NCBI RefSeq assembly: GCF_014055025.1
Contig: NZ_CP059571.1
Location: forward strand, 992,001-1,056,000
Length of the DNA stretch: 64,000 bases
Reading direction: 5' to 3'
Source: Neisseria bacilliformis
GTDB lineage: Bacteria > Pseudomonadota > Gammaproteobacteria > Burkholderiales > Neisseriaceae
The notes under the pieces were generated by a model. The model saw only the letters and a program-made list of their open reading frames with translations, did not search any database and was not told the DNA's origin. Shown in pieces: positions 1-64,000 of this stretch. The translations under genes and the position numbers were made by a program. Each line of letters starts with the position of its first letter. Within the stretch, counting starts at the first letter, position 1.

Positions 1-998
1 AGTTCGGCATAGCCTTTGACGAAGTGCGGCGTGTTTTGGCTGATTTCGTAATCGTGCGTGAGGGCTGCGCGCAGGGTTTTGTTCTCGCCGTTTACATCAA
101 CGGCCTCGTCGCCTGTGAGCGAAACGGCGGCCAACAGGCGCGAGACCAGTTCGCCGTCGTTGTCGAACCACACGCCCAGCGCGTCGCCCGCCGTGTATTG
201 CAAACCCGAGCCGGCAAGGTCGAGTTCGATATGGCGCACGTCTTTGTCGGAATTGCGGCCGGTGATTTTCTGGCGCACGGACAAGGTGGCGGGGAACGGG
301 TTTTCTTTGCCGTACGCGCTTGGTTCGGCACTGAGGCCGTCTGAAAACTGCGGCGCGGCCTGCGCGGCGGGGGCGGCTTTGCATTCGGCGGCAACGGCGG
401 GGACGATTTTCGCCATCCACGCCTCGGCCTCGGCCTGAAATTCCAAATCGCAGTCCGTGCGCGGCAGCAGGCGCACGCCGCCGAGCGCGGCCAAGCGCGA
501 ATCGAAGTCCACCGCTGCGCCGCAGAATTTCGGATAGCTGCTGTCGCCCAGCCCCAAAACGGCGAATTTCAGCCCGCCCAAATCGGGGGCTTTTTTGCCG
601 TTGACGAGTTTGAACAGGCTCAACGCCTCTTCCGGCGGCTCGCCCTCGCCCTGCGTGGACGTTACCAGCAGCAGAATCCGCTCGGCAGCAAGGTTTTTCG
701 GCTTGTAGTCGGCGCACGACACCAGCGTGGCGGGCAGGTTGCGCGAAAGCAGGGCTTCATGCAGACGGGCGGCCACGGCGCGGGCGTTGCCCGTTTGCGA
801 GGCGGACAACACGGTGATATTGGCGGGGGCGGCGGCTGCCTGTACGGCGGGATCGGTGTTTTCAGACGGCCTCTGCGGCGCGTCTGCCGCACCGCCCGCC
901 TGCGCCCAGCAGTAGCCCGAAAGCCAGGCCAGTTGCAGCGGGGTCAGCGGGGAGAGGGCGGAAAAAATTTCGTCCGGCAGCGGGTTGGGTGGGTTCAT
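1..998 (-). CDS. cysJ: Sulfite reductase (NADPH) flavoprotein alpha subunit, 3' part missing
   Basis: CysJ carries electrons from NADPH through FAD and FMN to the hemoprotein CysI, which reduces sulfite to sulfide. The reading frame runs from an ATG at 998 off the left edge, so about 332 N-terminal residues are visible. An N-terminal segment (PLTPLQLAWLSGY) is followed by a flavodoxin domain from about residue 58 (TVLSASQTGNA, then STQGEGEPPEE and LGLGDSSYPKFCG) and the start of the ferredoxin-reductase-like FAD domain with YTAGDALGV near residue 260. Two in-frame uptake sequences encode RPSEN before the flavodoxin domain and FSDGL between the two domains, both in linker positions. It is the most downstream visible gene of the cys cluster; cysI would be expected beyond the edge. 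Function is secure from domain order and context. Confidence 0.93.
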   Translation of the reverse strand, partial: MNPPNPLPDEIFSALSPLTPLQLAWLSGYCWAQAGGAADAPQRPSENTDPAVQAAAAPANITVLSASQTGNARAVAARLHEALLSRNLPATLVSCADYKPKNLAAERILLLVTSTQGEGEPPEEALSLFKLVNGKKAPDLGGLKFAVLGLGDSSYPKFCGAAVDFDSRLAALGGVRLLPRTDCDLEFQAEAEAWMAKIVPAVAAECKAAPAAQAAPQFSDGLSAEPSAYGKENPFPATLSVRQKITGRNSDKDVRHIELDLAGSGLQYTAGDALGVWFDNDGELVSRLLAAVSLTGDEAVDVNGENKTLRAALTHDYEISQNTPHFVKGYAE

Positions 999-1449
999 GG
1001 GTGTTCCTTATATTTGATATTTGGCGGCAGGCGCGTTGTTTTGGTGCGCCATCTTAGCCACAGGCCGTCTGAAAGAAAAAGAATGCCTGCTTGTATGCAA
1101 AGAAAAAACGGTTATAAACAGGCCGTCTGAAAAACGTTTTTCAGACGGCCTCTCGGTATCGAAGCAGGTGTAGGGTGGGTCTTTATCCGACATTTTCGGG
1201 CAAACGGCAAATATGTCGGGTTGGGACTCAAGCTACTTGCTATGGCTGAAACCGTAGGTCGGGCATTTATGCCCGACTGATCGGGGGGGCTGACAAAATG
1301 TCGGGCATGAATGCCCGACCTACGGGCTGCACTCCCCAAAAAACCGCGTGCGCCGCCTCGGGCGACACACCCTACCTGAACGGCAGAGGCCGTCTGAAAA
1401 CCGTATTGCGGCTTTTCAGACGGCCTTTTTGCCTTTCAAGCCGATGTTT
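999..1449. repeat. Repeat-filled intergenic region cysN/cysJ
   Basis: No gene is visible in these 450 bases. They hold a tight DUS inverted pair at 1120-1151, a palindromic element at 1254-1323 whose arms read GTAGGTCGGGCATTTATGCC and its near complement, and a second DUS inverted pair at 1387-1426 that could terminate or attenuate transcription leaving cysN. Only about 30 bases separate the nearest repeat from the cysJ leader, so cysJ may have its own promoter; I could not see a convincing one. Confidence 0.75.
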
Positions 1450-2751
1450 TCAAATCACAAACCCGTCGGCCTCTGCGTTTGCGGCGCGGATCATGCCGGC
1501 GGCGGCGGTGTGGTTGGTGGCTTCGTCGATAAGGATGAACGCGCCTGTGGCGGGGTTTTCGGCGTAGGCGGTGGCGGCGATGGGCTGTTGCAGGGCGATT
1601 TCGACGAGGCCGATGTCGTTGATGTTCAGCGTGTCGGCCTGTCCTGCACGCAGGGTGTTCACGTCCCACACATGGCGCACGGCTTTGATTTTGGCGGGTA
1701 CGGTGCGGGTGGTGTGTTTGAGCAGGTAGCGGCGGGCGGGGTTGAGCGGCGCGTCGTCAAACCAGCACAGGGCGGCTTCGATTTTTTGCTGCGGCGCGGT
1801 TGGGCTGCTTGCGGAGACGATGGTGTCGCCGCGCGAGATGTCGATGTCGGTGTCGAGCGTGATGGTGAGCACGTCGCCTGCGCGGGCGGTGTCGGTTTGG
1901 CCGTTCAGGCTGTGGATTTGGGCGATGCGGGCGGTTTTGCCCGAGGGCAGGATTTTCACTTCGCCGCCGGTGTTCAGACGGCCTGCTTCGAGCCGGCCTT
2001 GATAGCCGCGAAAGTCGTCGCTGCTGCTGCCGTCTTGGCGCAATACACGCTGCACGGGGAAGTGTGCGGGGAAGTTTGCGCTGCTGCTTTCGCGTGCGGG
2101 CAGGTTTTCCAACAGCGGCAACAGTGCTTCGCCCTGATACCACGGGGTGTTTGCGCTGCGGCTGACGATGTTGTCGCCGCCCAATGCGCTGATGGGGATG
2201 AAGTGGATTTGCGCGGTGATGCCGAGCTGGGCGGCAAGGGTGCGGTAGGCGGCGGCGATTTTTTGGTAAACGTTTTCGTCGAAACCGAGCAGGTCGAGTT
2301 TGTTGACGGCGGCGATGATGTGCGGTGTGCCCAAGAGTTTGAGGATGGCACTGTGGCGTTTGGTTTGGGGCAGCAGATTGGCAAGGCCGTCTGAAAGCGT
2401 TACGCGGGTCGCGTCAATCAGGACGACGGCGGCATCGGCGGTGGACGCGCCTGTAACCATGTTGCGGGTGTATTGTTCGTGCCCCGGGGTGTCGGCGATG
2501 ATGAATTTGCGGCGGGCGGTGGCGAAGTAGCGGTAGGCCACGTCGATGGTGATGCCCTGCTCGCGCTCGGCGGCAAGGCCGTCGGTGAGCGCGGCGAAGT
2601 CGGGGGTTTGGCCGTTTTGCGCGGCGGCTTCGAGTTTGGCGGCGTGGTCGGAGAGCAGGGCTTTGCTGTCATAAAGCAGACGTCCGATGAGGGTGGATTT
2701 GCCGTCGTCAACGCTGCCGGCGGTGATAAAGCGGAGTACGGGTGCGGTCAT
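1450..2751 (-). CDS. cysN: Sulfate adenylyltransferase subunit 1 (GTPase)
   Basis: CysN is the GTPase subunit of ATP sulfurylase and couples GTP hydrolysis to formation of adenosine 5'-phosphosulfate by CysD. The protein is 433 residues from the ATG at 2751; the frame stays open upstream, but that stretch lies in the repeat between cysD and cysN and does not look like protein. The G1 loop GSVDDGKST is at about residues 11-19, followed by DTPGHEQYTRN (G3) and NKLD (G4), with EF-Tu-like beta-barrel domains after the G domain. No APS kinase (CysC) domain is attached. LSDGL and GRLN in the protein are encoded by embedded uptake sequences. It lies 129 bases downstream of cysD on the same strand. 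Confidence 0.96.
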   Translation of the reverse strand: MTAPVLRFITAGSVDDGKSTLIGRLLYDSKALLSDHAAKLEAAAQNGQTPDFAALTDGLAAEREQGITIDVAYRYFATARRKFIIADTPGHEQYTRNMVTGASTADAAVVLIDATRVTLSDGLANLLPQTKRHSAILKLLGTPHIIAAVNKLDLLGFDENVYQKIAAAYRTLAAQLGITAQIHFIPISALGGDNIVSRSANTPWYQGEALLPLLENLPARESSSANFPAHFPVQRVLRQDGSSSDDFRGYQGRLEAGRLNTGGEVKILPSGKTARIAQIHSLNGQTDTARAGDVLTITLDTDIDISRGDTIVSASSPTAPQQKIEAALCWFDDAPLNPARRYLLKHTTRTVPAKIKAVRHVWDVNTLRAGQADTLNINDIGLVEIALQQPIAATAYAENPATGAFILIDEATNHTAAAGMIRAANAEADGFVI

Positions 2752-2793
2752 GGTGGTTTCCTTTGTGTTTGGTGTTTGGGGCGTTCGTTCGTT

Positions 2794-2859
2794 GTAGGGT
2801 GGGTCTTGACCCACCATGTCGGCTGACGGGTCGAAACGGTGGGTCGAAACCCACCCTAC
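2794..2859. repeat. Palindromic element GTAGGGTGGGTC between cysD and cysN
   Basis: The arms begin GTAGGGTGGGTCTTGACCCACC and end GGTGGGTCGAAACCCACCCTAC, giving one long palindrome with smaller hairpins inside. A related copy lies at 35964-36028 upstream of ribE. Within the cys cluster it could form an mRNA hairpin that tunes cysN expression relative to cysD. Confidence 0.7.
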
Positions 2860-2880
2860 ATGAATGTTTCAAACGGCCTT

Positions 2881-3795
2881 TTAAAAATACCCCTGCTTTT
2901 TGCGCTCTTCCATCGCCGCTTCGGAAACGCGGTCGTCCATGCGGGTGGCACTGCGCTCGGACACGGTGGCGGCGGCGGTTTCGGCCACGATGTCGGCGGC
3001 GGTGGCGGCGGTGCTGGCCACGGGGCAGGTGCAGGAAATGTCGCCCACGGTGCGAAAACGCACGCTGCGCAATTGCGACACTTCGCCTTCGCGCTTGGGC
3101 GTGAGCGGCGTTACCGGCACGAGCAGGCCGTTTCGTTCCACCACTTCGCGCTCGTGGGCGTAGTAAATCGGCGGCAGGGCGAGGTTTTCGCGTTCGATGT
3201 ATTGCCAGATGTCCAGTTCCGTCCAGTTGGAAATCGGGAACACGCGCATGTTTTCGCCGGCAAACAGCCGTGTGTTGTAGATGTCCCAAAGCTCGGGGCG
3301 TTGGTTTTTCGGATCCCACTGGCCGAATTCGTCGCGGAAGGAAAAAATCCGCTCTTTGGCGCGGGCTTTTTCTTCGTCGCGCCGCGCGCCGCCCATCAGC
3401 GCGTCGAAGCCGTTTTCTTCGATGGCTTCCACCAGCGTTACCGCCTGCGCGGCGTTGCGCGAATCGGTGTCGCGGCGCAAGACGACCGTGCCTTTTTTAA
3501 TCGATTCTTCCACGCTGCCCACCACCAGCTCCACGCCGGTGCGCGATACGGTTTCGTCGCGGAAACGGATCACTTCGGGGTAGTTGTGGCCGGTATCGAC
3601 GTGCAGCAGTTTGAACGGCAGTTTCAGGGCGCGGCCTTGGATTTGGAAGGCTTTCACCGCCAGCGCGAGCAGCACCACGGAATCTTTGCCGCCGGAAAAC
3701 AGCAGCGCGGGGTTTTGGGCGTTGGCGATCACTTCGCGGATGATGTACACCGACTCGGCTTCCAGCCAGTCGAGATGGTTGTTTTGCAGGCTCAT
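2881..3795 (-). CDS. cysD: Sulfate adenylyltransferase subunit 2
   Basis: CysD is the catalytic subunit of ATP sulfurylase and adenylates sulfate with ATP in partnership with CysN. The 304-residue protein begins MSLQNNHLDWLEAESVYI at 3795, which matches the usual CysD start; 40 more in-frame codons upstream fall in a palindromic repeat and were excluded. The PP-loop SGGKDSVVLL lies near residue 36, and the C terminus contains the typical RxMDDRxSEAAMEERKKQGYF pattern. It follows cysH after a 260-base gap of repeats and precedes cysN. Confidence 0.97.
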   Translation of the reverse strand: MSLQNNHLDWLEAESVYIIREVIANAQNPALLFSGGKDSVVLLALAVKAFQIQGRALKLPFKLLHVDTGHNYPEVIRFRDETVSRTGVELVVGSVEESIKKGTVVLRRDTDSRNAAQAVTLVEAIEENGFDALMGGARRDEEKARAKERIFSFRDEFGQWDPKNQRPELWDIYNTRLFAGENMRVFPISNWTELDIWQYIERENLALPPIYYAHEREVVERNGLLVPVTPLTPKREGEVSQLRSVRFRTVGDISCTCPVASTAATAADIVAETAAATVSERSATRMDDRVSEAAMEERKKQGYF

Positions 3796-3846
3796 GCTTG
3801 GGCTTTCTTTGGAGTGGTTTGGGGTTTCAAACGACATTTTGCCGTT

Positions 3847-4027
3847 GTAGGGTGTGTGCCCGCAGGCACGCACGCGGTTGCATGGATTCGGAAACCGCGT
3901 GCGTGGCAGAGCCACACCCTACGCGCGGTTGTTTTCAATTTCGTAGGTCGGATTCTCGAATCCGACGTTTCCCCGCAGGGGGAATTGTGTGGTTGCGGTT
4001 GGCGTGTCGGATACAAGTATCCGACCT
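3847..4027. repeat. Two palindromic repeats in the cysH-cysD gap
   Basis: Two different palindromes sit side by side between cysH and cysD. The first (3847-3922) belongs to the GTAGGGTGTG...CACACCCTAC family with inner ACGCACGCGG and CCGCGTGCGT arms. The second (3943-4027) has outer arms GTAGGTCGGATTC and GTATCCGACCTG, the 'GGATAC' relative of the GTAGGTCGGGCAT family. Neither has coding potential. Confidence 0.7.
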
Positions 4028-4055
4028 GCAAATCTGTTTCAGACGACGTTTCGCC

Positions 4056-4784
4056 TCACTTGTGCAAACCGCATTCTTTGCTGTCGCGGCTTTCCCACCA
4101 CCACCGCCCCGCGCGGATGTCCTGCCCCGCTTTCACGGGCATGGTGCAGGGTTCGCAGCCTATGCTGGGGTAGCCTTGGCGGTATAAGCCGTTGTAGGGA
4201 ATGCCGTTTTGCAACACAAACGCCCACACGTCGTGTTCCGTCCAGTCGAAAATCGGGTTGTATTTGGCGATGCCGCGTGCGGTGTCGGTTTCGGCAAACG
4301 GCAGCGTCGAGCGCGTTACCGACTGTTCGCGCCGCTGGCCGGTAAGCCATGCGTCCGCGTCGGCAAGGGCGCGGTTGAGCGGTTCGATTTTACGGATGCG
4401 GCAGCACTCGCGGCGCAAGGCCACGCTTTCGTAAAAGGCGTTTTCGCCGTGTTGCGCCACATAGGCGGCCACGTCGTCTGAAAGCGGCGTGTAGCAGCAA
4501 AAATCCAAATCGGGGTAACGCTGTGCCACTTCGTCGATCAGCGCGAGCGTTTCGGCGTTCAGACGGCCTGTTTGCAGCGTAAACACGGCAATCGGCAGTT
4601 TTTCGGCGGCGATGAGGTGGGTGATCACCATATCCTCCACCGCCAGACTGCTGGCGAGTTTCACGCGTTGGTGCGCGGCGGCGGCCTCGTGCAGGCGGCG
4701 GCGCAGGCGGTCGGTTTTTGCGGAGAGCGCGTCATACACCGACGGCGGCGGCGCGGGTATCGTCCACAGTTGCGGGCGCAGCAT
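4056..4784 (-). CDS. cysH: Phosphoadenylyl/adenylyl-sulfate reductase (APS-reductase type)
   Basis: CysH reduces the sulfonucleotide made by CysDN to sulfite using thioredoxin. The 242-residue protein starts MLRPQLWTIPAP at 4784. It has the PP-loop family motif SSLAVEDMV, two cysteine pairs (RRECCRIRK and GCEPCT) and the catalytic tail ECGLHK. Those cysteine pairs bind the [4Fe-4S] cluster that marks APS reductases (EC 1.8.4.10) as opposed to the clusterless PAPS enzymes of enterobacteria. That agrees with no CysC domain in CysN and no APS kinase gene in view. The start lies 53 bases inside the 3' end of cysG in another frame, so the two genes are probably translationally coupled. Confidence 0.94.
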   Translation of the reverse strand: MLRPQLWTIPAPPPSVYDALSAKTDRLRRRLHEAAAAHQRVKLASSLAVEDMVITHLIAAEKLPIAVFTLQTGRLNAETLALIDEVAQRYPDLDFCCYTPLSDDVAAYVAQHGENAFYESVALRRECCRIRKIEPLNRALADADAWLTGQRREQSVTRSTLPFAETDTARGIAKYNPIFDWTEHDVWAFVLQNGIPYNGLYRQGYPSIGCEPCTMPVKAGQDIRAGRWWWESRDSKECGLHK

Positions 4785-6198
4785 AAAAACGTTCCTGTCG
4801 GAAGATGAGCGGTTTGCGTTCGGCGTTTTTGCCGAACCAGTCGAGTTTTCGGCGTAAGGCAACGGTTTCTCCTATCACAATCAGCGCGGGCGATTCGGCC
4901 GCTTCGGCCAGCGCGGGCAGGGTTTGCAGCGTGCCCACGCGCACCTGCTGGCTCTGCTGCGTGCCGAGGCTGATCACGGCGGCGGGCGTGTCGCCGCTGC
5001 GGCCGTGTTTGAGCAGCTCGGCCGTCAGCTCGGCGGCGCGGATCGCGCCCATATACACCACCAGCGTCTGCCGCCCCTGCGCGAGCGTCTGCCAATTCAA
5101 GGCTTTGCCGTCGGGCTTCACATGGCCGGTTACAAACATCGCCGACTGCGCGTAATCGCGGTGCGTGAGCGGAATGCCCGCGTAGGCGGTTGCGCCCAAA
5201 GCGGCGGTAATGCCGGGGACGACTTCAAACGGTATGCCCGCCGCCGCAAGCGTTTCCAATTCCTCGCCGCCGCGCCCGAACACAAACGGGTCGCCGCCTT
5301 TGAGCCGCACCACCCGCCTGCCCTCCTGCGCGAGCCGAAGCAAAAGCGTGTTGGTGTCTTCCTGCTCCACCCTTTTGCCACCCGCGCGTTTGCCGACAAA
5401 GATTTTTTCGGCATCGCGGCGCACCAGTTCCAACACGTCGTCTGAAACCAGCGCGTCATACAAAACCACATCGGCGGCTTGGATTTTCTGCAAACCTTTG
5501 AGCGTGAGCAGCCCCGCGTCGCCCGGCCCCGCGCCCACCAGAGCCACGCTGCCGCGCCGCGTAATGCCCGCGTCGAGCGTGCGCGCCAGCAGCGTTTCGG
5601 CTTCGTCGCTGCGGCCGTTTTCGCACAGGCTTTGAAACTGCGCGTCGGCAAACAGTTTTTCCCAAAAGCGGCGGCGTTGCGTGATGCTGTTCAGACGGCC
5701 TTTCACACGGCCGCGCCAGCGTCCGGCCAGCTTCGCCATCACGCCCAAACCCTGCGGCAGCGCGGCTTCGAGCTTCTCGCGCACCAGCCGCGCCAGCACG
5801 GGGGCTTTGCCGCCGCTGGACACCGCAATCTGAATGTCGCCCCGATCGATCATCGAGGGGAACACAAAACTGCACAAAGCCGCGTTATCCACCGTGTTCG
5901 CCAGCTTCTGCCGCGCCTCGGCGGCGGCAAACACACGCCGGTTGAGCGCGGCATCGTCGGTGGCGGCGACCACGAAAAACACGCCATCGAGCAGCGCGTC
6001 GTCAAACTCCCGCGCCGCCCATTCCAGCCTGCCCGCCTCGTAAAACGCCGCCATCGCGCCGCCCAATTCTCCCGCCGCCACGCGCACACGCGCACCGGCT
6101 TTGAGCAGGTTCTCGGCCTTACGCGTCGCCACCGCGCCGCCGCCCACCAACAAAACAGGCCGGCCGCGCAAATCGGCAAAAAGGGGAAAATGGTTCAT
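4732..6198 (-). CDS. cysG: Siroheme synthase, trifunctional
   Basis: CysG makes siroheme, the prosthetic group of sulfite reductase, from uroporphyrinogen III. The 488-residue protein starts MNHFPLFADLRGRPVLLVGG at 6198. Residues 1 to about 210 form the NAD-dependent precorrin-2 dehydrogenase/ferrochelatase part (VGGGAVATRK). The C-terminal half is the SAM-dependent uroporphyrinogen C-methyltransferase (VALVGAGPGDAGLLTLKGL, then RLKGGDPFVFGRGGEE). An in-frame uptake sequence encodes GRLN near residue 165, close to the domain junction. It is the first gene of the minus-strand cys cluster, which suits its role of supplying the CysI cofactor. Confidence 0.97.
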   Translation of the reverse strand: MNHFPLFADLRGRPVLLVGGGAVATRKAENLLKAGARVRVAAGELGGAMAAFYEAGRLEWAAREFDDALLDGVFFVVAATDDAALNRRVFAAAEARQKLANTVDNAALCSFVFPSMIDRGDIQIAVSSGGKAPVLARLVREKLEAALPQGLGVMAKLAGRWRGRVKGRLNSITQRRRFWEKLFADAQFQSLCENGRSDEAETLLARTLDAGITRRGSVALVGAGPGDAGLLTLKGLQKIQAADVVLYDALVSDDVLELVRRDAEKIFVGKRAGGKRVEQEDTNTLLLRLAQEGRRVVRLKGGDPFVFGRGGEELETLAAAGIPFEVVPGITAALGATAYAGIPLTHRDYAQSAMFVTGHVKPDGKALNWQTLAQGRQTLVVYMGAIRAAELTAELLKHGRSGDTPAAVISLGTQQSQQVRVGTLQTLPALAEAAESPALIVIGETVALRRKLDWFGKNAERKPLIFRQERFYAAPATVDDTRAAAVGV

Positions 6199-6726
6199 GG
6201 CATGTATCCTGTAAACAATGGCGCGATTATAGAAAGGCGGCGCGGCGGGAAACAAAGAACCATTGCGCCTAATCTTGGAAGAAAAACGCATAAAGAGTGG
6301 GGCGGGAAGGTTTGAGGCCGTCTGAAAAACCATTTTCAGACGGCCTCTGCCGTTCAGATAAAGTAAGGAGCAAGCCATGCATGCGGTTTCGGCGGGCTGC
6401 GCGTGAGCGGGACGGAATCCGTGATGCGGCAGAGACCGCGAATCCTACATCGGTTTCGGCTTGGGTAGGATGGGAAACAGGCCGTCTGAAAACGCGGTTT
6501 CGGAGCAGCCAAAAAACCGTATTGCGGATTTTCAGACGGCCTCGTCAGGTAGGGTGTGTCGCCCAAAGGCGACGCACGTGGTTTTGGCAGGCGGGCGGTT
6601 GTTTGGGTGTTGGGAAAACGGCAGGCCGTCTGAAAACGCGGCTTCGGAGCAGCCAAAAAACCGTATACTGATTTTCAGACGGCCTGTTGAATGGCAGGGA
6701 ATGCGCGTGTCGCCTTTGGGCGGCGC

Positions 6727-6886
6727 AGGGTCTGTTGACAACCAGCCTTGCGGCGGTGTTTTTGGCAAAAACACCGCCTGCCGCGTCAAAAATGCCCGCA
6801 GGTGTCCACCTTGCTGCGCTTTTTTCCTTATATTTGGGTATTTTTTACTCAAAAAACCACTCGCAAGCTGAATGTTAACAGACCCT
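6727..6886. mobile_element. 160 bp MITE-like element, copy 1
   Basis: The element is bounded by terminal inverted repeats AGGGTCTGTTGAC and GTTAACAGACCCT and has no coding capacity. A second copy of exactly the same length lies at 57249-57408. Shared interior blocks include CAGCCTTGCGGCGGTGTTT, GCCGCGTCAAAAATGCCCGC and CCACTCGCAAGCTGAATG. Size, terminal repeats and multiple dispersed copies are those of a miniature inverted-repeat element, but no transposase or clear target duplication is visible. Confidence 0.65.
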
Positions 6887-6953
6887 AGGCCGTCTGAAAG
6901 CCAAGATATAGGGACCTGACTTTGTGTCTGCCGGTTGGATACAGGCAGAATGT

Positions 6954-6985
6954 AAAAAACCGCCTTTAAAAGGCGGTTTTTTTTT
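6954..6985 (-). terminator. Intrinsic terminator after rplI
   Basis: A perfect GC-rich stem (ACCGCC and GGCGGT arms around TTTTAAA) is flanked by an A-run on one side and a T-run on the other, so it can work in both directions. It sits 12 bases past the rplI stop codon and ends the rpsF-priB-rpsR-rplI transcript. Unlike most gene ends in this window it is not built from uptake sequences. Confidence 0.85.
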
Positions 6986-6997
6986 ACAGGCGGGCAG

Positions 6998-7450
6998 TTA
7001 TTCGGTTGCCGCAACTACGGCAACGGTGATTTTGGCGACCGCGTCGGTGTGCAGGGCAACTTCCACTTCGTATTCGCCGACGGCTTTGAACGGGCCTTCG
7101 GGCAGGCGGACGTTAGCTTTGGCTGCTTCGATGCCGGCGGCCACGATGGCGGCGGCGATGTCGGCGTTGGTTACCGAACCGAACAGGCGGCCGTCCACGC
7201 CGGCTTTCTGTGCGACGGTGACGGTTTGGCCGTCGAGTTTTTCTTTGCGCGCCTGGGCATCGGCAAGGATTTCGGCCTGACGGGCTTCCAGCTCGGCGCG
7301 GCGGGCTTCAAATTCGGCTTTGTTGGCTTCGGTGGCGCGTTTGGCTTTGCCTTGGGGGATGAGGTAGTTGCGGGCGTAGCCGTTTTTCACGGTTACGATG
7401 TCGCCCAGGCTGCCCAAGCCGCCGATTTTTTCTAACAGAATAATTTGCAT
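6998..7450 (-). CDS. rplI: 50S ribosomal protein L9
   Basis: L9 is a two-domain protein of the large subunit that binds 23S rRNA near the L1 stalk. The 150-residue product begins [19 protein letters not shown] and has the family signature for the N domain ([21 protein letters not shown]), the long charged connecting helix (residues about 45-75) and the C-terminal domain. Length matches the family. It is the last gene of the rpsF operon and is followed by an intrinsic terminator. Confidence 0.99.
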
Positions 7451-7466
7451 GATTTACGCTCCAAAA

Positions 7467-7697
7467 TTATTTGTGTTGGTCGGTGTAGGGCAAGAGTGCC
7501 AGAAAGCGCGCGCGTTTTACGGCAACGGCAAGCTGGCGTTGGTAGTGCGCTTTGGTACCGGTGATGCGGGCGGGGATGATTTTGCCGTTTTCGGTGATGA
7601 AGTCTTTCAGCAAATCAACTTGTTTGTAATCCACTTCCTGGATTTTTTCAGCGGTGAAACGGCAGAATTTTCTGCGTTTGAATGTTTGACGAGCCAT
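7467..7697 (-). CDS. rpsR: 30S ribosomal protein S18
   Basis: S18 binds the platform of the 30S subunit as a heterodimer with S6. The 76-residue protein begins [18 protein letters not shown] and contains the family core IDYKQ-like [14 protein letters not shown] and [28 protein letters not shown]. It lies between priB and rplI, 6 bases after the priB stop, in the order conserved through beta- and gammaproteobacteria. Confidence 0.99.
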
Positions 7698-7703
7698 GTC
7701 GTT

Positions 7704-8000
7704 TTAACCTTTATATTCTTGAATGTTCTGGATGCGGAGTATCGGGATGCCGCTGCGTCTGCTTCTGGCGGAAAGGAATCCGCCCGCCTGTACGAGGGTG
7801 TTTTCCCGATGCTGCCATGCCAAGGCGTCTGCGCCGACGATTTTCGCCGTTATTTCCAGTTTGGCCGTACAGTCTCTGCCGTTTTCACGCTGCTGCGATT
7901 CGTGTTGCAGCACGAGGTCGAGGACGGGAATGCCGGCAGGGGTGTAGCGCACTGGGCTGCATTTGGCGATGCGGGCAGTGAGGACGAAGGAGTTGTCCAA
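7704..8000 (-). CDS. priB: Primosomal replication protein N
   Basis: PriB is an OB-fold single-stranded DNA-binding protein that bridges PriA to the restart primosome. The 98-residue product contains the family core RYTPAGIPVLDLVLQHES near residue 18 and the closing RIQNIQEYK. No ATG or GTG precedes that region; the best start is a TTG at 8000 that directly abuts the rpsF stop codon (TAA then TTG), so translation is probably coupled to rpsF. Position between rpsF and rpsR is the conserved one. Confidence 0.93.
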   Translation of the reverse strand: MDNSFVLTARIAKCSPVRYTPAGIPVLDLVLQHESQQRENGRDCTAKLEITAKIVGADALAWQHRENTLVQAGGFLSARSRRSGIPILRIQNIQEYKG

Positions 8001-8369
8001 TTACGCTTCGGCGGCTTCCTGCTGCTGCGGGTTCAGCAGGTTTTTCGATTTTTCTTCCTTCATCATCGGGGAAGCCTCGGTTACCGCGTGTTTGGTCTGG
8101 ATGGTCAGATGGCGCAGTACGGCGTCGTTGAAGCGGAAGCCGGTTTCCAGCTCTTCGATAACGGCGGGGGTAGTTTCGATGTTCATCAAAACGTAGTGCG
8201 CTTTGTGGATTTTGTTGATGGGGTAGGCGAGCTGGCGGCGACCCCAGTCTTCGAGGCGGTGGATGACGCCGTTGTTCTCGGTTACCAGTGCTTTGTAGCG
8301 TTCAACCATGGCGGGCACCTGCTCGCTCTGATCGGGATGAACGATAAACACGATCTCGTAATGACGCAT
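8001..8369 (-). CDS. rpsF: 30S ribosomal protein S6
   Basis: S6 binds S18 and 16S rRNA at the platform of the small subunit. The 122-residue protein begins [22 protein letters not shown] and has [18 protein letters not shown], both typical of the family. The C-terminal tail is rich in Lys and Glu. It has a strong ribosome binding site (AAGGAG, 6 bases before the ATG) and is first in the rpsF-priB-rpsR-rplI operon, behind a good promoter and a leader hairpin. Confidence 0.99.
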
Positions 8370-8394
8370 GTTATCTCCTTACGGTTTAAAGGCA

Positions 8395-8420
8395 GTCTGC
8401 CGCCATGCGGTGCGGCAGAC
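8395..8420 (-). promoter_or_regulatory. Leader hairpin of rpsF mRNA, candidate S6:S18 binding motif
   Basis: In the rpsF leader a perfect 9 bp stem (GTCTGCCGC with GCGGCAGAC) closes an 8-base loop that reads ACCGCATG. The S6:S18 complex is known to repress its operon by binding a leader structure that presents an ACCG/CCG sequence in a loop or bulge. Position (26 bases before the start codon) and loop sequence both fit. The assignment is an inference from these features; the stem-loop itself is plain to see. Confidence 0.55.
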
Positions 8421-8438
8421 AAGGTTGAAAAACGCGGC

Positions 8439-8467
8439 ATTATAGCGGTCTTCGGCGGCAAAGGCAA
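8439..8467 (-). promoter_or_regulatory. Sigma70-type promoter of the rpsF operon
   Basis: On the minus strand TTGCCT (-35) is followed after 17 bases by a perfect TATAAT (-10), then a GC-rich stretch before the likely start point. The -35 box begins right after the stop codon of the upstream ferredoxin gene. The tRNA-Ser promoter at 10433-10461 has identical hexamers and spacing. Confidence 0.8.
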
Positions 8468-8468
8468 A

Positions 8469-8771
8469 TCAGCTGTCTTCGTCGAACAGGCTGGGGGCGA
8501 AGAGGTCGGGTTCTTCGGTGCGTTTGCGGCAGTCGATGCGGATGTTTTCGCTGACGCGGCAGCAGCAGGCGAGGATTTCGCCGGGGGCGACGAAGGCGAG
8601 CGGGAAGTCGTCGTATGACACGCGGCCGGAGAGGATTTTGACGCGGCACGAGCCGCAGTAGCCGCTGCGGCACTGGTATTCGATTTCGTGGCCGGTGCGC
8701 TCCAAGCCTTCGAGCAGGGTTTCGCTTTCTTGCAGGGCGAAGGTGGTGTCGTGGGTGCTGATGAATGGCAT
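8469..8771 (-). CDS. 2Fe-2S ferredoxin, YfaE-like
   Basis: This 100-residue protein has the plant-type 2Fe-2S pattern C-x4-C-x2-C at residues 34-42 (CRSGYCGSC) and further cysteines in ACCCR around residue 71. Size and layout match YfaE, the ferredoxin that maintains the diferric-tyrosyl radical of class I ribonucleotide reductase; in other bacteria the gene is often beside nrdB, which is not present here. Electron transfer is secure, the specific partner is inferred. It is separated from rho by DUS copies and a solo hairpin. Confidence 0.8.
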   Translation of the reverse strand: MPFISTHDTTFALQESETLLEGLERTGHEIEYQCRSGYCGSCRVKILSGRVSYDDFPLAFVAPGEILACCCRVSENIRIDCRKRTEEPDLFAPSLFDEDS

Positions 8772-8839
8772 GTCGTGTGCGTTTGCAAATAAAGGGGAGG
8801 CCGTCTGAAAAAGCGTTTTTCAGCTTTTCAGACGGCCTT

Positions 8840-8866
8840 AGGGTCTGTTGATTGTCAACAGACCCT
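8840..8866. repeat. Hairpin-only short form of the MITE-like family
   Basis: Twelve-base arms AGGGTCTGTTGA and TCAACAGACCCT flank a 3-base loop, giving a perfect 27 bp hairpin. The arms equal the terminal inverted repeats of the 160 bp elements at 6727 and 57249, with the interior missing. It lies between rho and the ferredoxin gene, next to a DUS inverted pair. Confidence 0.75.
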
Positions 8867-8895
8867 GGAATTTGTCCGGCGAACACGCCCTGAGG

Positions 8896-10155
8896 TTATT
8901 TGCCGCGCATCAGCTCGAAGAAATCGTCGTTGTTTTTGGAGTCTTTGAGCTTGCCGACCAGAAATTCGGTGGCTTCGATTTCGTCCATCGGGTGCAGGAA
9001 TTTGCGCAGGAGCCACATGCGTTGGAGCTGGTCGTTGGGCACGAGCAGCTCTTCGCGGCGGGTGCCGGATTTGTTGATGTTGATGGCTGGGAACAGGCGT
9101 TTTTCGGCCATGCGGCGGTCGAGGTGCAGTTCCATATTGCCCGTGCCTTTGAATTCTTCGTAAATCACGTCGTCCATGCGGCTGCCGGTTTCCACGAGGG
9201 CGGTGGCGATGATGGTGAGCGAGCCGCCTTCTTCCACGTTGCGCGCCGCACCGAAGAAGCGTTTGGGGCGGTGCAGGGCGTGGGCGTCCACGCCGCCGGT
9301 GAGGATTTTGCCCGAGGTGGGGACGACGGTGTTGTAGGCGCGGGCGAGGCGGGTAATCGAGTCAAGCAGGATGACCACGTCTTTTTTGTGTTCCACCATG
9401 CGCTTGGCTTTTTCGATCACCATTTCGGCCACCTGCACATGGCGCGTGGCGGGTTCGTCGAAGGTGGACGACACCACTTCGCCGCGCACGGAGCGGCTCA
9501 TTTCGGTTACTTCTTCGGGGCGTTCGTCGATTAACAAGACAATCAGTTCGACATCGGGATAGTTGGCGGTAATCGCGTGGGCGATGTTTTGCAGCATCAC
9601 GGTTTTGCCGGTTTTCGGCGGGGCAACCAGAAGCGCGCGCTGGCCGCGCCCGATGGGGGAAACCAGATCGATGGCGCGGGAGGTGAGGTTTTCTTCGGCC
9701 TTGATGTCGCGTTCGAGCTTGAACTGTTTGGTGGGAAACAGCGGGGTGAGGTTTTCAAACAGGATTTTGTGGCGGCACACTTCGGGGTCGTCGCCGTTGA
9801 TGCTGTTGAGGTAGACCAGCGCGAAATAGCGTTCGTCGTTTTTCGGCACGCGCACCGTGCCTTCGATGGTGTCGCCGGTGTGCAGGTTGAAGCGGCGGAT
9901 TTGGTTGGGGGAGACGTAGATGTCGTCGGGGCCGGCGAGGTAGGAGGTGTCCGCGCTGCGCAGAAAGCCGAAGCCGTCGGGCAGGATCTCGAGCGTGCCG
10001 GAGCAGTTGAAGTCTTCGCCCTGCATCATCAGCTGGCGGACGATGGCGAAGACAAGGTCTTGTTTGCGCAGGCGGTTGGCGTTTTCGATGCCGAGTTCTT
10101 CGGCTTGGGCGAGCAGTTTGGAGATGTGCTGGGTTTGTAGTTCGGAGACGTGCAT
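8896..10155 (-). CDS. rho: Transcription termination factor Rho
   Basis: Rho is the hexameric RNA-dependent ATPase and helicase that ends transcription at unstructured RNA. The 419-residue protein starts [20 protein letters not shown]. It has the N-terminal RNA-binding OB fold ([15 protein letters not shown], residues about 58-72), Walker A in APPKTGKT around residue 180, Walker [14 protein letters not shown] and the R-loop region near [20 protein letters not shown]. Length is that of the family. It is monocistronic here, with tRNA-Ser upstream. Confidence 0.99.
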
Positions 10156-10290
10156 AGGACAGGACGGTTTGTTTTGAAGGAATGGCGGCTCTTTGGAGGC
10201 CGTCTGAAAAAAAAGGGTGCGGGGGGATTTGCCGTGTTTTGTAAGAAAAAAAGAAAGTTTTTTGCCGCGAGGGCAAATCTTTTATGAAGA

Positions 10291-10317
10291 AAAGACAAGC
10301 CGCAACGGCTTGTCTTT
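10291..10317 (-). terminator. Terminator after tRNA-Ser
   Basis: Arms AAAGACAAGCC and GGCTTGTCTTT enclose a 5-base loop, followed on the minus strand by a U-rich stretch (TCTTC). It lies 13 bases past the 3' end of tRNA-Ser and before rho, so it probably ends the tRNA transcript. Confidence 0.65.
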
Positions 10318-10329
10318 GCCAAAAAATCG

Positions 10330-10420
10330 TGGCGGAAAGGAAGGGATTCGAACCCTCGATACGCTATTCACGTATACACGCTTTCCAGGCGTGCGACTTC
10401 AACCACTCATCCACCTTTCC
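10330..10420 (-). tRNA. tRNA-Ser (anticodon GGA)
   Basis: Read on the minus strand the gene starts GGAAAGGTGGATGAGTGG, has an anticodon arm CACGC-CTGGAAA-GCGTG giving anticodon GGA, a long variable arm typical of serine tRNAs and a T arm with GGTTCGAATCC. The 7 bp acceptor stem (GGAAAGG with CCTTTCC) is perfect, and the 3' CCA is encoded. It reads serine codons UCC and UCU. Confidence 0.97.
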
Positions 10421-10432
10421 GTGAAGCCGCGC

Positions 10433-10461
10433 ATTATACGGGCAACGCCTGCGGCAGGCAA
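10433..10461 (-). promoter_or_regulatory. Promoter of tRNA-Ser
   Basis: TTGCCT (-35), 17 bases, then TATAAT (-10), followed by a GCGCGGC discriminator as expected for a stringently controlled stable RNA gene. The boxes and spacing equal those of the rpsF promoter. Confidence 0.8.
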
Positions 10462-10481
10462 CCGCTATTTTCGCAATGTTT

Positions 10482-11876
10482 TCAGACGGCCTGTGCGTCT
10501 GCCAGCAGCCTGCGCCAGCGGGCGATTTGGAAACGCACCTGCTCGGGGGCGGTGCCGCCCAGGTGGTTGCGGGCGTTGAGGCTGCCTTCGGGGGTGAGCA
10601 CTTGGTAAACGTCGTCTGAAATCAGGCCGCTGAATCCCTGTAACACTGCCAGCGGCAGTTGGCTCAAATCCACGCCCGCTTCGTCGGCATGGCGCACGGC
10701 GCGGGCGACGACTTCGTGGCTGTCGCGGAAGGGCATGCCTTTTTTGACCAGATAGTCGGCCAGGTCGGTAGCGGTGGCGAAACCCTGCATGACGGCGGCG
10801 CGCATGTTTTCGGGTTTCACGCTCACGCCGCGCATCATGTCGGCGTAGATCCGCAGCGTGTCGATCAGCGTGTCGGCGGTGTCGAACAGCGGTTCTTTGT
10901 CTTCCTGATTGTCTTTGTTGTAGGCCAGCGGCTGCGATTTCATCAGGGTAATCAGGCCGATCAGATGGCCGATCACGCGGCCGGATTTGCCGCGCACCAG
11001 CTCGGGCACGTCGGGATTTTTTTTCTGCGGCATGATGGACGAGCCGGTGCAGAAGCGGTCGGCAATGTCGATAAAACCGAAGCGCGGGCTCATCCACAAA
11101 ATCAGCTCTTCGGAGAGGCGGCTCAAGTGAATCATCACCAGCGAGGCGGCGGCGGTAAATTCGACGGCAAAATCGCGGTCGGACACGGCATCGAGCGAGT
11201 TTTGGCAGATTTGTTCAAAACCCAACAGTTCGGCGGTAACTTCGCGGCGGACGGGGTAGGTGGTGCCAGCCAGCGCGGCCGCGCCCAAAGGCATACGGTT
11301 GACGCGGCGGCGGCAGTCGGCCATGCGCTCGTAGTCGCGGCCGAGCATTTCGACATAGGCAAGCATATGGTGGCCGAAGCTCACGGGCTGAGCCACCTGC
11401 AAATGGGTGAAACCGGGCATCACGGTTTCGGCGTGTTGCTCGGCCAAATCGAGCAGGGCGGTTTGCAGGCTTTGAATCAGGGTTTGGATGATGCTGATCT
11501 GGTCGCGCAGCCACAGGCGGATGTCGGTAGCCACTTGGTCGTTGCGGCTGCGGCCGGTGTGCAGACGCTTGCCCGCGTCGCTGATTTTGTCGGTGAGGCG
11601 GCGTTCGATGTTCATGTGTACGTCTTCCAAGTCGAGCAACCATTGCAGGCGGCCTGCTTCGATTTCCGCCAAAATTTCCGCCATGCCGCGTTCGATTGCG
11701 GCCAAGTCTTCCCCGGACAACACGCCCGCTTGACACAGCATCTGCGCGTGCGCCAGCGAGCCTTGGATGTCCCATTGCGCCAGCCGTTTGTCGAAATCAA
11801 TCGAGCCGGTGTATTTTTTGACCAGTTCCGATACGGGTTCGTTGAATCTTCCCGACCATGTCTTCGTGCTATTCAT
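10482..11876 (-). CDS. argH: Argininosuccinate lyase
   Basis: ArgH splits argininosuccinate into arginine and fumarate, the last step of arginine synthesis. The 464-residue protein starts [19 protein letters not shown] and carries the superfamily signature [16 protein letters not shown] around residue 280, with [13 protein letters not shown] near residue 106. The C-terminal residues LADAQAV and the TGA stop codon are supplied by an uptake sequence that overlaps the gene end. A divergent sensor kinase gene starts 34 bases upstream. Confidence 0.98.
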
Positions 11877-11910
11877 ATAATCCGCAGGTTTTGTTAAGCA
11901 ATCATAAAAA

Positions 11911-12924
11911 ATGGGTATTATACGTCAAATAAACGCGTATTTCGCGGTTCCCGACATGCGCAATCTCGGCACGGCGGTGCGCATCCTGTCGTTTGCGGCG
12001 GCATCCGTTTTTCTGCTGCCGCTGGTTTCCGAAAGCGGCGCGCCTTACCTCACCCGCCTTTTGGCGGAGGCCAAATGGATTGTGCCGGTGGTCGCGCTCA
12101 ACGGCATCATCGGCTATTTCACCGACCGCCATCTCGTGCACCATCCGCAGGGCGCGGCCATCAACGCCGCCTCCTGCCTCATCCAGCTGTTCATCACCGA
12201 TTTCGTCGTCTTGGGCACGCGCGACGGATTTTTGCGCCACCTGCTGCTCTACACGCTGGGGCTGCTGTTTCTGATGTATGTCGAAGCCAACCGCCTGCGC
12301 GCCCTCTCGCCCGCCGTGTCCGAAGCGCGCCTCACCGCGCTCACCGCCCGCATCCGCCCGCATTTCCTGTTCAACAGCCTCAACGCCGCCATCAGCCTCA
12401 TCCGCCTGCGCCCCTACGATGCCGAAACCCTGCTGGAAAACCTCGCCAACCTGTTCCGCGCCCAACTGCGCGAAGGCACGCAGTACAGCACGCTGGGGCA
12501 GGAAATCGAATGGGCGCAGGAATACATCGCCATCGAACAAATCCGCATGGGGCACAACCGCGTGCAGGTGGACTGGCTGCACGAAGCCCCCGACGACGCC
12601 GAAACCCCGCAGCTCATGTTGCAGCCGCTGCTGGAAAACGCCGTTTTCCACGGCGTCGAAACCACCCACCGCCCCGGCAACATCGTCGTCAAAACCGCCT
12701 TGCAGGGGCACTGGCTCTACATCCGCATCGAAAACCCCTACACCCCGCACGAAAACATGGAAAACACGCAGAAAGTGCACCGCAGCAACTCCATGGCCTT
12801 GAAAAACCTCAAAGAGCGGCTGGAAATCATGTATGACAAAGACGCCACGCTCGAACTGTCCGCGCTCGACGACATCGGCATCTACCGCGTGGACATCCGC
12901 CTGCCGTACCGGCGCAAAGAGTAG
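11911..12924 (+). CDS. LytS/FimS (AlgZ)-type sensor histidine kinase, orphan
   Basis: This 337-residue membrane protein has about four hydrophobic helices in residues 17-130, followed by a His_kinase domain of the LytS/YehU type: [15 protein letters not shown] (phospho-acceptor His near residue 151) and an ATPase N box [11 protein letters not shown]. The G boxes are degenerate (ENPYTPHEN in place of DNGxG), as in FimS/AlgZ of Pseudomonas, whose gene is also beside argH. FimS works with the regulator AlgR in control of type IV pili. No response regulator follows here; the gene ends at a DUS-paired terminator facing a transporter. It starts at 11911 with a weak ribosome site; an ATG at residue 16 is possible. 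Confidence 0.82.
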
Positions 12925-12944
12925 GGCTTGCCCTGCAAACAACA

Positions 12945-12986
12945 GAGGCCGTCTGAAAACCGTAAAACGGATTTTCAGACGGCCTC
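12945..12986 (+). terminator. DUS-paired terminator after the sensor kinase
   Basis: Inverted GAGGCCGTCTGAAAA and TTTTCAGACGGCCTC arms enclose 12 bases, directly downstream of the kinase stop codon. It is a typical neisserial uptake-sequence terminator. A dRS3-like half site (CATCCCCGCGTAGGCGGGG) follows at about 13052-13072. Confidence 0.7.
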
Positions 12987-13096
12987 TTGCTGTGTGTCTT
13001 CCGCCGTTATCCGACGGATTCGGCACGGGCGGATTTTGTTTTTTCAGAAACGTCATCCCCGCGTAGGCGGGGCGGCCTTCTGCCCTTGCGGCGGGT

Positions 13097-14632
13097 TTAC
13101 CCGAACAGTCCGGCTACTTTCACGGCGGTCATGATGATGCCGTAGGCGAGGGGGACGCAGACAATCAGCCAGCGCAGTTTTACGCCCGCGCCGCTGTGGG
13201 CGATTTCGTCCGCCGCTTGGGCGGCTTCTTCAAACGCGCTTTCTGCGGGCACTTGGTGCGGGATGCGGCGGCTTTCGCCGGCGTGGTGTTTTTCGCTCAC
13301 CGGCCGCACCAGCAGGTTGCAGACAAGGCCGATAAGCAGCAGACCGGCCATGATGTACATGGTGATGCCGTATGCCTGCGCGGGCGGCACGCCGCTGTCG
13401 ATTTGGCCTTGGCGGATGTAGTTCACCAGCACGGGGCCGAGCACGGCGGCGGTGGACCAGGCCAAGAGGATGCGGCCGTGGATGGCGCCCACTTCCAGTG
13501 TGCCGAACAGGTCTTTGATGTAGACGGGCATGGCCGCGAAGCCGCCACCGTACATGGAGATGATGAGGCAGAAGCCGATGATGAACAGGGTTTTGCTGCC
13601 GCTCCCGCCCAGCGCGGGGATGGCGAAGTAGAGCAGCGCGCCGAGGATGAAGAAGATGTTGTAGGTGGTTTTGCGCCCGAGGCGGTCGGAGATGCTCGAC
13701 CAGACGAAGCGTCCGCCCATGTTGAACAGACTCAACAGGCCGACGAAGCCGGCCGCCGCCGCCGCGCCCACGGCCGTGCCCCCGCCGACGGACTGCGCGG
13801 AAAACAGCTCCTGTATCATCACCGAAGCCTGGCCGAGCACGCCGATGCCGGCGGTTACGTTGAGGCAGAGTATCCAAAAGAGCAGGTAAAACTGCGGCGT
13901 TTTCACCGCCTGCGCGGCGGTAACGTGGTTCGCGCTCACCAGTTTGCCGGCCGGTTTGGGGGTGAAGCCGGCGGGTTTCCAGTCGGGCGCGGGCACGCGG
14001 ATGGTGAACACGCCGAACATCATAAAGAGGAAATAAAACACGCCGAGCACAAGGAAGGTTTCCGCCACGCCGGCCGATGCGGGGCTTTTGAAGAAGTCCA
14101 TCAGGGCGACGGAGAGCGGCGAGGCCAGCATTGCGCCGCCGCCGAAGCCCATAATCGCCAGGCCGGTGGCCATGCCGGGTTTGTCGGGAAACCATTTCAT
14201 CAGCGTGGAAACGGGGCCGATGTAGCCCAGGCCGAGGCCGATGCCGCCGAGCACGCCGTTGCCCAGATACAGCAGCCACAGGTTGTGGCGGTACACGCCG
14301 AGGGCGGCGACGAGAAAGCCCAGCCCGAAGCAGACGGCGGCGGCAAACATGGCTTTGCGCGGTCCGACGCGCTCCATCCAGGTGCCGAACAGGGCGGCCG
14401 ACGCGCCCAGCACGGCCAGCGCGATGCTGAACACCCAGCCGACGGTGGCCAGCGACCAGTCGCCGGGGGCGGGGGCGGTGATGCCGAGAATTTTGGTGAG
14501 CGGGGCGTTGAAGACGGAATAGGCGTAAATCTGGCCGATGGAGAGGTGGACGGCCAGCGCGGCGGGCGGCACCAGCCAGCGGTTGAAACCGGCGGGGGCG
14601 ACGGTGCGGGATTTGTCGAGGAAGGAGGTCAT
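13097..14632 (-). CDS. MFS transporter, oxalate/formate antiporter (OFA) type
   Basis: This 511-residue protein has about twelve transmembrane helices. It starts MTSFLDKSRTVAPAGFNRWL at 14632; a longer in-frame start would include peptide encoded by an uptake sequence. The order NRWLVPPAALAVHLSIGQIYAYSVF, WMERVGPRKAMF and GLGYIGPVSTLMKWFPDKPG fits the OFA family (OxlT, YhjX and relatives). Members exchange organic acids, so the substrate is probably a small carboxylate, but it cannot be read from sequence. It stands alone between a convergent kinase gene and a 700-base repeat region. Confidence 0.85.
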   Translation of the reverse strand: MTSFLDKSRTVAPAGFNRWLVPPAALAVHLSIGQIYAYSVFNAPLTKILGITAPAPGDWSLATVGWVFSIALAVLGASAALFGTWMERVGPRKAMFAAAVCFGLGFLVAALGVYRHNLWLLYLGNGVLGGIGLGLGYIGPVSTLMKWFPDKPGMATGLAIMGFGGGAMLASPLSVALMDFFKSPASAGVAETFLVLGVFYFLFMMFGVFTIRVPAPDWKPAGFTPKPAGKLVSANHVTAAQAVKTPQFYLLFWILCLNVTAGIGVLGQASVMIQELFSAQSVGGGTAVGAAAAAGFVGLLSLFNMGGRFVWSSISDRLGRKTTYNIFFILGALLYFAIPALGGSGSKTLFIIGFCLIISMYGGGFAAMPVYIKDLFGTLEVGAIHGRILLAWSTAAVLGPVLVNYIRQGQIDSGVPPAQAYGITMYIMAGLLLIGLVCNLLVRPVSEKHHAGESRRIPHQVPAESAFEEAAQAADEIAHSGAGVKLRWLIVCVPLAYGIIMTAVKVAGLFG

Positions 14633-15348
14633 GGGTCTGCCGTGTGCGTTGGGGAAGAGGCCGTCTGAAAACGTGGTTCGGGCGCGGCACAAACCGTGTG
14701 CTGTGTTTTAACTTTGTTGAAACCGTGCTTTCAGACGGCCTTTATTCTAACCGCTGCGCACGGCGGGCTGGATGAAATATCTTTCACTTCATAATGATTG
14801 GATTTTGTCTGGCAAACGGGGAGGCCGCTCACGCCAGTACTCCTTCGGAGCATAAACGCGGGGATGACGTTTCTGAAAAGCGGGTTTCGGCGGGGAGACG
14901 TTTTTTAACTTTGTTGGTTGAAACCGCACTTTCAGACGGCCTCTTGGTTATTGCGGGGAATATCTATTCTGCTGTTGTCAGAGTGTGCCGCCCAAGCGGT
15001 GCACGCGTTCTTTGCAGTGCAGGCCGTCCCACCCATGCCGAACCTGACGTAGGGTGTGTTGCCCCGAGGCGACGCACGCGTTCCCTGCCGCATAACGCAT
15101 CCGCGCGTTTTGCCAAAACCAAACCGCGTGCGTGGCTGCGCCACACATCCTATCTAAGGGCAGAGGCCGTCTGAAAACGCAGCTTCAACGAAGTTAAAAT
15201 CAACCTATGCCGAATCTGCCGTAGGGCGTGCGGCTCAGCCATGCATGCGGTTTTTGCTGTGCAGGGTACACAGGCGAAAGGCTGTCTGAAAAACGGGTTT
15301 CGACGGGGAAAACGCGTTTTCAGAAACGTCATCCCCGTGTAGGCGGTT
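14633..15348. other. Non-coding repeat interval
   Basis: No gene is supported in these 716 bases. They carry DUS copies near 14659, 14731, 14933 and 15163, a GTAGGGTGTG family palindrome at 15049-15154, and a dRS3-like half site at 15326-15344. A phrase around GAAAA(G/A)CGGGTTTCG(G/A)CGGGGA occurs twice, near 14876 and 15290, each time beside an uptake sequence or its remnant, which suggests an old duplication. Confidence 0.65.
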
Positions 15349-15810
15349 TCAAACGGTTTCGGCGGCCAGTTTCAGCAGGGCGTCGCGGTTGGAGGGGGAA
15401 AAGACTTTTTCCGCCGCCTGCGCCAGCGGCAGCCAGATGTGGGCGGTGTGTTCGCTCAGGCGGACGGGGGCGTTGCGGGGGATGACGGCGGAGAAGAGGT
15501 GTTCGGTGTTGCGGGTAACGCCTGCGGCGTAGCGGTGCCGCCAGTGGGGGTAGATTTCGTAAACGGTGCTGTAATGCCAGTCGCGCAGGGCGGCGGGGGG
15601 GAGGGCGATGCCGGTTTCTTCCGCCGTTTCGCGCAGGGCGGCCTGCGCGGGGGTTTCGCCCGCTTCGAGGCTGCCGGTAACCGACTGCCAGTAGCCGGCT
15701 TTGTCGGCGCGTTCGAGCAACAGGGCGTTGCCCGCGCCGTCGTGCAGTACGACCAGTGCGGATACGGGGCGTTTGGGCGGTTTGGGCTGCGGGCTGTTTT
15801 CAGACGGCAT
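15349..15810 (-). CDS. nudB: Dihydroneopterin triphosphate pyrophosphatase (Nudix)
   Basis: NudB removes pyrophosphate from dihydroneopterin triphosphate in folate synthesis. The 153-residue protein has a complete Nudix box (G-x5-E-x7-REU-x-EE-x-G-U) starting at GSLEAGETP near residue 46, preceded by KAGYWQSVTG as in NudB. HWRHRYAAGVTRNTEHLF also matches that subgroup. Its ATG at 15810 sits at a DUS and lies one base from the mscS-like stop, so the pair may be co-transcribed. The substrate is assigned from family resemblance. Confidence 0.88.
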   Translation of the reverse strand: MPSENSPQPKPPKRPVSALVVLHDGAGNALLLERADKAGYWQSVTGSLEAGETPAQAALRETAEETGIALPPAALRDWHYSTVYEIYPHWRHRYAAGVTRNTEHLFSAVIPRNAPVRLSEHTAHIWLPLAQAAEKVFSPSNRDALLKLAAETV

Positions 15811-15811
15811 G

Positions 15812-17260
15812 TCAGCTTTCCCCCGCAGGCTCGCCCGAACGGGTGTCGGCGCGGGCTTTGCGCACGGCTTCGGACAGGGCGGCGGTGTCGGGCGGCGGGG
15901 CGGCGGGTTCGTTGAGGATGCGCACTTCGCGCTGCGGGTAGGGGAAGGAGATGTGTTCTTCGTTGAACCGCTGCCAGATTTCGAGGCGGATGGCGGAAAA
16001 CAGGCCGAGAAAGCCGTTTTCCGGGTCTTTCACCCAAAAGCCCAGCCGCAGGTTGATGCCGTCGGCGGCAAAGTCGAGCAGGTAGGATTTGGGGCGGTTG
16101 GCGTCGGTGGTGTCGATGCGGCTTTGCTTGGATGCGGCCTCGGTCATGATTTCCATCGCCCGCAGGATGTCGGAATCGTAGGAAACCTGGATGTCGATGG
16201 TTTGGTGCAGGGCTTTGGCGGTGTAGGATTCGTTGACCACCATGTTGGTGATGAAGGTTTCGTTCGGTATCAGGGCTTCCGTGCCCGCGCTGCTGCGCAG
16301 CACGACGAAGCGGGAGGTGATTTTGGTTACGTAGCCGGTGAAGCCGTTTACCGTGAGGCGGTCGCCCGGGCGGATGGAGCGGTCGCCGAGTATCAGAAAG
16401 CCGGAGATGTAGTTGCTGGCGATTTTCTGCAAGCCGAAACCGATGCCGACGCCGAGTGCGCCGCCGAACACCGACAATACGGTCAGGTCGATGCCCACCA
16501 GCGGCAGGGCGATAAGCACGGACAGGATGATGAGGACGACGCGGACGATGTTGGAGAGCATGATGCGCAGGCTCAAATCCAGCCGCGTGCCGGCCATGAT
16601 GCGCTTTTGCGCGAACTGCGCCAGCCACATGGCGAAGATGAGGATGATGCCGACCCAGACGACGCCGGTGCTCACCGTCCACAGGCTGAGTTTGGCCGAG
16701 CCGACGGAAAATACCAGTGATTTCATCCATTTGATGATGATGTCGTCGATGCCGGACACCCACAGCACAAACGCCGCCCACAGCACCGCCGACAGGCTGC
16801 GCTCCAAGCGGTCGCTCCACGGCTTGTCGGGCAGGGCGGCATGCAGCACCGCCATAACGATGCGGATGGCCACCATCCAGTTCGCCGCCAACAGCAAGAG
16901 CCGCAGCCATACCGAGCGGTAGCCCGACAGATTCCATACGGCCAGCACCACGGCGGAGGCAATCCACATCATTACCGGCCACAAAATCCGCCTGCCGATG
17001 TGCAGCAATAGTTTGTTTTTGTTGGAAGAGCCGTCGGCACAGCGTTTGAGCAGCCATTCGGAAAACCACCATGCCGCCGCCGCCAGAGCCAGCGCGATGG
17101 CCAGCTCCACCCAGCCGGAAGGCTGTTTGATGCTGCTTTCGAGCAGGTGCGAGGTGAATTCCGACGGCGCGAACAAGCCGGTCAGAAAATCGCCGATGCT
17201 GTCGGGAAAAACGGACGAGGTTTGCAGAAGGGGGGCGGGGGAAACGGACATAATCTGCAT
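15812..17260 (-). CDS. Small-conductance mechanosensitive channel (MscS family)
   Basis: MscS channels open under membrane tension and protect cells from osmotic downshock. The 482-residue protein has several N-terminal hydrophobic helices (from about residue 50) and then the conserved MscS core: a glycine-rich pore helix GVGIGFGLQKIASNYISG, followed by DRSIRPGDRLTVNGFTG and VVLRSSAGTEALIPNE in the beta domain. It is longer than E. coli MscS, resembling YbdG or medium-size members. A start 9 bases downstream at MSVSPAPL is equally possible. A TATAAT box followed by a GC-rich block lies on the minus strand at 17281-17286. Confidence 0.9.
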   Translation of the reverse strand: MQIMSVSPAPLLQTSSVFPDSIGDFLTGLFAPSEFTSHLLESSIKQPSGWVELAIALALAAAAWWFSEWLLKRCADGSSNKNKLLLHIGRRILWPVMMWIASAVVLAVWNLSGYRSVWLRLLLLAANWMVAIRIVMAVLHAALPDKPWSDRLERSLSAVLWAAFVLWVSGIDDIIIKWMKSLVFSVGSAKLSLWTVSTGVVWVGIILIFAMWLAQFAQKRIMAGTRLDLSLRIMLSNIVRVVLIILSVLIALPLVGIDLTVLSVFGGALGVGIGFGLQKIASNYISGFLILGDRSIRPGDRLTVNGFTGYVTKITSRFVVLRSSAGTEALIPNETFITNMVVNESYTAKALHQTIDIQVSYDSDILRAMEIMTEAASKQSRIDTTDANRPKSYLLDFAADGINLRLGFWVKDPENGFLGLFSAIRLEIWQRFNEEHISFPYPQREVRILNEPAAPPPDTAALSEAVRKARADTRSGEPAGES

Positions 17261-17632
17261 GCAGGCAAGGAAAGGCGCGGATTATAGCGGAATCGGCGGG
17301 GCGTTGCGCCCGACGGTTTTCAGACGGCCTGGGTGGCGGGTGATGGGTATGGTGAGACAGAATGGGAAGCAGCCATTCTGCTGTTTGCACGGCAGCCGGG
17401 GTGTCGTTCCACGGCAGCGCATGCGGTTTTCAGACGGTCTGAACGGCAGGGAATGTGTGCGCTGCTTGGGCGGCATACGCTCCTTACCGGCCGCATTTGT
17501 GTTGTCGGGGACGTGCCTGCTTTTTTGTGTTGTCCGCTATATCTATATAAAGGATGCCAGGCCGTCTGAAAAAACGGTCGGTGCGGCTTGGGCAAAGCAA
17601 ACAGTCCTGATCCGCAGGCGGATAAGGGCTGT
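17261..17632. other. Non-coding interval mscS/comP
   Basis: This 370-base stretch contains the mscS-family promoter -10 box, DUS copies near 17320, 17429 and 17561 and no convincing gene. An AT-rich patch (TATATCTATATAAAGG, about 17530) precedes the last uptake sequence and may be relevant to transcript ends from comP. Confidence 0.6.
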
Positions 17633-18100
17633 TTATTCGTAAACCGTGCAGTTTTTATCCGTGCCGTTGGCGTTGGAAAAATACGGTGCGGTTTCCCCAC
17701 AGGAGGACGCGGTGCTTTCGCAGACAGTCAGAATCATGTCTTGGTTGATGCGCAGCACGCGCGGCTCGTTTTTTTGGTCGAAGGCTACGGCTTTGACGGT
17801 AAAGCTGTCGTCCAACGCGCCGCGCGCATCGCCCTGCATCCTCATGCAGAAATGGTCGGTTTTGGGGACGGACAAATTCGCCCATGTGGTCGAATTTGTT
17901 TTGAAGCTGCGGTGCTGCGCATAGAATTGTTCGAGAGCATGGGCGTTATCAAGGAGAGCGGCGGATGCCTGTCTCAGGCGGGTGTCTCTGACGTGTTTCT
18001 GATAGGAGGGGAAAGCGATGGCAGCCAAGATGGCCAGCACCGCGATGGTTATCATCAGTTCAGTCAGGGTGAATCCCTTATGAAGAAAACGCTGCTTCAT
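17633..18100 (-). CDS. comP: Type IV minor pilin ComP, DNA uptake sequence receptor
   Basis: ComP is the minor pilin that binds the uptake sequence and starts natural transformation in Neisseria. The 155-residue prepilin has a 9-residue leader ending in Gly, then FTLTELMITIAVLAILAA with Glu5 of the mature protein. The C-terminal half follows meningococcal ComP closely as I remember it: ALLDNAHALEQFYAQHRSFK, FCMRMQGDARGALDDSFTVKAVA, and four cysteines (HFC, LTVC, SSC, KNC) that form the two disulfides of the DUS-binding DD region. Leader cleavage by PilD is expected. It lies 51 bases downstream of another pilin gene on the same strand and has a GGGGA ribosome site. Identification as ComP is firm for the family. 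Confidence 0.9.
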   Translation of the reverse strand: MKQRFLHKGFTLTELMITIAVLAILAAIAFPSYQKHVRDTRLRQASAALLDNAHALEQFYAQHRSFKTNSTTWANLSVPKTDHFCMRMQGDARGALDDSFTVKAVAFDQKNEPRVLRINQDMILTVCESTASSCGETAPYFSNANGTDKNCTVYE

Positions 18101-18151
18101 ATTTATCCCCGTTTTTTAATTCTATCTATTGCTATTTTAACTCAGTACCAG

Positions 18152-18646
18152 TTAGTACATTTCACATTCTTTAGGAGGTGTGCCTGTATCAGGAATTAAG
18201 ACGGGTGCTTGTGTGGTTGCCTGGCCAGTGCAAATTGTCGTGATGCCATCATCGTTAAGTTGCATAAACCGAGTTTCTTTGCCGTTTGTAGATGCCTTGG
18301 CTTTGGCGGTGAGTAAATAATGACCAACATCCGGGTCTGCAGCTGCATTGCTGGTTCCAACAAGATGATTACCCAATGTGCTATCTAATGGATTATAAAC
18401 GAAAAAAATATCAAAATATTTATTATCATTCTTCAATTCATTAAAGCCATTAAAGGTACGGTTTCTTGCATAAAAAGATTCCAAACGCCGGGCATTTTCT
18501 AATAAATCACCACGTACGTTTTCTAAACGCGATCTACGGATAAATTCATCGTATGAAGGATAGGCTATGGCAGCAAGAATAGCAATGACCATAATGGTCA
18601 TCATTAATTCAATCAGCGTAAAACCGTGTTGATTACCTGTTTTCAT
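18152..18646 (-). CDS. Type IV pilin-like protein, ComP-family, AT-rich
   Basis: This 164-residue prepilin has leader MKTGNQHG followed by FTLIELMMTIMVIAILAAIA, with Glu5 present. LLENARRLESFYARNRTF matches the alpha1-beta1 region of ComP-like minor pilins, and a C-terminal Cys pair (ICTG and KECEMY) closes a D loop. It differs from ComP in the central beta region and has only two cysteines. Base composition is near 40% G+C, much lower than its surroundings, with codons rich in A/T at third positions. It is upstream of comP in the same direction. It could be a second uptake-sequence binding pilin or a PilX/PilE-type minor pilin. Confidence 0.75.
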   Translation of the reverse strand: MKTGNQHGFTLIELMMTIMVIAILAAIAYPSYDEFIRRSRLENVRGDLLENARRLESFYARNRTFNGFNELKNDNKYFDIFFVYNPLDSTLGNHLVGTSNAAADPDVGHYLLTAKAKASTNGKETRFMQLNDDGITTICTGQATTQAPVLIPDTGTPPKECEMY

Positions 18647-18992
18647 GATATTCCCTTAGTTGTAATGTGAATCGCATCATAATATGTAAGTCAGAGTGGG
18701 GCGATTGCAGGTTATTGTGAAATGTACGTTGACGATTATAGCTGATTTTTCATGTCATGCGTTTGTCAAAGCGGACTTTTTTGCCTTATGTAGATTGCTA
18801 GCTGTTGCCCCATTGTGTAAAAACGCCTGTTTTCGTGTAAATCAATAAATGTAAAATTTATTTTTAATCATATTGTTATACTGTTTTATCTATGATCGGC
18901 AAACTTGGCGGCAGCCCTGTCTTTACAGTACACTCGCCGCCATTTTGCGCATCCCGCGCACGTTTTATGACTTTGGAAGAAAGAATCGGACG
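18647..18992. other. AT-rich divergent promoter region, pilin/macA
   Basis: This 346-base region is much richer in A+T than the rest of the window and separates the minus-strand pilin genes from the plus-strand efflux genes. It has no uptake sequence and no gene. TATACT at 18877-18882 could be a -10 box for macA; no good -35 is visible. The low G+C is continuous with the upstream pilin gene, suggesting that 18.1-18.9 kb has a common origin. Confidence 0.55.
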
Positions 18993-20168
18993 ATGAAAAA
19001 AGCCGTCAAATGGATCATTCTGCTGCTTGTGCTGGTTGCCGCCGCTTGGGCGGCATGGTTGTTTTTCAAACCCAAAAACGAAGTGAAGTATTTGACCGAG
19101 CCGGTAACGCGCGGCGACATCAGCCAAACCGTGTCGGCCACGGGCGAGATTTCGCCGTCGAATCTGGTAACGGTAGGCGCGCAGGCTTCGGGGCAGATTA
19201 AAAAGCTGTACGTAACGCTGGGGCAGCAAATTAAAAAGGGCGACTTGGTGGCGGAAATCAATTCGACCACGCAGACCAATGTGCTGAATACGGAAAAATC
19301 CAAGCTGGAAACCTATCAGGCCAAGCTGGTTTCGGCGCAGATTGCCCTGAACACCGCCGAGAAAAAATACAAACGCGAAGCCGCGCTGTGGAAAGAAGAG
19401 GCCACATCCAAAGAAAACCTCGAAAGCGCGCAAGACACGCTGGCCGCCGCCAAAGCCACGGTGGCCGAACTCAAAGCCTCGATCAATCAGACCAAAATCT
19501 CCATCAACACCGCCGAATCAGATTTGGGCTACACGCGCATTACCGCGCCGATGGACGGCACAGTCGTCGCCGTGCCGGTGGAAGAAGGCCAAACCGTGAA
19601 CGCGGCGCAGTCCACCCCCACCATCATCCAGCTTGCCAATCTGCAAACCATGCTCAACAAAATGCAGATTGCCGAGGGCGACATCACCAAAGTCAAAGCG
19701 GGGCAGGACATTTCGTTTACCATTTTGTCCGAGCCGGACAACCCGATTAAAGCCAAACTCGAAAGCGTCGATCCCGGCCTGACCACCATGTCGCTGGGCA
19801 GCTACACCAGCAGCACCGACACCACTTCCAGCGCGATTTACTACTACGCCCGCGCACTTGTGCCCAACGAAGACGGCAAACTCTCCATCGGCATGACCAC
19901 GCAGAACACCATCGAAATCAGCGGCGTGAAAAACGTATTGACCGTGCCGACGATGGCCGTGAAAAAACAGGGCGGCAAATCTTATGTGCGCGTGTTGGGC
20001 AAAGACGGCAACGCCGTGCAGAAAGAAGTGAGCGTCGGCCTCAAAGACGGCACGCGCACCGAAATCAAAAGCGGCGTGAGCGAGGGCGAGCAGGTGATTC
20101 TTTCCGAAATCAGCGCGGCCGAGCAGGCGCAAAACAGCGAACGCGCCATGATGGGCCCGCCGCGATAA
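18993..20168 (+). CDS. macA: Macrolide efflux periplasmic adaptor MacA
   Basis: MacA links the inner membrane ABC transporter MacB to an outer membrane factor and stimulates its ATPase. The 391-residue protein begins MKKAVKWIILLLVLVAAAWA at 18993, giving one N-terminal membrane anchor. Downstream are the split lipoyl domain (VTVGAQASGQIKKLYVTLGQ and ITAPMDGTVVAVPVEEGQTV), a coiled-coil hairpin (about residues 95-180) and beta-barrel and membrane-proximal domains. The frame is open 40 codons further upstream, but that part lies in the AT-rich leader. A DUS-paired hairpin and 74 bases separate it from macB, and the three efflux genes form one unit. Confidence 0.95.
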   Translation: MKKAVKWIILLLVLVAAAWAAWLFFKPKNEVKYLTEPVTRGDISQTVSATGEISPSNLVTVGAQASGQIKKLYVTLGQQIKKGDLVAEINSTTQTNVLNTEKSKLETYQAKLVSAQIALNTAEKKYKREAALWKEEATSKENLESAQDTLAAAKATVAELKASINQTKISINTAESDLGYTRITAPMDGTVVAVPVEEGQTVNAAQSTPTIIQLANLQTMLNKMQIAEGDITKVKAGQDISFTILSEPDNPIKAKLESVDPGLTTMSLGSYTSSTDTTSSAIYYYARALVPNEDGKLSIGMTTQNTIEISGVKNVLTVPTMAVKKQGGKSYVRVLGKDGNAVQKEVSVGLKDGTRTEIKSGVSEGEQVILSEISAAEQAQNSERAMMGPPR

Positions 20169-20174
20169 AGCGTG

Positions 20175-20205
20175 AAAAGGTCGTCTGAAAGCCTTTCAGA
20201 CGGCC
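20175..20205 (+). repeat. Inverted DUS pair between macA and macB, variant dialect
   Basis: One arm reads AGGTCGTCTGAA, the mucDUS dialect, and the other is TTTCAGACGGCCTT, the standard AG-DUS. It can form a hairpin in the macA-macB spacer and might attenuate transcription into macB. Confidence 0.65.
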
Positions 20206-20241
20206 TTGAATCTCTCAAACCATGCTTTATCAGGAAACACC

Positions 20242-22179
20242 ATGAGCTTAATCGAATGTAAAAACATCAACCGCTATTTCGGCAGCGGCGAAAACCGCGT
20301 TCATGTTTTGAAAAACGTGAGCCTTTCCATCGAAAAAGGCGATTTTGTCGCCATCATCGGCCAGTCCGGCTCGGGCAAATCCACGCTGATGAACATCTTG
20401 GGCTGCCTCGACACCGCCACATCGGGTTCGTATCAGATCGACGGCATCGAAACCTCGAAAATGAATCCCGACGAATTGGCGGGGCTGCGGCGCGAACGCT
20501 TCGGCTTTATCTTCCAGCGTTACAACCTCTTGGGCTCGCTGACCGCCCGCGATAACGTCGCCCTGCCCGCCGTGTATATGGGCGCGGCGCACAAAGAGCG
20601 TTCCGAACGCGCCGAAAAACTGCTGCACGATTTGGGTTTGCAAAGCAAAGAAAACAACAAACCCAACGAACTCTCCGGCGGCCAGCAGCAGCGCGTGTCC
20701 ATCGCCCGCGCCCTGATGAACGGCGGCGAAATCATCTTCGCCGACGAACCCACCGGCGCGCTCGACACCGCCAGCGGCAAAAACGTGATGGAAATCATCC
20801 ACAAGCTGCACGAAGACGGGCACACCGTCATTATGGTAACGCACGACCCCGGTATCGCCGCCAACGCCAACCGCGTGATCGAAATCCGCGACGGCGAAAT
20901 CATTTCCGACACCGTGAAAAACCCCGACATCCCGCCCAGCAGCGTTGAGCGCGTGAAAGAAAACGCCTCGTGGTCGTTTTATTACGACCAGTTTATGGAA
21001 GCCTTCAAAATGTCGGTGCAGGCGATTACCGCGCACAAAATGCGCTCGCTGCTCACCATGCTCGGCATCATCATCGGCATCGCCTCGGTGGTGTCTGTGG
21101 TGGCCTTGGGCAACGGCTCGCAGCAGAAAATTTTGGAAGACATCAATTCGATGGGCACGAACACCGTGAGCATTTTCCCCGGTCGCGGCTTCGGCGACCG
21201 GCGCAGTGGCCGAATCAAAACACTCACGATTGCCGACGCACAGGCCATCGCCAAACAAGGCTACGTGGCCTCCGTAACCCCGCAAACTTCATCGAGCGGC
21301 ACACTCACCTACCGCAACACCGACCTCACCGCCATGCTCTACGGCGTGGGCGACCAGTATTTCGACGTGCGCGGCCTCAAACTCGCCTCGGGTCGGCTGT
21401 TTGACGAAGACGACATCAAACAGGACGCGCAAGTGGCTGTGGTGGACGACAACGTCAAAACCAAACTCTTCGGCGACGGCGTTGACCCGCTGGGCAAAAC
21501 CATCCTGTTCAAAAAACGCCCGCTCACCGTGATCGGCGTGCTGCAAAAAGAAGAAAACAACTTCGGCAGCTCCGACTCGCTGATGGTGTGGTCGCCCTAC
21601 ACCACCGTGATGCACCAGATTACCGGCGAAACCTACGCCAGCTCGATTACCGTGAAAATCAAAGACGACGTGAGCAGCCAAGTGGCCGAAAAAAGCCTGA
21701 CCGAGCTTTTGAAAGCGCGGCACGGCACGGAGGACTTCTTCATGAACAACAGCGACAGCATCAAGCAGATGGTGGAAAAAACCACCGGCACGATGACGCT
21801 TTTGATTTCCAGCATCGCCGTGATTTCGCTGGTGGTCGGCGGTATCGGCGTGATGAACATCATGCTCGTGTCCGTAACCGAGCGCACCAAAGAAATCGGC
21901 GTGCGCATGGCCATCGGCGCAAGGCGCAGCAACATCTTGCAGCAGTTTCTGATTGAAGCCGTGCTCATCTGCCTCATCGGCGGCCTCATCGGCGTGGGCA
22001 TTTCGCTGGCTATTGGTGTGTTGTTCAACCAGTTTGTAACCGACTTCCCGATGACCTTCTCCACGCTTTCCATCGTCGGCGCAGTGGTCTGCTCCACCGC
22101 CATCGGCGTGGCCTTCGGCTTTATGCCCGCCAACCGCGCCTCCAAACTCAACCCGATCGACGCACTGGCGCAGGATTAA
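20242..22179 (+). CDS. macB: Macrolide export ATP-binding/permease protein MacB
   Basis: MacB is a homodimeric ABC transporter that drives efflux of macrolides and other envelope substrates through MacA and an outer membrane channel. The 645-residue protein starts MSLIECKNINRYFGSGE. The N-terminal ATPase has Walker A GQSGSGKST near residue 40, signature LSGGQQQR near 146 and Walker B IIFADEPTGALD. A first transmembrane helix follows at about 270-295, then a large periplasmic domain, and three helices from about 510 with the FtsX-like motif ERTKEIGVRMAIGARRSNIL. Length and order are those of MacB. Confidence 0.96.
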   Translation: MSLIECKNINRYFGSGENRVHVLKNVSLSIEKGDFVAIIGQSGSGKSTLMNILGCLDTATSGSYQIDGIETSKMNPDELAGLRRERFGFIFQRYNLLGSLTARDNVALPAVYMGAAHKERSERAEKLLHDLGLQSKENNKPNELSGGQQQRVSIARALMNGGEIIFADEPTGALDTASGKNVMEIIHKLHEDGHTVIMVTHDPGIAANANRVIEIRDGEIISDTVKNPDIPPSSVERVKENASWSFYYDQFMEAFKMSVQAITAHKMRSLLTMLGIIIGIASVVSVVALGNGSQQKILEDINSMGTNTVSIFPGRGFGDRRSGRIKTLTIADAQAIAKQGYVASVTPQTSSSGTLTYRNTDLTAMLYGVGDQYFDVRGLKLASGRLFDEDDIKQDAQVAVVDDNVKTKLFGDGVDPLGKTILFKKRPLTVIGVLQKEENNFGSSDSLMVWSPYTTVMHQITGETYASSITVKIKDDVSSQVAEKSLTELLKARHGTEDFFMNNSDSIKQMVEKTTGTMTLLISSIAVISLVVGGIGVMNIMLVSVTERTKEIGVRMAIGARRSNILQQFLIEAVLICLIGGLIGVGISLAIGVLFNQFVTDFPMTFSTLSIVGAVVCSTAIGVAFGFMPANRASKLNPIDALAQD

Positions 22180-22183
22180 ACTT

Positions 22184-22228
22184 TTTCAGACGGCCTTTTG
22201 GGTTTGAATATCAAAAGGCCGTCTGAAA
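22184..22228 (+). terminator. Inverted DUS pair after macB
   Basis: Arms TTTCAGACGGCCTTTTG and CAAAAGGCCGTCTGAAA lie 5 bases past the macB stop and just before the outer membrane factor gene. As it falls within the likely operon it may be an attenuator and not a full terminator. Confidence 0.6.
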
Positions 22229-22246
22229 CTTAAACGGAATTACATC

Positions 22247-23629
22247 ATGCAAACCAAACCCCTCTTTCAGACGACCTCCGTCCTCATCCTTGCCGCTGTA
22301 TTGAGCGGCTGCGCCGTGCACAGCACCGAGCAGGCACTCACGCTTGAATCCACGGGCAAAGTGATGTCTGCTGCCGAAGCCGCCGAGCGTTACGACGTAA
22401 ACGGGAACTGGTGGGAAATCTACCAAAGCCCGCAGCTTAACGCGCTGACCGAGCAGGCTCTGGCCAATAATATCGACCTGAAACAGGCCGCCATCAGCGT
22501 CAACAAAGCCCTGTATCAGGCCAATATTCTCGGCGCGGACTTAGTGCCCAAATTCAGCGGCGCACTCAACGCCTCCACCTCGAAAAACCTCAAAACCGGC
22601 GATCGCGGCAGCACCTACGGCAGCCAGCTCGGTTTGAGCTACGAGCTGGATTTGTGGCGCAAACTCAGTGCCACCGCCGACGCGCAGGTGTGGGAATATC
22701 AGGCCACGCAGCAGGATATGGCCAACACGCGGCTCACGCTGGTGAACAATGTAGCCGACGCTTATTTCAACATCGCCTACCTCAACGAAGCCATGACGCT
22801 GGCTGAAAAATCCGTCAGGCAGTATCAGGAAATCGCCCGCATTGCCGACGCAAAATTCCGCCTCGGCCGCGCCGATTCCAGCGAGCCGACGCAGGCGCGC
22901 CAATCGCTGCTTTCCGCGCAAAACAGCCTGATTTCGCTGAAAAACAGCCGCGAGGCGCAAATCCAAACCCTGCGCAACCTGCTGAATTTGAAACCAAACG
23001 AAACCATCGCCGCCGATCCCGCCGCCTACCGCCTGCCGGGTGTCAAAGGCGTGGATTTGAACGTGCCCATCACCGTATTGGCCAACCGTCCCGATTTGCG
23101 CGCCGCCGAATACCGCGTGCAGTCTTCCCTGCAATCGCTCACCGCGCAAAAACGAAGCTGGTATCCGAGCATCACACTGGGCGCGACTTTGAGCACCTCG
23201 TCCAACCAAGCCAAAAGCGCGTTCAACGTGCCCATGCTGGGCGGCACGGTGGCGGTCAACCTGCCGTTTCTCAACTGGAACACTTTGAAATGGAACGATA
23301 AAACCGCGCAGGCCAATTTCGACAACGCCCGCCTCTCGTTTGAAAAAGCCCTCACCACCGCGCTCAACGAAGTCAACACCAATTATCTGGCCTACCAAAA
23401 CGCCCAAGCCCAGCTTGCCAACCAAGAGCAGCGTTACACACTCGACCGCAAAAACAGCCGCTACTACCAAGTGCGCTACCAACACGGCAAAAACGAGCTT
23501 AAAGACTGGATCTCCGCGCTGAACAGCGAATACGGCACGGCGCAAAACGTGCTGAACCAGCGTTACGAAACCCTGAAATACGAAAACATGGTCTATAAAG
23601 CCATGGCGGGGCGTTACACGCCGAAATAA
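22247..23629 (+). CDS. Outer membrane efflux lipoprotein, NodT/TolC family
   Basis: This 460-residue protein has a lipoprotein signal (LSGC lipobox at about residues 20-23) and two outer membrane efflux protein repeats, with AISVNKALYQANILGADLVP and the paired GLSYELDLWRKLSA and RQSLLSAQNSLISLKNSREAQI regions of the NodT family. It forms the trimeric outer membrane channel that would complete a MacAB tripartite pump; gonococcal MtrE is a relative. Its signal peptide includes FQTTS encoded by a mucDUS copy. It follows macB by 67 bases on the same strand. Confidence 0.92.
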   Translation: MQTKPLFQTTSVLILAAVLSGCAVHSTEQALTLESTGKVMSAAEAAERYDVNGNWWEIYQSPQLNALTEQALANNIDLKQAAISVNKALYQANILGADLVPKFSGALNASTSKNLKTGDRGSTYGSQLGLSYELDLWRKLSATADAQVWEYQATQQDMANTRLTLVNNVADAYFNIAYLNEAMTLAEKSVRQYQEIARIADAKFRLGRADSSEPTQARQSLLSAQNSLISLKNSREAQIQTLRNLLNLKPNETIAADPAAYRLPGVKGVDLNVPITVLANRPDLRAAEYRVQSSLQSLTAQKRSWYPSITLGATLSTSSNQAKSAFNVPMLGGTVAVNLPFLNWNTLKWNDKTAQANFDNARLSFEKALTTALNEVNTNYLAYQNAQAQLANQEQRYTLDRKNSRYYQVRYQHGKNELKDWISALNSEYGTAQNVLNQRYETLKYENMVYKAMAGRYTPK

Positions 23630-24037
23630 GCCGCGTACGCGGAAAGAAAGGCCGTCTGAAAAAGCATTCGGACGGCCTCTGCCGTTGGGCGGTTGTAGGT
23701 CGGATACTTGTATCCGACGTTTTCCCGCAGGGGAAATCCCGTCGTGCGGAATATCGGATACAAGTATCCGACCTACGGCTAAGGCAGGGTGTGCGGCGCA
23801 AGCCACGTACGCGGTTTGGGTTTTGGAAAACGCGCGGATGCGTTGTGTGGCAAAGACCGTGTGCGCCGCCTTTGGGCGACACACCTTGCGTCAGATTCGG
23901 CATGGGTCAGATGTGAAACAGGCCGTCTGAAAAACAAAGATGTAGGCTGGGCTTCAGCCCGGCAAAATCCGGCAAAATATCGAATAAATAGCGAGTTGTC
24001 CGGGCTGATATACGTTTTCAGACGGCCTGTTTGCCGT
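23630..24037. other. Repeat-filled interval downstream of efflux operon
   Basis: No gene is supported. The stretch holds an imperfect DUS pair at 23649-23678, a GTAGGTCGGATAC palindrome at 23695-23776, a GTAGGGTGTG-type element at about 23784-23885, a DUS at about 23921, a TGTAGGCTGGGCTTCAGCCCGG block near 23941 that recurs in the Correia-like element at 59949, and a DUS near 24017. Both flanking genes are transcribed toward it. Confidence 0.65.
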
Positions 24038-25078
24038 TCAAGCCAAGCCCGCCGCCAGGCGTGCGACGATTTGCGCCGCGCTGCCGGGGCGGCAGCGGGC
24101 GGCGTTTTGTCCCGCCCAAAACGGGGTGAAGTCGAACGAGCCCTGCGCTTCGGCGGCGGCGCGCAGGGCGTTGGCGGCGGCACCGGCCAGCGGGAAGGGC
24201 AGGGCGGCGGGGTGCATGGCGCGGGTTTCGCGCATGAAGCGGTTGGTGATGCCGCGTGCCGCGCCGCCGCTGAACAGGTTGGTCAGGGCGGTGTCTTCGG
24301 GCTGCGCGCTTTGCAGCGCGGCGCGGTGGGCGGGACGGGTGAGGGCTTCGTCGGCCAGCAGGAAGGCCGTGCCCACCTGCACCGCCGCCGCGCCCAAGGC
24401 CATGGCCGCGCGGACGGCGGCCGCGTCGGCGATGCCGCCCGCCGCAATCACGGGCAGGCGCACGGCGCGGGTGATGGCCGCCAGCAGGGCGAAGATGCCG
24501 CTCTGGCTGTTCCAGTCCTGCGTGAGAAACCAGCCTCGGTGGCCGCCCGCCTCCCAGCCTTGGGCGATAACGGCGTCCGCGCCGCGCGCTTCGAGATAAC
24601 GCGCTTCGGCCACGGTGGTCGCGCTGGCCCAAACTTCCGCGCCGGTCTGTTTTACCCGCGCTAGCGCGGCATCGTCGGGCAGGCCGAAATGGAAGCTGAC
24701 GACGCTCGGGCGGTAGCGTTCCACCAGATGCAGGGCGGTTTCGTCGAACGGTTGCCGTCCGCTGCCGGCGGGGATGTTGTCTGCGTTCAAACCGAATTCG
24801 TCGAAAAACGGCCGCAGCGCATCGTGCCACGCCTGCCGCTGCGTTTCGTCCGCCTGCGGCGTGCGGTGGGCGAAGAAGTTGGCGTTGTAAGGCCGCCCCT
24901 GCGCCTGTGCGTTCATGTCGCGCAGGGCGGCTTCGAGCGCGTCGGGGGCGTAGGCGGCGCAGGCGAGCGAGCCGAGGCCGCCGGCGCGGCACACGGCCAG
25001 CGGCAGGGCGGTGTCGTGGGCGAAGGCCATCGGGGCTTGGATAATCGGGTAGGGCAGGGCAGGGAGGACGCGGGACAC
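24038..25078 (-). CDS. Nitronate monooxygenase family protein (2-nitropropane dioxygenase-like)
   Basis: Members of this FMN-dependent TIM-barrel family oxidise alkyl nitronates such as propionate 3-nitronate, protecting against nitro toxins. The 346-residue protein starts at a GTG (MSRVLPALPYPIIQAPMAF) with a good AAGGAG site 8 bases upstream. Conserved family features are IIQAPMA near the N terminus, GADAVIAQGWEAGGHRG near residue 165 and LPVIAAGGIADAAAVRAAMALGA near 210. ARGITNRFMRE is also typical. It is monocistronic. Substrate is inferred from the family only. Confidence 0.87.
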   Translation of the reverse strand: MSRVLPALPYPIIQAPMAFAHDTALPLAVCRAGGLGSLACAAYAPDALEAALRDMNAQAQGRPYNANFFAHRTPQADETQRQAWHDALRPFFDEFGLNADNIPAGSGRQPFDETALHLVERYRPSVVSFHFGLPDDAALARVKQTGAEVWASATTVAEARYLEARGADAVIAQGWEAGGHRGWFLTQDWNSQSGIFALLAAITRAVRLPVIAAGGIADAAAVRAAMALGAAAVQVGTAFLLADEALTRPAHRAALQSAQPEDTALTNLFSGGAARGITNRFMRETRAMHPAALPFPLAGAAANALRAAAEAQGSFDFTPFWAGQNAARCRPGSAAQIVARLAAGLA

Positions 25079-25373
25079 GGGTTTCTCCTTTTGTTTTGCG
25101 TTGTCGGGAGGCGCAGTATAGCAGAGGCCGTCTGAAAAACCGTTGCCGTTTTTGGCTGCGCCGAAGCTGCGTTTTCAGACGGCCTCTGCCGTTGGGTAGG
25201 TGTGGCGCAGCTCGGGGCGACACACCTGCCTTGGGTTCGGCACGGGTGGGATGGAACAGGCCGTCTGAAAACGGATGAATGGGTTTTGGCTGCGCTTTCA
25301 GACGGCCTGTTGCGCCGCGCAAACCGCCGTGATAATGTTTCCGGCATTTTTCCGCACCCAAAAGGAGCCTGCC
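25079..25373. other. Divergent intergenic region with DUS pairs
   Basis: This 295-base region separates two divergent genes. It contains an inverted DUS pair at about 25126-25185 enclosing CCGTTGCCGTTTTTGGC, a short GTAGGTGTGGCGCAG repeat fragment at 25197-25232 and a second DUS pair around 25258-25310. The ribosome site AAAGGAG for the downstream fusion gene is at 25360-25366. Confidence 0.55.
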
Positions 25374-27116
25374 ATGCAGGAGCAGCAAAAAACCTTCCAA
25401 ACCGCCGACGGCACCGAACTGTTCTACCGCTACCGCCCCGCCCAAAACGGCAGAGGCGACAAAGCCGTTGTTCTGTTTCATCGCGGCCACGAGCATTCCG
25501 GTCGCATGATGTTTGTGGCCGACGAGCTCGGCTTCGACGATTTCGCCTGTTTCGCGTGGGACGCGCGCGGCCACGGCCAAAGCCCCGGCGAGCGCGGCGA
25601 CAGCCCGAGCATCGGCACCTCTGTCGCCGACGTGGACGACTTCATCCGCCACATCCGTGCCGAATACGGCATCGCGCCGGAAAACATCTGCGTGATTGCC
25701 CAAAGCGTCGGCGCGGTGTTGGTGTCGGCCTGGCTGCACGACTACGCGCCGAAAATCCGCTGCGCCGTGCTCGCCTCGCCCGCGTTCAAAGTGAAACTGT
25801 ATGTTCCCTTCGCCCGCAGCGGCCTGAAACTGATGCAGAAATATCGCGGCAATTTTTTTGTCAACAGCTACGTTAAGGCGCACTACCTCACCCATAACCG
25901 CGAACGCCAGCAAAGCTACGACAGCGACCCCTTGATTACCCGCGCCATCTCCGTGCGCATCCTGCTGGGTTTATACGAGGCCGCCGAGCGCGTGGTGGCC
26001 GACGCGCAGGCCGTTACCGTGCCGCTACAGCTGTTGATTTCGGGTGACGACTGGGTGGTACACCACAAACCGCAGCACGATTTTTACAACCGCCTCGGCA
26101 GCCGCATCAAAGAGCGGCACATCCTCAAAGGCTTTTACCACGACACCCTCGGCGAAAAAAACCGCGAAACCGCATTTAAAGAAATGCGCCGTTTTATCCG
26201 CGAACGCTTCGATTCGCCGCTTGAAATTCCCGACCGCACCCAAGACCACCTGTACAGCGAAAGCCGCCGCGAAGCCGACGAACTCGCCTCCCCGCTGCCC
26301 GCCCTCTCGCCGCGCGGCCTGTTCTGGCGCGGCTACCGCGCCGCCATCGGCTTGGGCGCGCGCTGGAGCGAAGGGCTGAAAACCGGCCGGGACACCGGCT
26401 TCGATTCGGGCAGCACGCTCGATTACGTTTACCGCAACGAGCCGCAGGGCAGCAACGCCTTCGGCCGCATGATCGACAAACACTATCTCAACGCCGTCGG
26501 CTGGCGCGGCATCCGCCAGCGCAAAGCCAACATCGCGCTGGCCGTCCAAACCGCCGCGTGCCTCTTGCGCGAAGCAGGCCGCCCCGTGCACGTGCTCGAC
26601 ATCGCCTCCGGCCACGGCCGCTATGTGCTCGACGCGCTCACCGCCGACAACCTGCCCGATTCCGTGCGCCTGCGCGACTATAGCCCGATCAACGTGGAAG
26701 CCGGCCGCAAACTGATCGCCGAACGCGGCCTGGCGCACATCACCACCTTCACCGAAACCGACGCATTCAACCGCGCCAACTACCAAAACCTCAGCCCGCG
26801 CCCCACGCTGGGCATCGTCTCCGGCCTGCACGAACTGTTTTCCGACAACGGCTTGGTGATGCAGTCGCTCTACGGCTTCGGCGACGCCATCGAAAGCGGC
26901 AACTACCTGATTTACACCGGCCAGCCCTGGCACCCACAGCTCGAAATGATCGCCCGCGCCCTCACCAGCCACAAAGCAGGCAGCCCCGACTGGGTGATGC
27001 GCCGCCGCAGCCAGCAGGAAACCGACCAGCTTGTTGAAAAAGCCGGTTTCCGCAAAATCCGCCAGTGGATTGACGACGACGGGATTTTCACCGTCAGCCT
27101 TGCCGTGAAGGAATAA
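25374..27116 (+). CDS. Alpha/beta hydrolase fused to class I SAM-dependent methyltransferase
   Basis: This 580-residue protein joins two enzymes. Residues about 1-290 are a serine hydrolase of the lysophospholipase type: HRGHEHSGR oxyanion region, WDARGHGQSPG, nucleophile elbow AQSVGA near residue 112, acidic residue in SGDDW and His in FYHDTLGE. Residues about 370-580 are a methyltransferase with motif I VLDIASGHGRYVLDAL and LHELFSDN. The start at 25374 follows AAAGGAG by 7 bases. The same architecture is known as an uncharacterised bifunctional family, sometimes near phospholipid genes; here it stands alone. Lipid deacylation plus methylation is a guess from the parts. Confidence 0.82.
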   Translation: MQEQQKTFQTADGTELFYRYRPAQNGRGDKAVVLFHRGHEHSGRMMFVADELGFDDFACFAWDARGHGQSPGERGDSPSIGTSVADVDDFIRHIRAEYGIAPENICVIAQSVGAVLVSAWLHDYAPKIRCAVLASPAFKVKLYVPFARSGLKLMQKYRGNFFVNSYVKAHYLTHNRERQQSYDSDPLITRAISVRILLGLYEAAERVVADAQAVTVPLQLLISGDDWVVHHKPQHDFYNRLGSRIKERHILKGFYHDTLGEKNRETAFKEMRRFIRERFDSPLEIPDRTQDHLYSESRREADELASPLPALSPRGLFWRGYRAAIGLGARWSEGLKTGRDTGFDSGSTLDYVYRNEPQGSNAFGRMIDKHYLNAVGWRGIRQRKANIALAVQTAACLLREAGRPVHVLDIASGHGRYVLDALTADNLPDSVRLRDYSPINVEAGRKLIAERGLAHITTFTETDAFNRANYQNLSPRPTLGIVSGLHELFSDNGLVMQSLYGFGDAIESGNYLIYTGQPWHPQLEMIARALTSHKAGSPDWVMRRRSQQETDQLVEKAGFRKIRQWIDDDGIFTVSLAVKE

Positions 27117-27131
27117 GCGGCTTTATATATT

Positions 27132-27173
27132 GAGGCCGTCTGAAAACCGGTTTACCGGTTTTCAGACGGCCTC
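27132..27173 (+). terminator. DUS-paired terminator after the hydrolase/methyltransferase gene
   Basis: GAGGCCGTCTGAAAACCGG and CCGGTTTTCAGACGGCCTC form a perfect long stem 15 bases past the stop codon. A GTAGGGTGTG-type palindrome follows at about 27188-27276 before gshA. Confidence 0.75.
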
Positions 27174-27414
27174 TTGCCATGTTTAAGGTAGGGTGTGCCG
27201 CCCCGAGGCGACGCACACGGTTTCAGAATGCCTGCGCAACAAAAAATGCGTGCGTTACCGGAGCGGCACACTCTGCCTTGAAGCCGTTTTCAGACGGCCT
27301 CAAAGCCAACCGCCCCGCCCCGATATAACCGCCCGCGATAAAGCCCGGCGCAAACCGAACTTGAACCGCCCGCGCCAAGCCCCTATCATGCGCCTTTTTT
27401 AACATTCCCCACAG

Positions 27415-28761
27415 GTGAATCAAATGCCCTTAGCCGTCATGTCCGAAAACCGCCTCGCCGACCTGCAGGCCTTCGAGCGCACCATCCTGTCGCAGCAAAC
27501 CAAAATCGAAGCCTGGTTCCGCAGCAAATGGAAAGACCACGCCCCGCCGTTTTACGGCTCGGTGGACATCCGCAACGCCGGCTACAAAATGGCCTCCATC
27601 GACATGAACCTCTTTCCCGGCGGCTTCAACAACCTCAACCCCCAATTCGTCCAACTCGCCGCCCACGCTGCCCAAGACGCGGTGGAGCGCGCCTGCCCGC
27701 AGGCCAAATCCGTGCTCATCGTGCCCGAAAATCACACCCGCAACACCTTCTACCTGCAAAACGTCCATGCCCTCAGCACCATCCTGCGCACCGCAGGCTT
27801 TGAAGTGCGCCTGGGCAGCCTCAACCCCGAAATCACCGCACCCACGGAATTCACCACCGCCCTGGGCGACGCCATCACCCTCGAACCGCTGCAACGCACG
27901 CGCGGCCGCGTCCACCTCGCCGACGGCTTCTCCCCCTGCCTCATCCTGCTCAACAACGACCTCTCCGCCGGCGTGCCCGACATCCTCAAAGACCTTTCCC
28001 AAACCGTCCTCCCGCCCCTGCACGGCGGCTGGACCACCCGCCGCAAAACCGCCCACTTCGCCGCCTACGACACCATAGCCGCCGAATTCGCCGCCCTCAT
28101 CGGCATCGACGAGTGGCAGATCAACCCCTACTTCGAGCAAATCTCCGGCCTCAACTTCCAAGAACGCGAAGGCGAAGACGCACTGGCCGACGCAGTGAAC
28201 AGAATGCTGCAAAAAATCCAAGCCAAATACAACGAAAAAGGCATCACCGACACCCCCTTCGTCATCGTCAAAGCCGACGCCGGCACCTACGGTATGGGCG
28301 TGATGAGCGTCAAATCCGCCGACGAAGTGCGCGGCCTCAACCGCAAAAACCGCAACAAAATGGCCAAAGTCAAAGAAGGGCTGGAAGTGAGCGAAGTCAT
28401 CGTACAGGAAGGCATCTACACCTACGAAACCCTGCACGGCGCAGTGTCCGAACCCGTGGTGTACATGATCGACCGCTTCGTCGTCGGCGGCTTCTTCCGC
28501 GTCCACGAAGGCCGCGCCGCCGACGAAAACCTCAACGCCACCGGCATGTCCTTCGTCCAGCTCAACCACATCATCCCCGTGGCCGAAACCGACGCCGAAG
28601 CCTACAACGACGACTGCGGCCGCCGCGTCTTCGAGCAGTGGCAGGAATTGGGCGTGCCGCAAACCAACGCCGCCGACCCCGACTGCGGCTGCAACCGCCT
28701 CTACGTCTACGGCGTGATGGCGCGCCTCTCCCTCCTCGCCGCCGCGCTGGAACTCGAATAA
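27415..28761 (+). CDS. gshA: Glutamate-cysteine ligase, proteobacterial non-GshA1 type
   Basis: This enzyme joins glutamate and cysteine, the first step of glutathione synthesis. The 448-residue protein belongs to the ATP-grasp-like glutamate-cysteine ligase family found in Neisseria and Acidithiobacillus and is unrelated in sequence to E. coli GshA. Recognisable blocks are GSVDIRNAGYKMASIDMN near residue 49, NLNPQF, VPENHTRNTFYL, and KADAGTYGMGVMSV near residue 290. Start is either GTG at 27415 or ATG at 27424; the first has a CACAGG site close by. TATCAT at 27384-27389 followed by GCGCC and T's is a plausible -10. gshB is not in the window. Confidence 0.9.
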   Translation: MNQMPLAVMSENRLADLQAFERTILSQQTKIEAWFRSKWKDHAPPFYGSVDIRNAGYKMASIDMNLFPGGFNNLNPQFVQLAAHAAQDAVERACPQAKSVLIVPENHTRNTFYLQNVHALSTILRTAGFEVRLGSLNPEITAPTEFTTALGDAITLEPLQRTRGRVHLADGFSPCLILLNNDLSAGVPDILKDLSQTVLPPLHGGWTTRRKTAHFAAYDTIAAEFAALIGIDEWQINPYFEQISGLNFQEREGEDALADAVNRMLQKIQAKYNEKGITDTPFVIVKADAGTYGMGVMSVKSADEVRGLNRKNRNKMAKVKEGLEVSEVIVQEGIYTYETLHGAVSEPVVYMIDRFVVGGFFRVHEGRAADENLNATGMSFVQLNHIIPVAETDAEAYNDDCGRRVFEQWQELGVPQTNAADPDCGCNRLYVYGVMARLSLLAAALELE

Positions 28762-28800
28762 ACCGCCCCGCAGGCCGCAACAGCGTAAACCCGAAGCAAA

Positions 28801-28840
28801 AGGCCGTCTGAAAACCCGTTTTACGGTTTTCAGACGGCCT
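28801..28840. terminator. Bidirectional DUS terminator between gshA and pglL
   Basis: AGGCCGTCTGAAAACCCG and its inverted partner TTTTCAGACGGCCT enclose a short loop, flanked by A's and T's on both sides. It lies between two convergent genes and can terminate both. Confidence 0.8.
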
Positions 28841-28860
28841 TTTGCTTGTTTCTTAAAACC

Positions 28861-30666
28861 CTACGGCCTCGGGCAGCTTTCGGTGCGGGGTTTGAGTTTC
28901 TGGTATTCGTTGCAGGCGCGGTAGAGGTCGGGGTAGAGGGGGGCGAAGTGGGGCGAGCGGTGGATTTGGCCGACGTAGTACGGCATCGAGGTGGGGTAGT
29001 AGCGGTAGAGTTGGCGCATCCAGCGGGCGGCCTGTTCGGGGTCGCCGGTGCGGTATTGGTAGAGGCCGTATTGCGAGGCGGTGGCGTAGGGGCGGTGGCG
29101 CAGGGCGCGGCGGGCGGCTTGCTCCGCCCAGGGTTTGATGACGTTGTCGGCGGGCGAGGCGCGGCGGGTGAGGGAGAGCTCGGCGTAGTAGGCCAAGAGC
29201 GGCTCTTTGGCGGCGATGGCGCGCAGGCCGTCGATTTTGCGGCTGACGGCCATGTAGTCGTCGTTTTTGTCGATGCGGGAGAATCGGATGAGCTCGTAAT
29301 AGGTGAAGCCGAGTTTGACGGCTCCGATGGCGATGACGAGGGCGGCGGCGGCGGGCAGCAGGGCGGGTATGCCCCAGGCCGTCTGAAAGGGGCGGCGGCC
29401 GGCAGGGGCGGGGGCAATGCCGACCATGACGGCGAAGGGGACGAGGAAATAGACGTACCACAGCGGGTATTCGAGCATGCTGTGGCACAGGCTGACGGCC
29501 ATCAGGGCGAGGGGGAACATGCGTTCGGCATCGGCAGGCCGTCTGAAATAGGGGATGACCAGCCAGAGGAAGCCGCCGAACACCAACAGCGTGCCGACGA
29601 TGCCCATTTCGGCCAGAAGCTGCAAGACGATGTTGTGCGAGTGGGTGAAGAGGACGCTGATGCCGTTGGGGCTGTAGCCCTGCGGAAATTCGGCGGCGAG
29701 GAAGCCTTGCAGCGAGAAGCTGTCCCAGCCGTGGCCGAACAGGGGGGCGGTGAGGAACACGTGCCAGGCGTCGCGCCATTCCAGGTCGCGGGCGGACATG
29801 GCGAACGAGCTGCCGCCGACGCGCTGCAAGGCGGTTTCCACCGGCGCGCCGCCGAGCCAGCCGAGCAGGGTGTTGAGCGAGAGCTGCACCGCCACCACCG
29901 CCGCCAGCGAGAAGGCGAAGGCGGCGAACAGGCGGTTGCCCGCTTTGCCCTGCCGCAGCCGCCACAGTACCGCCAAAGCGGCCACCGCCGCCACATACAG
30001 CAACATGGTGCGCGAGTTGACCAGCCCCAGCGTGCCTGCCAGATACAAAACCAGCGGCAGGGCGAAGGCAGTGTGCAGCCTGCGGCCGCCCCACAGGTAG
30101 GCGGCGGCCACCAGCGCCCACATCAGATAATGCCCCAGATGGTTGCGCTGGCCGAGCTGGCCGGTGATGTTGTTTTTCGCACCGGCGGCCAGATAGCCGG
30201 TGAAGTGCGCCGCCCAGCCCAGATACTGCATCACCGCCACCGCCGCCTGCAAACAGCCGCCGACAAGCAGTGCCCAGGCCAGCGCGTCGGCAACTTTTTC
30301 CTGCCCCAGCGACAGCACCCAGCCCCGGCACGCCCACAACGTCAGCGCGAGCACGGCAAACGTCCACACCGCCATATCGGACATGCCGAAATAATCCAGC
30401 CCCATTACCCGCGCCTGCACATGCCAGAACAGCGCGAGCGCGCAAAAATAAGCCGTGCCGCGCGGCGGCAGTACGTTCAGACGGCCTGCGGCGAAGGTGA
30501 GCAGCACAAACAGCAGCGCGAGCAGCAGCGCGCCGCTTTCCAGATAGAAGCCCGGCTGCGGCCCGATGCGCAGGATGGACAGGAAGGGCACGGTGCAAAT
30601 CAGGCCAAAGGCGGCCAGCAGCAGGGCGAAACCCGCGCGGCTTGCGCCCGGAAATTCAGTGTTCAC
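28861..30666 (-). CDS. pglL: Protein O-oligosaccharyltransferase PglL
   Basis: PglL transfers lipid-linked oligosaccharides en bloc to serines of pilin and other periplasmic proteins. The 601-residue protein has about twelve membrane helices and the Wzy_C/PglL features: GQLGQRNHLGHYLMW near residue 175, a periplasmic loop with GHGWDSFS, HSHNIVLQLLAEMG (catalytic His region) and SMLEYPLWYVYFL. The C-terminal 200 residues form a soluble domain. I place the start at the GTG at 30666 because AAAGGAG lies 6 bases before it and it overlaps the upstream DUF2069 stop, implying coupled translation; an ATG at 30696 is an alternative. FRRP and FQTA segments are encoded by uptake sequences. Confidence 0.92.
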   Translation of the reverse strand: MNTEFPGASRAGFALLLAAFGLICTVPFLSILRIGPQPGFYLESGALLLALLFVLLTFAAGRLNVLPPRGTAYFCALALFWHVQARVMGLDYFGMSDMAVWTFAVLALTLWACRGWVLSLGQEKVADALAWALLVGGCLQAAVAVMQYLGWAAHFTGYLAAGAKNNITGQLGQRNHLGHYLMWALVAAAYLWGGRRLHTAFALPLVLYLAGTLGLVNSRTMLLYVAAVAALAVLWRLRQGKAGNRLFAAFAFSLAAVVAVQLSLNTLLGWLGGAPVETALQRVGGSSFAMSARDLEWRDAWHVFLTAPLFGHGWDSFSLQGFLAAEFPQGYSPNGISVLFTHSHNIVLQLLAEMGIVGTLLVFGGFLWLVIPYFRRPADAERMFPLALMAVSLCHSMLEYPLWYVYFLVPFAVMVGIAPAPAGRRPFQTAWGIPALLPAAAALVIAIGAVKLGFTYYELIRFSRIDKNDDYMAVSRKIDGLRAIAAKEPLLAYYAELSLTRRASPADNVIKPWAEQAARRALRHRPYATASQYGLYQYRTGDPEQAARWMRQLYRYYPTSMPYYVGQIHRSPHFAPLYPDLYRACNEYQKLKPRTESCPRP

Positions 30667-31024
30667 CGCCTGCTCCTTTCCGCGCGCTGCGCACAAACCA
30701 CAGGCAGCCGGCGAAATAGCCCGCGCACAAGGCAGCCGCCGCCGCCGCGCACAGGCGCGAGGCCGCCGACACGTCTGCCAGCCGCATCACCGCCTCGGCG
30801 AAATACAGCAGAATCAGCATGCACGACCATTGGAAGGTGTACACCCGCCCTTTGAGCACGCCCGAGAGCGGCAGGCACAGCGGCAGGGCTTTCAAAGCCA
30901 GCCACGAGCCGCCTTCCCGCAGCGGCGCGAGCCACAGCTCCCAGGCCAGGCACAGCGCAATCAGCGCAATCAGGCAGAACGCCGCCAGATACTGCGGCCG
31001 CCGCGCGTCGTTTGGAACATCCAT
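30656..31024 (-). CDS. DUF2069 membrane protein
   Basis: This small protein of 122 residues has four hydrophobic helices and the layout of DUF2069 proteins (RPQYLAAFCLIALIALCLAWE at the N terminus, KGRVYTFQWSCMLILLYF in the middle). The family is widespread in beta- and gammaproteobacteria and has no known function. Its last codons overlap the pglL start by 11 bases, so the two are almost certainly translated from one mRNA. Whether it has anything to do with glycosylation is open. Confidence 0.85.
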   Translation of the reverse strand: MDVPNDARRPQYLAAFCLIALIALCLAWELWLAPLREGGSWLALKALPLCLPLSGVLKGRVYTFQWSCMLILLYFAEAVMRLADVSAASRLCAAAAAALCAGYFAGCLWFVRSARKGAGGEH

Positions 31025-31378
31025 AATCGAAACCGCCTTGTCGGAGGCCGTCTGAAAACTGCGCTTTCAGACGGCCTGTTGGCAAACAAAAAAACAAGCC
31101 GCAACAGGCGGCCGCAAAGGGGGCGGATTATAACCGAAAAGGCCGTCTGAAAATCCGCAGGACAGGTTTTGCCCCGCCATTGCATGCGGTCTTGCCGGAT
31201 AAGGGACAGGCCGTCTGAAAGCGCGGTTTCGTTGTTGGGGTAGGGTGTGTGGCGAAAGCCACGCACGCGGTTGCGGATTTGCGGGGAAACGCGCGGATTT
31301 GTTGGGAGGTAGAAACCGCGTGCGTCGCCTCGGGGCGACACACCCTACGTCAGGTTCGGCCTGTGGCGGGCGAAACGC
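31025..31378. other. Non-coding interval DUF2069/hemF
   Basis: These 354 bases have an inverted DUS pair at 31045-31078, single DUS copies at about 31139 and 31208, and a complete GTAGGGTGTG...CACACCCTAC palindrome at 31241-31348 with inner CACGCACGCGG and CCGCGTGCGTCGCC arms. No gene is visible. Confidence 0.65.
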
Positions 31379-32287
31379 TTACCCCAGTTTCGCGAGCCAG
31401 TCGCGCGGTTTCAGATAGTCCTGCAAACGCGCTTCCGCGCTGCCCGCTTCGGGCGCGTAGCCGTATTCGAAACGCACCAAGGGCGGCAGCGACATCAAAA
31501 TGCTTTCGGTGCGCCCGCCGCTTTGCAGGCCGAAGTGGGTGCCGCGGTCGAACACTAAGTTAAATTCGACGTAGCGGCCGCGGCGGTAGAGTTGGAACTG
31601 CCGTTCGCGCTCGCCGTGGGGCGTGTGTTTGCGACGGGCGACGATGGGGCGGTAGGCTGCGGTATAGGCTTCGCCGGTTTGGCGGATAAAGTCGAGACAG
31701 GTGGCGAAGTCCCAGCGGTTCAGGTCGTCGAAAAACAGGCCGCCGACGCCGCGCGTTTCGCCTCGGTGCGGCAGGTAGAAATATTCGTCGCACCATTTTT
31801 TGTATTCGGCATAAAGGCCGTCTGAAAACCTGTCGCACAGCTTTTTCGCCGTTTGGTGCCAGTGCAGGATGTCTTCGTCAAACGGATAAAACGGCGTGAG
31901 GTCGAAGCCGCCACCGAACCACCAAACCGGCTCTTCCCCCTGCGGGCGGGCGCAGAAAAAGCGCACGTTGGCATGGCTGGTCGGCACATAGGGGTTGCGT
32001 GGGTGGATAACCAGCGACACGCCCGCCGCTTCAAAGGCCGCGCCCGCCAGCTCGGGGCGGCCTGCGGTGGCGGAGGCGGGCATCACGCCGCCTTTGACGT
32101 GGGAGAAGTTGACGCCCGCCTGCTCGAACACCGCGCCTTGTTTGAGCACGCGGCTCTCGCCTGTGCCGAGGCGGCTTTGCCAGTGTTCGCCGAGAAACAC
32201 CGCGCCGTTTTCCTCCTCGGCTTCCAGCGCGGCGCAGATGTGGTTTTGCAGGGTACGCAATACGTTTAAGACGGCCTGAATATCCAT
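31379..32287 (-). CDS. hemF: Coproporphyrinogen III oxidase, aerobic
   Basis: HemF uses oxygen to decarboxylate coproporphyrinogen III to protoporphyrinogen IX in heme synthesis. The 302-residue protein starts [20 protein letters not shown]. Family signatures are visible: [35 protein letters not shown] and [14 protein letters not shown], then [26 protein letters not shown] in the middle comes from an in-frame uptake sequence. It is divergent from the GDSL esterase gene, with about 100 bases between them. Confidence 0.98.
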
Positions 32288-32386
32288 GTTTTTTCCTTTT
32301 GTTGCGGTTGGCGGCGGATTATAGCGGAACGGGCGGGCGGTTTGCCTGTATCATCCGCCGCTTTCTCCACGGATACGGAACACGCC

Positions 32387-33016
32387 ATGCCCCTCACCCG
32401 CCGCCGCTTCCTCGCCCTCGCCGCCGCGCTGGCCGCAGCCGCCTGCACCAAAACCGCCCGCCATGCCGCCATTTCGCGCGGCAGCACGGTTGTGGCCTTG
32501 GGCGACTCGCTCACCTACGGCTACGGTGCGCCGCCCGAAGCCGCCTATCCCGTGCGCCTTGCCGCCATCACGGGCTGGAAGGTCGTCAACGGCGGCGTGT
32601 CGGGCGACACTTCCGCGCAGGCTCTGGCGCGTCTGCCCGCGCTGCTCAAACGCGCGCCCAAGCTGGTGTTGCTCGGCATCGGCGGCAACGACTTCCTGCA
32701 CCGCCTGCCCGAAAGCGACACCCGCCGCCATATCGGCGACACCATCGCCGCCGTGCAGGGCGCGGGCGTGCCGATCGTGCTGATTGCCGAACCGAAACCC
32801 GGCCTCGGCGCGCTGGTCGGCAGCCTGTCCGACCATCCGCTGTATGCCGGTTTGGCCGAAAAATACCGCGTGCCGCTGTTTGCCGACGGCTGGTCGCACA
32901 TCCTGAGCGACGGCGCGCTCAAATCCGATGCCATTCACGCCAACGCCGAGGGTTATGCCCTGTTTGCCGAACGGTTGGCGGCGTTTTTGCAGAAGCAGGG
33001 ATTTTGGCGCGGCTAA
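32387..33016 (+). CDS. GDSL esterase/arylesterase, exported
   Basis: This 209-residue SGNH hydrolase resembles TesA/arylesterase. Block I GDSLTYGYG with the catalytic Ser is near residue 36, block II GGVSGDTSAQ near 65, block III GIGGNDF near 88, and block V DAIHANAEGY with Asp and His near 185. The N terminus TRRRFLALAAALAAAAC has both a twin-arginine motif (RRxFL) and a lipobox-like AAAC, so it may be a Tat-exported lipoprotein. The ATG at 32387 is chosen over an upstream TTG. TATCAT at 32349-32354 is a likely -10 box. The physiological substrate is unknown. Confidence 0.85.
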   Translation: MPLTRRRFLALAAALAAAACTKTARHAAISRGSTVVALGDSLTYGYGAPPEAAYPVRLAAITGWKVVNGGVSGDTSAQALARLPALLKRAPKLVLLGIGGNDFLHRLPESDTRRHIGDTIAAVQGAGVPIVLIAEPKPGLGALVGSLSDHPLYAGLAEKYRVPLFADGWSHILSDGALKSDAIHANAEGYALFAERLAAFLQKQGFWRG

Positions 33017-33108
33017 ACCTTTCCCAAACCTTTTCAGACGGCCTTTCGGGTAAAATGCCGCGTTTTCACATTGAAGAGGCCGTCTGAAAACCTTTTCAGA
33101 CGGCCTGA

Positions 33109-34842
<1,734 letters not shown>

Positions 34843-35298
34843 ACCGCCCGCTGCAAACAAAAGAGACCGTCTGAAAACCGGTAAAACGGTTTTTCAGACG
34901 GCCTCTGTTATGAGGTAGGGTGTCGCCCCAATGCGACGCACGCGTTTTCTGCCGCGCAAGGTGTTGAGACCGTCTGAAAACAGGTAGGTCGGATATTTAT
35001 GCCCGACATTTCTCAAATTTTCCGCTGTCTGCCGGTCGGGCATAAATGCCCGACCTACGAGAGAGAGGCCGTATGAAACTTTATCCCGTCATTCCCGCGC
35101 GGGCGGGAATTTTGTTTGGTGTCCGACAATTCATGAATAAACAAAAAGTTGCCTGATGCCCGACAAGATTCCCGCCTGCGCGGGAATGACGGCGTTTTTT
35201 GGTTTGATGACGGCGTTTTTGCTTTCGGCTGCGCCGAAGCCGCGTTTTGACTTTGTTGACGCCACGCTTTCAGACGGCCTCTTGCCGTTGCCGCGCCC
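34843..35298. other. Repeat cluster between argS and ribE
   Basis: No gene is present. In order the stretch has an imperfect DUS pair at 34864-34904 that probably terminates argS, a GTAGGGTGTCG fragment at about 34914, a further DUS-like copy near 34970, a GTAGGTCGGATATTTATGCC palindrome at 34984-35058, a dRS3-bounded NIME at 35091-35187 and a last DUS near 35268. Five different repeat families meet in 450 bases. Confidence 0.7.
35091..35187. repeat. Neisserial intergenic mosaic element (NIME), dRS3-bounded
   Basis: Two 20 bp dRS3 repeats (ATTCCC-N8-GGGAAT) at 35091-35110 and 35168-35187 enclose a 57-base core that includes TTTGTTTGGTGTCCG and GAATAAACA. A homologous element with the same spacing is at 63200-63297. 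In pathogenic Neisseria such elements are recombination hot spots and dRS3 is the integration target of filamentous Nf phages. Confidence 0.8.
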
Positions 35299-35910
35299 TT
35301 ACGCCCGCTGTGCCAGCACGCGGGCGACGGTGTCGACGACGGCCTGGGTTTGCGGGTCGGCTTCGAGATTGACGGCGTCGCCCGCCTGGCGTGTGCCGAA
35401 CAGGGTGCGTTGCAGGGTTTCGGGGATGAGGTGGACGGAGAATTCGGTGTCGGACACGTCGCCGACGGTGAGGCTGCATCCGTCCAGTCCGACGAAGCCT
35501 TTGGGCAGAATATAGGGGCGCACGGCTGCGGGCAGGGCGAACCACATGGCGGTGTTGTGCGCGCCGCGTTTGATGCGGGTGATGGCGGCGGTGCAGGTGA
35601 TGTGGCCGCTCATCAGGTGGCCGCCGATTTCGTCGCCGATGCGGGCGGCGCGTTCCAGATTCACCATGTCGCCGGTTTTCAGACGGCCTAAGTTGGTTTT
35701 GGCCAGCGTCTCGTCCATCAGGTCGAAGGCCGCCTGCCGCCCGTTTGCGGCGGCGATGGTGAGGCAGCAGCCGTTGTGGGCGACCGACGCGCCGGTTTGC
35801 AGGCCGTGCGCCATGTGTTCGGGCAGCTCGACGGTGTGGCGGCGGAAGTCGGGGGCGGGCTGTTCGATGAGGACGACGCGCCCCATGCCTTGTACGATGC
35901 CTGTGAACAT
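35299..35910 (-). CDS. ribE: Riboflavin synthase, alpha chain
   Basis: Riboflavin synthase dismutates two molecules of 6,7-dimethyl-8-ribityllumazine into riboflavin and a pyrimidine. The 203-residue protein starts at MFTGIVQGMGRVV (35910), the invariant N terminus of the family; in-frame sequence further upstream is repeat. Two lumazine-binding beta-barrel repeats are present, the first with GASVAHNGCCLTI and the second with GGHLMSGHITCTAAI and GLDGCSLTVGDV. GRLKTGD is encoded by an uptake sequence between the repeats. A palindrome of the GTAGGGTGGGTC type is at 35964-36028 just upstream. Confidence 0.97.
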   Translation of the reverse strand: MFTGIVQGMGRVVLIEQPAPDFRRHTVELPEHMAHGLQTGASVAHNGCCLTIAAANGRQAAFDLMDETLAKTNLGRLKTGDMVNLERAARIGDEIGGHLMSGHITCTAAITRIKRGAHNTAMWFALPAAVRPYILPKGFVGLDGCSLTVGDVSDTEFSVHLIPETLQRTLFGTRQAGDAVNLEADPQTQAVVDTVARVLAQRA

Positions 35911-35963
35911 TGTGGTTTTCCTTGCAGGGGTTGTGGGTTGGCAGATATGGCGGAACAAATTTG

Positions 35964-36028
35964 CGTAGGGTGGGTCTTGACCCACCGTTTTCATCGGCAC
36001 CGGTATGGCGGGGCAAGACCCGCTATAC
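35964..36028. repeat. GTAGGGTGGGTC palindrome upstream of ribE
   Basis: A diverged copy of the element found between cysD and cysN (2794-2859). Arms begin GTAGGGTGGGTCTTGACCC and end GGGCAAGACCCGCTATAC. It lies about 50 bases before the ribE start. Confidence 0.6.
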
Positions 36029-36046
36029 ATCATGCTGCCCTGTTTT

Positions 36047-36080
36047 GAGGCCGTCTGAAAATGTTTTTTCAGACGGCCTC
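36047..36080 (-). terminator. DUS-paired terminator after ygfZ
   Basis: GAGGCCGTCTGAAAA and TTTTTTCAGACGGCCTC form a tight hairpin with a 2-base loop, 10 bases past the ygfZ stop codon. Confidence 0.75.
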
Positions 36081-36090
36081 AATAGTCGGT

Positions 36091-36954
36091 TTACGCCTCT
36101 TTTTCCGCAGTATTGAAGAAAATCTGACGCTGCGTCAGTGTGTTACCGGATGCGTCGGTGAGCGTGCCTTCGGCCGCGCTGTGTTTGATGACGGCGAGGC
36201 TGAGGCGGCCTTCGGGGGTGTCGGCGCAGTTGATGACGGTGCCGGCTTCGGTCAAGTCCTGCAATACGGCCGCGCCCGCTTCGACGCTGCCGCCGAAGAG
36301 TACGGCGAGGCCGCGTTTGACCTGGCCGCGATACTGGGCGCGGGCGATGATTTCCTGGCCGGGGTAGCAGCCTTTTTTGAAGTGCACGCCGCCGATGGTG
36401 TGCTGGTTGAGCATCTGCGCGACGCAGCTTTCTTTGGTGGCGGCGCAAATCCACGGATAGCCGCTGCGGATTTCGTGCAGTTTCCAGGCGTTTTCGGCGG
36501 CGGCGTCGTGCGCGGGCAGGACGGCGGTTTCGCCGGTCAGGAACATGCCGCCGTGCGGCAGGGGGATTTCGATGAGGCCGTCTGAAAGATGAAACGGGAA
36601 GCTCAGCTGCGGTTCGGCGGCGGGCTGCGGGACGGTGCCGTCGGGCAGGCGGCCTGCCGCGCCGTGGTTTTCGAGGATTTCAAACGACACTTTGGCGCGC
36701 AGCACGAACATGCGCAGGCGTTTGACCACGGCTTCGGCGAGGTCGGAGGCGAGCACCAGCAGGAGTTCGCCGCCGGTGTTGGCAACAATCATATTGGCGA
36801 TGACGCGGCCTTTGGGAGTGTTGTAGGTGGCGTAGCAGGCTTCGCCTTCGGCGAGGGCTTCGATGTGGTTGGAGAGCTGGCCGTGCAGGAAGGAGGCGCG
36901 GTCGTCGCCGGTGGCGCGGATAACGGCGAAAAAGGGCAGAAGCGAGGTGTGCAT
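36091..36954 (-). CDS. ygfZ: Folate-binding YgfZ protein (Fe-S cluster/tRNA modification factor)
   Basis: YgfZ is a tetrahydrofolate-binding protein that supports Fe-S enzymes such as the tRNA methylthiotransferase MiaB. The 287-residue protein starts MHTSLLPFFAVIRATGDD at 36954 and has the diagnostic KKGCYPGQEIIAR near residue 200. It has the GcvT-like fold with RASFLHGQLSNHIEAL near the N terminus. Much more in-frame sequence upstream is open but crosses glnB antisense and repeats, so it is not part of the gene. LSDGL is from an uptake sequence. glnB lies upstream on the same strand. Confidence 0.93.
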   Translation of the reverse strand: MHTSLLPFFAVIRATGDDRASFLHGQLSNHIEALAEGEACYATYNTPKGRVIANMIVANTGGELLLVLASDLAEAVVKRLRMFVLRAKVSFEILENHGAAGRLPDGTVPQPAAEPQLSFPFHLSDGLIEIPLPHGGMFLTGETAVLPAHDAAAENAWKLHEIRSGYPWICAATKESCVAQMLNQHTIGGVHFKKGCYPGQEIIARAQYRGQVKRGLAVLFGGSVEAGAAVLQDLTEAGTVINCADTPEGRLSLAVIKHSAAEGTLTDASGNTLTQRQIFFNTAEKEA

Positions 36955-37130
36955 GGGGAATCCTTGTGGGGGTCGGTGGGCGGAAAGGGCGCGTATTGTA
37001 ACGCCTGCGGCGGCGGCCTCAAACGGCAGGCCGTCTGAAAAAGGCCGTCCCCGCCTGCGCGGGGATGACGTTTCTGAAAAACGCGGCGGCGCGGCGGTAA
37101 GCGGTTTTTCAGACGGCCTTTGCGGGCGTT

Positions 37131-37683
<553 letters not shown>

Positions 37684-37740
37684 CCTCGGATTGTCTGCAT
37701 TCTTACACGCGCCCCGCGCCAAGCACCGCGCGGCTTGGCG

Positions 37741-37746
37741 TATAAT
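37741..37746 (+). promoter_or_regulatory. Probable -10 box of purL
   Basis: TATAAT lies 35 bases before the purL ATG and is followed by GCGCGGCTTT, a pattern repeated after -10 boxes in front of several other genes here. No good -35 hexamer is visible at 16-18 bases upstream, so this is a partial promoter call. Confidence 0.45.
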
Positions 37747-37781
37747 GCGCGGCTTTGCCAACCCTGTTTTGAAAGTCCCCC

Positions 37782-40700
37782 ATGTCCGTCGTCCTCCCCC
37801 TGCGCGGCACCCGCGCCCTTTCTGATTTCCGTGTTGAAAAACTGCTGCAAAAGGCCGCTGCGCTGGGTTTGCCTGTGGCTCAGTTGTCCAGCGAATTTTG
37901 GTATTTTGCCGCGTCCGACGCGCCTTTGGCGGCGGATGATGCGGCGAAACTCGAAGCCTTGATCGACGCGCAGAGCGTGGCCGCGCCGCAGCTTTCAGAC
38001 GGCCTGAATCTGTTTTTGGTTACGCCGCGTTTGGGCACGGTGTCGCCGTGGGCGTCGAAGGCGACGGACATCGCGCACAACTGCGGCCTCTCGCAAATTA
38101 CCCGTATCGAGCGCGGCATGGCGGTATGGGTGTCAGGCCGTCTGAACGACGAACAAAAACGCCAATGGGCGTCGCTGCTGCACGACCGCATGACCGAGTC
38201 GGTATTGCCCGATTTTCAGGCTGCCGAAAAGCTGTTTGCCCACCCCGAAGCACAAACTTTCGCCACGGTGGACGTATTGGGCGGCGGCCGCGACGCGCTG
38301 GTCAAAGCCAATACCGAGCTGGGCTTGGCGCTCTCACCCGACGAGATTGATTATCTGGTGGAAAACTATCGCGCGTTGAACCGCAATCCGTCAGATGTTG
38401 AACTGATGATGTTCGCGCAGGCCAACTCGGAGCATTGCCGCCACAAGATTTTCAACGCTGATTTTATTTTGAACGGCGAAGCGCAGGCGAAATCCCTGTT
38501 CCGCATGATCCGCGACACCCACGAGGCGCACCCCGAGGGCACGGTGGTGGCCTATAAAGACAATGCGTCGATTATCGAGGGCGCGAAAATCCGGCGTTTT
38601 TATCCGCATGCGGCGGAAAATCAGGGCTACCGTTTCGCCGAGGAAGACACGCACATCCTGATGAAAGTGGAAACCCACAACCACCCCACCGCCATCGCGC
38701 CTTTTGCCGGCGCGGCCACCGGCGCGGGCGGCGAAATCCGCGATGAGGGCGCAACCGGTCGCGGCGCACGGCCGAAAGCGGGTTTGACCGGCTTTACCGT
38801 GTCCAACCTCAATATCCCGGGCTTTGCGCAGCCGTGGGAGCAGCCCTACGGCAAACCCGGCCATCTGGCTTCTGCGCTGGATATTATGATCGACGGCCCC
38901 ATCGGCGGCGCGGCGTTTAACAACGAATTCGGCCGCCCCAATCTCTTGGGCTATTTCCGCACCTTTGAGCAGGAGTTTGACGGCCAAATGCGCGGCTACC
39001 ACAAGCCGATTATGATTGCCGGCGGCTTGGGCAACATCCAGGCGCAGCAGACGCATAAAAACGAAATCCCCGAAGGCGCGTTGTTAATCCAACTCGGCGG
39101 CCCGGGGATGCTGATTGGTTTGGGCGGCGGCGCGGCTTCTTCGATGGACACCGGCAGCAACGATTCCAGCCTGGATTTCAACTCGGTACAGCGCGGCAAC
39201 CCCGAAATCGAACGCCGCGCGCAGGAAGTGATCGACCGCTGCTGGCAGCTGGGCGACGCCAATCCGATTATCGCCATTCACGACGTAGGCGCGGGCGGTT
39301 TGTCCAACGCCTTCCCCGAATTGGTGAACGACGCAGGGCGCGGCGCGGTGTTTAAGCTGCGCGACGTGCCTCTGGAAGAACACGGTTTAACGCCGCTGCA
39401 AATCTGGTGCAACGAAGCGCAGGAGCGTTATGTGTTGTCCGTATTGCCGGAAAATCTCGACACTTTCTCTGCCCTGTGCGAGCGCGAACGCTGCCCGTTT
39501 GCCGTAGTCGGCACAGCCACCGACGACGGCCATTTGCAGGTGCGCGACGATTTGTACAGCAACAATCCCGTCGATTTGCCGCTCAACGTGTTGCTCGGCA
39601 AACCGCCCAAAACCACGCGCCGCGACGAGACCGTAAGGCCGTCTGAAAACACGAAAACAGGTTTTTCAGGCTGCCAAATCGATTTGAAAGAAGCCGCCTA
39701 CCGCGTGTTGCGCCTGCCTGCCGTGGCTGCCAAAAACTTCCTGATTACCATTGGCGACCGCAGCGTCGGCGGCCTCACTGCGCGCGACCAGATGGTCGGC
39801 CGCTACCAAACGCCGGTGGCCGACTGCGCCGTAACCATGATGGGCTTCGACACCTATCGCGGCGAAGCGATGGCGATGGGTGAAAAACCCGCCGTCGCCC
39901 TGTTTGACGCGCCCGCGTCGGGCAGAATGTGCATCGGCGAAGCCATCACCAATCTGGCGGCGGTGAACATCGGCGACATCGGCAACATCAAACTTTCCGC
40001 CAACTGGATGGCCGCCTGCGGCAACGCGGGCGAAGATGAAAAACTCTACCGCACCGTGCAGGCCGTGTCCGAAACCTGTCAGGATTTGGGTATCAGCATT
40101 CCCGTGGGCAAAGACTCGCTGTCGATGAAAACCGTGTGGCAGGACGATGGCGCGCAAAAATCCGTAACCTCGCCGCTGTCGCTGGTGATTACCGGCTTTG
40201 CGCCGGTGGCCGACGTACGCAAAACCGTTACCCCTGAGTTGAAAAATGTAGCCGACAGCGTGTTGCTGTTTATCGATTTGGGCTTCGGCAAAGCCCGCAT
40301 GGGCGGCTCGGCGCTGGCGCAGGTGTACAACGAAACCGGCGGCGAAGCGCCCGACATCAATAATATAGGCCGTCTGAAAGCGTTTTATGAAGTGATGCAG
40401 AAGCTGGTGGCCGAAGACAAACTCTTGGCCTACCACGACCGCAGCGACGGCGGTTTGTTCGCCACGCTCGCGGAAATGGCGTTTGCGGCGCGGGTGGGGC
40501 TGGATGTGGACGTGTCCGGCTTTATGCAGGTCAACTCGCTGATCACCAAATGGCCGGACGAAGAAGCCATGCTCCGCTGCCTGTTTAACGAAGAGTTGGG
40601 CGCGGTGTTGCAGGTACGCAAAGAAGACGAGGCCGAAATCCACTCCCTCTTCGAGCTCAACCGCGTGGTTACCAATGTCGGCCGTTTTCAGGTAGCCAAG

Positions 40701-41783
40701 CCCAACGACACAGGCAGCCTGAAAATCAGCTACACCATGCTTACGCCGAAAATGGGCAAAGACGAAAACGGCGAAGACTGCCTGATGGTTGAAAAACGCA
40801 CCCGCACCGTGTTCAACGAGCCGCTGTTGGATTTGCAAAAAGCCTGGCAGGAAACCTCCCACCAAATCCAGCGCCTGCGCGACAACCCCGAATGCGCCGA
40901 CAGCGAGTTTGCCCTGTTGGCTGACGACGCGCGCTCCGCCCTGTCTGCCGATTTGACTTTCAACCCGCAAGACGACATCGCCGCGCCGTTTATCCACAGC
41001 GGCGCAAAACCGAAAATCGCCGTATTGCGCGAACAGGGCGTCAACGGCCAGGTGGAAATGGCCGCCGCCTTTACCCGCGCGGGCTTCGATGCTTACGACG
41101 TGCACATGAGCGACTTGATGGCCGGCCGCGCCAAGCTCGCCGACTTCCAAATGTTCGCCGCCTGCGGCGGATTCAGCTACGGCGACGTACTCGGCGCAGG
41201 CGAAGGCTGGGCGAAAACCATCCTGTTCCACCCCGCGCTGCGCGAGCAGTTTGCCGCCTTCTTCGCGCGCCCAGACACCCTCGCGCTGGGCGTGTGCAAC
41301 GGCTGCCAAATGATGAGCAACCTCGCCGAAATTATCCCCGGCAGCGCAGGCTGGCCGAAGTTCAAACGCAACCGCAGCGAACAGTTTGAAGCCCGTTTGA
41401 GCATGGTGGAAGTTGCCAAATCTCCCTCGCTGATTCTGGCCGAAATGCAGGGCAGCCGCCTGCCCGTGGTCGTCAGCCACGGCGAAGGCCGCGCCGATTT
41501 CGCCCACTTGGGACGCGACGGCAATTCGGTGTCAGACGGCCTTAACATCGCCCTGCAATACATCGACGGTACCGGCGCCGTTACCCAAACCTACCCGCTC
41601 AACCCCAACGGCTCGCCGCAGGGCATCGCCGGCATCACCAACGCCGACGGCCGCATCACCATCATGATGCCCCACCCCGAGCGCGTGTACAAAACCGCGC
41701 AAATGAGCTGGCAGCCTGAAAACTGGGGCGAATTGGGCGGCTGGTATCGGATGTTCGCCGCCGCGCGTAAGGTGTTGGGTTAA
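37782..41783 (+). CDS. purL: Phosphoribosylformylglycinamidine synthase
   Basis: PurL converts FGAR to FGAM with ATP and glutamine, the fourth step of purine synthesis. At 1333 residues it is the large single-chain type. Landmarks are [19 protein letters not shown] near residue 205, [20 protein letters not shown] near 290, the second synthase half ([18 protein letters not shown] near 660) and a C-terminal glutamine amidotransferase ([18 protein letters not shown], nucleophile Cys in GVCNGCQMM near 1170, and HGEGRADF). A linker at residues 617-632 ([14 protein letters not shown]) is encoded by an inverted uptake-sequence pair inserted in the gene. Five words of other DUS dialects also occur in it. 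Confidence 0.98.
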
Positions 41784-41790
41784 AACCAAA

Positions 41791-41825
41791 AAAGGTCGTC
41801 TGAAAGAGTTTCAGACGGCCTTTTT
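41791..41825 (+). terminator. DUS-paired terminator after purL
   Basis: AAAGGTCGTCTGAAA and TTTCAGACGGCCTTTTT form a hairpin followed by a T-run, 7 bases past the purL stop. The left arm is the mucDUS variant. Confidence 0.8.
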
Positions 41826-41836
41826 GGTCAAACAGC

Positions 41837-42397
41837 ATGGATAAAATCGTTTTAAAACAGAAGTCGTCCGCCTATCTGATCGTGGGCGATATTTTTGAAA
41901 GCGTGTGCGCCGCTTTGGCGGTTTGGCTGGCTTGGCCGAACCGCTATGCGGCGGTGCTTGCACTCTGCGCGGCGGCTGCATTGCTGGCCTACCGCATCCG
42001 CAACGACGGCCGCACGGTAACGTTAACGCGCACGCAGCTGCGCCGCCAACGCCGTTACGGCAGGGCGCAAATGCTGCCTTTGTCGGATTACAGCGGCGTG
42101 GGCGTGGCAGTAACGCGCGTGGGTATGTATCACTTGACCTCGGTGGCGCAAGTGGCACTGATTCCGCACAACAAATTGGCCCAAGCGGCGCTGGTATGGG
42201 AAACCGCCTACCGCGACGACATGAAAAGCCCGATTGCCTACCCCGAAGCAGAAACGCTCGCGCAGCAGATTGCAGAGTTTGCAAACTTGGAAAATTACGG
42301 GTTGCTCGGCAGGCTTACGAGCGACGGCGACTGGTATTACTTGGCGCACCGCCGCCCCGGCTCGCCCGATTTGTTCGGCGGGTATCACGGCAGTTAG
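41837..42397 (+). CDS. Uncharacterised membrane-anchored protein, paralogue of the 57.5 kb gene
   Basis: I do not recognise this 186-residue protein. It has two closely spaced hydrophobic helices in residues about 12-52 and then a soluble, basic domain beginning RRQRRYGRAQMLPLSDYSGVG. The C terminus carries GDWYYLAHRRPGSPDLFG. A second gene at 57481-58059 shares the same layout and long identical stretches (LALCAAAALL, RRQRRYG, PLSDY, GDWYYLAHRRPG). The fold after the helices resembles bacterial PH-like or similar membrane-associated domains, but this is only a guess. It lies between purL and a Sel1-repeat gene. Confidence 0.7.
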   Translation: MDKIVLKQKSSAYLIVGDIFESVCAALAVWLAWPNRYAAVLALCAAAALLAYRIRNDGRTVTLTRTQLRRQRRYGRAQMLPLSDYSGVGVAVTRVGMYHLTSVAQVALIPHNKLAQAALVWETAYRDDMKSPIAYPEAETLAQQIAEFANLENYGLLGRLTSDGDWYYLAHRRPGSPDLFGGYHGS

Positions 42398-42461
42398 GTT
42401 ATGACCGCAATCCCGTCCGTAAGAATTTCAGACGGCCTTTTTATTTATCCGGAGACAAAAA

Positions 42462-42941
42462 ATGAAAAAATTCCTCATCGCAGCCGCCGTTTTACTGCCG
42501 CTGTTTGCCCACGCAGAAGAAGCGTTCGACAAGAATACCTATAAACGGCTGGCCGCCGAATGCGGCAAAAACAATCTCGAAAGCTGCGTCAAATTCGCCA
42601 TATGGACGCGCGATGATCTGGAAGCCCCTGCCGATGCCTACGCGCCGCTGAAAAAAGCCTGCGACGGCGGACACATGAAAGGCTGCAATGTCTTGGGCAA
42701 TCTTTATCTCGACCCCTACGGCGGCTTGGGCGAAGACGGAGACAAAGCCCGTGCGCTGTACCAAAAAGCCTGTCGGGGCGGCTATGCGAACGCCTGTACC
42801 AATTTGGAAAAACTGAATCAGGAAAGCGCGCAAAGCAAGCCCGCTTTATCCCGCGAACAGCGTCTGCAAAAACTCCAAACCGCCTGCCTGCACGAAGACG
42901 AAGCCGCCTGCCGCGCCCTGCAGGCGGAATCGGAACATTAG
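42462..42941 (+). CDS. Secreted Sel1-repeat protein with paired cysteines
   Basis: This 159-residue protein has a signal peptide (MKKFLIAAAVLLPLFAHA, cleavage after AHA) and about three Sel1/HcpA-like repeats with paired cysteines: AAECGKNNLESCVKFA, KACDGGHMKGCNVLGNLY and KACRGGYANACTNLEKL, then a last TACLHEDEAACRAL. Cysteine-rich Sel1 proteins of this sort are periplasmic and disulfide-bonded; functions vary. It has a good GGAGA ribosome site and lies 45 bases before a nitroreductase gene, so it may be co-transcribed. Confidence 0.82.
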   Translation: MKKFLIAAAVLLPLFAHAEEAFDKNTYKRLAAECGKNNLESCVKFAIWTRDDLEAPADAYAPLKKACDGGHMKGCNVLGNLYLDPYGGLGEDGDKARALYQKACRGGYANACTNLEKLNQESAQSKPALSREQRLQKLQTACLHEDEAACRALQAESEH

Positions 42942-42986
42942 CGCGTGTCGGTTTCAGACGACCCGGCATTATACGAAAGGAAGCAC

Positions 42987-43712
42987 ATGCCCCTGCAAAA
43001 CCTGCTCGAACACCGCCGTTCCGTACGCCACTACGCCGACACGCCCATCGATCCCGAAACCGTCCGCCGCTGCCTGAAAATGGCACAGCTTGCGCCCAGC
43101 AGCTCGAACATGCAGCTTTACGAGTTCTACCACATCACCGACCCCGCCGTGCTCAAACGGCTCGCCGAAGCCTGCTTCAACCAGCAGGCCGCCGCCACCG
43201 CGCAGCAGATGGTGGTGTTCGTTACCCGCCAAGACCTGTTTGCCGAACGCGCCCGCGCCGTACTCGAATTCGAGCGCGGCAACATCCGCCGCAACAGCCC
43301 GCCCGAAAAACACGCCAAACGCATTGCCGCAAGCGAGGGCTACTACGGCAAACTGATGCCGTTTCTCTACGCCCGCTGCTTCGGCCTCATCGGCGGCCTG
43401 CGCTGGCTGATTTCCCGCAGCATCGGCCTGTTCCGCCCCATGCAGCGCGAAGTTACCGAAGCCGATGTGCGAACCGTGGTACACAAAAGCTGCGCGCTGG
43501 CCGCGCAAACCTTTATGCTGGCCATGGCGGAAAACGGCCTCGACACCTGCCCGATGGAAGGGTTGGACAGCCGCCGCGTCAAACGCATTCTCAACCTGCC
43601 GCGCGGCGCACAAATCAATATGATCGCCGCCTGCGGCATCCGCAAACAAGGCCACGGCATCTGGGGCGAACGCTTCCGCCTGCCGTTTGACGAAGTGTAC
43701 CGCCGCATTTGA
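42987..43712 (+). CDS. Nitroreductase family protein
   Basis: FMN-dependent nitroreductases reduce nitroaromatics, quinones or related compounds with NAD(P)H. The 241-residue protein starts MPLQNLLEHRRSVRHYAD, with the RRSVR motif that binds FMN phosphate, and has APSSSNMQLYEFYHI near residue 36 as in NfsA/NfnB-type enzymes. The start at 42987 has AAAGGAAG just upstream. A hydrophobic insertion around FGLIGGLRWLISRSIGLF (about residues 135-152) is unusual for the family and could help with membrane association. Substrate not determined. Confidence 0.85.
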   Translation: MPLQNLLEHRRSVRHYADTPIDPETVRRCLKMAQLAPSSSNMQLYEFYHITDPAVLKRLAEACFNQQAAATAQQMVVFVTRQDLFAERARAVLEFERGNIRRNSPPEKHAKRIAASEGYYGKLMPFLYARCFGLIGGLRWLISRSIGLFRPMQREVTEADVRTVVHKSCALAAQTFMLAMAENGLDTCPMEGLDSRRVKRILNLPRGAQINMIAACGIRKQGHGIWGERFRLPFDEVYRRI

Positions 43713-44278
43713 CGACATGAGCGGCAGAGGCCGTCTGAAAACAGTTTTTGGCTGCGCCGAAACTTCGTTTTCAGACGGCCTTTGCCGTTGGGTAGGGTGT
43801 CGCCCCGAGGCGACGCACGCGGTTGCGGCCGGTGCATGCGCGGGGCGGCAGGTTGAGTGATACGGCAAAGACCGCGTGCGTGGCAAAGCCACACACCCTA
43901 CGGCAGGTTCGGCGTAGGCGGTGTAGGTCGGGCATTCATGCCCGACGTTTTGACATTTGCCGTTTGCCGTCGGGCATGAATGCTTGACCTACCTGTCTGC
44001 ACGATACGTTTTTCAGACGGCCTCTGCCGCTTATGTAGGGTGTGTGGCGCAAGCCACGCACGCGGTTGCGGCCGGTGTATGCGCGGGGCGGCGGGTTGCG
44101 TGATACGGCAAAGACTACGGCGGGTTCGGCATGGGCGGGGTAGGTCGGGCATTTATGCCCGACGTTTTGACATTTGCCGTTTGCCGTCGGGCATGAATGC
44201 CCGACCTACGCGTCTGCGGGAACGTGAAAGGCCGTCTGAAAACGGTTTTTCAGACGGCCTGTTGCCGCGTTTGCTCCC
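43713..44278. repeat. Tandemly duplicated composite of palindromic repeats
   Basis: These 566 bases between convergent genes hold no gene. After an inverted DUS pair, a unit made of a GTAGGGTGT palindrome (43792-43901) and a GTAGGTCGGGCATTCATGCC palindrome (43923-43992) is followed by a second, slightly changed unit (44035 to about 44110, then 44140-44208). Inner phrases such as GTGATACGGCAAAGAC and GTTTTGACATTTGCCGTTTG occur in both, so the composite was duplicated as one piece. A final DUS pair (44230-44261) lies before the next gene. Confidence 0.7.
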
Positions 44279-45301
44279 TTACAAATAATCCTGCGGTTCG
44301 GGGCTTTGGCCGAACACGGCGCGGCGGGCTTGGGCGATGCACAGGCGGTTGAACGCCAGGCGGCGGGTTTGGCTGCCGTCGCGGATGTGTACTGTGCCGT
44401 GCAGCGGGGCGGCGGCGAGGTGGAAGCTGTGTTTCAGTTCGCGCCAGCGGCTTTGGCGGATGCGGACGGTGGCGAACATGTCGGCGGCGATGCCGACGCC
44501 GATGTTGACCAGCTGCGGTGTGGTCTGCACGCAGAAGCTGCGGTCGGAAAACAGACACCGGCCGCCTTGGGGGTAGCGGTAAAGTTCGATGCGCACGGCG
44601 TCGGGGCGGGCGAAGGCGGCGCGGAACATGCGCTCGAACAGGGAGGGCTGCATCACGCCTTCGCTCAACATGCCGTAGAGGCCGGCGAGCCAGCCGACGT
44701 AGCCGAGGAAGGTGAAGCCGAAGCCGTCCATGATGGCGGCGATGCGTTCGGGGTTGCGGCGGCTGATGAGGCGGACAAACTCGAAGCCGGCTTCGGGCAG
44801 GTGCGCGTGCAGGGCGCGGTGCAGGCGGCGGGCGAAGGGGTCGGCGTGGTTGTGCGGGTTGCGCAGGATGCCGAGGAATTTGAGCCGCAGGATGCGCCAG
44901 AGAGCTTCGGAGACGGGCTGCGTGTGCGCGGCGGCCAGGCGCAGGCGGGTGCAGGCGTCTTCGTAGCCGCTTTCGTGGCGGTTGAACCAGCTTTCGAGGT
45001 TGTATTGCTCGGATGCCTGCGCGGCGCGGGTGAGGGTGTAGAGGTTTTGCGCGGCCAGATTGCCGTTGATGTTGACGCTCTCGCCCCGCGCCTTTGTGGG
45101 TGCGGGGGCGGCGAAGAGGGTTTTGTCGAGGCGGTAGACGTTTTGGTTTTGCGGGGCGACCTGCGGGTTGTGGGCATACTGCCGCTGTTCGGTCTGCGCG
45201 GTGTAGTGGTGTTCGCGGGTGGGGTTGGCGGTGAGCAGGGCGAAGGGCTTGCCGCCGGCGGGTGATGCGTAGTCGCTGAGGATGAAGGCTTGTCGGGTCA
45301 T
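44279..45301 (-). CDS. Uncharacterised 340-residue protein
   Basis: I cannot assign this protein to a family with confidence. It starts MTRQAFILSDYASPAGGKPF at 45301. The N-terminal third has HHYTAQTEQRQYAHNPQ and QNQNVYRLDK, faintly like DUF4238 proteins, which begin with an HH motif. The centre contains LWRILRLKFLGILRNPHNH, and a mildly hydrophobic stretch GFGFTFLGYVGWLAGLYGML lies near residue 205. No signal peptide is seen. It is flanked by repeats on both sides and is transcribed in the same direction as ftsK, about 420 bases downstream of it. Confidence 0.65.
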   Translation of the reverse strand: MTRQAFILSDYASPAGGKPFALLTANPTREHHYTAQTEQRQYAHNPQVAPQNQNVYRLDKTLFAAPAPTKARGESVNINGNLAAQNLYTLTRAAQASEQYNLESWFNRHESGYEDACTRLRLAAAHTQPVSEALWRILRLKFLGILRNPHNHADPFARRLHRALHAHLPEAGFEFVRLISRRNPERIAAIMDGFGFTFLGYVGWLAGLYGMLSEGVMQPSLFERMFRAAFARPDAVRIELYRYPQGGRCLFSDRSFCVQTTPQLVNIGVGIAADMFATVRIRQSRWRELKHSFHLAAAPLHGTVHIRDGSQTRRLAFNRLCIAQARRAVFGQSPEPQDYL

Positions 45302-45717
45302 GGGCTGGGCGGCGGGCGGGTAAAGGCGGCATTGTAGCGGCACGGCGGGATTTGCGCTTGGCGGCCGTCTGAAAACGCGGTCGGGCAGGGTGTTGCGCAG
45401 CCGCGCATGCGGTTTTTGTTGTTTAAAGGCCGTCTGAAAAACAGGGTTTCGGTGCGGTCAAAACCGTTTTTCAGACGGCCTTTTGTTGCTCCGGTTGTCC
45501 GATTGGCAGACTCCCGCAAAGACCGCGTGCGTGGCTGCGCCTCACACCCTACCGAACGGCGGAGGCCGTCTGAAAAAACGTTTTCCCGTTTCTCCAACGC
45601 TCAAACGGACGGCTGCCGTTAAAAGACCGCGTGCGTGGCTGCGCCATGCACCCTACGTAAGCGGGAGAGGCCGTCTGAAACCTGTATTGCGTTTTCAGAC
45701 GGCCTTTTTCAGACGGC
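45302..45717. other. Repeat interval ftsK/hypothetical gene
   Basis: No gene is visible. The region has a DUS near 45362, an inverted DUS pair from about 45429 to 45480, two fragments of the GTAGGGTG family (with CCGCGTGCGTGGCTGCGCC near 45526 and 45632), a DUS near 45563 and an inverted DUS pair at 45668-45706 immediately followed by another DUS arm that runs into the ftsK stop codon. Confidence 0.65.
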
Positions 45718-48700
45718 CTATGCGTCCAGATGGCTGTTGTCGCGCGCGAGGACGGTGCGTTTGCCGGCGGTGTCGGCGGCGGAGATGATGCCGTCGGCCT
45801 CCATTTGTTCGATGAGGTTGGCGGCGCGGTTGTAGCCGATTTTGAGGTGGCGTTGCACGGAGGAGATTGTGGCTTTGCCGGTTTTGACGACGCAGGCGAC
45901 GGCTTCGTCGTAGAGCGGGTCGCTGCCGCCTTCGTTACTGCGGCCTTCGTTGGCGTTGCTGAACATGTCGTCGCTGCCGACGCCGCCGGTGAGGATGTCT
46001 TCGACGTAGGCGGGGTCGCCGAACTGTTTGAGGTATTCGACGACGCCGTGCACTTCGGCATCGGAGGCGAACGCGCCGTGCACGCGCCGGGGGTAGCCGG
46101 TGCCCGGCGGCAAAAAGAGCATGTCGCCCTGGCCGAGCAGGTTTTCCGCGCCCATTTGGTCGAGGATGGTGCGGCTGTCGATTTTGCTGGACACTTGGAA
46201 GGCGATGCGGGTGGGGATGTTGGCTTTGATCAGGCCGGTGATGACGTCCACGCTGGGGCGTTGGGTGGCCAGAATCAGGTGGATGCCGGCGGCGCGGGCT
46301 TTTTGGGTGATGCGGGCGATGAGTTCTTCGATTTTTTTGCCGGCGGTCATCATGAGGTCGGCGAATTCGTCCACGACAACGACGATAAATGGCAGTTTTT
46401 CCAGCGGTTCGGGGTTGTCGGGGGTGAGGCTGAACGGGTTGCCGATGCTGCGCCCGCGTCCGGCTTCTTCGCGGATTTTCTGGTTGTAGCCGGCGAGGTT
46501 GCGCACGCCCAGATGGCTCATCAGGCGGTAGCGTTTTTCCATTTCGTTGACGCACCAGGCCAGCGCGTTGGCCGCCAGCCGCATGTCGGTTACGACGGGG
46601 GCGAGCAGGTGGGGGATGCCTTCGTAGATGGAAAGTTCGAGCATTTTGGGATCGATCATGATCATGCGCACGTCTTCGGGGCGGGCTTTGAACAGCAGCG
46701 ACAGGATCATGGCGTTCACGCCCACGGATTTGCCCGAGCCGGTGGTACCGGCCACCAGAAGGTGCGGGGCGCGGGCGAGGTCGGTTACCACGGGGTTGCC
46801 GGTGATGTCCTGCCCCAGCGCGAGGGTGAGCTTGGATTGGGATTCGGTGAAGGCGGGCGAGGCGAAGATTTCGCTCAGGCGGATCATCTGGCGTTTGGGG
46901 TTGGGCAGCTCCAAGCCCATGCAGGTTTTGCCGGGGATGGTTTCGACCACGCGGATGGAGGCCACGCCCAGCGAGCGGGCGAGGTCTTTTTCCAGATTCA
47001 TCACCGCGTTGCCGCGCACGCCCACGTCGGGCTCGATTTCGTAGCGGGTGATGACCGGGCCGGCGTAGGCTTCGAGCACTTTCACTTTGACGCGGAACTC
47101 GGCCAGTTTTTCTTCGATGGTGATGCTGTTTTCCAACAGTTCTTCTTCGGTCTGCTCGGCTTCGGGGTTGTGGCTGGCGGGCAGCAGCAGGCCGGTGTCG
47201 GGCAGCGGGTAGCGGCCTTCTTCGTCGAGTTCCACCGGAAAGGCGGGCAGGTTTTCGCCTTCGTAGGCATAGGGGTCGGGCGCGTTTTCCGTTTCGCCCG
47301 CTTCGGGGTTTTCAGACGGCCATTCGGGTTCGTTCCACGGCGCGTCCGCCCAGTCGGCTGCCGCGCCGTCTTCCTGCGGCTGCGTTTCTTGCACGTTGGA
47401 AACGGCGGCAAAGACGTCGGCGGGGCCGGAATAGGGGTTTTCGTTGTGCGCAAACGCCGTACGGCCGTTTTCAGACGGCCTGTCGTCTTCCCACGGCGGC
47501 AGCATCTCGGCGGAGAAGGCGAGGGCGGCGGGCGGGGGCACGTCCACGGCCAGCGGCGGCGTGTCGGGCACGGCGGGCGGCTCGACCACGGTGGCGTCGG
47601 GCGGCGGCACGTCGGCGGCGCGGCGCATCCGCGACACGGTGCGGACGGTGCGGGGCAGGGGGCTTTCGGCGGCGCGGGCGCGGCCTTCGGGCGGGTTTTT
47701 CACCACTTCGCCGCCGTAGGCCGACACCGGCGCGGCGGCGGGCAGGAAGCTGGCGTGTTCCACGGTGCTGACGCGGCGCAGGCGGCGGGTTTCGGGCGCG
47801 CCGCGTCCGGCCAGATTGGCGCGCACTTCCTCTTCGGCGATGATGCGTGGCGGGGTGTGCCGCAGCGTGTCGGCGGTGGGGCGCAGGCGGCGGGAACGCT
47901 GGCGCAGCAGGTTGCTGCGGATGTCGCCCTCGTCCATCACCTGCGCAGGCGGCGCGGCGGGGGTAGGCGCAGGGGCGGTTTCTTCTGCGGGAACAGGCGC
48001 GGGGGCGGCGGGCGGCGGGGTGTGGAGGCCGTCTGAAAACACGCGGTTGTCGCGCTCGATGCGGCGCAGCTCGGCACGCTCGCGCACACCGGCAAACACG
48101 GGGTCGTCAACCGCCACCGGCGCGGGCGCGGGGCGGCGGTTTTGGCGGATGCTTTGCGCGCGTTGCAGCTCTTCCAGGGTGATGATTTGCGTGTCGGGCG
48201 CGGGTTTGCGGGTTTCGGCTTCGGGGCTGGTTTTTTCGATAATCGACTCGGCGGGCTCGCGTTTGAAGCGGCCGAGTTCGGCTTCGGTGATCACCGGCGC
48301 GTCGGGCGCGGGCGCGTGCGGCGGGGCTTCGGTTTCGGGTTCGCCGCCTTCGCCGTCTTCCGCCGCTTCGCCTTCGTGGGTGCGGGCGAATTCTTCTTCG
48401 ATGATTTCCTGCACGCTTTTGCGTTTGAAACGGCCGATTTCGTCGGGCGTGATCACCGGCGCGTCGGGGTCGGGGGCGTGCGGCGCGGCTTCGGCGGGGT
48501 CGGGGGCGGCGGACGGGTTTTCGTCTGCGGCGGCCTGTTCCGCTTCTCCGGTGCGGGCGAACTCTTCGGCGATGATTTCCTGCACGCTTTGGCGTTTGCT
48601 GCGGCTGGTTTCGTCTTCGGTGATGCGTTCGGCGGCGGGTTCGCCATCCGGCCGCGCCGCTGCCGCGCCGCCGTCTTCCGAGACCGTCTGAGAAACGGTT

Positions 48701-49092
48701 TCTTGTTCTTTTTCAGCCGCTTGTTCGAGTGTTTGGTCGGCATGGGCGGAAAAAATCGGCAGGCTGTCGTGGTTGTCGTGTTCGGGCGGGATTTCGGGTT
48801 TGAGGCGGCGGTAGCGTTTGGGCGAGAGCTCGCGCAGCTTTTCCACCGTGCGCTCGTACACGGCACGGCTTTCGTCGGCTTCGCGCGTTTCGGCGCGGCT
48901 GCTGTTGAAGTTCGGTTTCGCGCCCCAGACGGTTTTGATGTCCTGCGACGGGCCGTTTTCAGACGACCTGCCGTGTTCGTGGCGGTTGAGATAGCGCAGG
49001 TCGCGCTGCCAGATGCGGTCGAGATACAGCCGGAACAGGCAGAGGGCGGCCAGGGCGGCCAGCAGGATGAGGCAGAGGGTGAACCAAAACAT
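45718..49092 (-). CDS. ftsK: DNA translocase FtsK
   Basis: FtsK pumps DNA at the division septum and activates dimer resolution. The 1124-residue protein has only one N-terminal membrane helix (residues 2-20) where E. coli FtsK has four. A long, low-complexity Pro/Ala/Glu linker (about residues 40-620) contains repeated KRxSVQEIIxEEFART units. The motor has Walker [15 protein letters not shown] and [11 protein letters not shown], and the C-terminal gamma winged helix ([20 protein letters not shown]) reads polarity sequences. Uptake sequences encode FSDGL, RPSENG and WPSEN in the linker, and the TAG stop overlaps another. Neisseria often has two FtsK genes; this could be either. Confidence 0.93.
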
Positions 49093-49175
49093 GTGTCCGA
49101 CGCTCCCGTGTGTTAAGAAACGGGCGGCATTTTAACCCGTTTTGACGCGGCCGGAAAACTTCGCCGCGTTTGGTC

Positions 49176-49181
49176 TATAAT
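49176..49181 (+). promoter_or_regulatory. Probable -10 box of the 49.2 kb membrane gene and crcB
   Basis: TATAAT followed by GCGAGGCTTTG, 31 bases before the ATG. The same pattern precedes purL and holB. No strong -35 at the usual distance. Confidence 0.45.
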
Positions 49182-49211
49182 GCGAGGCTTTGCCGCAAAC
49201 GCCGAATAATT

Positions 49212-49916
49212 ATGGACTTCCGAGCCGAATGGTTTTCCCCCGCGCTGCACGGCGCATCCCTCGCCGTGCTGCTGCTTCTGCTGGCCGCCTGCGCCAAGCC
49301 CGCCTTCGCCGCGCTGCGGGCGCGGCCGCAGGCGGCGGGCGTGCTGCTGTGTTTTTTCGCCGTGTTCTGGTCGCTGGACGCGGGCGCGGACGGCGGACTC
49401 ACCGGCGGCCTGCGCTACCACCTGCTCGGCGTGTCGCTCGGCTGCCTGATGCTGGGCGCGCCATCGGTGCTGTGGCTGGCCGCGCTGTTTATGCTGCCGC
49501 ACCTTTGGCTCGCGGCGGGGCAGGGCGGTTTGGCGGCCTGGCCGCTGGACGTGCTGTTTGCCGTGCTGCCTGCGGCGGCGGTGGCCGAAACGCTGAAATA
49601 CGCCGTGCGCCGCTTCCTGCCGCCCAATCTGTTCCTCTATATCTTCATCAACGGCTTTTTCGCCGCCGCGCTGGGGATGCTGGCCACGGGCGCGGCCTCG
49701 GTCGCCCTGCTCTCGCACACGGCAACCTTCGCCGCCGCCGGTTTGTGGCACCGTGCCTTCCCCGTGTTTTTCCTCTTGGGCTGGGGCGAAGCCTTCCTCA
49801 GCGGCCTGTTCGCCGCCGTGTTCGTCGCCTTCAAGCCGCAGCTGCTCGCCTCCTTCGACGACGCGCACTATCTGCGGCACCGCAACAGCATCTGGCCGTC
49901 TGAAAGCGAATCATGA
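49212..49916 (+). CDS. Integral membrane protein, ECF/CbiM-like permease family
   Basis: This 234-residue protein is almost wholly hydrophobic, with about seven helices. It starts MDFRAEWFSPALHGASLAV. Sequence and length recall the predicted 'energy-coupling factor ABC transporter permease' (COG3235) proteins of proteobacteria, with TLKYAVRRFLPPNLFLYIFINGFF and GWGEAFLSGLFAAVFVAFKP as conserved blocks. CbiM relatives take up cobalt or nickel; no partner ATPase is nearby, so function is unclear. Its stop codon overlaps the start of crcB (ATGA), so the two are translated together. WPSES near the end comes from an uptake-like word. Confidence 0.72.
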   Translation: MDFRAEWFSPALHGASLAVLLLLLAACAKPAFAALRARPQAAGVLLCFFAVFWSLDAGADGGLTGGLRYHLLGVSLGCLMLGAPSVLWLAALFMLPHLWLAAGQGGLAAWPLDVLFAVLPAAAVAETLKYAVRRFLPPNLFLYIFINGFFAAALGMLATGAASVALLSHTATFAAAGLWHRAFPVFFLLGWGEAFLSGLFAAVFVAFKPQLLASFDDAHYLRHRNSIWPSESES

Positions 49917-50302
49917 ACGCGCCGCTGCCTGCTTTTCTGTCTGTGGCCTGCGGCGCGGTGTTGGGCGCGTCCGCCCGCTGGCTGCTGGGCGTGTGGCTCG
50001 CTTCCTTTATCCGGCCCGTTCCTTTTTCCACGCTGCTGGCCAACTGGATCGGTGCGCTGCTCATCGGCTTGGCGGCGGGTGTGTCCGAGCTGTTCCCCGG
50101 CCTGCCGCCGTATTGGAGGCTGTGGTTTGTAACCGGCCTGCTCGGCAGCCTCACCACTTTTTCCGGCTTTTCGCTGGAAACCGTCGCCATGCTGCAACAG
50201 CAACGCTATGCCGCCGCCGCGCTCAATGCCGCGCTGCACCTGGCCGGTTCGCTGTGCCTGACTACGTTCGGGCTGTGGCTGGCGCGGCTGCCGGCGCGGT
50301 AA
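49913..50302 (+). CDS. crcB: Fluoride efflux channel CrcB/Fluc
   Basis: CrcB forms dual-topology dimeric channels that export fluoride. The 129-residue protein has four helices and the family motifs GAVLGASARW, NWIGALLIGLAAG and GLLGSLTTFSGFSLE (the TTFS segment lines the pore). Its start codon overlaps the preceding stop (ATGA). No fluoride riboswitch is evident in the leader upstream of the pair. Confidence 0.92.
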   Translation: MNAPLPAFLSVACGAVLGASARWLLGVWLASFIRPVPFSTLLANWIGALLIGLAAGVSELFPGLPPYWRLWFVTGLLGSLTTFSGFSLETVAMLQQQRYAAAALNAALHLAGSLCLTTFGLWLARLPAR

Positions 50303-50492
50303 AGCCCGCCGCGCATGGCGTTTCCCGTCCGCCGTTTTTCAGACGGCCTTTCGCCAAACAAAAAGGCCGTCTGAAAAACATCCGCGCCCCGTCTTTACAC
50401 TCTACCCCCTTGCAACACTAACCGTTTCCATTTATATTCGGTAACATAATTTAATCCTATTTGACAGAACGAATTTCAGCACAGGAACCGCC

Positions 50493-50699
50493 ATGTTTGT
50501 CTGCATCTGCAATGCGATTACCGACCATCAAATCAAAGAAACCGTTGCCGCCGGCGCATCCACGTTGGCGGATTTGCAGTCGCAGCTGGGCGTGGCCACC
50601 TGCTGCGGCTGCTGCACCGATCTGGCCTCGTCCTTCCTCAGCGCGGCGGGCGGCCAGCAGGGCAACACCGCCGCGCAGGGCATCCGCGTCAGCGGCTGA
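50493..50699 (+). CDS. bfd: Bacterioferritin-associated ferredoxin
   Basis: Bfd is a small 2Fe-2S protein that reduces ferric iron stored in bacterioferritin and releases it. The 68-residue protein has the BFD-type cluster ligands CxC (CICNAI, residues 4-6) and CxxC (CCGCCTD, near 37-41). The last 20 residues are a variable Gly/Ala tail. It starts 25 bases after TTTGACAG, in an AT-rich leader (50400-50470) that may hold its promoter; bfd genes are often iron-regulated, but I could not identify a convincing Fur box. No bacterioferritin gene lies nearby. Confidence 0.92.
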   Translation: MFVCICNAITDHQIKETVAAGASTLADLQSQLGVATCCGCCTDLASSFLSAAGGQQGNTAAQGIRVSG

Positions 50700-50713
50700 T
50701 GTCGGACAATACA

Positions 50714-50756
50714 GAGGCCGTCTGAAAACCGCAAAACGGGGCTTTCAGACGGCCTC
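50714..50756 (+). terminator. DUS-paired terminator after bfd
   Basis: GAGGCCGTCTGAAAAC and CTTTCAGACGGCCTC arms, 15 bases past the bfd stop codon. Confidence 0.75.
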
Positions 50757-50784
50757 ACTTTGTTTTCCCGCCGCGCAAAGCCGT

Positions 50785-50790
50785 TATAAT
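50785..50790 (+). promoter_or_regulatory. Probable -10 box of holB
   Basis: TATAAT then GCGCCCCTTTT, 33 bases before the holB ATG. The discriminator pattern matches purL and several other genes in the window. Confidence 0.45.
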
Positions 50791-50822
50791 GCGCCCCTTT
50801 TCCCTGTTTCCCCGCCCGCTCC

Positions 50823-51800
50823 ATGATTTATCCCTGGCACGAATACGAATGGCGGCAGATTGCCGCGCAGCGGCAGCGTCTGCCGCACGCCATGCTGTTT
50901 GCCGGCAAACGCGGCACCGGCAAAACCGCCTTCGCCCGCCATCTGGCGCAGTCGCTGCTGTGCGAAAACGCCGCCGCCGACGGCGAACCCTGCGGCGTCT
51001 GCCCCTCGTGCCACCTGTTTGCGCAAAACAGCCACCCCGACTTCTACGAACTCGCTCCCGAAACCCCCGAAGGCGAAACCGCCGCCCGCAGGCTGCCACA
51101 AATCAAAATCGACGCCGTGCGCGAGCTGATCGAACACATCCGCCTCACCGCCGTGCGCGGCGGGCGTCGCGTCGCGCTGGTGCATCCGGCCGAAGCCATG
51201 AACGCGCAGGCGGCCAACGGCCTGTTGAAAATCCTCGAAGAGCCGCCGACCGATGTGGTTTTCCTGCTGGTGTCGCACGAGCGCGACCGCCTGCTGCCCA
51301 CCGTCAAAAGCCGCTGCCGCCAAACCGTGCTGCCCGCCCCCGGCCGCGCCGCCGCGCTGGACTACGTCCGCCGGTACCACCCGCAGCACGCCGAAGAGCT
51401 GCTCGCCTTCCACAGCGGCGCGCCGCTGTTTGAAGAAGAGGCCGCCCAAACCGCCCTGCGCGGCGAGTTGTTGCAGTTTTTCGCCGCCCCGCGCCTCATC
51501 GCCGCCCTCGACTACGCCGCCGCCTTCGACAAACACAAGCTGCCGCTGGCCGTGTTCCTCGACTGGATGCACAAATGGCTGCTCGACGTCGGCCTCGCGC
51601 AGCGGCAGATGTCGCCCCTTTATTACCCCGCCTTCGCCGCCCAGTCGGCCGCCGTCGCACACCGCACCGCCCCCGCCGCCCTGTTCGCCCTCAATACCCG
51701 CCTCAACGCCCTTGTCCCTTACGGCCGCCACACATTGAGTGTTAGAATGCAGGCCGAATCCCTACTCACCGAATATCTGCGCTTTTGGCAGAACAAATAG
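50823..51800 (+). CDS. holB: DNA polymerase III subunit delta'
   Basis: HolB is part of the clamp loader that places the beta clamp on primed DNA. The 325-residue protein has a degenerate AAA+ P-loop region GKRGTGKTAFARHLAQ near residue 27, the four-cysteine zinc module (CENAAADGEPCGVCPSCH, near 44-61), and sensor 1 FLLVSHERDRLLPTVKSRCR. It is the first gene of holB-pilZ-tatD, an order conserved in many proteobacteria including Pseudomonas. Confidence 0.95.
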   Translation: MIYPWHEYEWRQIAAQRQRLPHAMLFAGKRGTGKTAFARHLAQSLLCENAAADGEPCGVCPSCHLFAQNSHPDFYELAPETPEGETAARRLPQIKIDAVRELIEHIRLTAVRGGRRVALVHPAEAMNAQAANGLLKILEEPPTDVVFLLVSHERDRLLPTVKSRCRQTVLPAPGRAAALDYVRRYHPQHAEELLAFHSGAPLFEEEAAQTALRGELLQFFAAPRLIAALDYAAAFDKHKLPLAVFLDWMHKWLLDVGLAQRQMSPLYYPAFAAQSAAVAHRTAPAALFALNTRLNALVPYGRHTLSVRMQAESLLTEYLRFWQNK

Positions 51801-51820
51801 CAAACACAGGAAAACCGAAA

Positions 51821-52210
51821 ATGGCACAATCCAATTCAGACTTCGATTTCAGCCGCCAGACCAACATCCCCATCCCGGGCAAAATGCTCAACCTGCACAT
51901 CCCCGACCTGCAATCGCTCTACAACTGCTACATCCCCTTCTTCGAGCACGGCGGCCTGTTCGTTACCACCGAAGACAAATTCTCCCTCGGCGACGAAGTG
52001 CTGCTCGCCCTCTCGCTGGGCAACAGCCAGGACAAAAAATTCCTGCGCACCAACGTCGGCTGGGTCAACTTCGCCCGCTCCACTCCCGTGCGCCCGCGCG
52101 GCATCGGCGTGGCCTTCGGCAAAGACGAAATCTGCATTTCCGTCAAAAACCTGATTGAAAAACAGCTCGGCACCTCCCTCAAAAGCGACCGCCCCACCTT
52201 CACCATGTAA
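51821..52210 (+). CDS. pilZ: Type IV pilus assembly protein PilZ
   Basis: PilZ of this subgroup is needed for type IV pilus biogenesis and binds PilB and FimX-type partners, not c-di-GMP. The 129-residue protein starts MAQSNSDFDFSRQTNIPIPG at 51821, 20 bases after holB. It contains GGLFVTTEDKFSLGDEVLL and TNVGWVNFARSTPVRPRGIGVAF, typical of single-domain PilZ. The RxxxR and D/NxSxxG c-di-GMP motifs are missing, as expected for this group. Location after holB is the same as in Pseudomonas. Confidence 0.9.
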   Translation: MAQSNSDFDFSRQTNIPIPGKMLNLHIPDLQSLYNCYIPFFEHGGLFVTTEDKFSLGDEVLLALSLGNSQDKKFLRTNVGWVNFARSTPVRPRGIGVAFGKDEICISVKNLIEKQLGTSLKSDRPTFTM

Positions 52211-52216
52211 ATCCGG

Positions 52217-52265
52217 CAAGAGGCCGTCTGAAAAAGCCCGACCGTTTTTTCAGACGGCCTCTTGC
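52217..52265 (+). terminator. Extended DUS hairpin between pilZ and tatD
   Basis: The inverted uptake sequences are extended by GCAAG and CTTGC, giving a stem of about 20 bp 7 bases past the pilZ stop. It lies directly before the tatD start, so it may separate tatD from the holB-pilZ transcript or leave read-through. Confidence 0.7.
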
Positions 52266-52277
52266 CCATGTCAGACC

Positions 52278-53054
52278 ATGCAGCTCATCGACTCCCACTG
52301 CCACCTCAACTTTGAAGACCTCGCCGCACGCCTGCCCGAAGTGCTGGCCAACATGGCCGCAAACCAAGTCGCCCTCGCCCTGGCCGTCAGCGTCAGCCGC
52401 GACAGTTTCGAGCAAGTGCACGCCATCGCCGAGGCGCACCCCAACATCTACGCCAGCGTCGGCATCCACCCCGACGACCCCGAAGCCGAAGAATTCACCC
52501 TGAACGAACTCACCGAACGCGCCGCCCTGCCCAAAGTGGCCGCCATTGGCGAAACCGGCCTCGACTACCACTGGTGCAAGGGCGAGCTTGCCTGGCAGCA
52601 CCGCCGCTTCATCACCCACATCGAAGCCGCCAACCAAAGCGGCCTGCCGCTCATCGTCCACACCCGCGAAGCCGCCGACGACACCATGCGCCTGCTGCGC
52701 GAACACCGCGCCCACGCCGGCGTCATCCACTGCTTCACCGAAGACACCCGCGTCGCCCGCCTCGCCCTCGATTTGGGCTTCTACATCTCCTTCTCCGGCA
52801 TCGTAACCTTCAAGAACGCCGCGCAGATACAGGAAGCCGCCCGCTATGTTCCCCTCGATCGGATGCTGGTGGAAACCGACGCCCCCTTCCTCGCCCCCGT
52901 GCCCAAACGCGGCAAAACCAACGAACCGGCCTACGTGCGCCACACCGCCGAATTCCTCGCCACCCTGCGCGGCGACACCCTCGAAAACATCGCCGCCGCC
53001 ACCACCGCAAACTTCTTGCGCCTGTTTGCCAAAATCCCGCAAGAGGCCGTCTGA
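52278..53054 (+). CDS. tatD: TatD family metal-dependent deoxyribonuclease
   Basis: TatD proteins are two-metal hydrolases with DNase activity. The 258-residue protein starts MQLIDSHCHLNF (metal ligands HxH near residue 7-9), followed by GETGLDYHW, HTREA, IHCFTE and ETDAPFL, which give the remaining ligands of the amidohydrolase-like barrel. It is closest to the YcfH/YjjV branch. The last codons (QEAV) and stop codon are supplied by an uptake sequence. It closes the holB-pilZ-tatD cluster. Confidence 0.93.
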   Translation: MQLIDSHCHLNFEDLAARLPEVLANMAANQVALALAVSVSRDSFEQVHAIAEAHPNIYASVGIHPDDPEAEEFTLNELTERAALPKVAAIGETGLDYHWCKGELAWQHRRFITHIEAANQSGLPLIVHTREAADDTMRLLREHRAHAGVIHCFTEDTRVARLALDLGFYISFSGIVTFKNAAQIQEAARYVPLDRMLVETDAPFLAPVPKRGKTNEPAYVRHTAEFLATLRGDTLENIAAATTANFLRLFAKIPQEAV

Positions 53055-53075
53055 AAACGCGGCTTCAACTTGCGT

Positions 53076-53102
53076 AGGGCGTGTTGCTTGTCAACACGCC
53101 CT
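53076..53102. repeat. Hairpin-only short repeat upstream of hisH
   Basis: Arms AGGGCGTGTTG and CAACACGCCCT flank a 5-base loop. It is a variant of the hairpins at 8840-8866 and 61246-61272 and lies 12 bases before the hisH ribosome binding site (GAAGGAG), so it could form in the hisH leader. Confidence 0.65.
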
Positions 53103-53126
53103 AAATACCACCCGAAGGAGAAAACC

Positions 53127-53771
53127 ATGAAAACCGCCATCGTCGATTACGGCATGGGCAACCTGCACTCCGTGCTCGGCTCGGTGCGCGAAGCCGCCCG
53201 CCTCGCCGGCAGCCGCACCCAAATCGTGCTGACCGACAAACCCGAAGAAGTGGCCTCCGCCGACCGCATCGTCTTCCCCGGCCAGGGCGCGATGCCCGAC
53301 TGCATGGCCGCGCTGAACCGCAGCGGGCTGGGCGAAGCCGTGGCCGACGGCCTGAAAAACAAACCCTTCTTCGGCATCTGCGTCGGCGCGCAGCTCCTGT
53401 TCGATTACAGCGAAGAAGGCGGCACCACCGGACTGGGCTGGTTTGCCGGCGATGTCATACGCTTTTCAGACGGCCTCACCGACGCGCACGGAGGCCGTCT
53501 GAAAGTGCCGCACATGGGCTGGAACAGCGTGCGCCAAACCCGCCCCCACCCGCTGTTCCGCGACATCCCGCAAAACACCCGCTTCTATTTCGTCCACAGC
53601 TACCGTTTCGCGCCGCAGGACGAAACCATCGTGCTGGCCGAGAGCGACTACCCCGCCCCCTTCCCCTGCATCGTCGGCCGCGACAACGTGTTTGCCACCC
53701 AGTTCCACACCGAAAAAAGCCACGACGCCGGCCTCATCCTGCTGCGCAACTTTTTGACGTGGCAGGTATAA
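53127..53771 (+). CDS. hisH: Imidazole glycerol phosphate synthase, glutamine amidotransferase subunit
   Basis: HisH makes ammonia from glutamine and channels it to HisF in histidine synthesis. The 214-residue protein starts MKTAIVDYGMGNLHSVLGSV with the family N terminus. The nucleophile Cys is in GICVGAQLLF near residue 85 and the His-Glu pair in QFHTEKS near 192-194. An inverted pair of uptake sequences inside the gene (53467-53506) encodes FSDGLTDAHGGRLK, an insertion-like loop. The start has a GAAGGAG site 7 bases upstream. Confidence 0.96.
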   Translation: MKTAIVDYGMGNLHSVLGSVREAARLAGSRTQIVLTDKPEEVASADRIVFPGQGAMPDCMAALNRSGLGEAVADGLKNKPFFGICVGAQLLFDYSEEGGTTGLGWFAGDVIRFSDGLTDAHGGRLKVPHMGWNSVRQTRPHPLFRDIPQNTRFYFVHSYRFAPQDETIVLAESDYPAPFPCIVGRDNVFATQFHTEKSHDAGLILLRNFLTWQV

Positions 53772-54505
53772 CAATTTGTTTGTATTAAAATAAAAAAACG
53801 CCAACCGGCTTGCCGCTTTTCAGAAACGTCATTCCCGCGTAGGCGGGGACGGCCTCCGTCTCTAAGGTAGGGTGTGCCGCTCCAAGGCGGCGCACGCGTT
53901 CCCCGCCGCATCACCAATTCCGCCGCCCGCGTCTCCGAAAAACCGCATACGTGGCTGCGCCACACACCCTACGGAAGGTCGACCGATCTCCGCCGCACCA
54001 TAAAAAAGGCCGTCTGAAAACGCAATACAGGTTTCAGACGGCCTCTGTATATGTAGGTAGGGTGTGCTGCCCCAAGGCGGCGCACGTGTCCTGCGCCGCA
54101 TCACCAATCCCGCCACCCCGCGCTCCCGAAAAACCGCGTGCGTGGCTGCGTCATACACCCTGCCTGCCGTGCAAATATCAGAGCGGATATTTTCATGTTG
54201 TCCCGCCATATTCCTGACCTGACATTTTCCGATGTTCTCTAAACCTTAAAAGTTGAATACCGCCCGTTTTCCTTTACACACGGCCCGTCAAAAAATACTT
54301 GCAAATTAATTGTGAGTAATCTCTAATTTGTGTAAAATGCGCTTTACATGCCGCTGTGCATGTATTCAAAAGCCATAACGGCGGCTTTTACCGCCCGAAA
54401 AGGCCGTCTGAAAACGCCGTCGCAAAGCGTGCAAACCGTTGTTCGGAAACGTTATCCCCGCGCAGGCGGGGCGGCCTCAATGTCCCGATAGCCAAGGATA
54501 AAACC
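53772..54505. other. Long repeat and promoter region hisH/hisA
   Basis: No gene lies in these 734 bases. They hold a dRS3-like half site (53829-53848), two complete GTAGGGTGTG palindromes (53867-53972 and 54057-54162), DUS pairs between them, an AT-rich stretch (54180-54350) with a promoter at 54310-54338, a DUS near 54402 and another dRS3-like site near 54453-54470. hisH and hisA are therefore probably separate transcription units. Confidence 0.65.
54310..54338 (+). promoter_or_regulatory. Promoter upstream of hisA
   Basis: TTGTGA (-35), 17 bases, TAAAAT (-10), followed by GCGCTTTAC. It lies in an AT-rich patch about 170 bases before the hisA ATG, leaving a long leader that contains an uptake sequence and a dRS3-like site. 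No leader peptide rich in histidine codons is seen. Confidence 0.6.
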
Positions 54506-55249
54506 ATGCTGCTGATTCCCGCCATCGACCTCAAAGACGGCAAATGCGTGCGCCTGCGCCAGGGCGTGATGGACGATGCCACCGTCTTTTCCGACCGGCC
54601 CGCCGAAACCGCGCGCCACTGGCTCGAACAGGGCGCGCGCCGCCTGCATCTGGTGGATTTGAACGGCGCGTTTGCCGGCGAGCCGAAAAACTTTCCCGCC
54701 ATCAAAGAGATACTCGCGGCCGTCGCGCAACACATCCCCGTGCAGCTCGGCGGCGGCATCCGCAACCTCGCCACCATCGAAAAATACCTCGCGCTGGGGC
54801 TGAACGACGTCATCATCGGCACCGCCGCCGTGGACAACCCCGATTTCGTGCGCGAAGCCTGCCGCGAGTTTCCCGGCCGCATCATTGTCGGCCTCGACGC
54901 CAAAGACGGCATGGTGGCCGTGGACGGCTGGGCGAAAATCACGCCGCACCGCGCCGCCGATCTGGGGCGGCGTTTCGCCGGCGACGGCGTGAACGGCATC
55001 ATCTACACCGACATCGGCCGCGACGGCATGATGAAGGGCATCAACACCGAGGCCACCGTCCGGCTGGCGCAGGAAACCGGCCTGCCCGTTACCGCCTCGG
55101 GCGGCCTCACCAACCTCGACGACGTGCGCGCCCTCGCCGCCGCCGAACCCCACGGCGTAAGCGGCGCAATCACCGGCCGCGCCATCTACGAGGGCAGTAT
55201 TGATTTTGCCGAGGCGCAGCGGCTGGCCGACAGCCTCACGCAGCGGTAA
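54506..55249 (+). CDS. hisA: Phosphoribosylformimino-5-aminoimidazole carboxamide ribotide isomerase
   Basis: HisA isomerises ProFAR to PRFAR in histidine synthesis. The 247-residue TIM barrel starts [20 protein letters not shown], with catalytic Asp8 in AIDLKDG, and has [25 protein letters not shown] and a second Asp in [12 protein letters not shown]. These phosphate-binding half-barrel repeats mirror HisF. The start at 54506 follows an AAGGAT site. It is 48 bases from a small membrane protein gene that separates it from hisF. Confidence 0.97.
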
Positions 55250-55297
55250 CACACGGATTTTTACGGGTAAAACACAACGATTTAAGGAAATAGAAAA

Positions 55298-55621
55298 ATG
55301 TTGGAAGCATTCGTTTTGGGCTTTTGGATCATCTGGTCGGCCAACCGCGACATCTACGCCCTCTCGGAAAGCCTCGGCTTCATGGTGATCGTCGTCATCA
55401 TACGCGGCTTCATGACCATGAGCCTGCCGCCGATGGACGGCATCTGGATGGCCGGCATCGCCGTGCAGTGGCTCTACACCGCGCTGGTGCTCACCGCCGT
55501 CAACCGCTTATCCAGCAGCTTCGCCGCCACGCTGGCCATCGCCGCCCTCGGCTCGATGGGCTTTTACTGGCTCGGCCAGCCGGAAAACACCAAAGCCGTC
55601 CTCTCCCCGTTTATCGGCTGA
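55298..55621 (+). CDS. Small membrane protein between hisA and hisF
   Basis: I do not recognise this 107-residue protein. It has about four hydrophobic segments ([44 protein letters not shown] and [17 protein letters not shown]) and few charged residues. It has a good AAGGAAATAG ribosome site and tight spacing to both neighbours (48 bases after hisA, 40 before hisF), so it is transcribed with them. No role in histidine synthesis is known for such a protein. Codon use matches the neighbours. Confidence 0.75.
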
Positions 55622-55661
55622 CCCGCCGCCCGCTTGCGGCGGTTTCTTACGGAAACGCAAC

Positions 55662-56429
55662 ATGGCACTGGCAAAACGCATCATCCCCTGTTTGGACGTG
55701 AAAGACGGCCGCGTGGTCAAAGGCGTGAACTTCCTCGGCCTGCGCGACGCGGGCGACCCCGTCGCCGTGGCCAAACGCTACAACGACGAGGGCGCGGACG
55801 AAATCACCTTCCTCGACATCACCGCCTCCTCCGACAACCGCGACACCATCCTGCACGTCATCGAGGAAGTGGCCGAACACGTCTTCATCCCCCTCACCGT
55901 CGGCGGCGGCGTGCGCAGCGTGGCCGACATCCGCCGCCTGCTCAACGCCGGCGCGGACAAAGTCAGCATCAACACCGCCGCCGTAACCAAGCCCGAACTC
56001 GTCTCCGAAGCCGCCGCCTTTTTCGGCGCGCAGGCCATCGTCGCTGCCGTTGACGCCAAAGCCGTCAATCCCGACAACAGCCGCTGGGAAATCTTCACCC
56101 ACGGCGGCCGCAAGCCCACCGGCCTCGATGCCGTAGAATGGGCGCGGGAAATGCAGCGGCGCGGCGCGGGCGAAATCCTGCTCACCAGCATGGACAGGGA
56201 CGGCACGCGCCAGGGCTTCAACCTGCCGCTCACCCGCGCCGTCAGCGAAGCCGTCGGCATCCCCGTCATCGCCTCCGGCGGCGTCGGCAGCGTGCAGCAC
56301 CTGATCGACGGCATCCAAGAAGGCAAGGCCGACGCCGTGCTGGCCGCCAGCATCTTCCATTTCGGCGAAATCTCCATCCGCCGGGCCAAAGAGGCCATGC
56401 GCGAAGCAGGCATCGAAGTGCGGCTGTAA
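55662..56429 (+). CDS. hisF: Imidazole glycerol phosphate synthase, cyclase subunit
   Basis: HisF joins ammonia from HisH with PRFAR to form imidazole glycerol phosphate and AICAR. The 255-residue TIM barrel starts [21 protein letters not shown] with catalytic Asp11 in CLDVKDG, and has [21 protein letters not shown], and the second Asp in [18 protein letters not shown] near residue 205 completes the phosphate sites. hisI and hisE do not follow; the next gene is creA. Confidence 0.98.
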
Positions 56430-56434
56430 ACCCG

Positions 56435-56476
56435 TTTTTCAGACGGCCTCAAAGCCTGTTGAGGCCGTCTGAAAAA
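56435..56476 (+). terminator. DUS-paired terminator after hisF, with a near-identical copy at 56582-56623
   Basis: TTTTTCAGACGGCCTC and GAGGCCGTCTGAAAAA enclose AAAGCCTGTT. Almost the same hairpin (loop AAAGCCTATT, preceded by CCCG in both) is repeated at about 56582-56623, with some 105 bases including a GTGCCGCC repeat fragment in between. Confidence 0.75.
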
Positions 56477-56705
56477 TTTTGCGGCCTGCATCATGTCGGG
56501 TGTGCCGCCCCGCGACGCACTTGGCGGATAAGCGGCGGCATACGGAACGCCGCAAAGCCTTTCCCCAAAATGTTCCAACCCGTTTTTCAGACGGCCTCAA
56601 AGCCTATTGAGGCCGTCTGAAAACGTCTTGCCAACCGCCGCCGTTTGGAAAGCCGCCCACGCTGTGGCAGAATGCCGCCTCTTTCACACACCGCACGGAA
56701 ACCCC

Positions 56706-57242
56706 ATGAAACTCAAACAAACCGCCGCCTGCCTTTTGGCCGCCGCCGCGCTGGCCGCCTGCGACTCGCAGGCCGACAAAATCGGCAACGCCAGCACCGT
56801 CTTCAACCTCCTCGGCAAAAACGACCGCATCGAAATCGAAGGCTTCGACGACGAAGACGTGCAGGGGCTGACCTGCTACCTGTCCTACGCCAAAAAAGGC
56901 GGCCTCAAAGAAACCGTCAACCTCGAAGAAGACGCCAGCGACGCCTCCGTCTCCTGCGTGCAGACCGCTCCCGCTGTGCGCTTTTCCGAACGCGCCGTTG
57001 CCAAGCCCAAACAGGTGTTCAAACGCAGTTCCAGCCTCGTGTTCAAAAGCATGCAGGTGATGCGCTACTACGACGCCAAGCGCAAAGCCTTCGCCTACAT
57101 GGTGTACAGCGACAAAGTCATCCAAGGCTCGCCGAAAAACTCCCTCAGCGCGTGGTCGTGCCACAGCGGCGCAACCGCCGCCGACAGCGCGGGCGGGCAG
57201 GTTTACGGCGCGTGCGTCATCGCAACCGCGCCGCAGCAATAA
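56706..57242 (+). CDS. creA: CreA family lipoprotein
   Basis: CreA proteins are small periplasmic proteins of unknown function. The 178-residue protein starts MKLKQTAACLLAAAALAACD, with a lipobox LAAC that suggests a lipoprotein. Family blocks are KIGNASTVFNLLGKNDRIEIEGFDD, GLTCYLSYAKKGG, ASVSC, SLVFKSMQVMRYYDAKRKAFAYMVYSDKVIQGSPKNS. In E. coli creA precedes the creBCD two-component system, which is not present here. The gene ends 7 bases before a 160 bp MITE-like element. Start choice drops 33 upstream codons that fall in an uptake sequence. Confidence 0.9.
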   Translation: MKLKQTAACLLAAAALAACDSQADKIGNASTVFNLLGKNDRIEIEGFDDEDVQGLTCYLSYAKKGGLKETVNLEEDASDASVSCVQTAPAVRFSERAVAKPKQVFKRSSSLVFKSMQVMRYYDAKRKAFAYMVYSDKVIQGSPKNSLSAWSCHSGATAADSAGGQVYGACVIATAPQQ

Positions 57243-57248
57243 ACCGTA

Positions 57249-57408
57249 GGGTCTGTTGACAATCAGCCTTGCGGCGGTGTTTTTGGTAAAAATCCACGTC
57301 TGCCGCGTCAAAAATGCCCGCAGGTGTCCAACCTTGCTGCGCTTTTTCCCTTGCATACGTGGATTTTTCCTCAAAAAACCACTCGCAAGCTGAATGTCAA
57401 CAGACCCT
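57249..57408. mobile_element. 160 bp MITE-like element, copy 2
   Basis: Terminal inverted repeats AGGGTCTGTTGAC and GTCAACAGACCCT are perfect here. Its length equals copy 1 at 6727-6886 and long blocks are identical (GCCGCGTCAAAAATGCCCGC, AAAAAACCACTCGCAAGCTG). The middle differs where copy 1 has a second internal hairpin. It lies directly behind creA and could serve as its terminator. Confidence 0.7.
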
Positions 57409-57480
57409 AGATGCCGTCTGAAAACGCATCCCGCGCTTTTCAGACGGCCTCAAACGACAATACGATAACAAGGCTTTCCC

Positions 57481-58059
57481 ATGAACGAAATCATCCTCCG
57501 CAATCCCCCTACCGCAGGAAGCGTGGCAACCGACCTGCTCGAAAGCGTCATCGTCATACTCATGATTTGGAGAGTCGGGCCGAACCGCTTGATTTTTCTG
57601 CTCGCCCTGTGCGCCGCTGCCGCCCTGCTGCTCTACCGTATCCGCCGTTACGATTACAGTATTGTCATCACGCCCACCTGCGTCCGCAGGCAGCGGCGAT
57701 ACGGCAAAGCCGAAGTGATACCACTGTCCGATTACGAAGGCGTCGGCGTCGACGCAATCCAGCAAACCGGTTACCGGCCGGGGCATCTCGTGCAAACCGC
57801 CCTGATTCCGCGCGACAAATTCGCGCCGACGCAAATCGTGTTTGAAACACCCTGCCGCTTCACCCGCCCGCCGCTGCGCCACGAAGCCTCCGAACAGCTC
57901 GCACAACAGATTGCCGCGCTCACCGGCCTGAAAAACCACGGCATCCTCGGTATGCTGACCGGCAGCGGCGACTGGTACTACCTCGCCCACCGCCGCCCCG
58001 GCGCGCCCGACCTTTTCGGTCTGCACCACGACGAAGCCCCGCCCCAATCAGGCAAATAA
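57481..58059 (+). CDS. Uncharacterised membrane-anchored protein, paralogue of the 41.8 kb gene
   Basis: This 192-residue protein has the same plan as the product at 41837-42397: two N-terminal hydrophobic helices (about residues 20-57), RRQRRYGKAEVIPLSDYEGVG, and a C-terminal GDWYYLAHRRPGAPDLFG, followed by a short extra tail. Similarity covers nearly the full length. The RRQRRYG stretch just after the membrane part suggests a cytoplasmic location by the positive-inside rule. Function unknown. It lies between a MITE-like element and a TerC-family gene. Confidence 0.7.
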   Translation: MNEIILRNPPTAGSVATDLLESVIVILMIWRVGPNRLIFLLALCAAAALLLYRIRRYDYSIVITPTCVRRQRRYGKAEVIPLSDYEGVGVDAIQQTGYRPGHLVQTALIPRDKFAPTQIVFETPCRFTRPPLRHEASEQLAQQIAALTGLKNHGILGMLTGSGDWYYLAHRRPGAPDLFGLHHDEAPPQSGK

Positions 58060-58159
58060 GCTATAATCGCGCCTTTTCCACGCCCCCGCTTTTCAGAAAG
58101 CCCCAAAGCGTTTTGAGGCCGTCTGAAAACCGGTTTTCCGCCCAAGGACACGCACACTC

Positions 58160-59728
58160 ATGGATTTAAGCTGGCTGGCCGAGCCGCAGACCTGGATAGG
58201 TTTCGCCACCCTCCTGCTGCTCGAAGTCGTACTCGGCATCGACAACCTCGTCTTCGTCGCCATACTCGCCAACAAAGTCAAACCCCAAGCCCGCGACAGA
58301 GCCCGCCTCACCGGCCTCTCCCTCGCCGTCCTCCTGCGCATCGTCATGCTCGCCTTCATGGCGCACATCATGACCCTCACCGCCCCCTTTATGCATCTGG
58401 GCGCGTATGCCGTCTCCGGCAAAGACCTCATCATGCTCGCCGGCGGCCTCTTCCTCCTCTACAAAGCCACCACCGAGCTGCACGAACGCCTCGAAGGCGC
58501 GAACCACTTCGCCGTAGCCGACAGCCGCAAAAAACACTCGCCCTTTTGGAGCGTTGTCGCCCAAATCCTCATCCTCGACGCCGTGTTCTCCATCGACTCG
58601 GTCATCACCGCCGTGGCCATGGTGGAACACATCGTCGTCGCCATGGCCGCCGTCGTCGTCGCCATGAGCGTCATGATGTGGGCGAGCAAAGCCCTCACCG
58701 AATTCGTCGACAAACACCCCACCGTCGTCATGCTCTGCCTCGGCTTTCTGCTGATGATCGGATTCAGCCTCATCGCCGAAGCCTTCCACTTCCACATCCC
58801 CAAAGGCTACCTCTACGCCGCCATCGGCTTCTCCATCCTCATCGAAATCTTCAACCAAATCTCCCAGCGCAACACCAAGCGCAAAGATTACAGCGGCAGC
58901 TCGTGGCGGCAGCGCACCGCCGAAAACGTGCTCGGCATGATGGGCATCCGCGAAAGCATCCTCGCCGAAACCGACGAAGGCGGCAGCGACAACGGGCATT
59001 TTGAAGAAAACGAAAAATCCATGATCCGCAGCGTGCTCACCCTGGCCGAACGCCCCATCCCCGGCGTGATGGTGCCGCGCCGCGACATCGAAAAACTCGA
59101 CATCTCGCAAAGCCGCGAAGAACAACGCCGCCAGCTGCAAACCACTCCTTATTCCCGTCTGCTCGTCGTCGGCAAAGCCGGCGTGGACGAACCCCTGGGC
59201 TACGTCAGCAAAAAAGACCTGCTCAACCAAGTGCTCGACGGCGGCGAAATCAACATCCTCGCCGCCCTGCGCCAGCCGCTCGTTTTGCCCGACAGCACCA
59301 CCGCCCTCAACGCCATCGAACTCTTCCGCCAAAGCAGCGCGGACTACGCCCTGGTGGTGGACGAATTCGGCGCGGTGCTGGGCATGGTTACCATGAAAGA
59401 CCTGCTCGAAACCATCGCCGGCGAATTCCCCGAAGAATTCGAGCGCGAAGAAGAAAGCGCGCAGCCCGAAAGCGGCGCGCAGGCCGACAGCCTGATAGTC
59501 GAAGGCAGCCTCGAATACGTCGAACTCGCCCCCCAAATCGGCCTGCCGCCGCCGGAAGAAGACGCCCCCTTCCACACCGTGGCCGGACTCATCATGGAAG
59601 AGCTGGAAAACCTGCCCGAAGTCGGCGAAAGCGCGGACTACTGCGGCTGGCGGTTTGAAGTGCTGGAAAAAGAAGGCCAGCGCATCGAAAAAGTCCGCAT
59701 CAGCCGCCTGCCCGAGGAAGGGCAGTAA
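58160..59728 (+). CDS. TerC family membrane protein with CBS and CorC/HlyC domains
   Basis: This 522-residue protein has an N-terminal TerC domain of about seven helices (residues 1-235) with EVVLGIDNLVFVAIL and DAVFSIDSVITAVAM, whose acidic residues are conserved. Two CBS domains follow (about 285-410, with ERPIPGVMVPRRDIEKLD and ADYALVVDEFGAVLGMVTMKDLL) and a C-terminal CorC/HlyC transporter-associated domain. E. coli YegH and YoaE have the same order. TerC relatives export or handle metals such as manganese; the substrate here is not known. TATAAT with a GCGCCTTTT block lies at 58062-58067. Confidence 0.9.
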   Translation: MDLSWLAEPQTWIGFATLLLLEVVLGIDNLVFVAILANKVKPQARDRARLTGLSLAVLLRIVMLAFMAHIMTLTAPFMHLGAYAVSGKDLIMLAGGLFLLYKATTELHERLEGANHFAVADSRKKHSPFWSVVAQILILDAVFSIDSVITAVAMVEHIVVAMAAVVVAMSVMMWASKALTEFVDKHPTVVMLCLGFLLMIGFSLIAEAFHFHIPKGYLYAAIGFSILIEIFNQISQRNTKRKDYSGSSWRQRTAENVLGMMGIRESILAETDEGGSDNGHFEENEKSMIRSVLTLAERPIPGVMVPRRDIEKLDISQSREEQRRQLQTTPYSRLLVVGKAGVDEPLGYVSKKDLLNQVLDGGEINILAALRQPLVLPDSTTALNAIELFRQSSADYALVVDEFGAVLGMVTMKDLLETIAGEFPEEFEREEESAQPESGAQADSLIVEGSLEYVELAPQIGLPPPEEDAPFHTVAGLIMEELENLPEVGESADYCGWRFEVLEKEGQRIEKVRISRLPEEGQ

Positions 59729-59768
59729 ATCTCACCAAGCTGCCCACATACGCCGTTCTGCAAACAAG

Positions 59769-59809
59769 AGGCCGTCTGAAAATCCGTAAATCCGGCTTTC
59801 AGACGGCCT
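59769..59809 (+). terminator. DUS-paired terminator after the TerC-family gene
   Basis: AGGCCGTCTGAAAATCCG and CTTTCAGACGGCCTT arms form a hairpin followed by T's, 40 bases past the stop codon. Confidence 0.75.
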
Positions 59810-59948
59810 TTTCCGTTTAGGTAGGGTGTGTGGCGCAGCCACGCACGCGGTTTGGGCTGTTGGGAACAGCGCGGATTTGTTGAAGCAGCAGAGAACGCAT
59901 GCGTCGCCTCTGGGCGACACACCCTACCTTGGGTTCGGCATAGGTTGA

Positions 59949-60078
59949 TATAGTGAAACAAAATAGAAGCTACCTATCGTAGGCTGTGCTTCAGCCCGGC
60001 TAAATCACTATTTTCCTGATATTTTGCCGGGCTGAAGCCCAGCCTACATCGGATACTTTTGATCTGTACCCCACTATA
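59949..60078. mobile_element. Correia-like element (130 bp, TATAGTG ends)
   Basis: The element starts TATAGTGAAACAAAATAG and ends TCTGTACCCCACTATA, so both outer ends read TATAGTG inward and could come from a TA target. Size is in the range of Correia repeats of pathogenic Neisseria (about 100-155 bp). The interior is different: it has a second palindrome, GTAGGCTGTGCTTCAGCCCG and CGGGCTGAAGCCCAGCCTAC, related to a block near 23941. Confidence 0.6.
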
Positions 60079-60120
60079 TCGGTTTTTCAGACGGCCTCTT
60101 TGCCGTTCCGTCGGACGGGT

Positions 60121-61218
60121 TTACGCGCCGACAATCAGCGGTTTGTCGGTGGAAACAATGATGCCGCCGCCGAGGCAGACATCACCGTCGTACAGCACGG
60201 CCGACTGGCCGGGCGTTACCGCCCATTGCGGCATGTCGAAAACGAGTTCGGCGGTGTCCTCATCGAGATAGCGCAACTCGCAAGGCGCGTCGGCCATGCG
60301 GTAGCGGGTTTTGCAGGTGTAGCGGCCGGGTTTGGGGCGTTCGGGCAGGGTGAAACTCAAATCGTTCATCACCAGGCTGTTTGTGTAAAGCAGCGGATGG
60401 TCGTGCCCCTGCACCACCAAAAGCTCGTTACGCGGCAGGTTTTTGCCGGCCACAAACCACGGCTCGCCCGCGCCGCCGATGCCCAAACCTTTGCGCTGGC
60501 CGATGGTGTAAAAGGTCAGCCCCACATGTTCGCCCATGGTTTTGCCCTCGGGCGTGATCATTTTGCCGGGGTTGGTGGGCAGATACTGCTGCAAAAATTC
60601 GCGGAACGGGCGTTCGCCGATAAAGCAGATGCCGGTGCTGTCTTTTTTGGCGGCGGTGGGCAGTTTGAACGCTTCGGCAAGGCGGCGCACTTCGGGTTTT
60701 TCCAAGCCGCCGAGCGGGAAAACGGCGCGCTCGAGCTGGTGCGGTTTGAGGCGGTAGAGAAAATAGCTTTGGTCTTTGTTGCCGTCTAAGCCTTTGAGCA
60801 GGCAGTGGCGGCCGCCGATGATTTCTTTGCGGGCGTAGTGGCCGGTGGCGATCACGTCCGCGCCCTGTTCCAGCGCGTAGTCGAGGAAGCATTTGAACTT
60901 GATTTCGGCATTGCACAGCACATCGGGGTTGGGCGTGCGGCCTGCGCTGTATTCTTTGAGAAAATAGGCGAATACCTTGTCTTTATACTGCGCGGCGAAA
61001 TTGACGATGTCGATGTCGATGCCGATGATGTCGGCCACGGCGATGGCGTCGAAGGAATCTTGTTTGATGCTGCAATATTCGTCGTTGTCGTCGTCTTCCC
61101 AGTTTTGCATGAACACGCCGCGCACGCTGTGCCCCTGCTGTTTGAGCAGCGCGGCGGTTACGGAGGAATCGACGCCGCCGGAGAGGCCGACGACGATGTT
61201 GTGCTGTGTGTCTGTCAT
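60121..61218 (-). CDS. mnmA: tRNA-specific 2-thiouridylase MnmA
   Basis: MnmA installs sulfur at the wobble uridine of tRNA-Lys, Glu and Gln. The 365-residue protein starts [20 protein letters not shown] with the PP-loop SGGVDSS, and has MQNWEDDDN, catalytic Cys residues in [10 protein letters not shown] and [10 protein letters not shown], and [10 protein letters not shown] in the central domain. Length is typical. A hairpin-only repeat (61246-61272) lies in its leader. Confidence 0.98.
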
Positions 61219-61245
61219 AAAAAAATCCTGCGGTGCGGGATGCCT

Positions 61246-61272
61246 AGGGTGTGTTGAATGTCAACACACCCT
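61246..61272. repeat. Hairpin-only short repeat upstream of mnmA
   Basis: Arms AGGGTGTGTTGA and TCAACACACCCT flank the loop ATG. It is a third version of the 27 bp hairpin (others at 8840 and 53076), with paired base changes in both arms. Confidence 0.7.
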
Positions 61273-61363
61273 GTGCGGCAAAGCGGCGGATTGTACGTTT
61301 TTCAGACGGCCTTTAACAGGCCGTCTGAAAACATGACGGGCGGCATCCGGCTGCCTGCGCCTG

Positions 61364-61369
61364 TATAAT
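61364..61369 (+). promoter_or_regulatory. Probable -10 box of the DUF4145-MORN-Sel1 gene
   Basis: TATAAT then CGCCGCTTTGC, 30 bases before the ATG. No strong -35 hexamer is visible. Confidence 0.4.
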
Positions 61370-61398
61370 CGCCGCTTTGCGCAAACAGGCCGTCTGAA

Positions 61399-63003
61399 AT
61401 GACCGAATCCCGTTTTTCCTTTCTCGAGCGTTATCCCCATTTCCCCGCCGCACTGGCCAAAAAAGCGCGGGAAGCCGAGGCAGACTGTCCCGGGCGTTTC
61501 GGCGCGTCGCTCGTCGCCTGCCGCACCGCTGCGGAAAAAATCACCGAATTCCTCCTGATTCAAACCGGCCTGCCCGCCAAAGGCATGATTGCCAACCCGT
61601 TTTACAGCCCCGCCAACCCGCGCTCCAAACCCGAATTGGATTTGTCCAAACAGGCCGACCGCCTGTTTGTGCTGCTCAAAGAAGAAATCATCAGCTATCA
61701 GGACAAAACCGAACGCTTCGACTTCATCCGCCTCAAAGGCAACGCCGCCGCCCACGAAGACGCGGAAAACCCCTACACCGAAGCCGATGCCGCCGCCGCG
61801 CTCGACCACCTCCACGCCCTGTGCCGCCAACTGGCCGAACATTATCCTGCCGCGCAGCCGCCGCGCGCGCCGCGCTGTTTCGCCAATCCCGCTGCCGCGC
61901 CGCAGGCGGCCGTGCAGCGTCTGCAAAACCGCGCCGCACCGTACCGCAGCGGTTCGGGTGTGGCCGCAGGCATGGCTATTGCGGCGGTTGTCGTCGGCGT
62001 TCTGTTTGCGTTTTACGTTTTGTCCGCCCTTGCCAAAAGGCCGTCTGAAAAACGCGAAACCGCCGCCGCGCCCGCCGCGCCCGCGCCCGAAAGCAACATC
62101 CTGCGCTACCCCGACGGCAGCGTCTATCGGGGCGGCATCGCCAACGGCCTGGCCGAAGCCGAAAACGGCAAAATCACCTATCCCGACGGCGGCACATGCG
62201 AAGGCCGCTTTTCCGGCGGCAAACTCAACGGCCAAGCCGTCTGCCGCTACGCCGACGGCGGCAGCTATCAGGGCGGCTTTGCCGACGGCCTGCGCAGCGG
62301 GCAAGGCAAAATCACCTATCCCGACGGCGTGGTTTACACCGGCGGCTTCTCCGGTGGCGACCCCGACGGGCAGGGCGAAATAACCGCCAGCAACAACCGC
62401 TATACCGGCTACGTTTCCCGGGACGGCATCCCCGCCGGTGAAGGCGTACTGATAACGGCCGACGGCGGCTGCGCAGGCCGTTTCACCCGCTCCGATGCCG
62501 CCTGCCGTTTTGACGACGGCAGCCGCTACCGTGGCGGGTTTGACGGGAAAAGCCTGAATTTCGCAGGGCAGGGCACCCTTACCAACGCGGAAGGGCGGAT
62601 TCGTTTCAAGGGCGAATGGCGCGACGGCGAACCGGCAAAAAGCAGCCTCACGGAAGAAGAACGCCTGCGCATACAGGCCGAAGCGGGCGACGCCGAAGCG
62701 CAAAACGCCTTGGGCAACCTCTACGCGGAAGGAAAACAGGTTCCCAAAGACGACAAAACCGCCGCGCTGTGGTATTTCAAAGCCGCCAAACAGGGTCTGG
62801 CCGCCGCCCAGTACCAGCTCGGCACAATGTACGAACAGGGACGCGGCGTGGGCCGGGACACCGACGCGGCCGCCGCCTGGTATCTCGCCGCCGCCACGCA
62901 ACACTACGCCCCCGCCGTCGCGCGTTTGAAGGCCACCGCCAAAACCGCACCGCCGGAAAAAAACCGCCCCTCCGGCGGCGACACGCTGGACGAGTTGTTC
63001 TGA
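61399..63003 (+). CDS. Composite protein: DUF4145, membrane helix, MORN repeats, Sel1 repeats
   Basis: This 534-residue protein combines four parts. Residues 1 to about 150 resemble DUF4145 (ARTAAEK-like CRTAAEKITEFLL, DFIRLKGNAAAHED), a domain found in proteins of restriction and defence loci and elsewhere. A single membrane helix lies at about 188-211, followed by RPSEK encoded by an in-frame uptake sequence. Residues about 235-415 hold six or more MORN-type repeats (YPDGSVYRGG, YADGGSYQGGF, YPDGVVYTGGF). Residues about 418-515 contain two Sel1 repeats (AQNALGNLYAEGKQVPKDD, AQYQLGTMYEQGRG). Its ATG directly follows an uptake sequence. Function unknown; a membrane-tethered scaffold is a reasonable inference. 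Confidence 0.78.
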   Translation: MTESRFSFLERYPHFPAALAKKAREAEADCPGRFGASLVACRTAAEKITEFLLIQTGLPAKGMIANPFYSPANPRSKPELDLSKQADRLFVLLKEEIISYQDKTERFDFIRLKGNAAAHEDAENPYTEADAAAALDHLHALCRQLAEHYPAAQPPRAPRCFANPAAAPQAAVQRLQNRAAPYRSGSGVAAGMAIAAVVVGVLFAFYVLSALAKRPSEKRETAAAPAAPAPESNILRYPDGSVYRGGIANGLAEAENGKITYPDGGTCEGRFSGGKLNGQAVCRYADGGSYQGGFADGLRSGQGKITYPDGVVYTGGFSGGDPDGQGEITASNNRYTGYVSRDGIPAGEGVLITADGGCAGRFTRSDAACRFDDGSRYRGGFDGKSLNFAGQGTLTNAEGRIRFKGEWRDGEPAKSSLTEEERLRIQAEAGDAEAQNALGNLYAEGKQVPKDDKTAALWYFKAAKQGLAAAQYQLGTMYEQGRGVGRDTDAAAAWYLAAATQHYAPAVARLKATAKTAPPEKNRPSGGDTLDELF

Positions 63004-63020
63004 CCCGCACGTATTGCCCG

Positions 63021-63079
63021 AACGGCAGAGGCCGTCTGAAAAAACGGATTTTGTTTTTTCAGACGGCCTCTTGCCGTTA
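63021..63079 (+). terminator. Extended DUS terminator after the composite gene
   Basis: Uptake sequences in inverted orientation, extended outward by complementary AACGGC and GCCGTT bases, give a stem of more than 20 bp 17 bases past the stop codon. Confidence 0.75.
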
Positions 63080-63199
63080 AGTAGGGTGTGTGGCGCAGCC
63101 ACGCACGCGGTTTGGATTTTTGGAAAACGCGCGGATTCGTTGGGCGGCAGAGAGCGCGTGCGTCGCCGTGGGGCGACACACCCTACTTCCACGGTCGTC

Positions 63200-63297
63200 A
63201 TTCCCGCGCAGGTGGGAATCTTGTTTGATATTCGGCAATATTTTGAATAAACAGGACATTGCCTGCGTTCCGCCAAGATTCCCGCCTGCGCGGGAAT
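63200..63297. repeat. NIME bounded by dRS3 repeats, second copy
   Basis: dRS3 copies at 63200-63219 and 63278-63297 enclose a core with TTGTTTGATATTCGGCAATA and GAATAAACAGG. It is homologous to the element at 35091-35187 and one base longer. Confidence 0.8.
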
Positions 63298-63314
63298 GAC
63301 GGCAGAAGGTTTTT

Positions 63315-64000
63315 TCAGACGGCCTCTTCGTTTTGCGGCCATAAATCGGGCTGGATGCCGGGTTGTTCGAGGTGGGAGACGCCCAGGCCGATGAGGCGGT
63401 AGCCGCCTTCGGTGTCGGGCGGGATGCGGGCGGCGAGTTCGCGGGCGGCGGCGAGGAGGGCGGTGGTGTCGGGCAGGGGGGAGGAGTAGGTGAGGCTGCG
63501 GGTGAGGGTGCGGAAGCGGGCGGTTTTGAGTTTGAGGGTTACGCTGCGGGCGCGGCATTGTTTGCGTGCGGCCTGCGCCCAGAGGTCTGCGGCCAGGTGG
63601 GGCAGGTGTTGCAGGATGAGGGCGAGGGGCAGGTCTTCGGGCAGGGTGATTTCGGTGGAAATCTGGACGCGCTCGCGTTCGGCTTTGACGGGGCGGTTGT
63701 CGATGCCGCGCGCGAGGTCGTAGAGGCGGTAGCCCCATTTGCCGAAGAGGTTGGCCAGTTCGCCGCGTTCCATGCGGCGCAAGTCGCCGGCGGTTTTGAG
63801 GCCGAGGCGGTGCATTTTTTGCAGGGTTACTTTGCCGACGCCGGGGATTTTGCCCAGGGGCAGGGCGGCGAGGAAGGCTTCGATTTTCTGCGGGGGCAGG
63901 GAAAACTGGCCGTCGGGTTTGTGCCAGTCGGAGGCGATTTTGGCGAGGAATTTGTTGGGGGCGATGCCGGCGGAGGCGGTGAGGCCGGTTTCGGCGAGGA
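63315..64000 (-). CDS. dinB: DNA polymerase IV, 5' part beyond the right edge
   Basis: DinB is a Y-family polymerase for lesion bypass and untargeted mutagenesis. The frame is open from the window edge to 63315, giving about 228 C-terminal residues. It begins within the palm (TGLTASAGIAPNKFLAKIASDWHKPDG, shown here as TASAGIAPNKFLAKIASD), followed by the HhH thumb LGKIPGVGKVTLQKMH and the little finger domain. The C terminus ends NEEAV with a TGA stop supplied by an uptake sequence. Identification is firm. Confidence 0.94.
   Translation of the reverse strand, partial: LAETGLTASAGIAPNKFLAKIASDWHKPDGQFSLPPQKIEAFLAALPLGKIPGVGKVTLQKMHRLGLKTAGDLRRMERGELANLFGKWGYRLYDLARGIDNRPVKAERERVQISTEITLPEDLPLALILQHLPHLAADLWAQAARKQCRARSVTLKLKTARFRTLTRSLTYSSPLPDTTALLAAARELAARIPPDTEGGYRLIGLGVSHLEQPGIQPDLWPQNEEAV

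Follow-up and report, generated by a model that had tools for sequence, protein, structure and literature searches.

Foreign-dialect uptake words in a Neisseria purL gene: possible immigrants of the kingDUS dialect on DUS slots shared between dialects

The division of DUS into dialects is regarded as a brake on gene exchange among Neisseriaceae, and a housekeeping gene that carries uptake words of other dialects raises the question of how these words came to stand there. The window analyzed here, a 64-kb stretch of DNA (bases 992001-1056000 of the 2,492,712-base source genome, G000), contains the kingDUS 11-mer GGCAGCCTGAA four times, at 38215 (-), 39665 (-), 40713 (+), and 41710 (+), and the eikDUS core GGCTACCTGAA as a single copy at 40687 (-). 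All five words lie within purL (Table 1). The full 12-mer AGGCAGCCTGAA occurs in purL only at 40712-40723, and the other three king 11-mers are preceded by C, T, and T. In shuffled versions of the window, the mean count of the 11-mer was 0.04, and four copies were reached in 0 of 100 shuffles. The first-pass annotation had located the king and eik words correctly and was right that chance would give far fewer than one king 11-mer; the native AG-DUS that it mentioned are also there, as four words (37994, 38136, 39637, and 40368). Since the AG and king words are interleaved along purL, no import tract is visible. The names of the DUS dialects, and the muc and wad spellings used in the counts, are what we take to be the accepted ones.

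Table 1. Coordinates of purL, its uptake words, comP, and purL loci whose dialect differs from that of their flanks
Feature	Position	Strand	DUS in other rows of the purL alignment	Basis
purL, phosphoribosylformylglycinamidine synthase, 1333 aa	37782..41783	+		TIGR01735, 2037.8 bits (cut-off 1123); ORF
AG-DUS core, shared slot	37994..38004	-	AG 5, eik 1, sim 1	codon alignment
AG-DUS core, shared slot	38136..38146	+	muc 8, king 7, AG 3	codon alignment
kingDUS core, shared slot	38215..38225	-	51 other rows: AG 20, AT 5, sim 4, eik 1	word search, codon alignment
AG-DUS core, shared slot	39637..39647	+	AG 11, muc 4, king 3, AT 1, sim 1	codon alignment
kingDUS core, shared slot	39665..39675	-	eik 8; AT 3 bases on in 3	word search, codon alignment
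AG-DUS core, shared slot	40368..40378	+	AG 22, muc 7, king 5, eik 1	codon alignment
eikDUS core GGCTACCTGAA, variable linker, inverted partner of the 40712 word	40687..40697	-	none	
full 12-mer kingDUS AGGCAGCCTGAA, variable linker	40712..40723	+	none	
kingDUS core in W-x-P-E motif	41710..41720	+	none; 1 base off the G010 sequence	
comP, DUS receptor pilin, intact	17633..18100	-		PF16732, 46 bits (cut-off 27.3)
purL, dialect other than that of flanks, L031	3001-6963			
purL, dialect other than that of flanks, L035	3001-6939			
purL, dialect other than that of flanks, L032	1178-5143			
purL, dialect other than that of flanks, L038	3001-6978			

The absence of king and eik words outside purL held for the window but not for the genome. 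G000 has 376 copies of the king 11-mer (192 and 184 on the two strands), 272 of which extend to the 12-mer, compared with one of the four in purL; AG-DUS 12-mers number 3951. The 45 congeners contain 6-66 king 11-mers and 2-54 king 12-mers each. King-rich genomes exist in the family, with 3747 copies in G065, the largest count among the genomes compared, and 3316 in G082; the level of nearly 6000 kingDUS copies described for K. oralis (PMC3630211) was reached by none of the genomes compared. The eikDUS occurs 49 times in G000, 0-98 times in the 45 congeners, and 3196 and 1766 times in G048 and G049 of genus g3. With 376 king copies in the genome, 9.7 are expected per 64 kb, so the window with its four is poor in king words. 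The uniform Poisson probability of four king words in 4 kb is 0.003 for one given stretch, and 2.1 such stretches are expected genome-wide. At least four king words were found in 3 of 96 4-kb bins when the stretches chosen as king-rich were set aside, and in 12 of 116 bins overall. Furthermore, a 20-kb nitrate-reductase/molybdenum region (L173), consisting of several genes and not one, carries 20 copies, a density equal to that of purL. This takes away the exceptional king density ascribed to purL and largely supplies the counterexample of long core genes with equal density, in the form of a multi-gene region. The purL clump is real but not unique in the genome; as a foreign-dialect cluster beyond chance it stands, and as something special to purL it does not.

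King words are clumped along the genome. In 10-kb bins the ratio of variance to mean was 2.61, against a random maximum of 1.59 in 5000 trials, for the 100 listed plus-strand king matches of 192, which cover the first 1.27 Mb. A 464-kb sample, composed of the window and 20 other stretches, four of them chosen as king-rich, contained 779 AG words and 100 king words. The AG core has 495 two-base variants, of which sim, with 11 copies in this sample, came second to king. The two one-step intermediates between AG and king words had 7 copies each against 100 king words; because they are so rare, king words are unlikely to have arisen by drift from AG words, and neutral two-step drift was set aside. 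The 12 bins with at least four king words averaged 3.9 AG words and a GC content of 0.585, compared with 7.4 and 0.602 in the 82 king-free bins. When the four chosen stretches were removed, the relation of king words to GC held (p 0.006), and that to AG words had a p value of 0.09. One tract, at 11.6-15.8 kb of L163, contained 12 king words and 0 AG words.

The state of preservation of the words was compared by a near-miss ratio, that is, the number of single-base variants per intact word minus the background of scrambled words. In G000 this ratio was 0.77 for king words overall (1.23 in the unchosen stretches and 0.49 in the four chosen ones) versus 0.09 for AG words. In loci of native genera it was 0.28 for king (only 49 words), 0.44 for sim (38 words), and 0.03 for eik of g3 (46 words); AG words in other Neisseria gave 0.24 (120 words). 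An A precedes 74 of the 100 king words and 748 of the 779 AG words of G000, and 47 of the 49 king words of native loci. Part of the king near-miss excess is due to one variant, AGCAGCCTGAA, which has 29 copies in the 464-kb sample, more than every single-base variant of the AG core, and which may be a separate dialect word. The near-miss contrast is large relative to the AG words of the same genome; relative to native king and sim words it is moderate and drawn from small samples. The king words of G000 look like eroding immigrants rather than a maintained second dialect.

One king-marked operon is shared with other Neisseria genomes. The genes at L162 2463-7144 encode an outer-membrane efflux protein, an MFS transporter, and an EmrA-type adaptor. 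This operon was 97% identical to its counterpart in G018, and the part from 4230 to 7144 was 99% identical to those in G006 and G024; king words are present in all three copies. The genome-wide counts of king 11-mers are low in these genomes (44 in G018, 28 in G006, and 21 in G024), so they are not king genomes, which indicates that king-marked DNA is moving among Neisseria.

In a codon alignment of 52 purL rows, six of the nine uptake words of G000 purL had a DUS of another row on the same strand no more than 3 bases away. Such places cover 2.8% of the positions, and the nominal binomial p value for six of nine is 4e-8. When the purL words of six other genomes were compared with the AG, AT, and muc slots of Neisseria (coverage 0.9%), matches were obtained for 5 of 7 words in G048, 4 of 9 in G065, 4 of 6 in G081, and 3 of 8 in G082, and the agreement was weak in G054 (1 of 3) and G063 (1 of 8). 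The 38215 and 39665 king words stand where other species keep a DUS in their own spelling. At slot 38215 king is the spelling of G000, and 21 of the 52 rows have no DUS; at slot 40368 the AG spelling is found in 23 rows including G000, and 16 have none. It had been considered that conserved codons might force the positions, an idea that was set aside for the two shared king slots: a DUS exactly in place is missing in 21 of 52 rows at 38215 and in 43 of 52 at 39665, although 3 of these 43 have one 3 bases on. No counterpart DUS was found in any other row of the 52-row alignment for the words at 40687, 40713, and 41710; because the 41710 copy is one base from the G010 row, it may be a near-miss and not an arrived word. 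In L173, 8 of the 20 king words could be aligned to G048, and 5 of these 8 are eikDUS there, compared with 1 of 6 AG words; the king word at L173 16761 is one base off several rows. The dialect words have GGC and CTGAA in common, so that few changes turn one dialect word into another. Since the reading frame is fixed, the PurL residue follows the word, being T, A, or V at 38215 and R, S, or Y at 40368. With roughly equal chances of being right or wrong, the slots, defined by place and strand, would outlive the dialects in this housekeeping gene throughout the family, the spelling being rewritten to the local dialect, the taste of the receptor setting PurL residues, and purL alleles shuttling across dialects. 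Slot sharing across dialects was not found in the parts of the open-licence literature that were searched. The stretch at window 40296-40450 resembles, by eye, the purL primers of the gel-shift probe used for ComP of N. meningitidis 8013 (PMC3868556), and slot 40368 may thus already have served in binding tests.

The ancestry of purL was examined with the same 52 rows, which comprise G000, 48 other genomes, and three named loci (L038, L040, and L048); from the 54 purL loci, L034 (the same record as L148) and L159 were left out. The purL of L159 (G013) matched in two pieces, the first of which ends at residue 676. A further 31 genomes with a purL match are outside this alignment, and no DNA-level purL match was found in G028 and G073. 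All trees were quick searches with SH-aLRT support only, and L040 (Snodgrassella) and L048 (Crenobacter) were counted in the Neisseria means of the whole-gene window scan and not in the means of the flank and GC comparisons. The identity of G000 purL was highest with G011 (0.794), about 0.79 with many Neisseria rows, and 0.70-0.71 with g9 and g12; for other stretches of the window, the best listed rows were 72-87% identical. All 25 of the 300-base windows along the gene gave a lower mean identity to the g2, g5, g9, and g12 rows than to the Neisseria rows. The GC content of purL is 0.605, compared with 0.611 for the window. In the 52-row tree G000 grouped with G048 and 12 others (SH-aLRT 98). 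In AU tests without the g8 rows, which are far off in that tree, and without g7, forcing G000 purL into the six Conchiformibius/Alysiella-type rows (g2, g9, g12, and L038) was rejected (p 0.005), as was forcing it with g9 and g12 alone (p 9e-5). The tree, AU, and identity results indicate that purL is of the Neisseria or g3 type, and import of the whole gene from a Kingella-type donor in the sample was set aside on the AU results, the 25 windows, and the ordinary GC. The Kingella half of the suggested import from a Kingella- or Eikenella-like donor is thereby contradicted for the sampled lineages, in the tree as well as in the scan along the gene; the link to the Eikenella type is weak, G000 and G048 (eik dialect) being purL sisters in one tree (SH-aLRT 94) and three others giving no resolved placement. 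The linker at 40.6-40.9 kb, which holds a king and the eik word, is poorly alignable, with G054 (g5) as the best row at 0.64 (0.57-0.62 in a second comparison), and this similarity would lean weakly to a non-Neisseria genus. The flanks of the purL king words were not closer to Conchiformibius/Alysiella-type rows, except at 38215, where the 45-base flanks gave a tie-like 0.82 (L038) versus 0.81.

A comparison tree was built from TerC and MnmA. The gene at window 45.7-47.2 kb, which G000 carries a second time at 602 kb, was for that reason kept out of the trees. In the TerC+MnmA tree G000 grouped with G012 (support 99); without G012 it grouped weakly with G016, G047, and G066 (77). Placement of purL on the TerC/MnmA side was not rejected (AU p 0.25). 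Constraining G000 to its purL partners on TerC+MnmA was strongly rejected; this result was left unused, since the constraint also tied G048 and G049 to further rows and the rejection therefore says nothing on G000 alone.

In the family, purL does cross dialect borders. It was in a dialect other than that of its flanks in four of six named loci, which we had picked ourselves. N. sp. 83E34 has 13 wad words in the flanks and three AG words and one eik word in purL, and N. wadsworthii has 12 wad words in the flanks and four AG words in purL. A MAG titled Eikenella (binning unchecked) has eik and sim flanks with four AG words and one eik word in purL, and N. sp. S30M_Sa_57 has AG/AT flanks with purL words that are mostly king/sim. 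In L033 and L034 the dialect of purL is that of the flanks. Between 83E34 and the AG genome G027, purL identity reaches 94% over the gene alone, compared with 80% for a 341-base upstream piece. In addition, G012 (L129), which has 2809 AG-DUS, carries two muc words in purL, and its protein is nearly the same as those of G021 and G023; this purL is likely another swap. From the four cross-dialect loci, the idea of a travelling purL is right for the family, and it is not thereby demonstrated for G000.

We put at about even chances the reading that the purL words are part of a genome-wide, clumped, and eroding population of immigrant kingDUS. DNA of one or more king-dialect relatives would be taken up by transformation and integrated by recombination; the imported pieces would measure some kb elsewhere in the genome and, in purL, would probably be short patches. 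King uptake words would thereby stay behind in a genome of mainly AG dialect. Two king words of purL would have replaced words on old slots, one would have come to lie in the free linker beside the eik word, and one is perhaps a near-miss. The count of 376 against 6-66, the clumping, the AG-free tract, the near-misses, the shared operon, and the shared slots all point to immigration. Against it, the near-miss ratio of the rich stretches (0.49) is close to that of native sim words (0.44), the relation to AG words is not firm in the unchosen stretches (p 0.09), and the search for a donor yielded none, the king-word flanks in purL being no nearer to king-dialect rows, the tie at 38215 aside. The whole purL allele might instead stem from a king-dialect lineage outside the sample, possibly one close to G048, with AG words later restored at several slots. 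The swaps in four of six other loci and the difference between the purL and TerC+MnmA placements of G000 (98 versus 99) speak for this. It is nevertheless unlikely: the TerC/MnmA side is not rejected for purL, the place of G000 in the other tree is weak without G012, the purL of G012, with muc words although that genome is AG, itself appears to be an import, and the GC is ordinary. Short patches in purL seem likelier than a whole allele.

Somewhat more doubtful is the suggestion that the lineage formerly used the king dialect and later AG, the king words being leftovers. Fossils would agree with the larger number of king near-misses and with the eik spelling that G048 has at king slots (5 of 8 in L173, and 39665 in purL), but the clumping, the AG-free tract, and an operon nearly identical in other species point to arrival, and the 45 congeners have few king words. 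It is very improbable, as judged from the words themselves, that a tolerant ComP would read king as a second functional dialect. Eight inverted king/king pairs, plus then minus strand, are present in the sample and there is one intact comP; however, the near-miss ratio of 0.77 versus 0.09 for AG (native controls being small, with sim at 0.44) and the less frequent A before the word (74 of 100 versus 748 of 779) mean that king words are not kept intact like native AG words, and a maintained second dialect was set aside. The least probable source of the purL clump is chance or codon use, given the 0.04 copies expected in the window and the two words on shared slots. Single words such as 41710 and L173 16761, each one base off other rows, and the 6-66 copies in congeners that are not king genomes fit such an origin; chance is an unlikely cause of the entire clump and a possible one for 41710 alone.

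Immigrant kingDUS of this sort is of a known kind. In the peregrine DUS described by Frye et al. (2013, PMC3630211), a minority dialect among native words was attributed to exchange among species sharing a niche, with mucDUS making up 0.5-8% (up to 467 copies) in the canonical group. The king words of G000 are likewise a minority dialect, with 376 copies against 6-66 in the congeners and 100 in the sample against 11 for the next variant; unlike the mucDUS case as given there, the dialect is kingDUS and the words are clumped, eroding, and on shared slots. KingDUS is reported to be about 5000 times less effective than AT-DUS in transforming N. meningitidis (ratio 0.0002; PMC3630211). In islands marked by foreign DUS, such as the gonococcal WHO F element, acquired DNA with a lower GC content is enriched in kingDUS and simDUS (PMC7371117). 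L162 and part of L163 resemble such islands, whereas purL is a core gene of ordinary GC in which four native AG words stand between foreign ones. Simonsiella muelleri, for which 2257 kingDUS, 2292 simDUS, many overlapping dyads, and a single comP are reported (PMC3630211), also has two dialects in one genome, but in near-equal numbers, unlike the 779 AG to 100 king words of the G000 sample. Treangen et al. (2008, PMC2397512) described DUS at aligned core-genome positions and thought new DUS to be borne by recombination; the purL slots are similar in their conservation, and differ from that account of six genomes of one dialect group in carrying different dialects across genera. The load of G000 and the cross-dialect slots are worth following. 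Words of another dialect form a measurable load in this genome, and slots spelled differently across genera form a site-by-site record of dialect change. Such a record could tell whether mutation or recombination at old slots spreads a new dialect, and named genomes would allow donors to be found and dialect switches to be ordered. The link between word and residue in PurL means that uptake bias can shape a core enzyme.

The nearest relative of the G000 comP among the loci compared was that of G012 (63%). A second pilin-like gene adjoins it at 18152-18646 (-), with 34.3 bits, above the ComP_DUS cut-off, and the tandem pair of comP and a pilin-like gene is present in many congeners. At a spacing of 3 bases between 12-mers, no AG/AG or king/king pair was found in the 464-kb sample. 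A compact inverted AG and king pair with this spacing occurs eight times in G000, once in G018, and 0 times in the other 81 genomes; examples in G000 are at L173 7309, 9428, 13251, and 17473, and at L168 9010.
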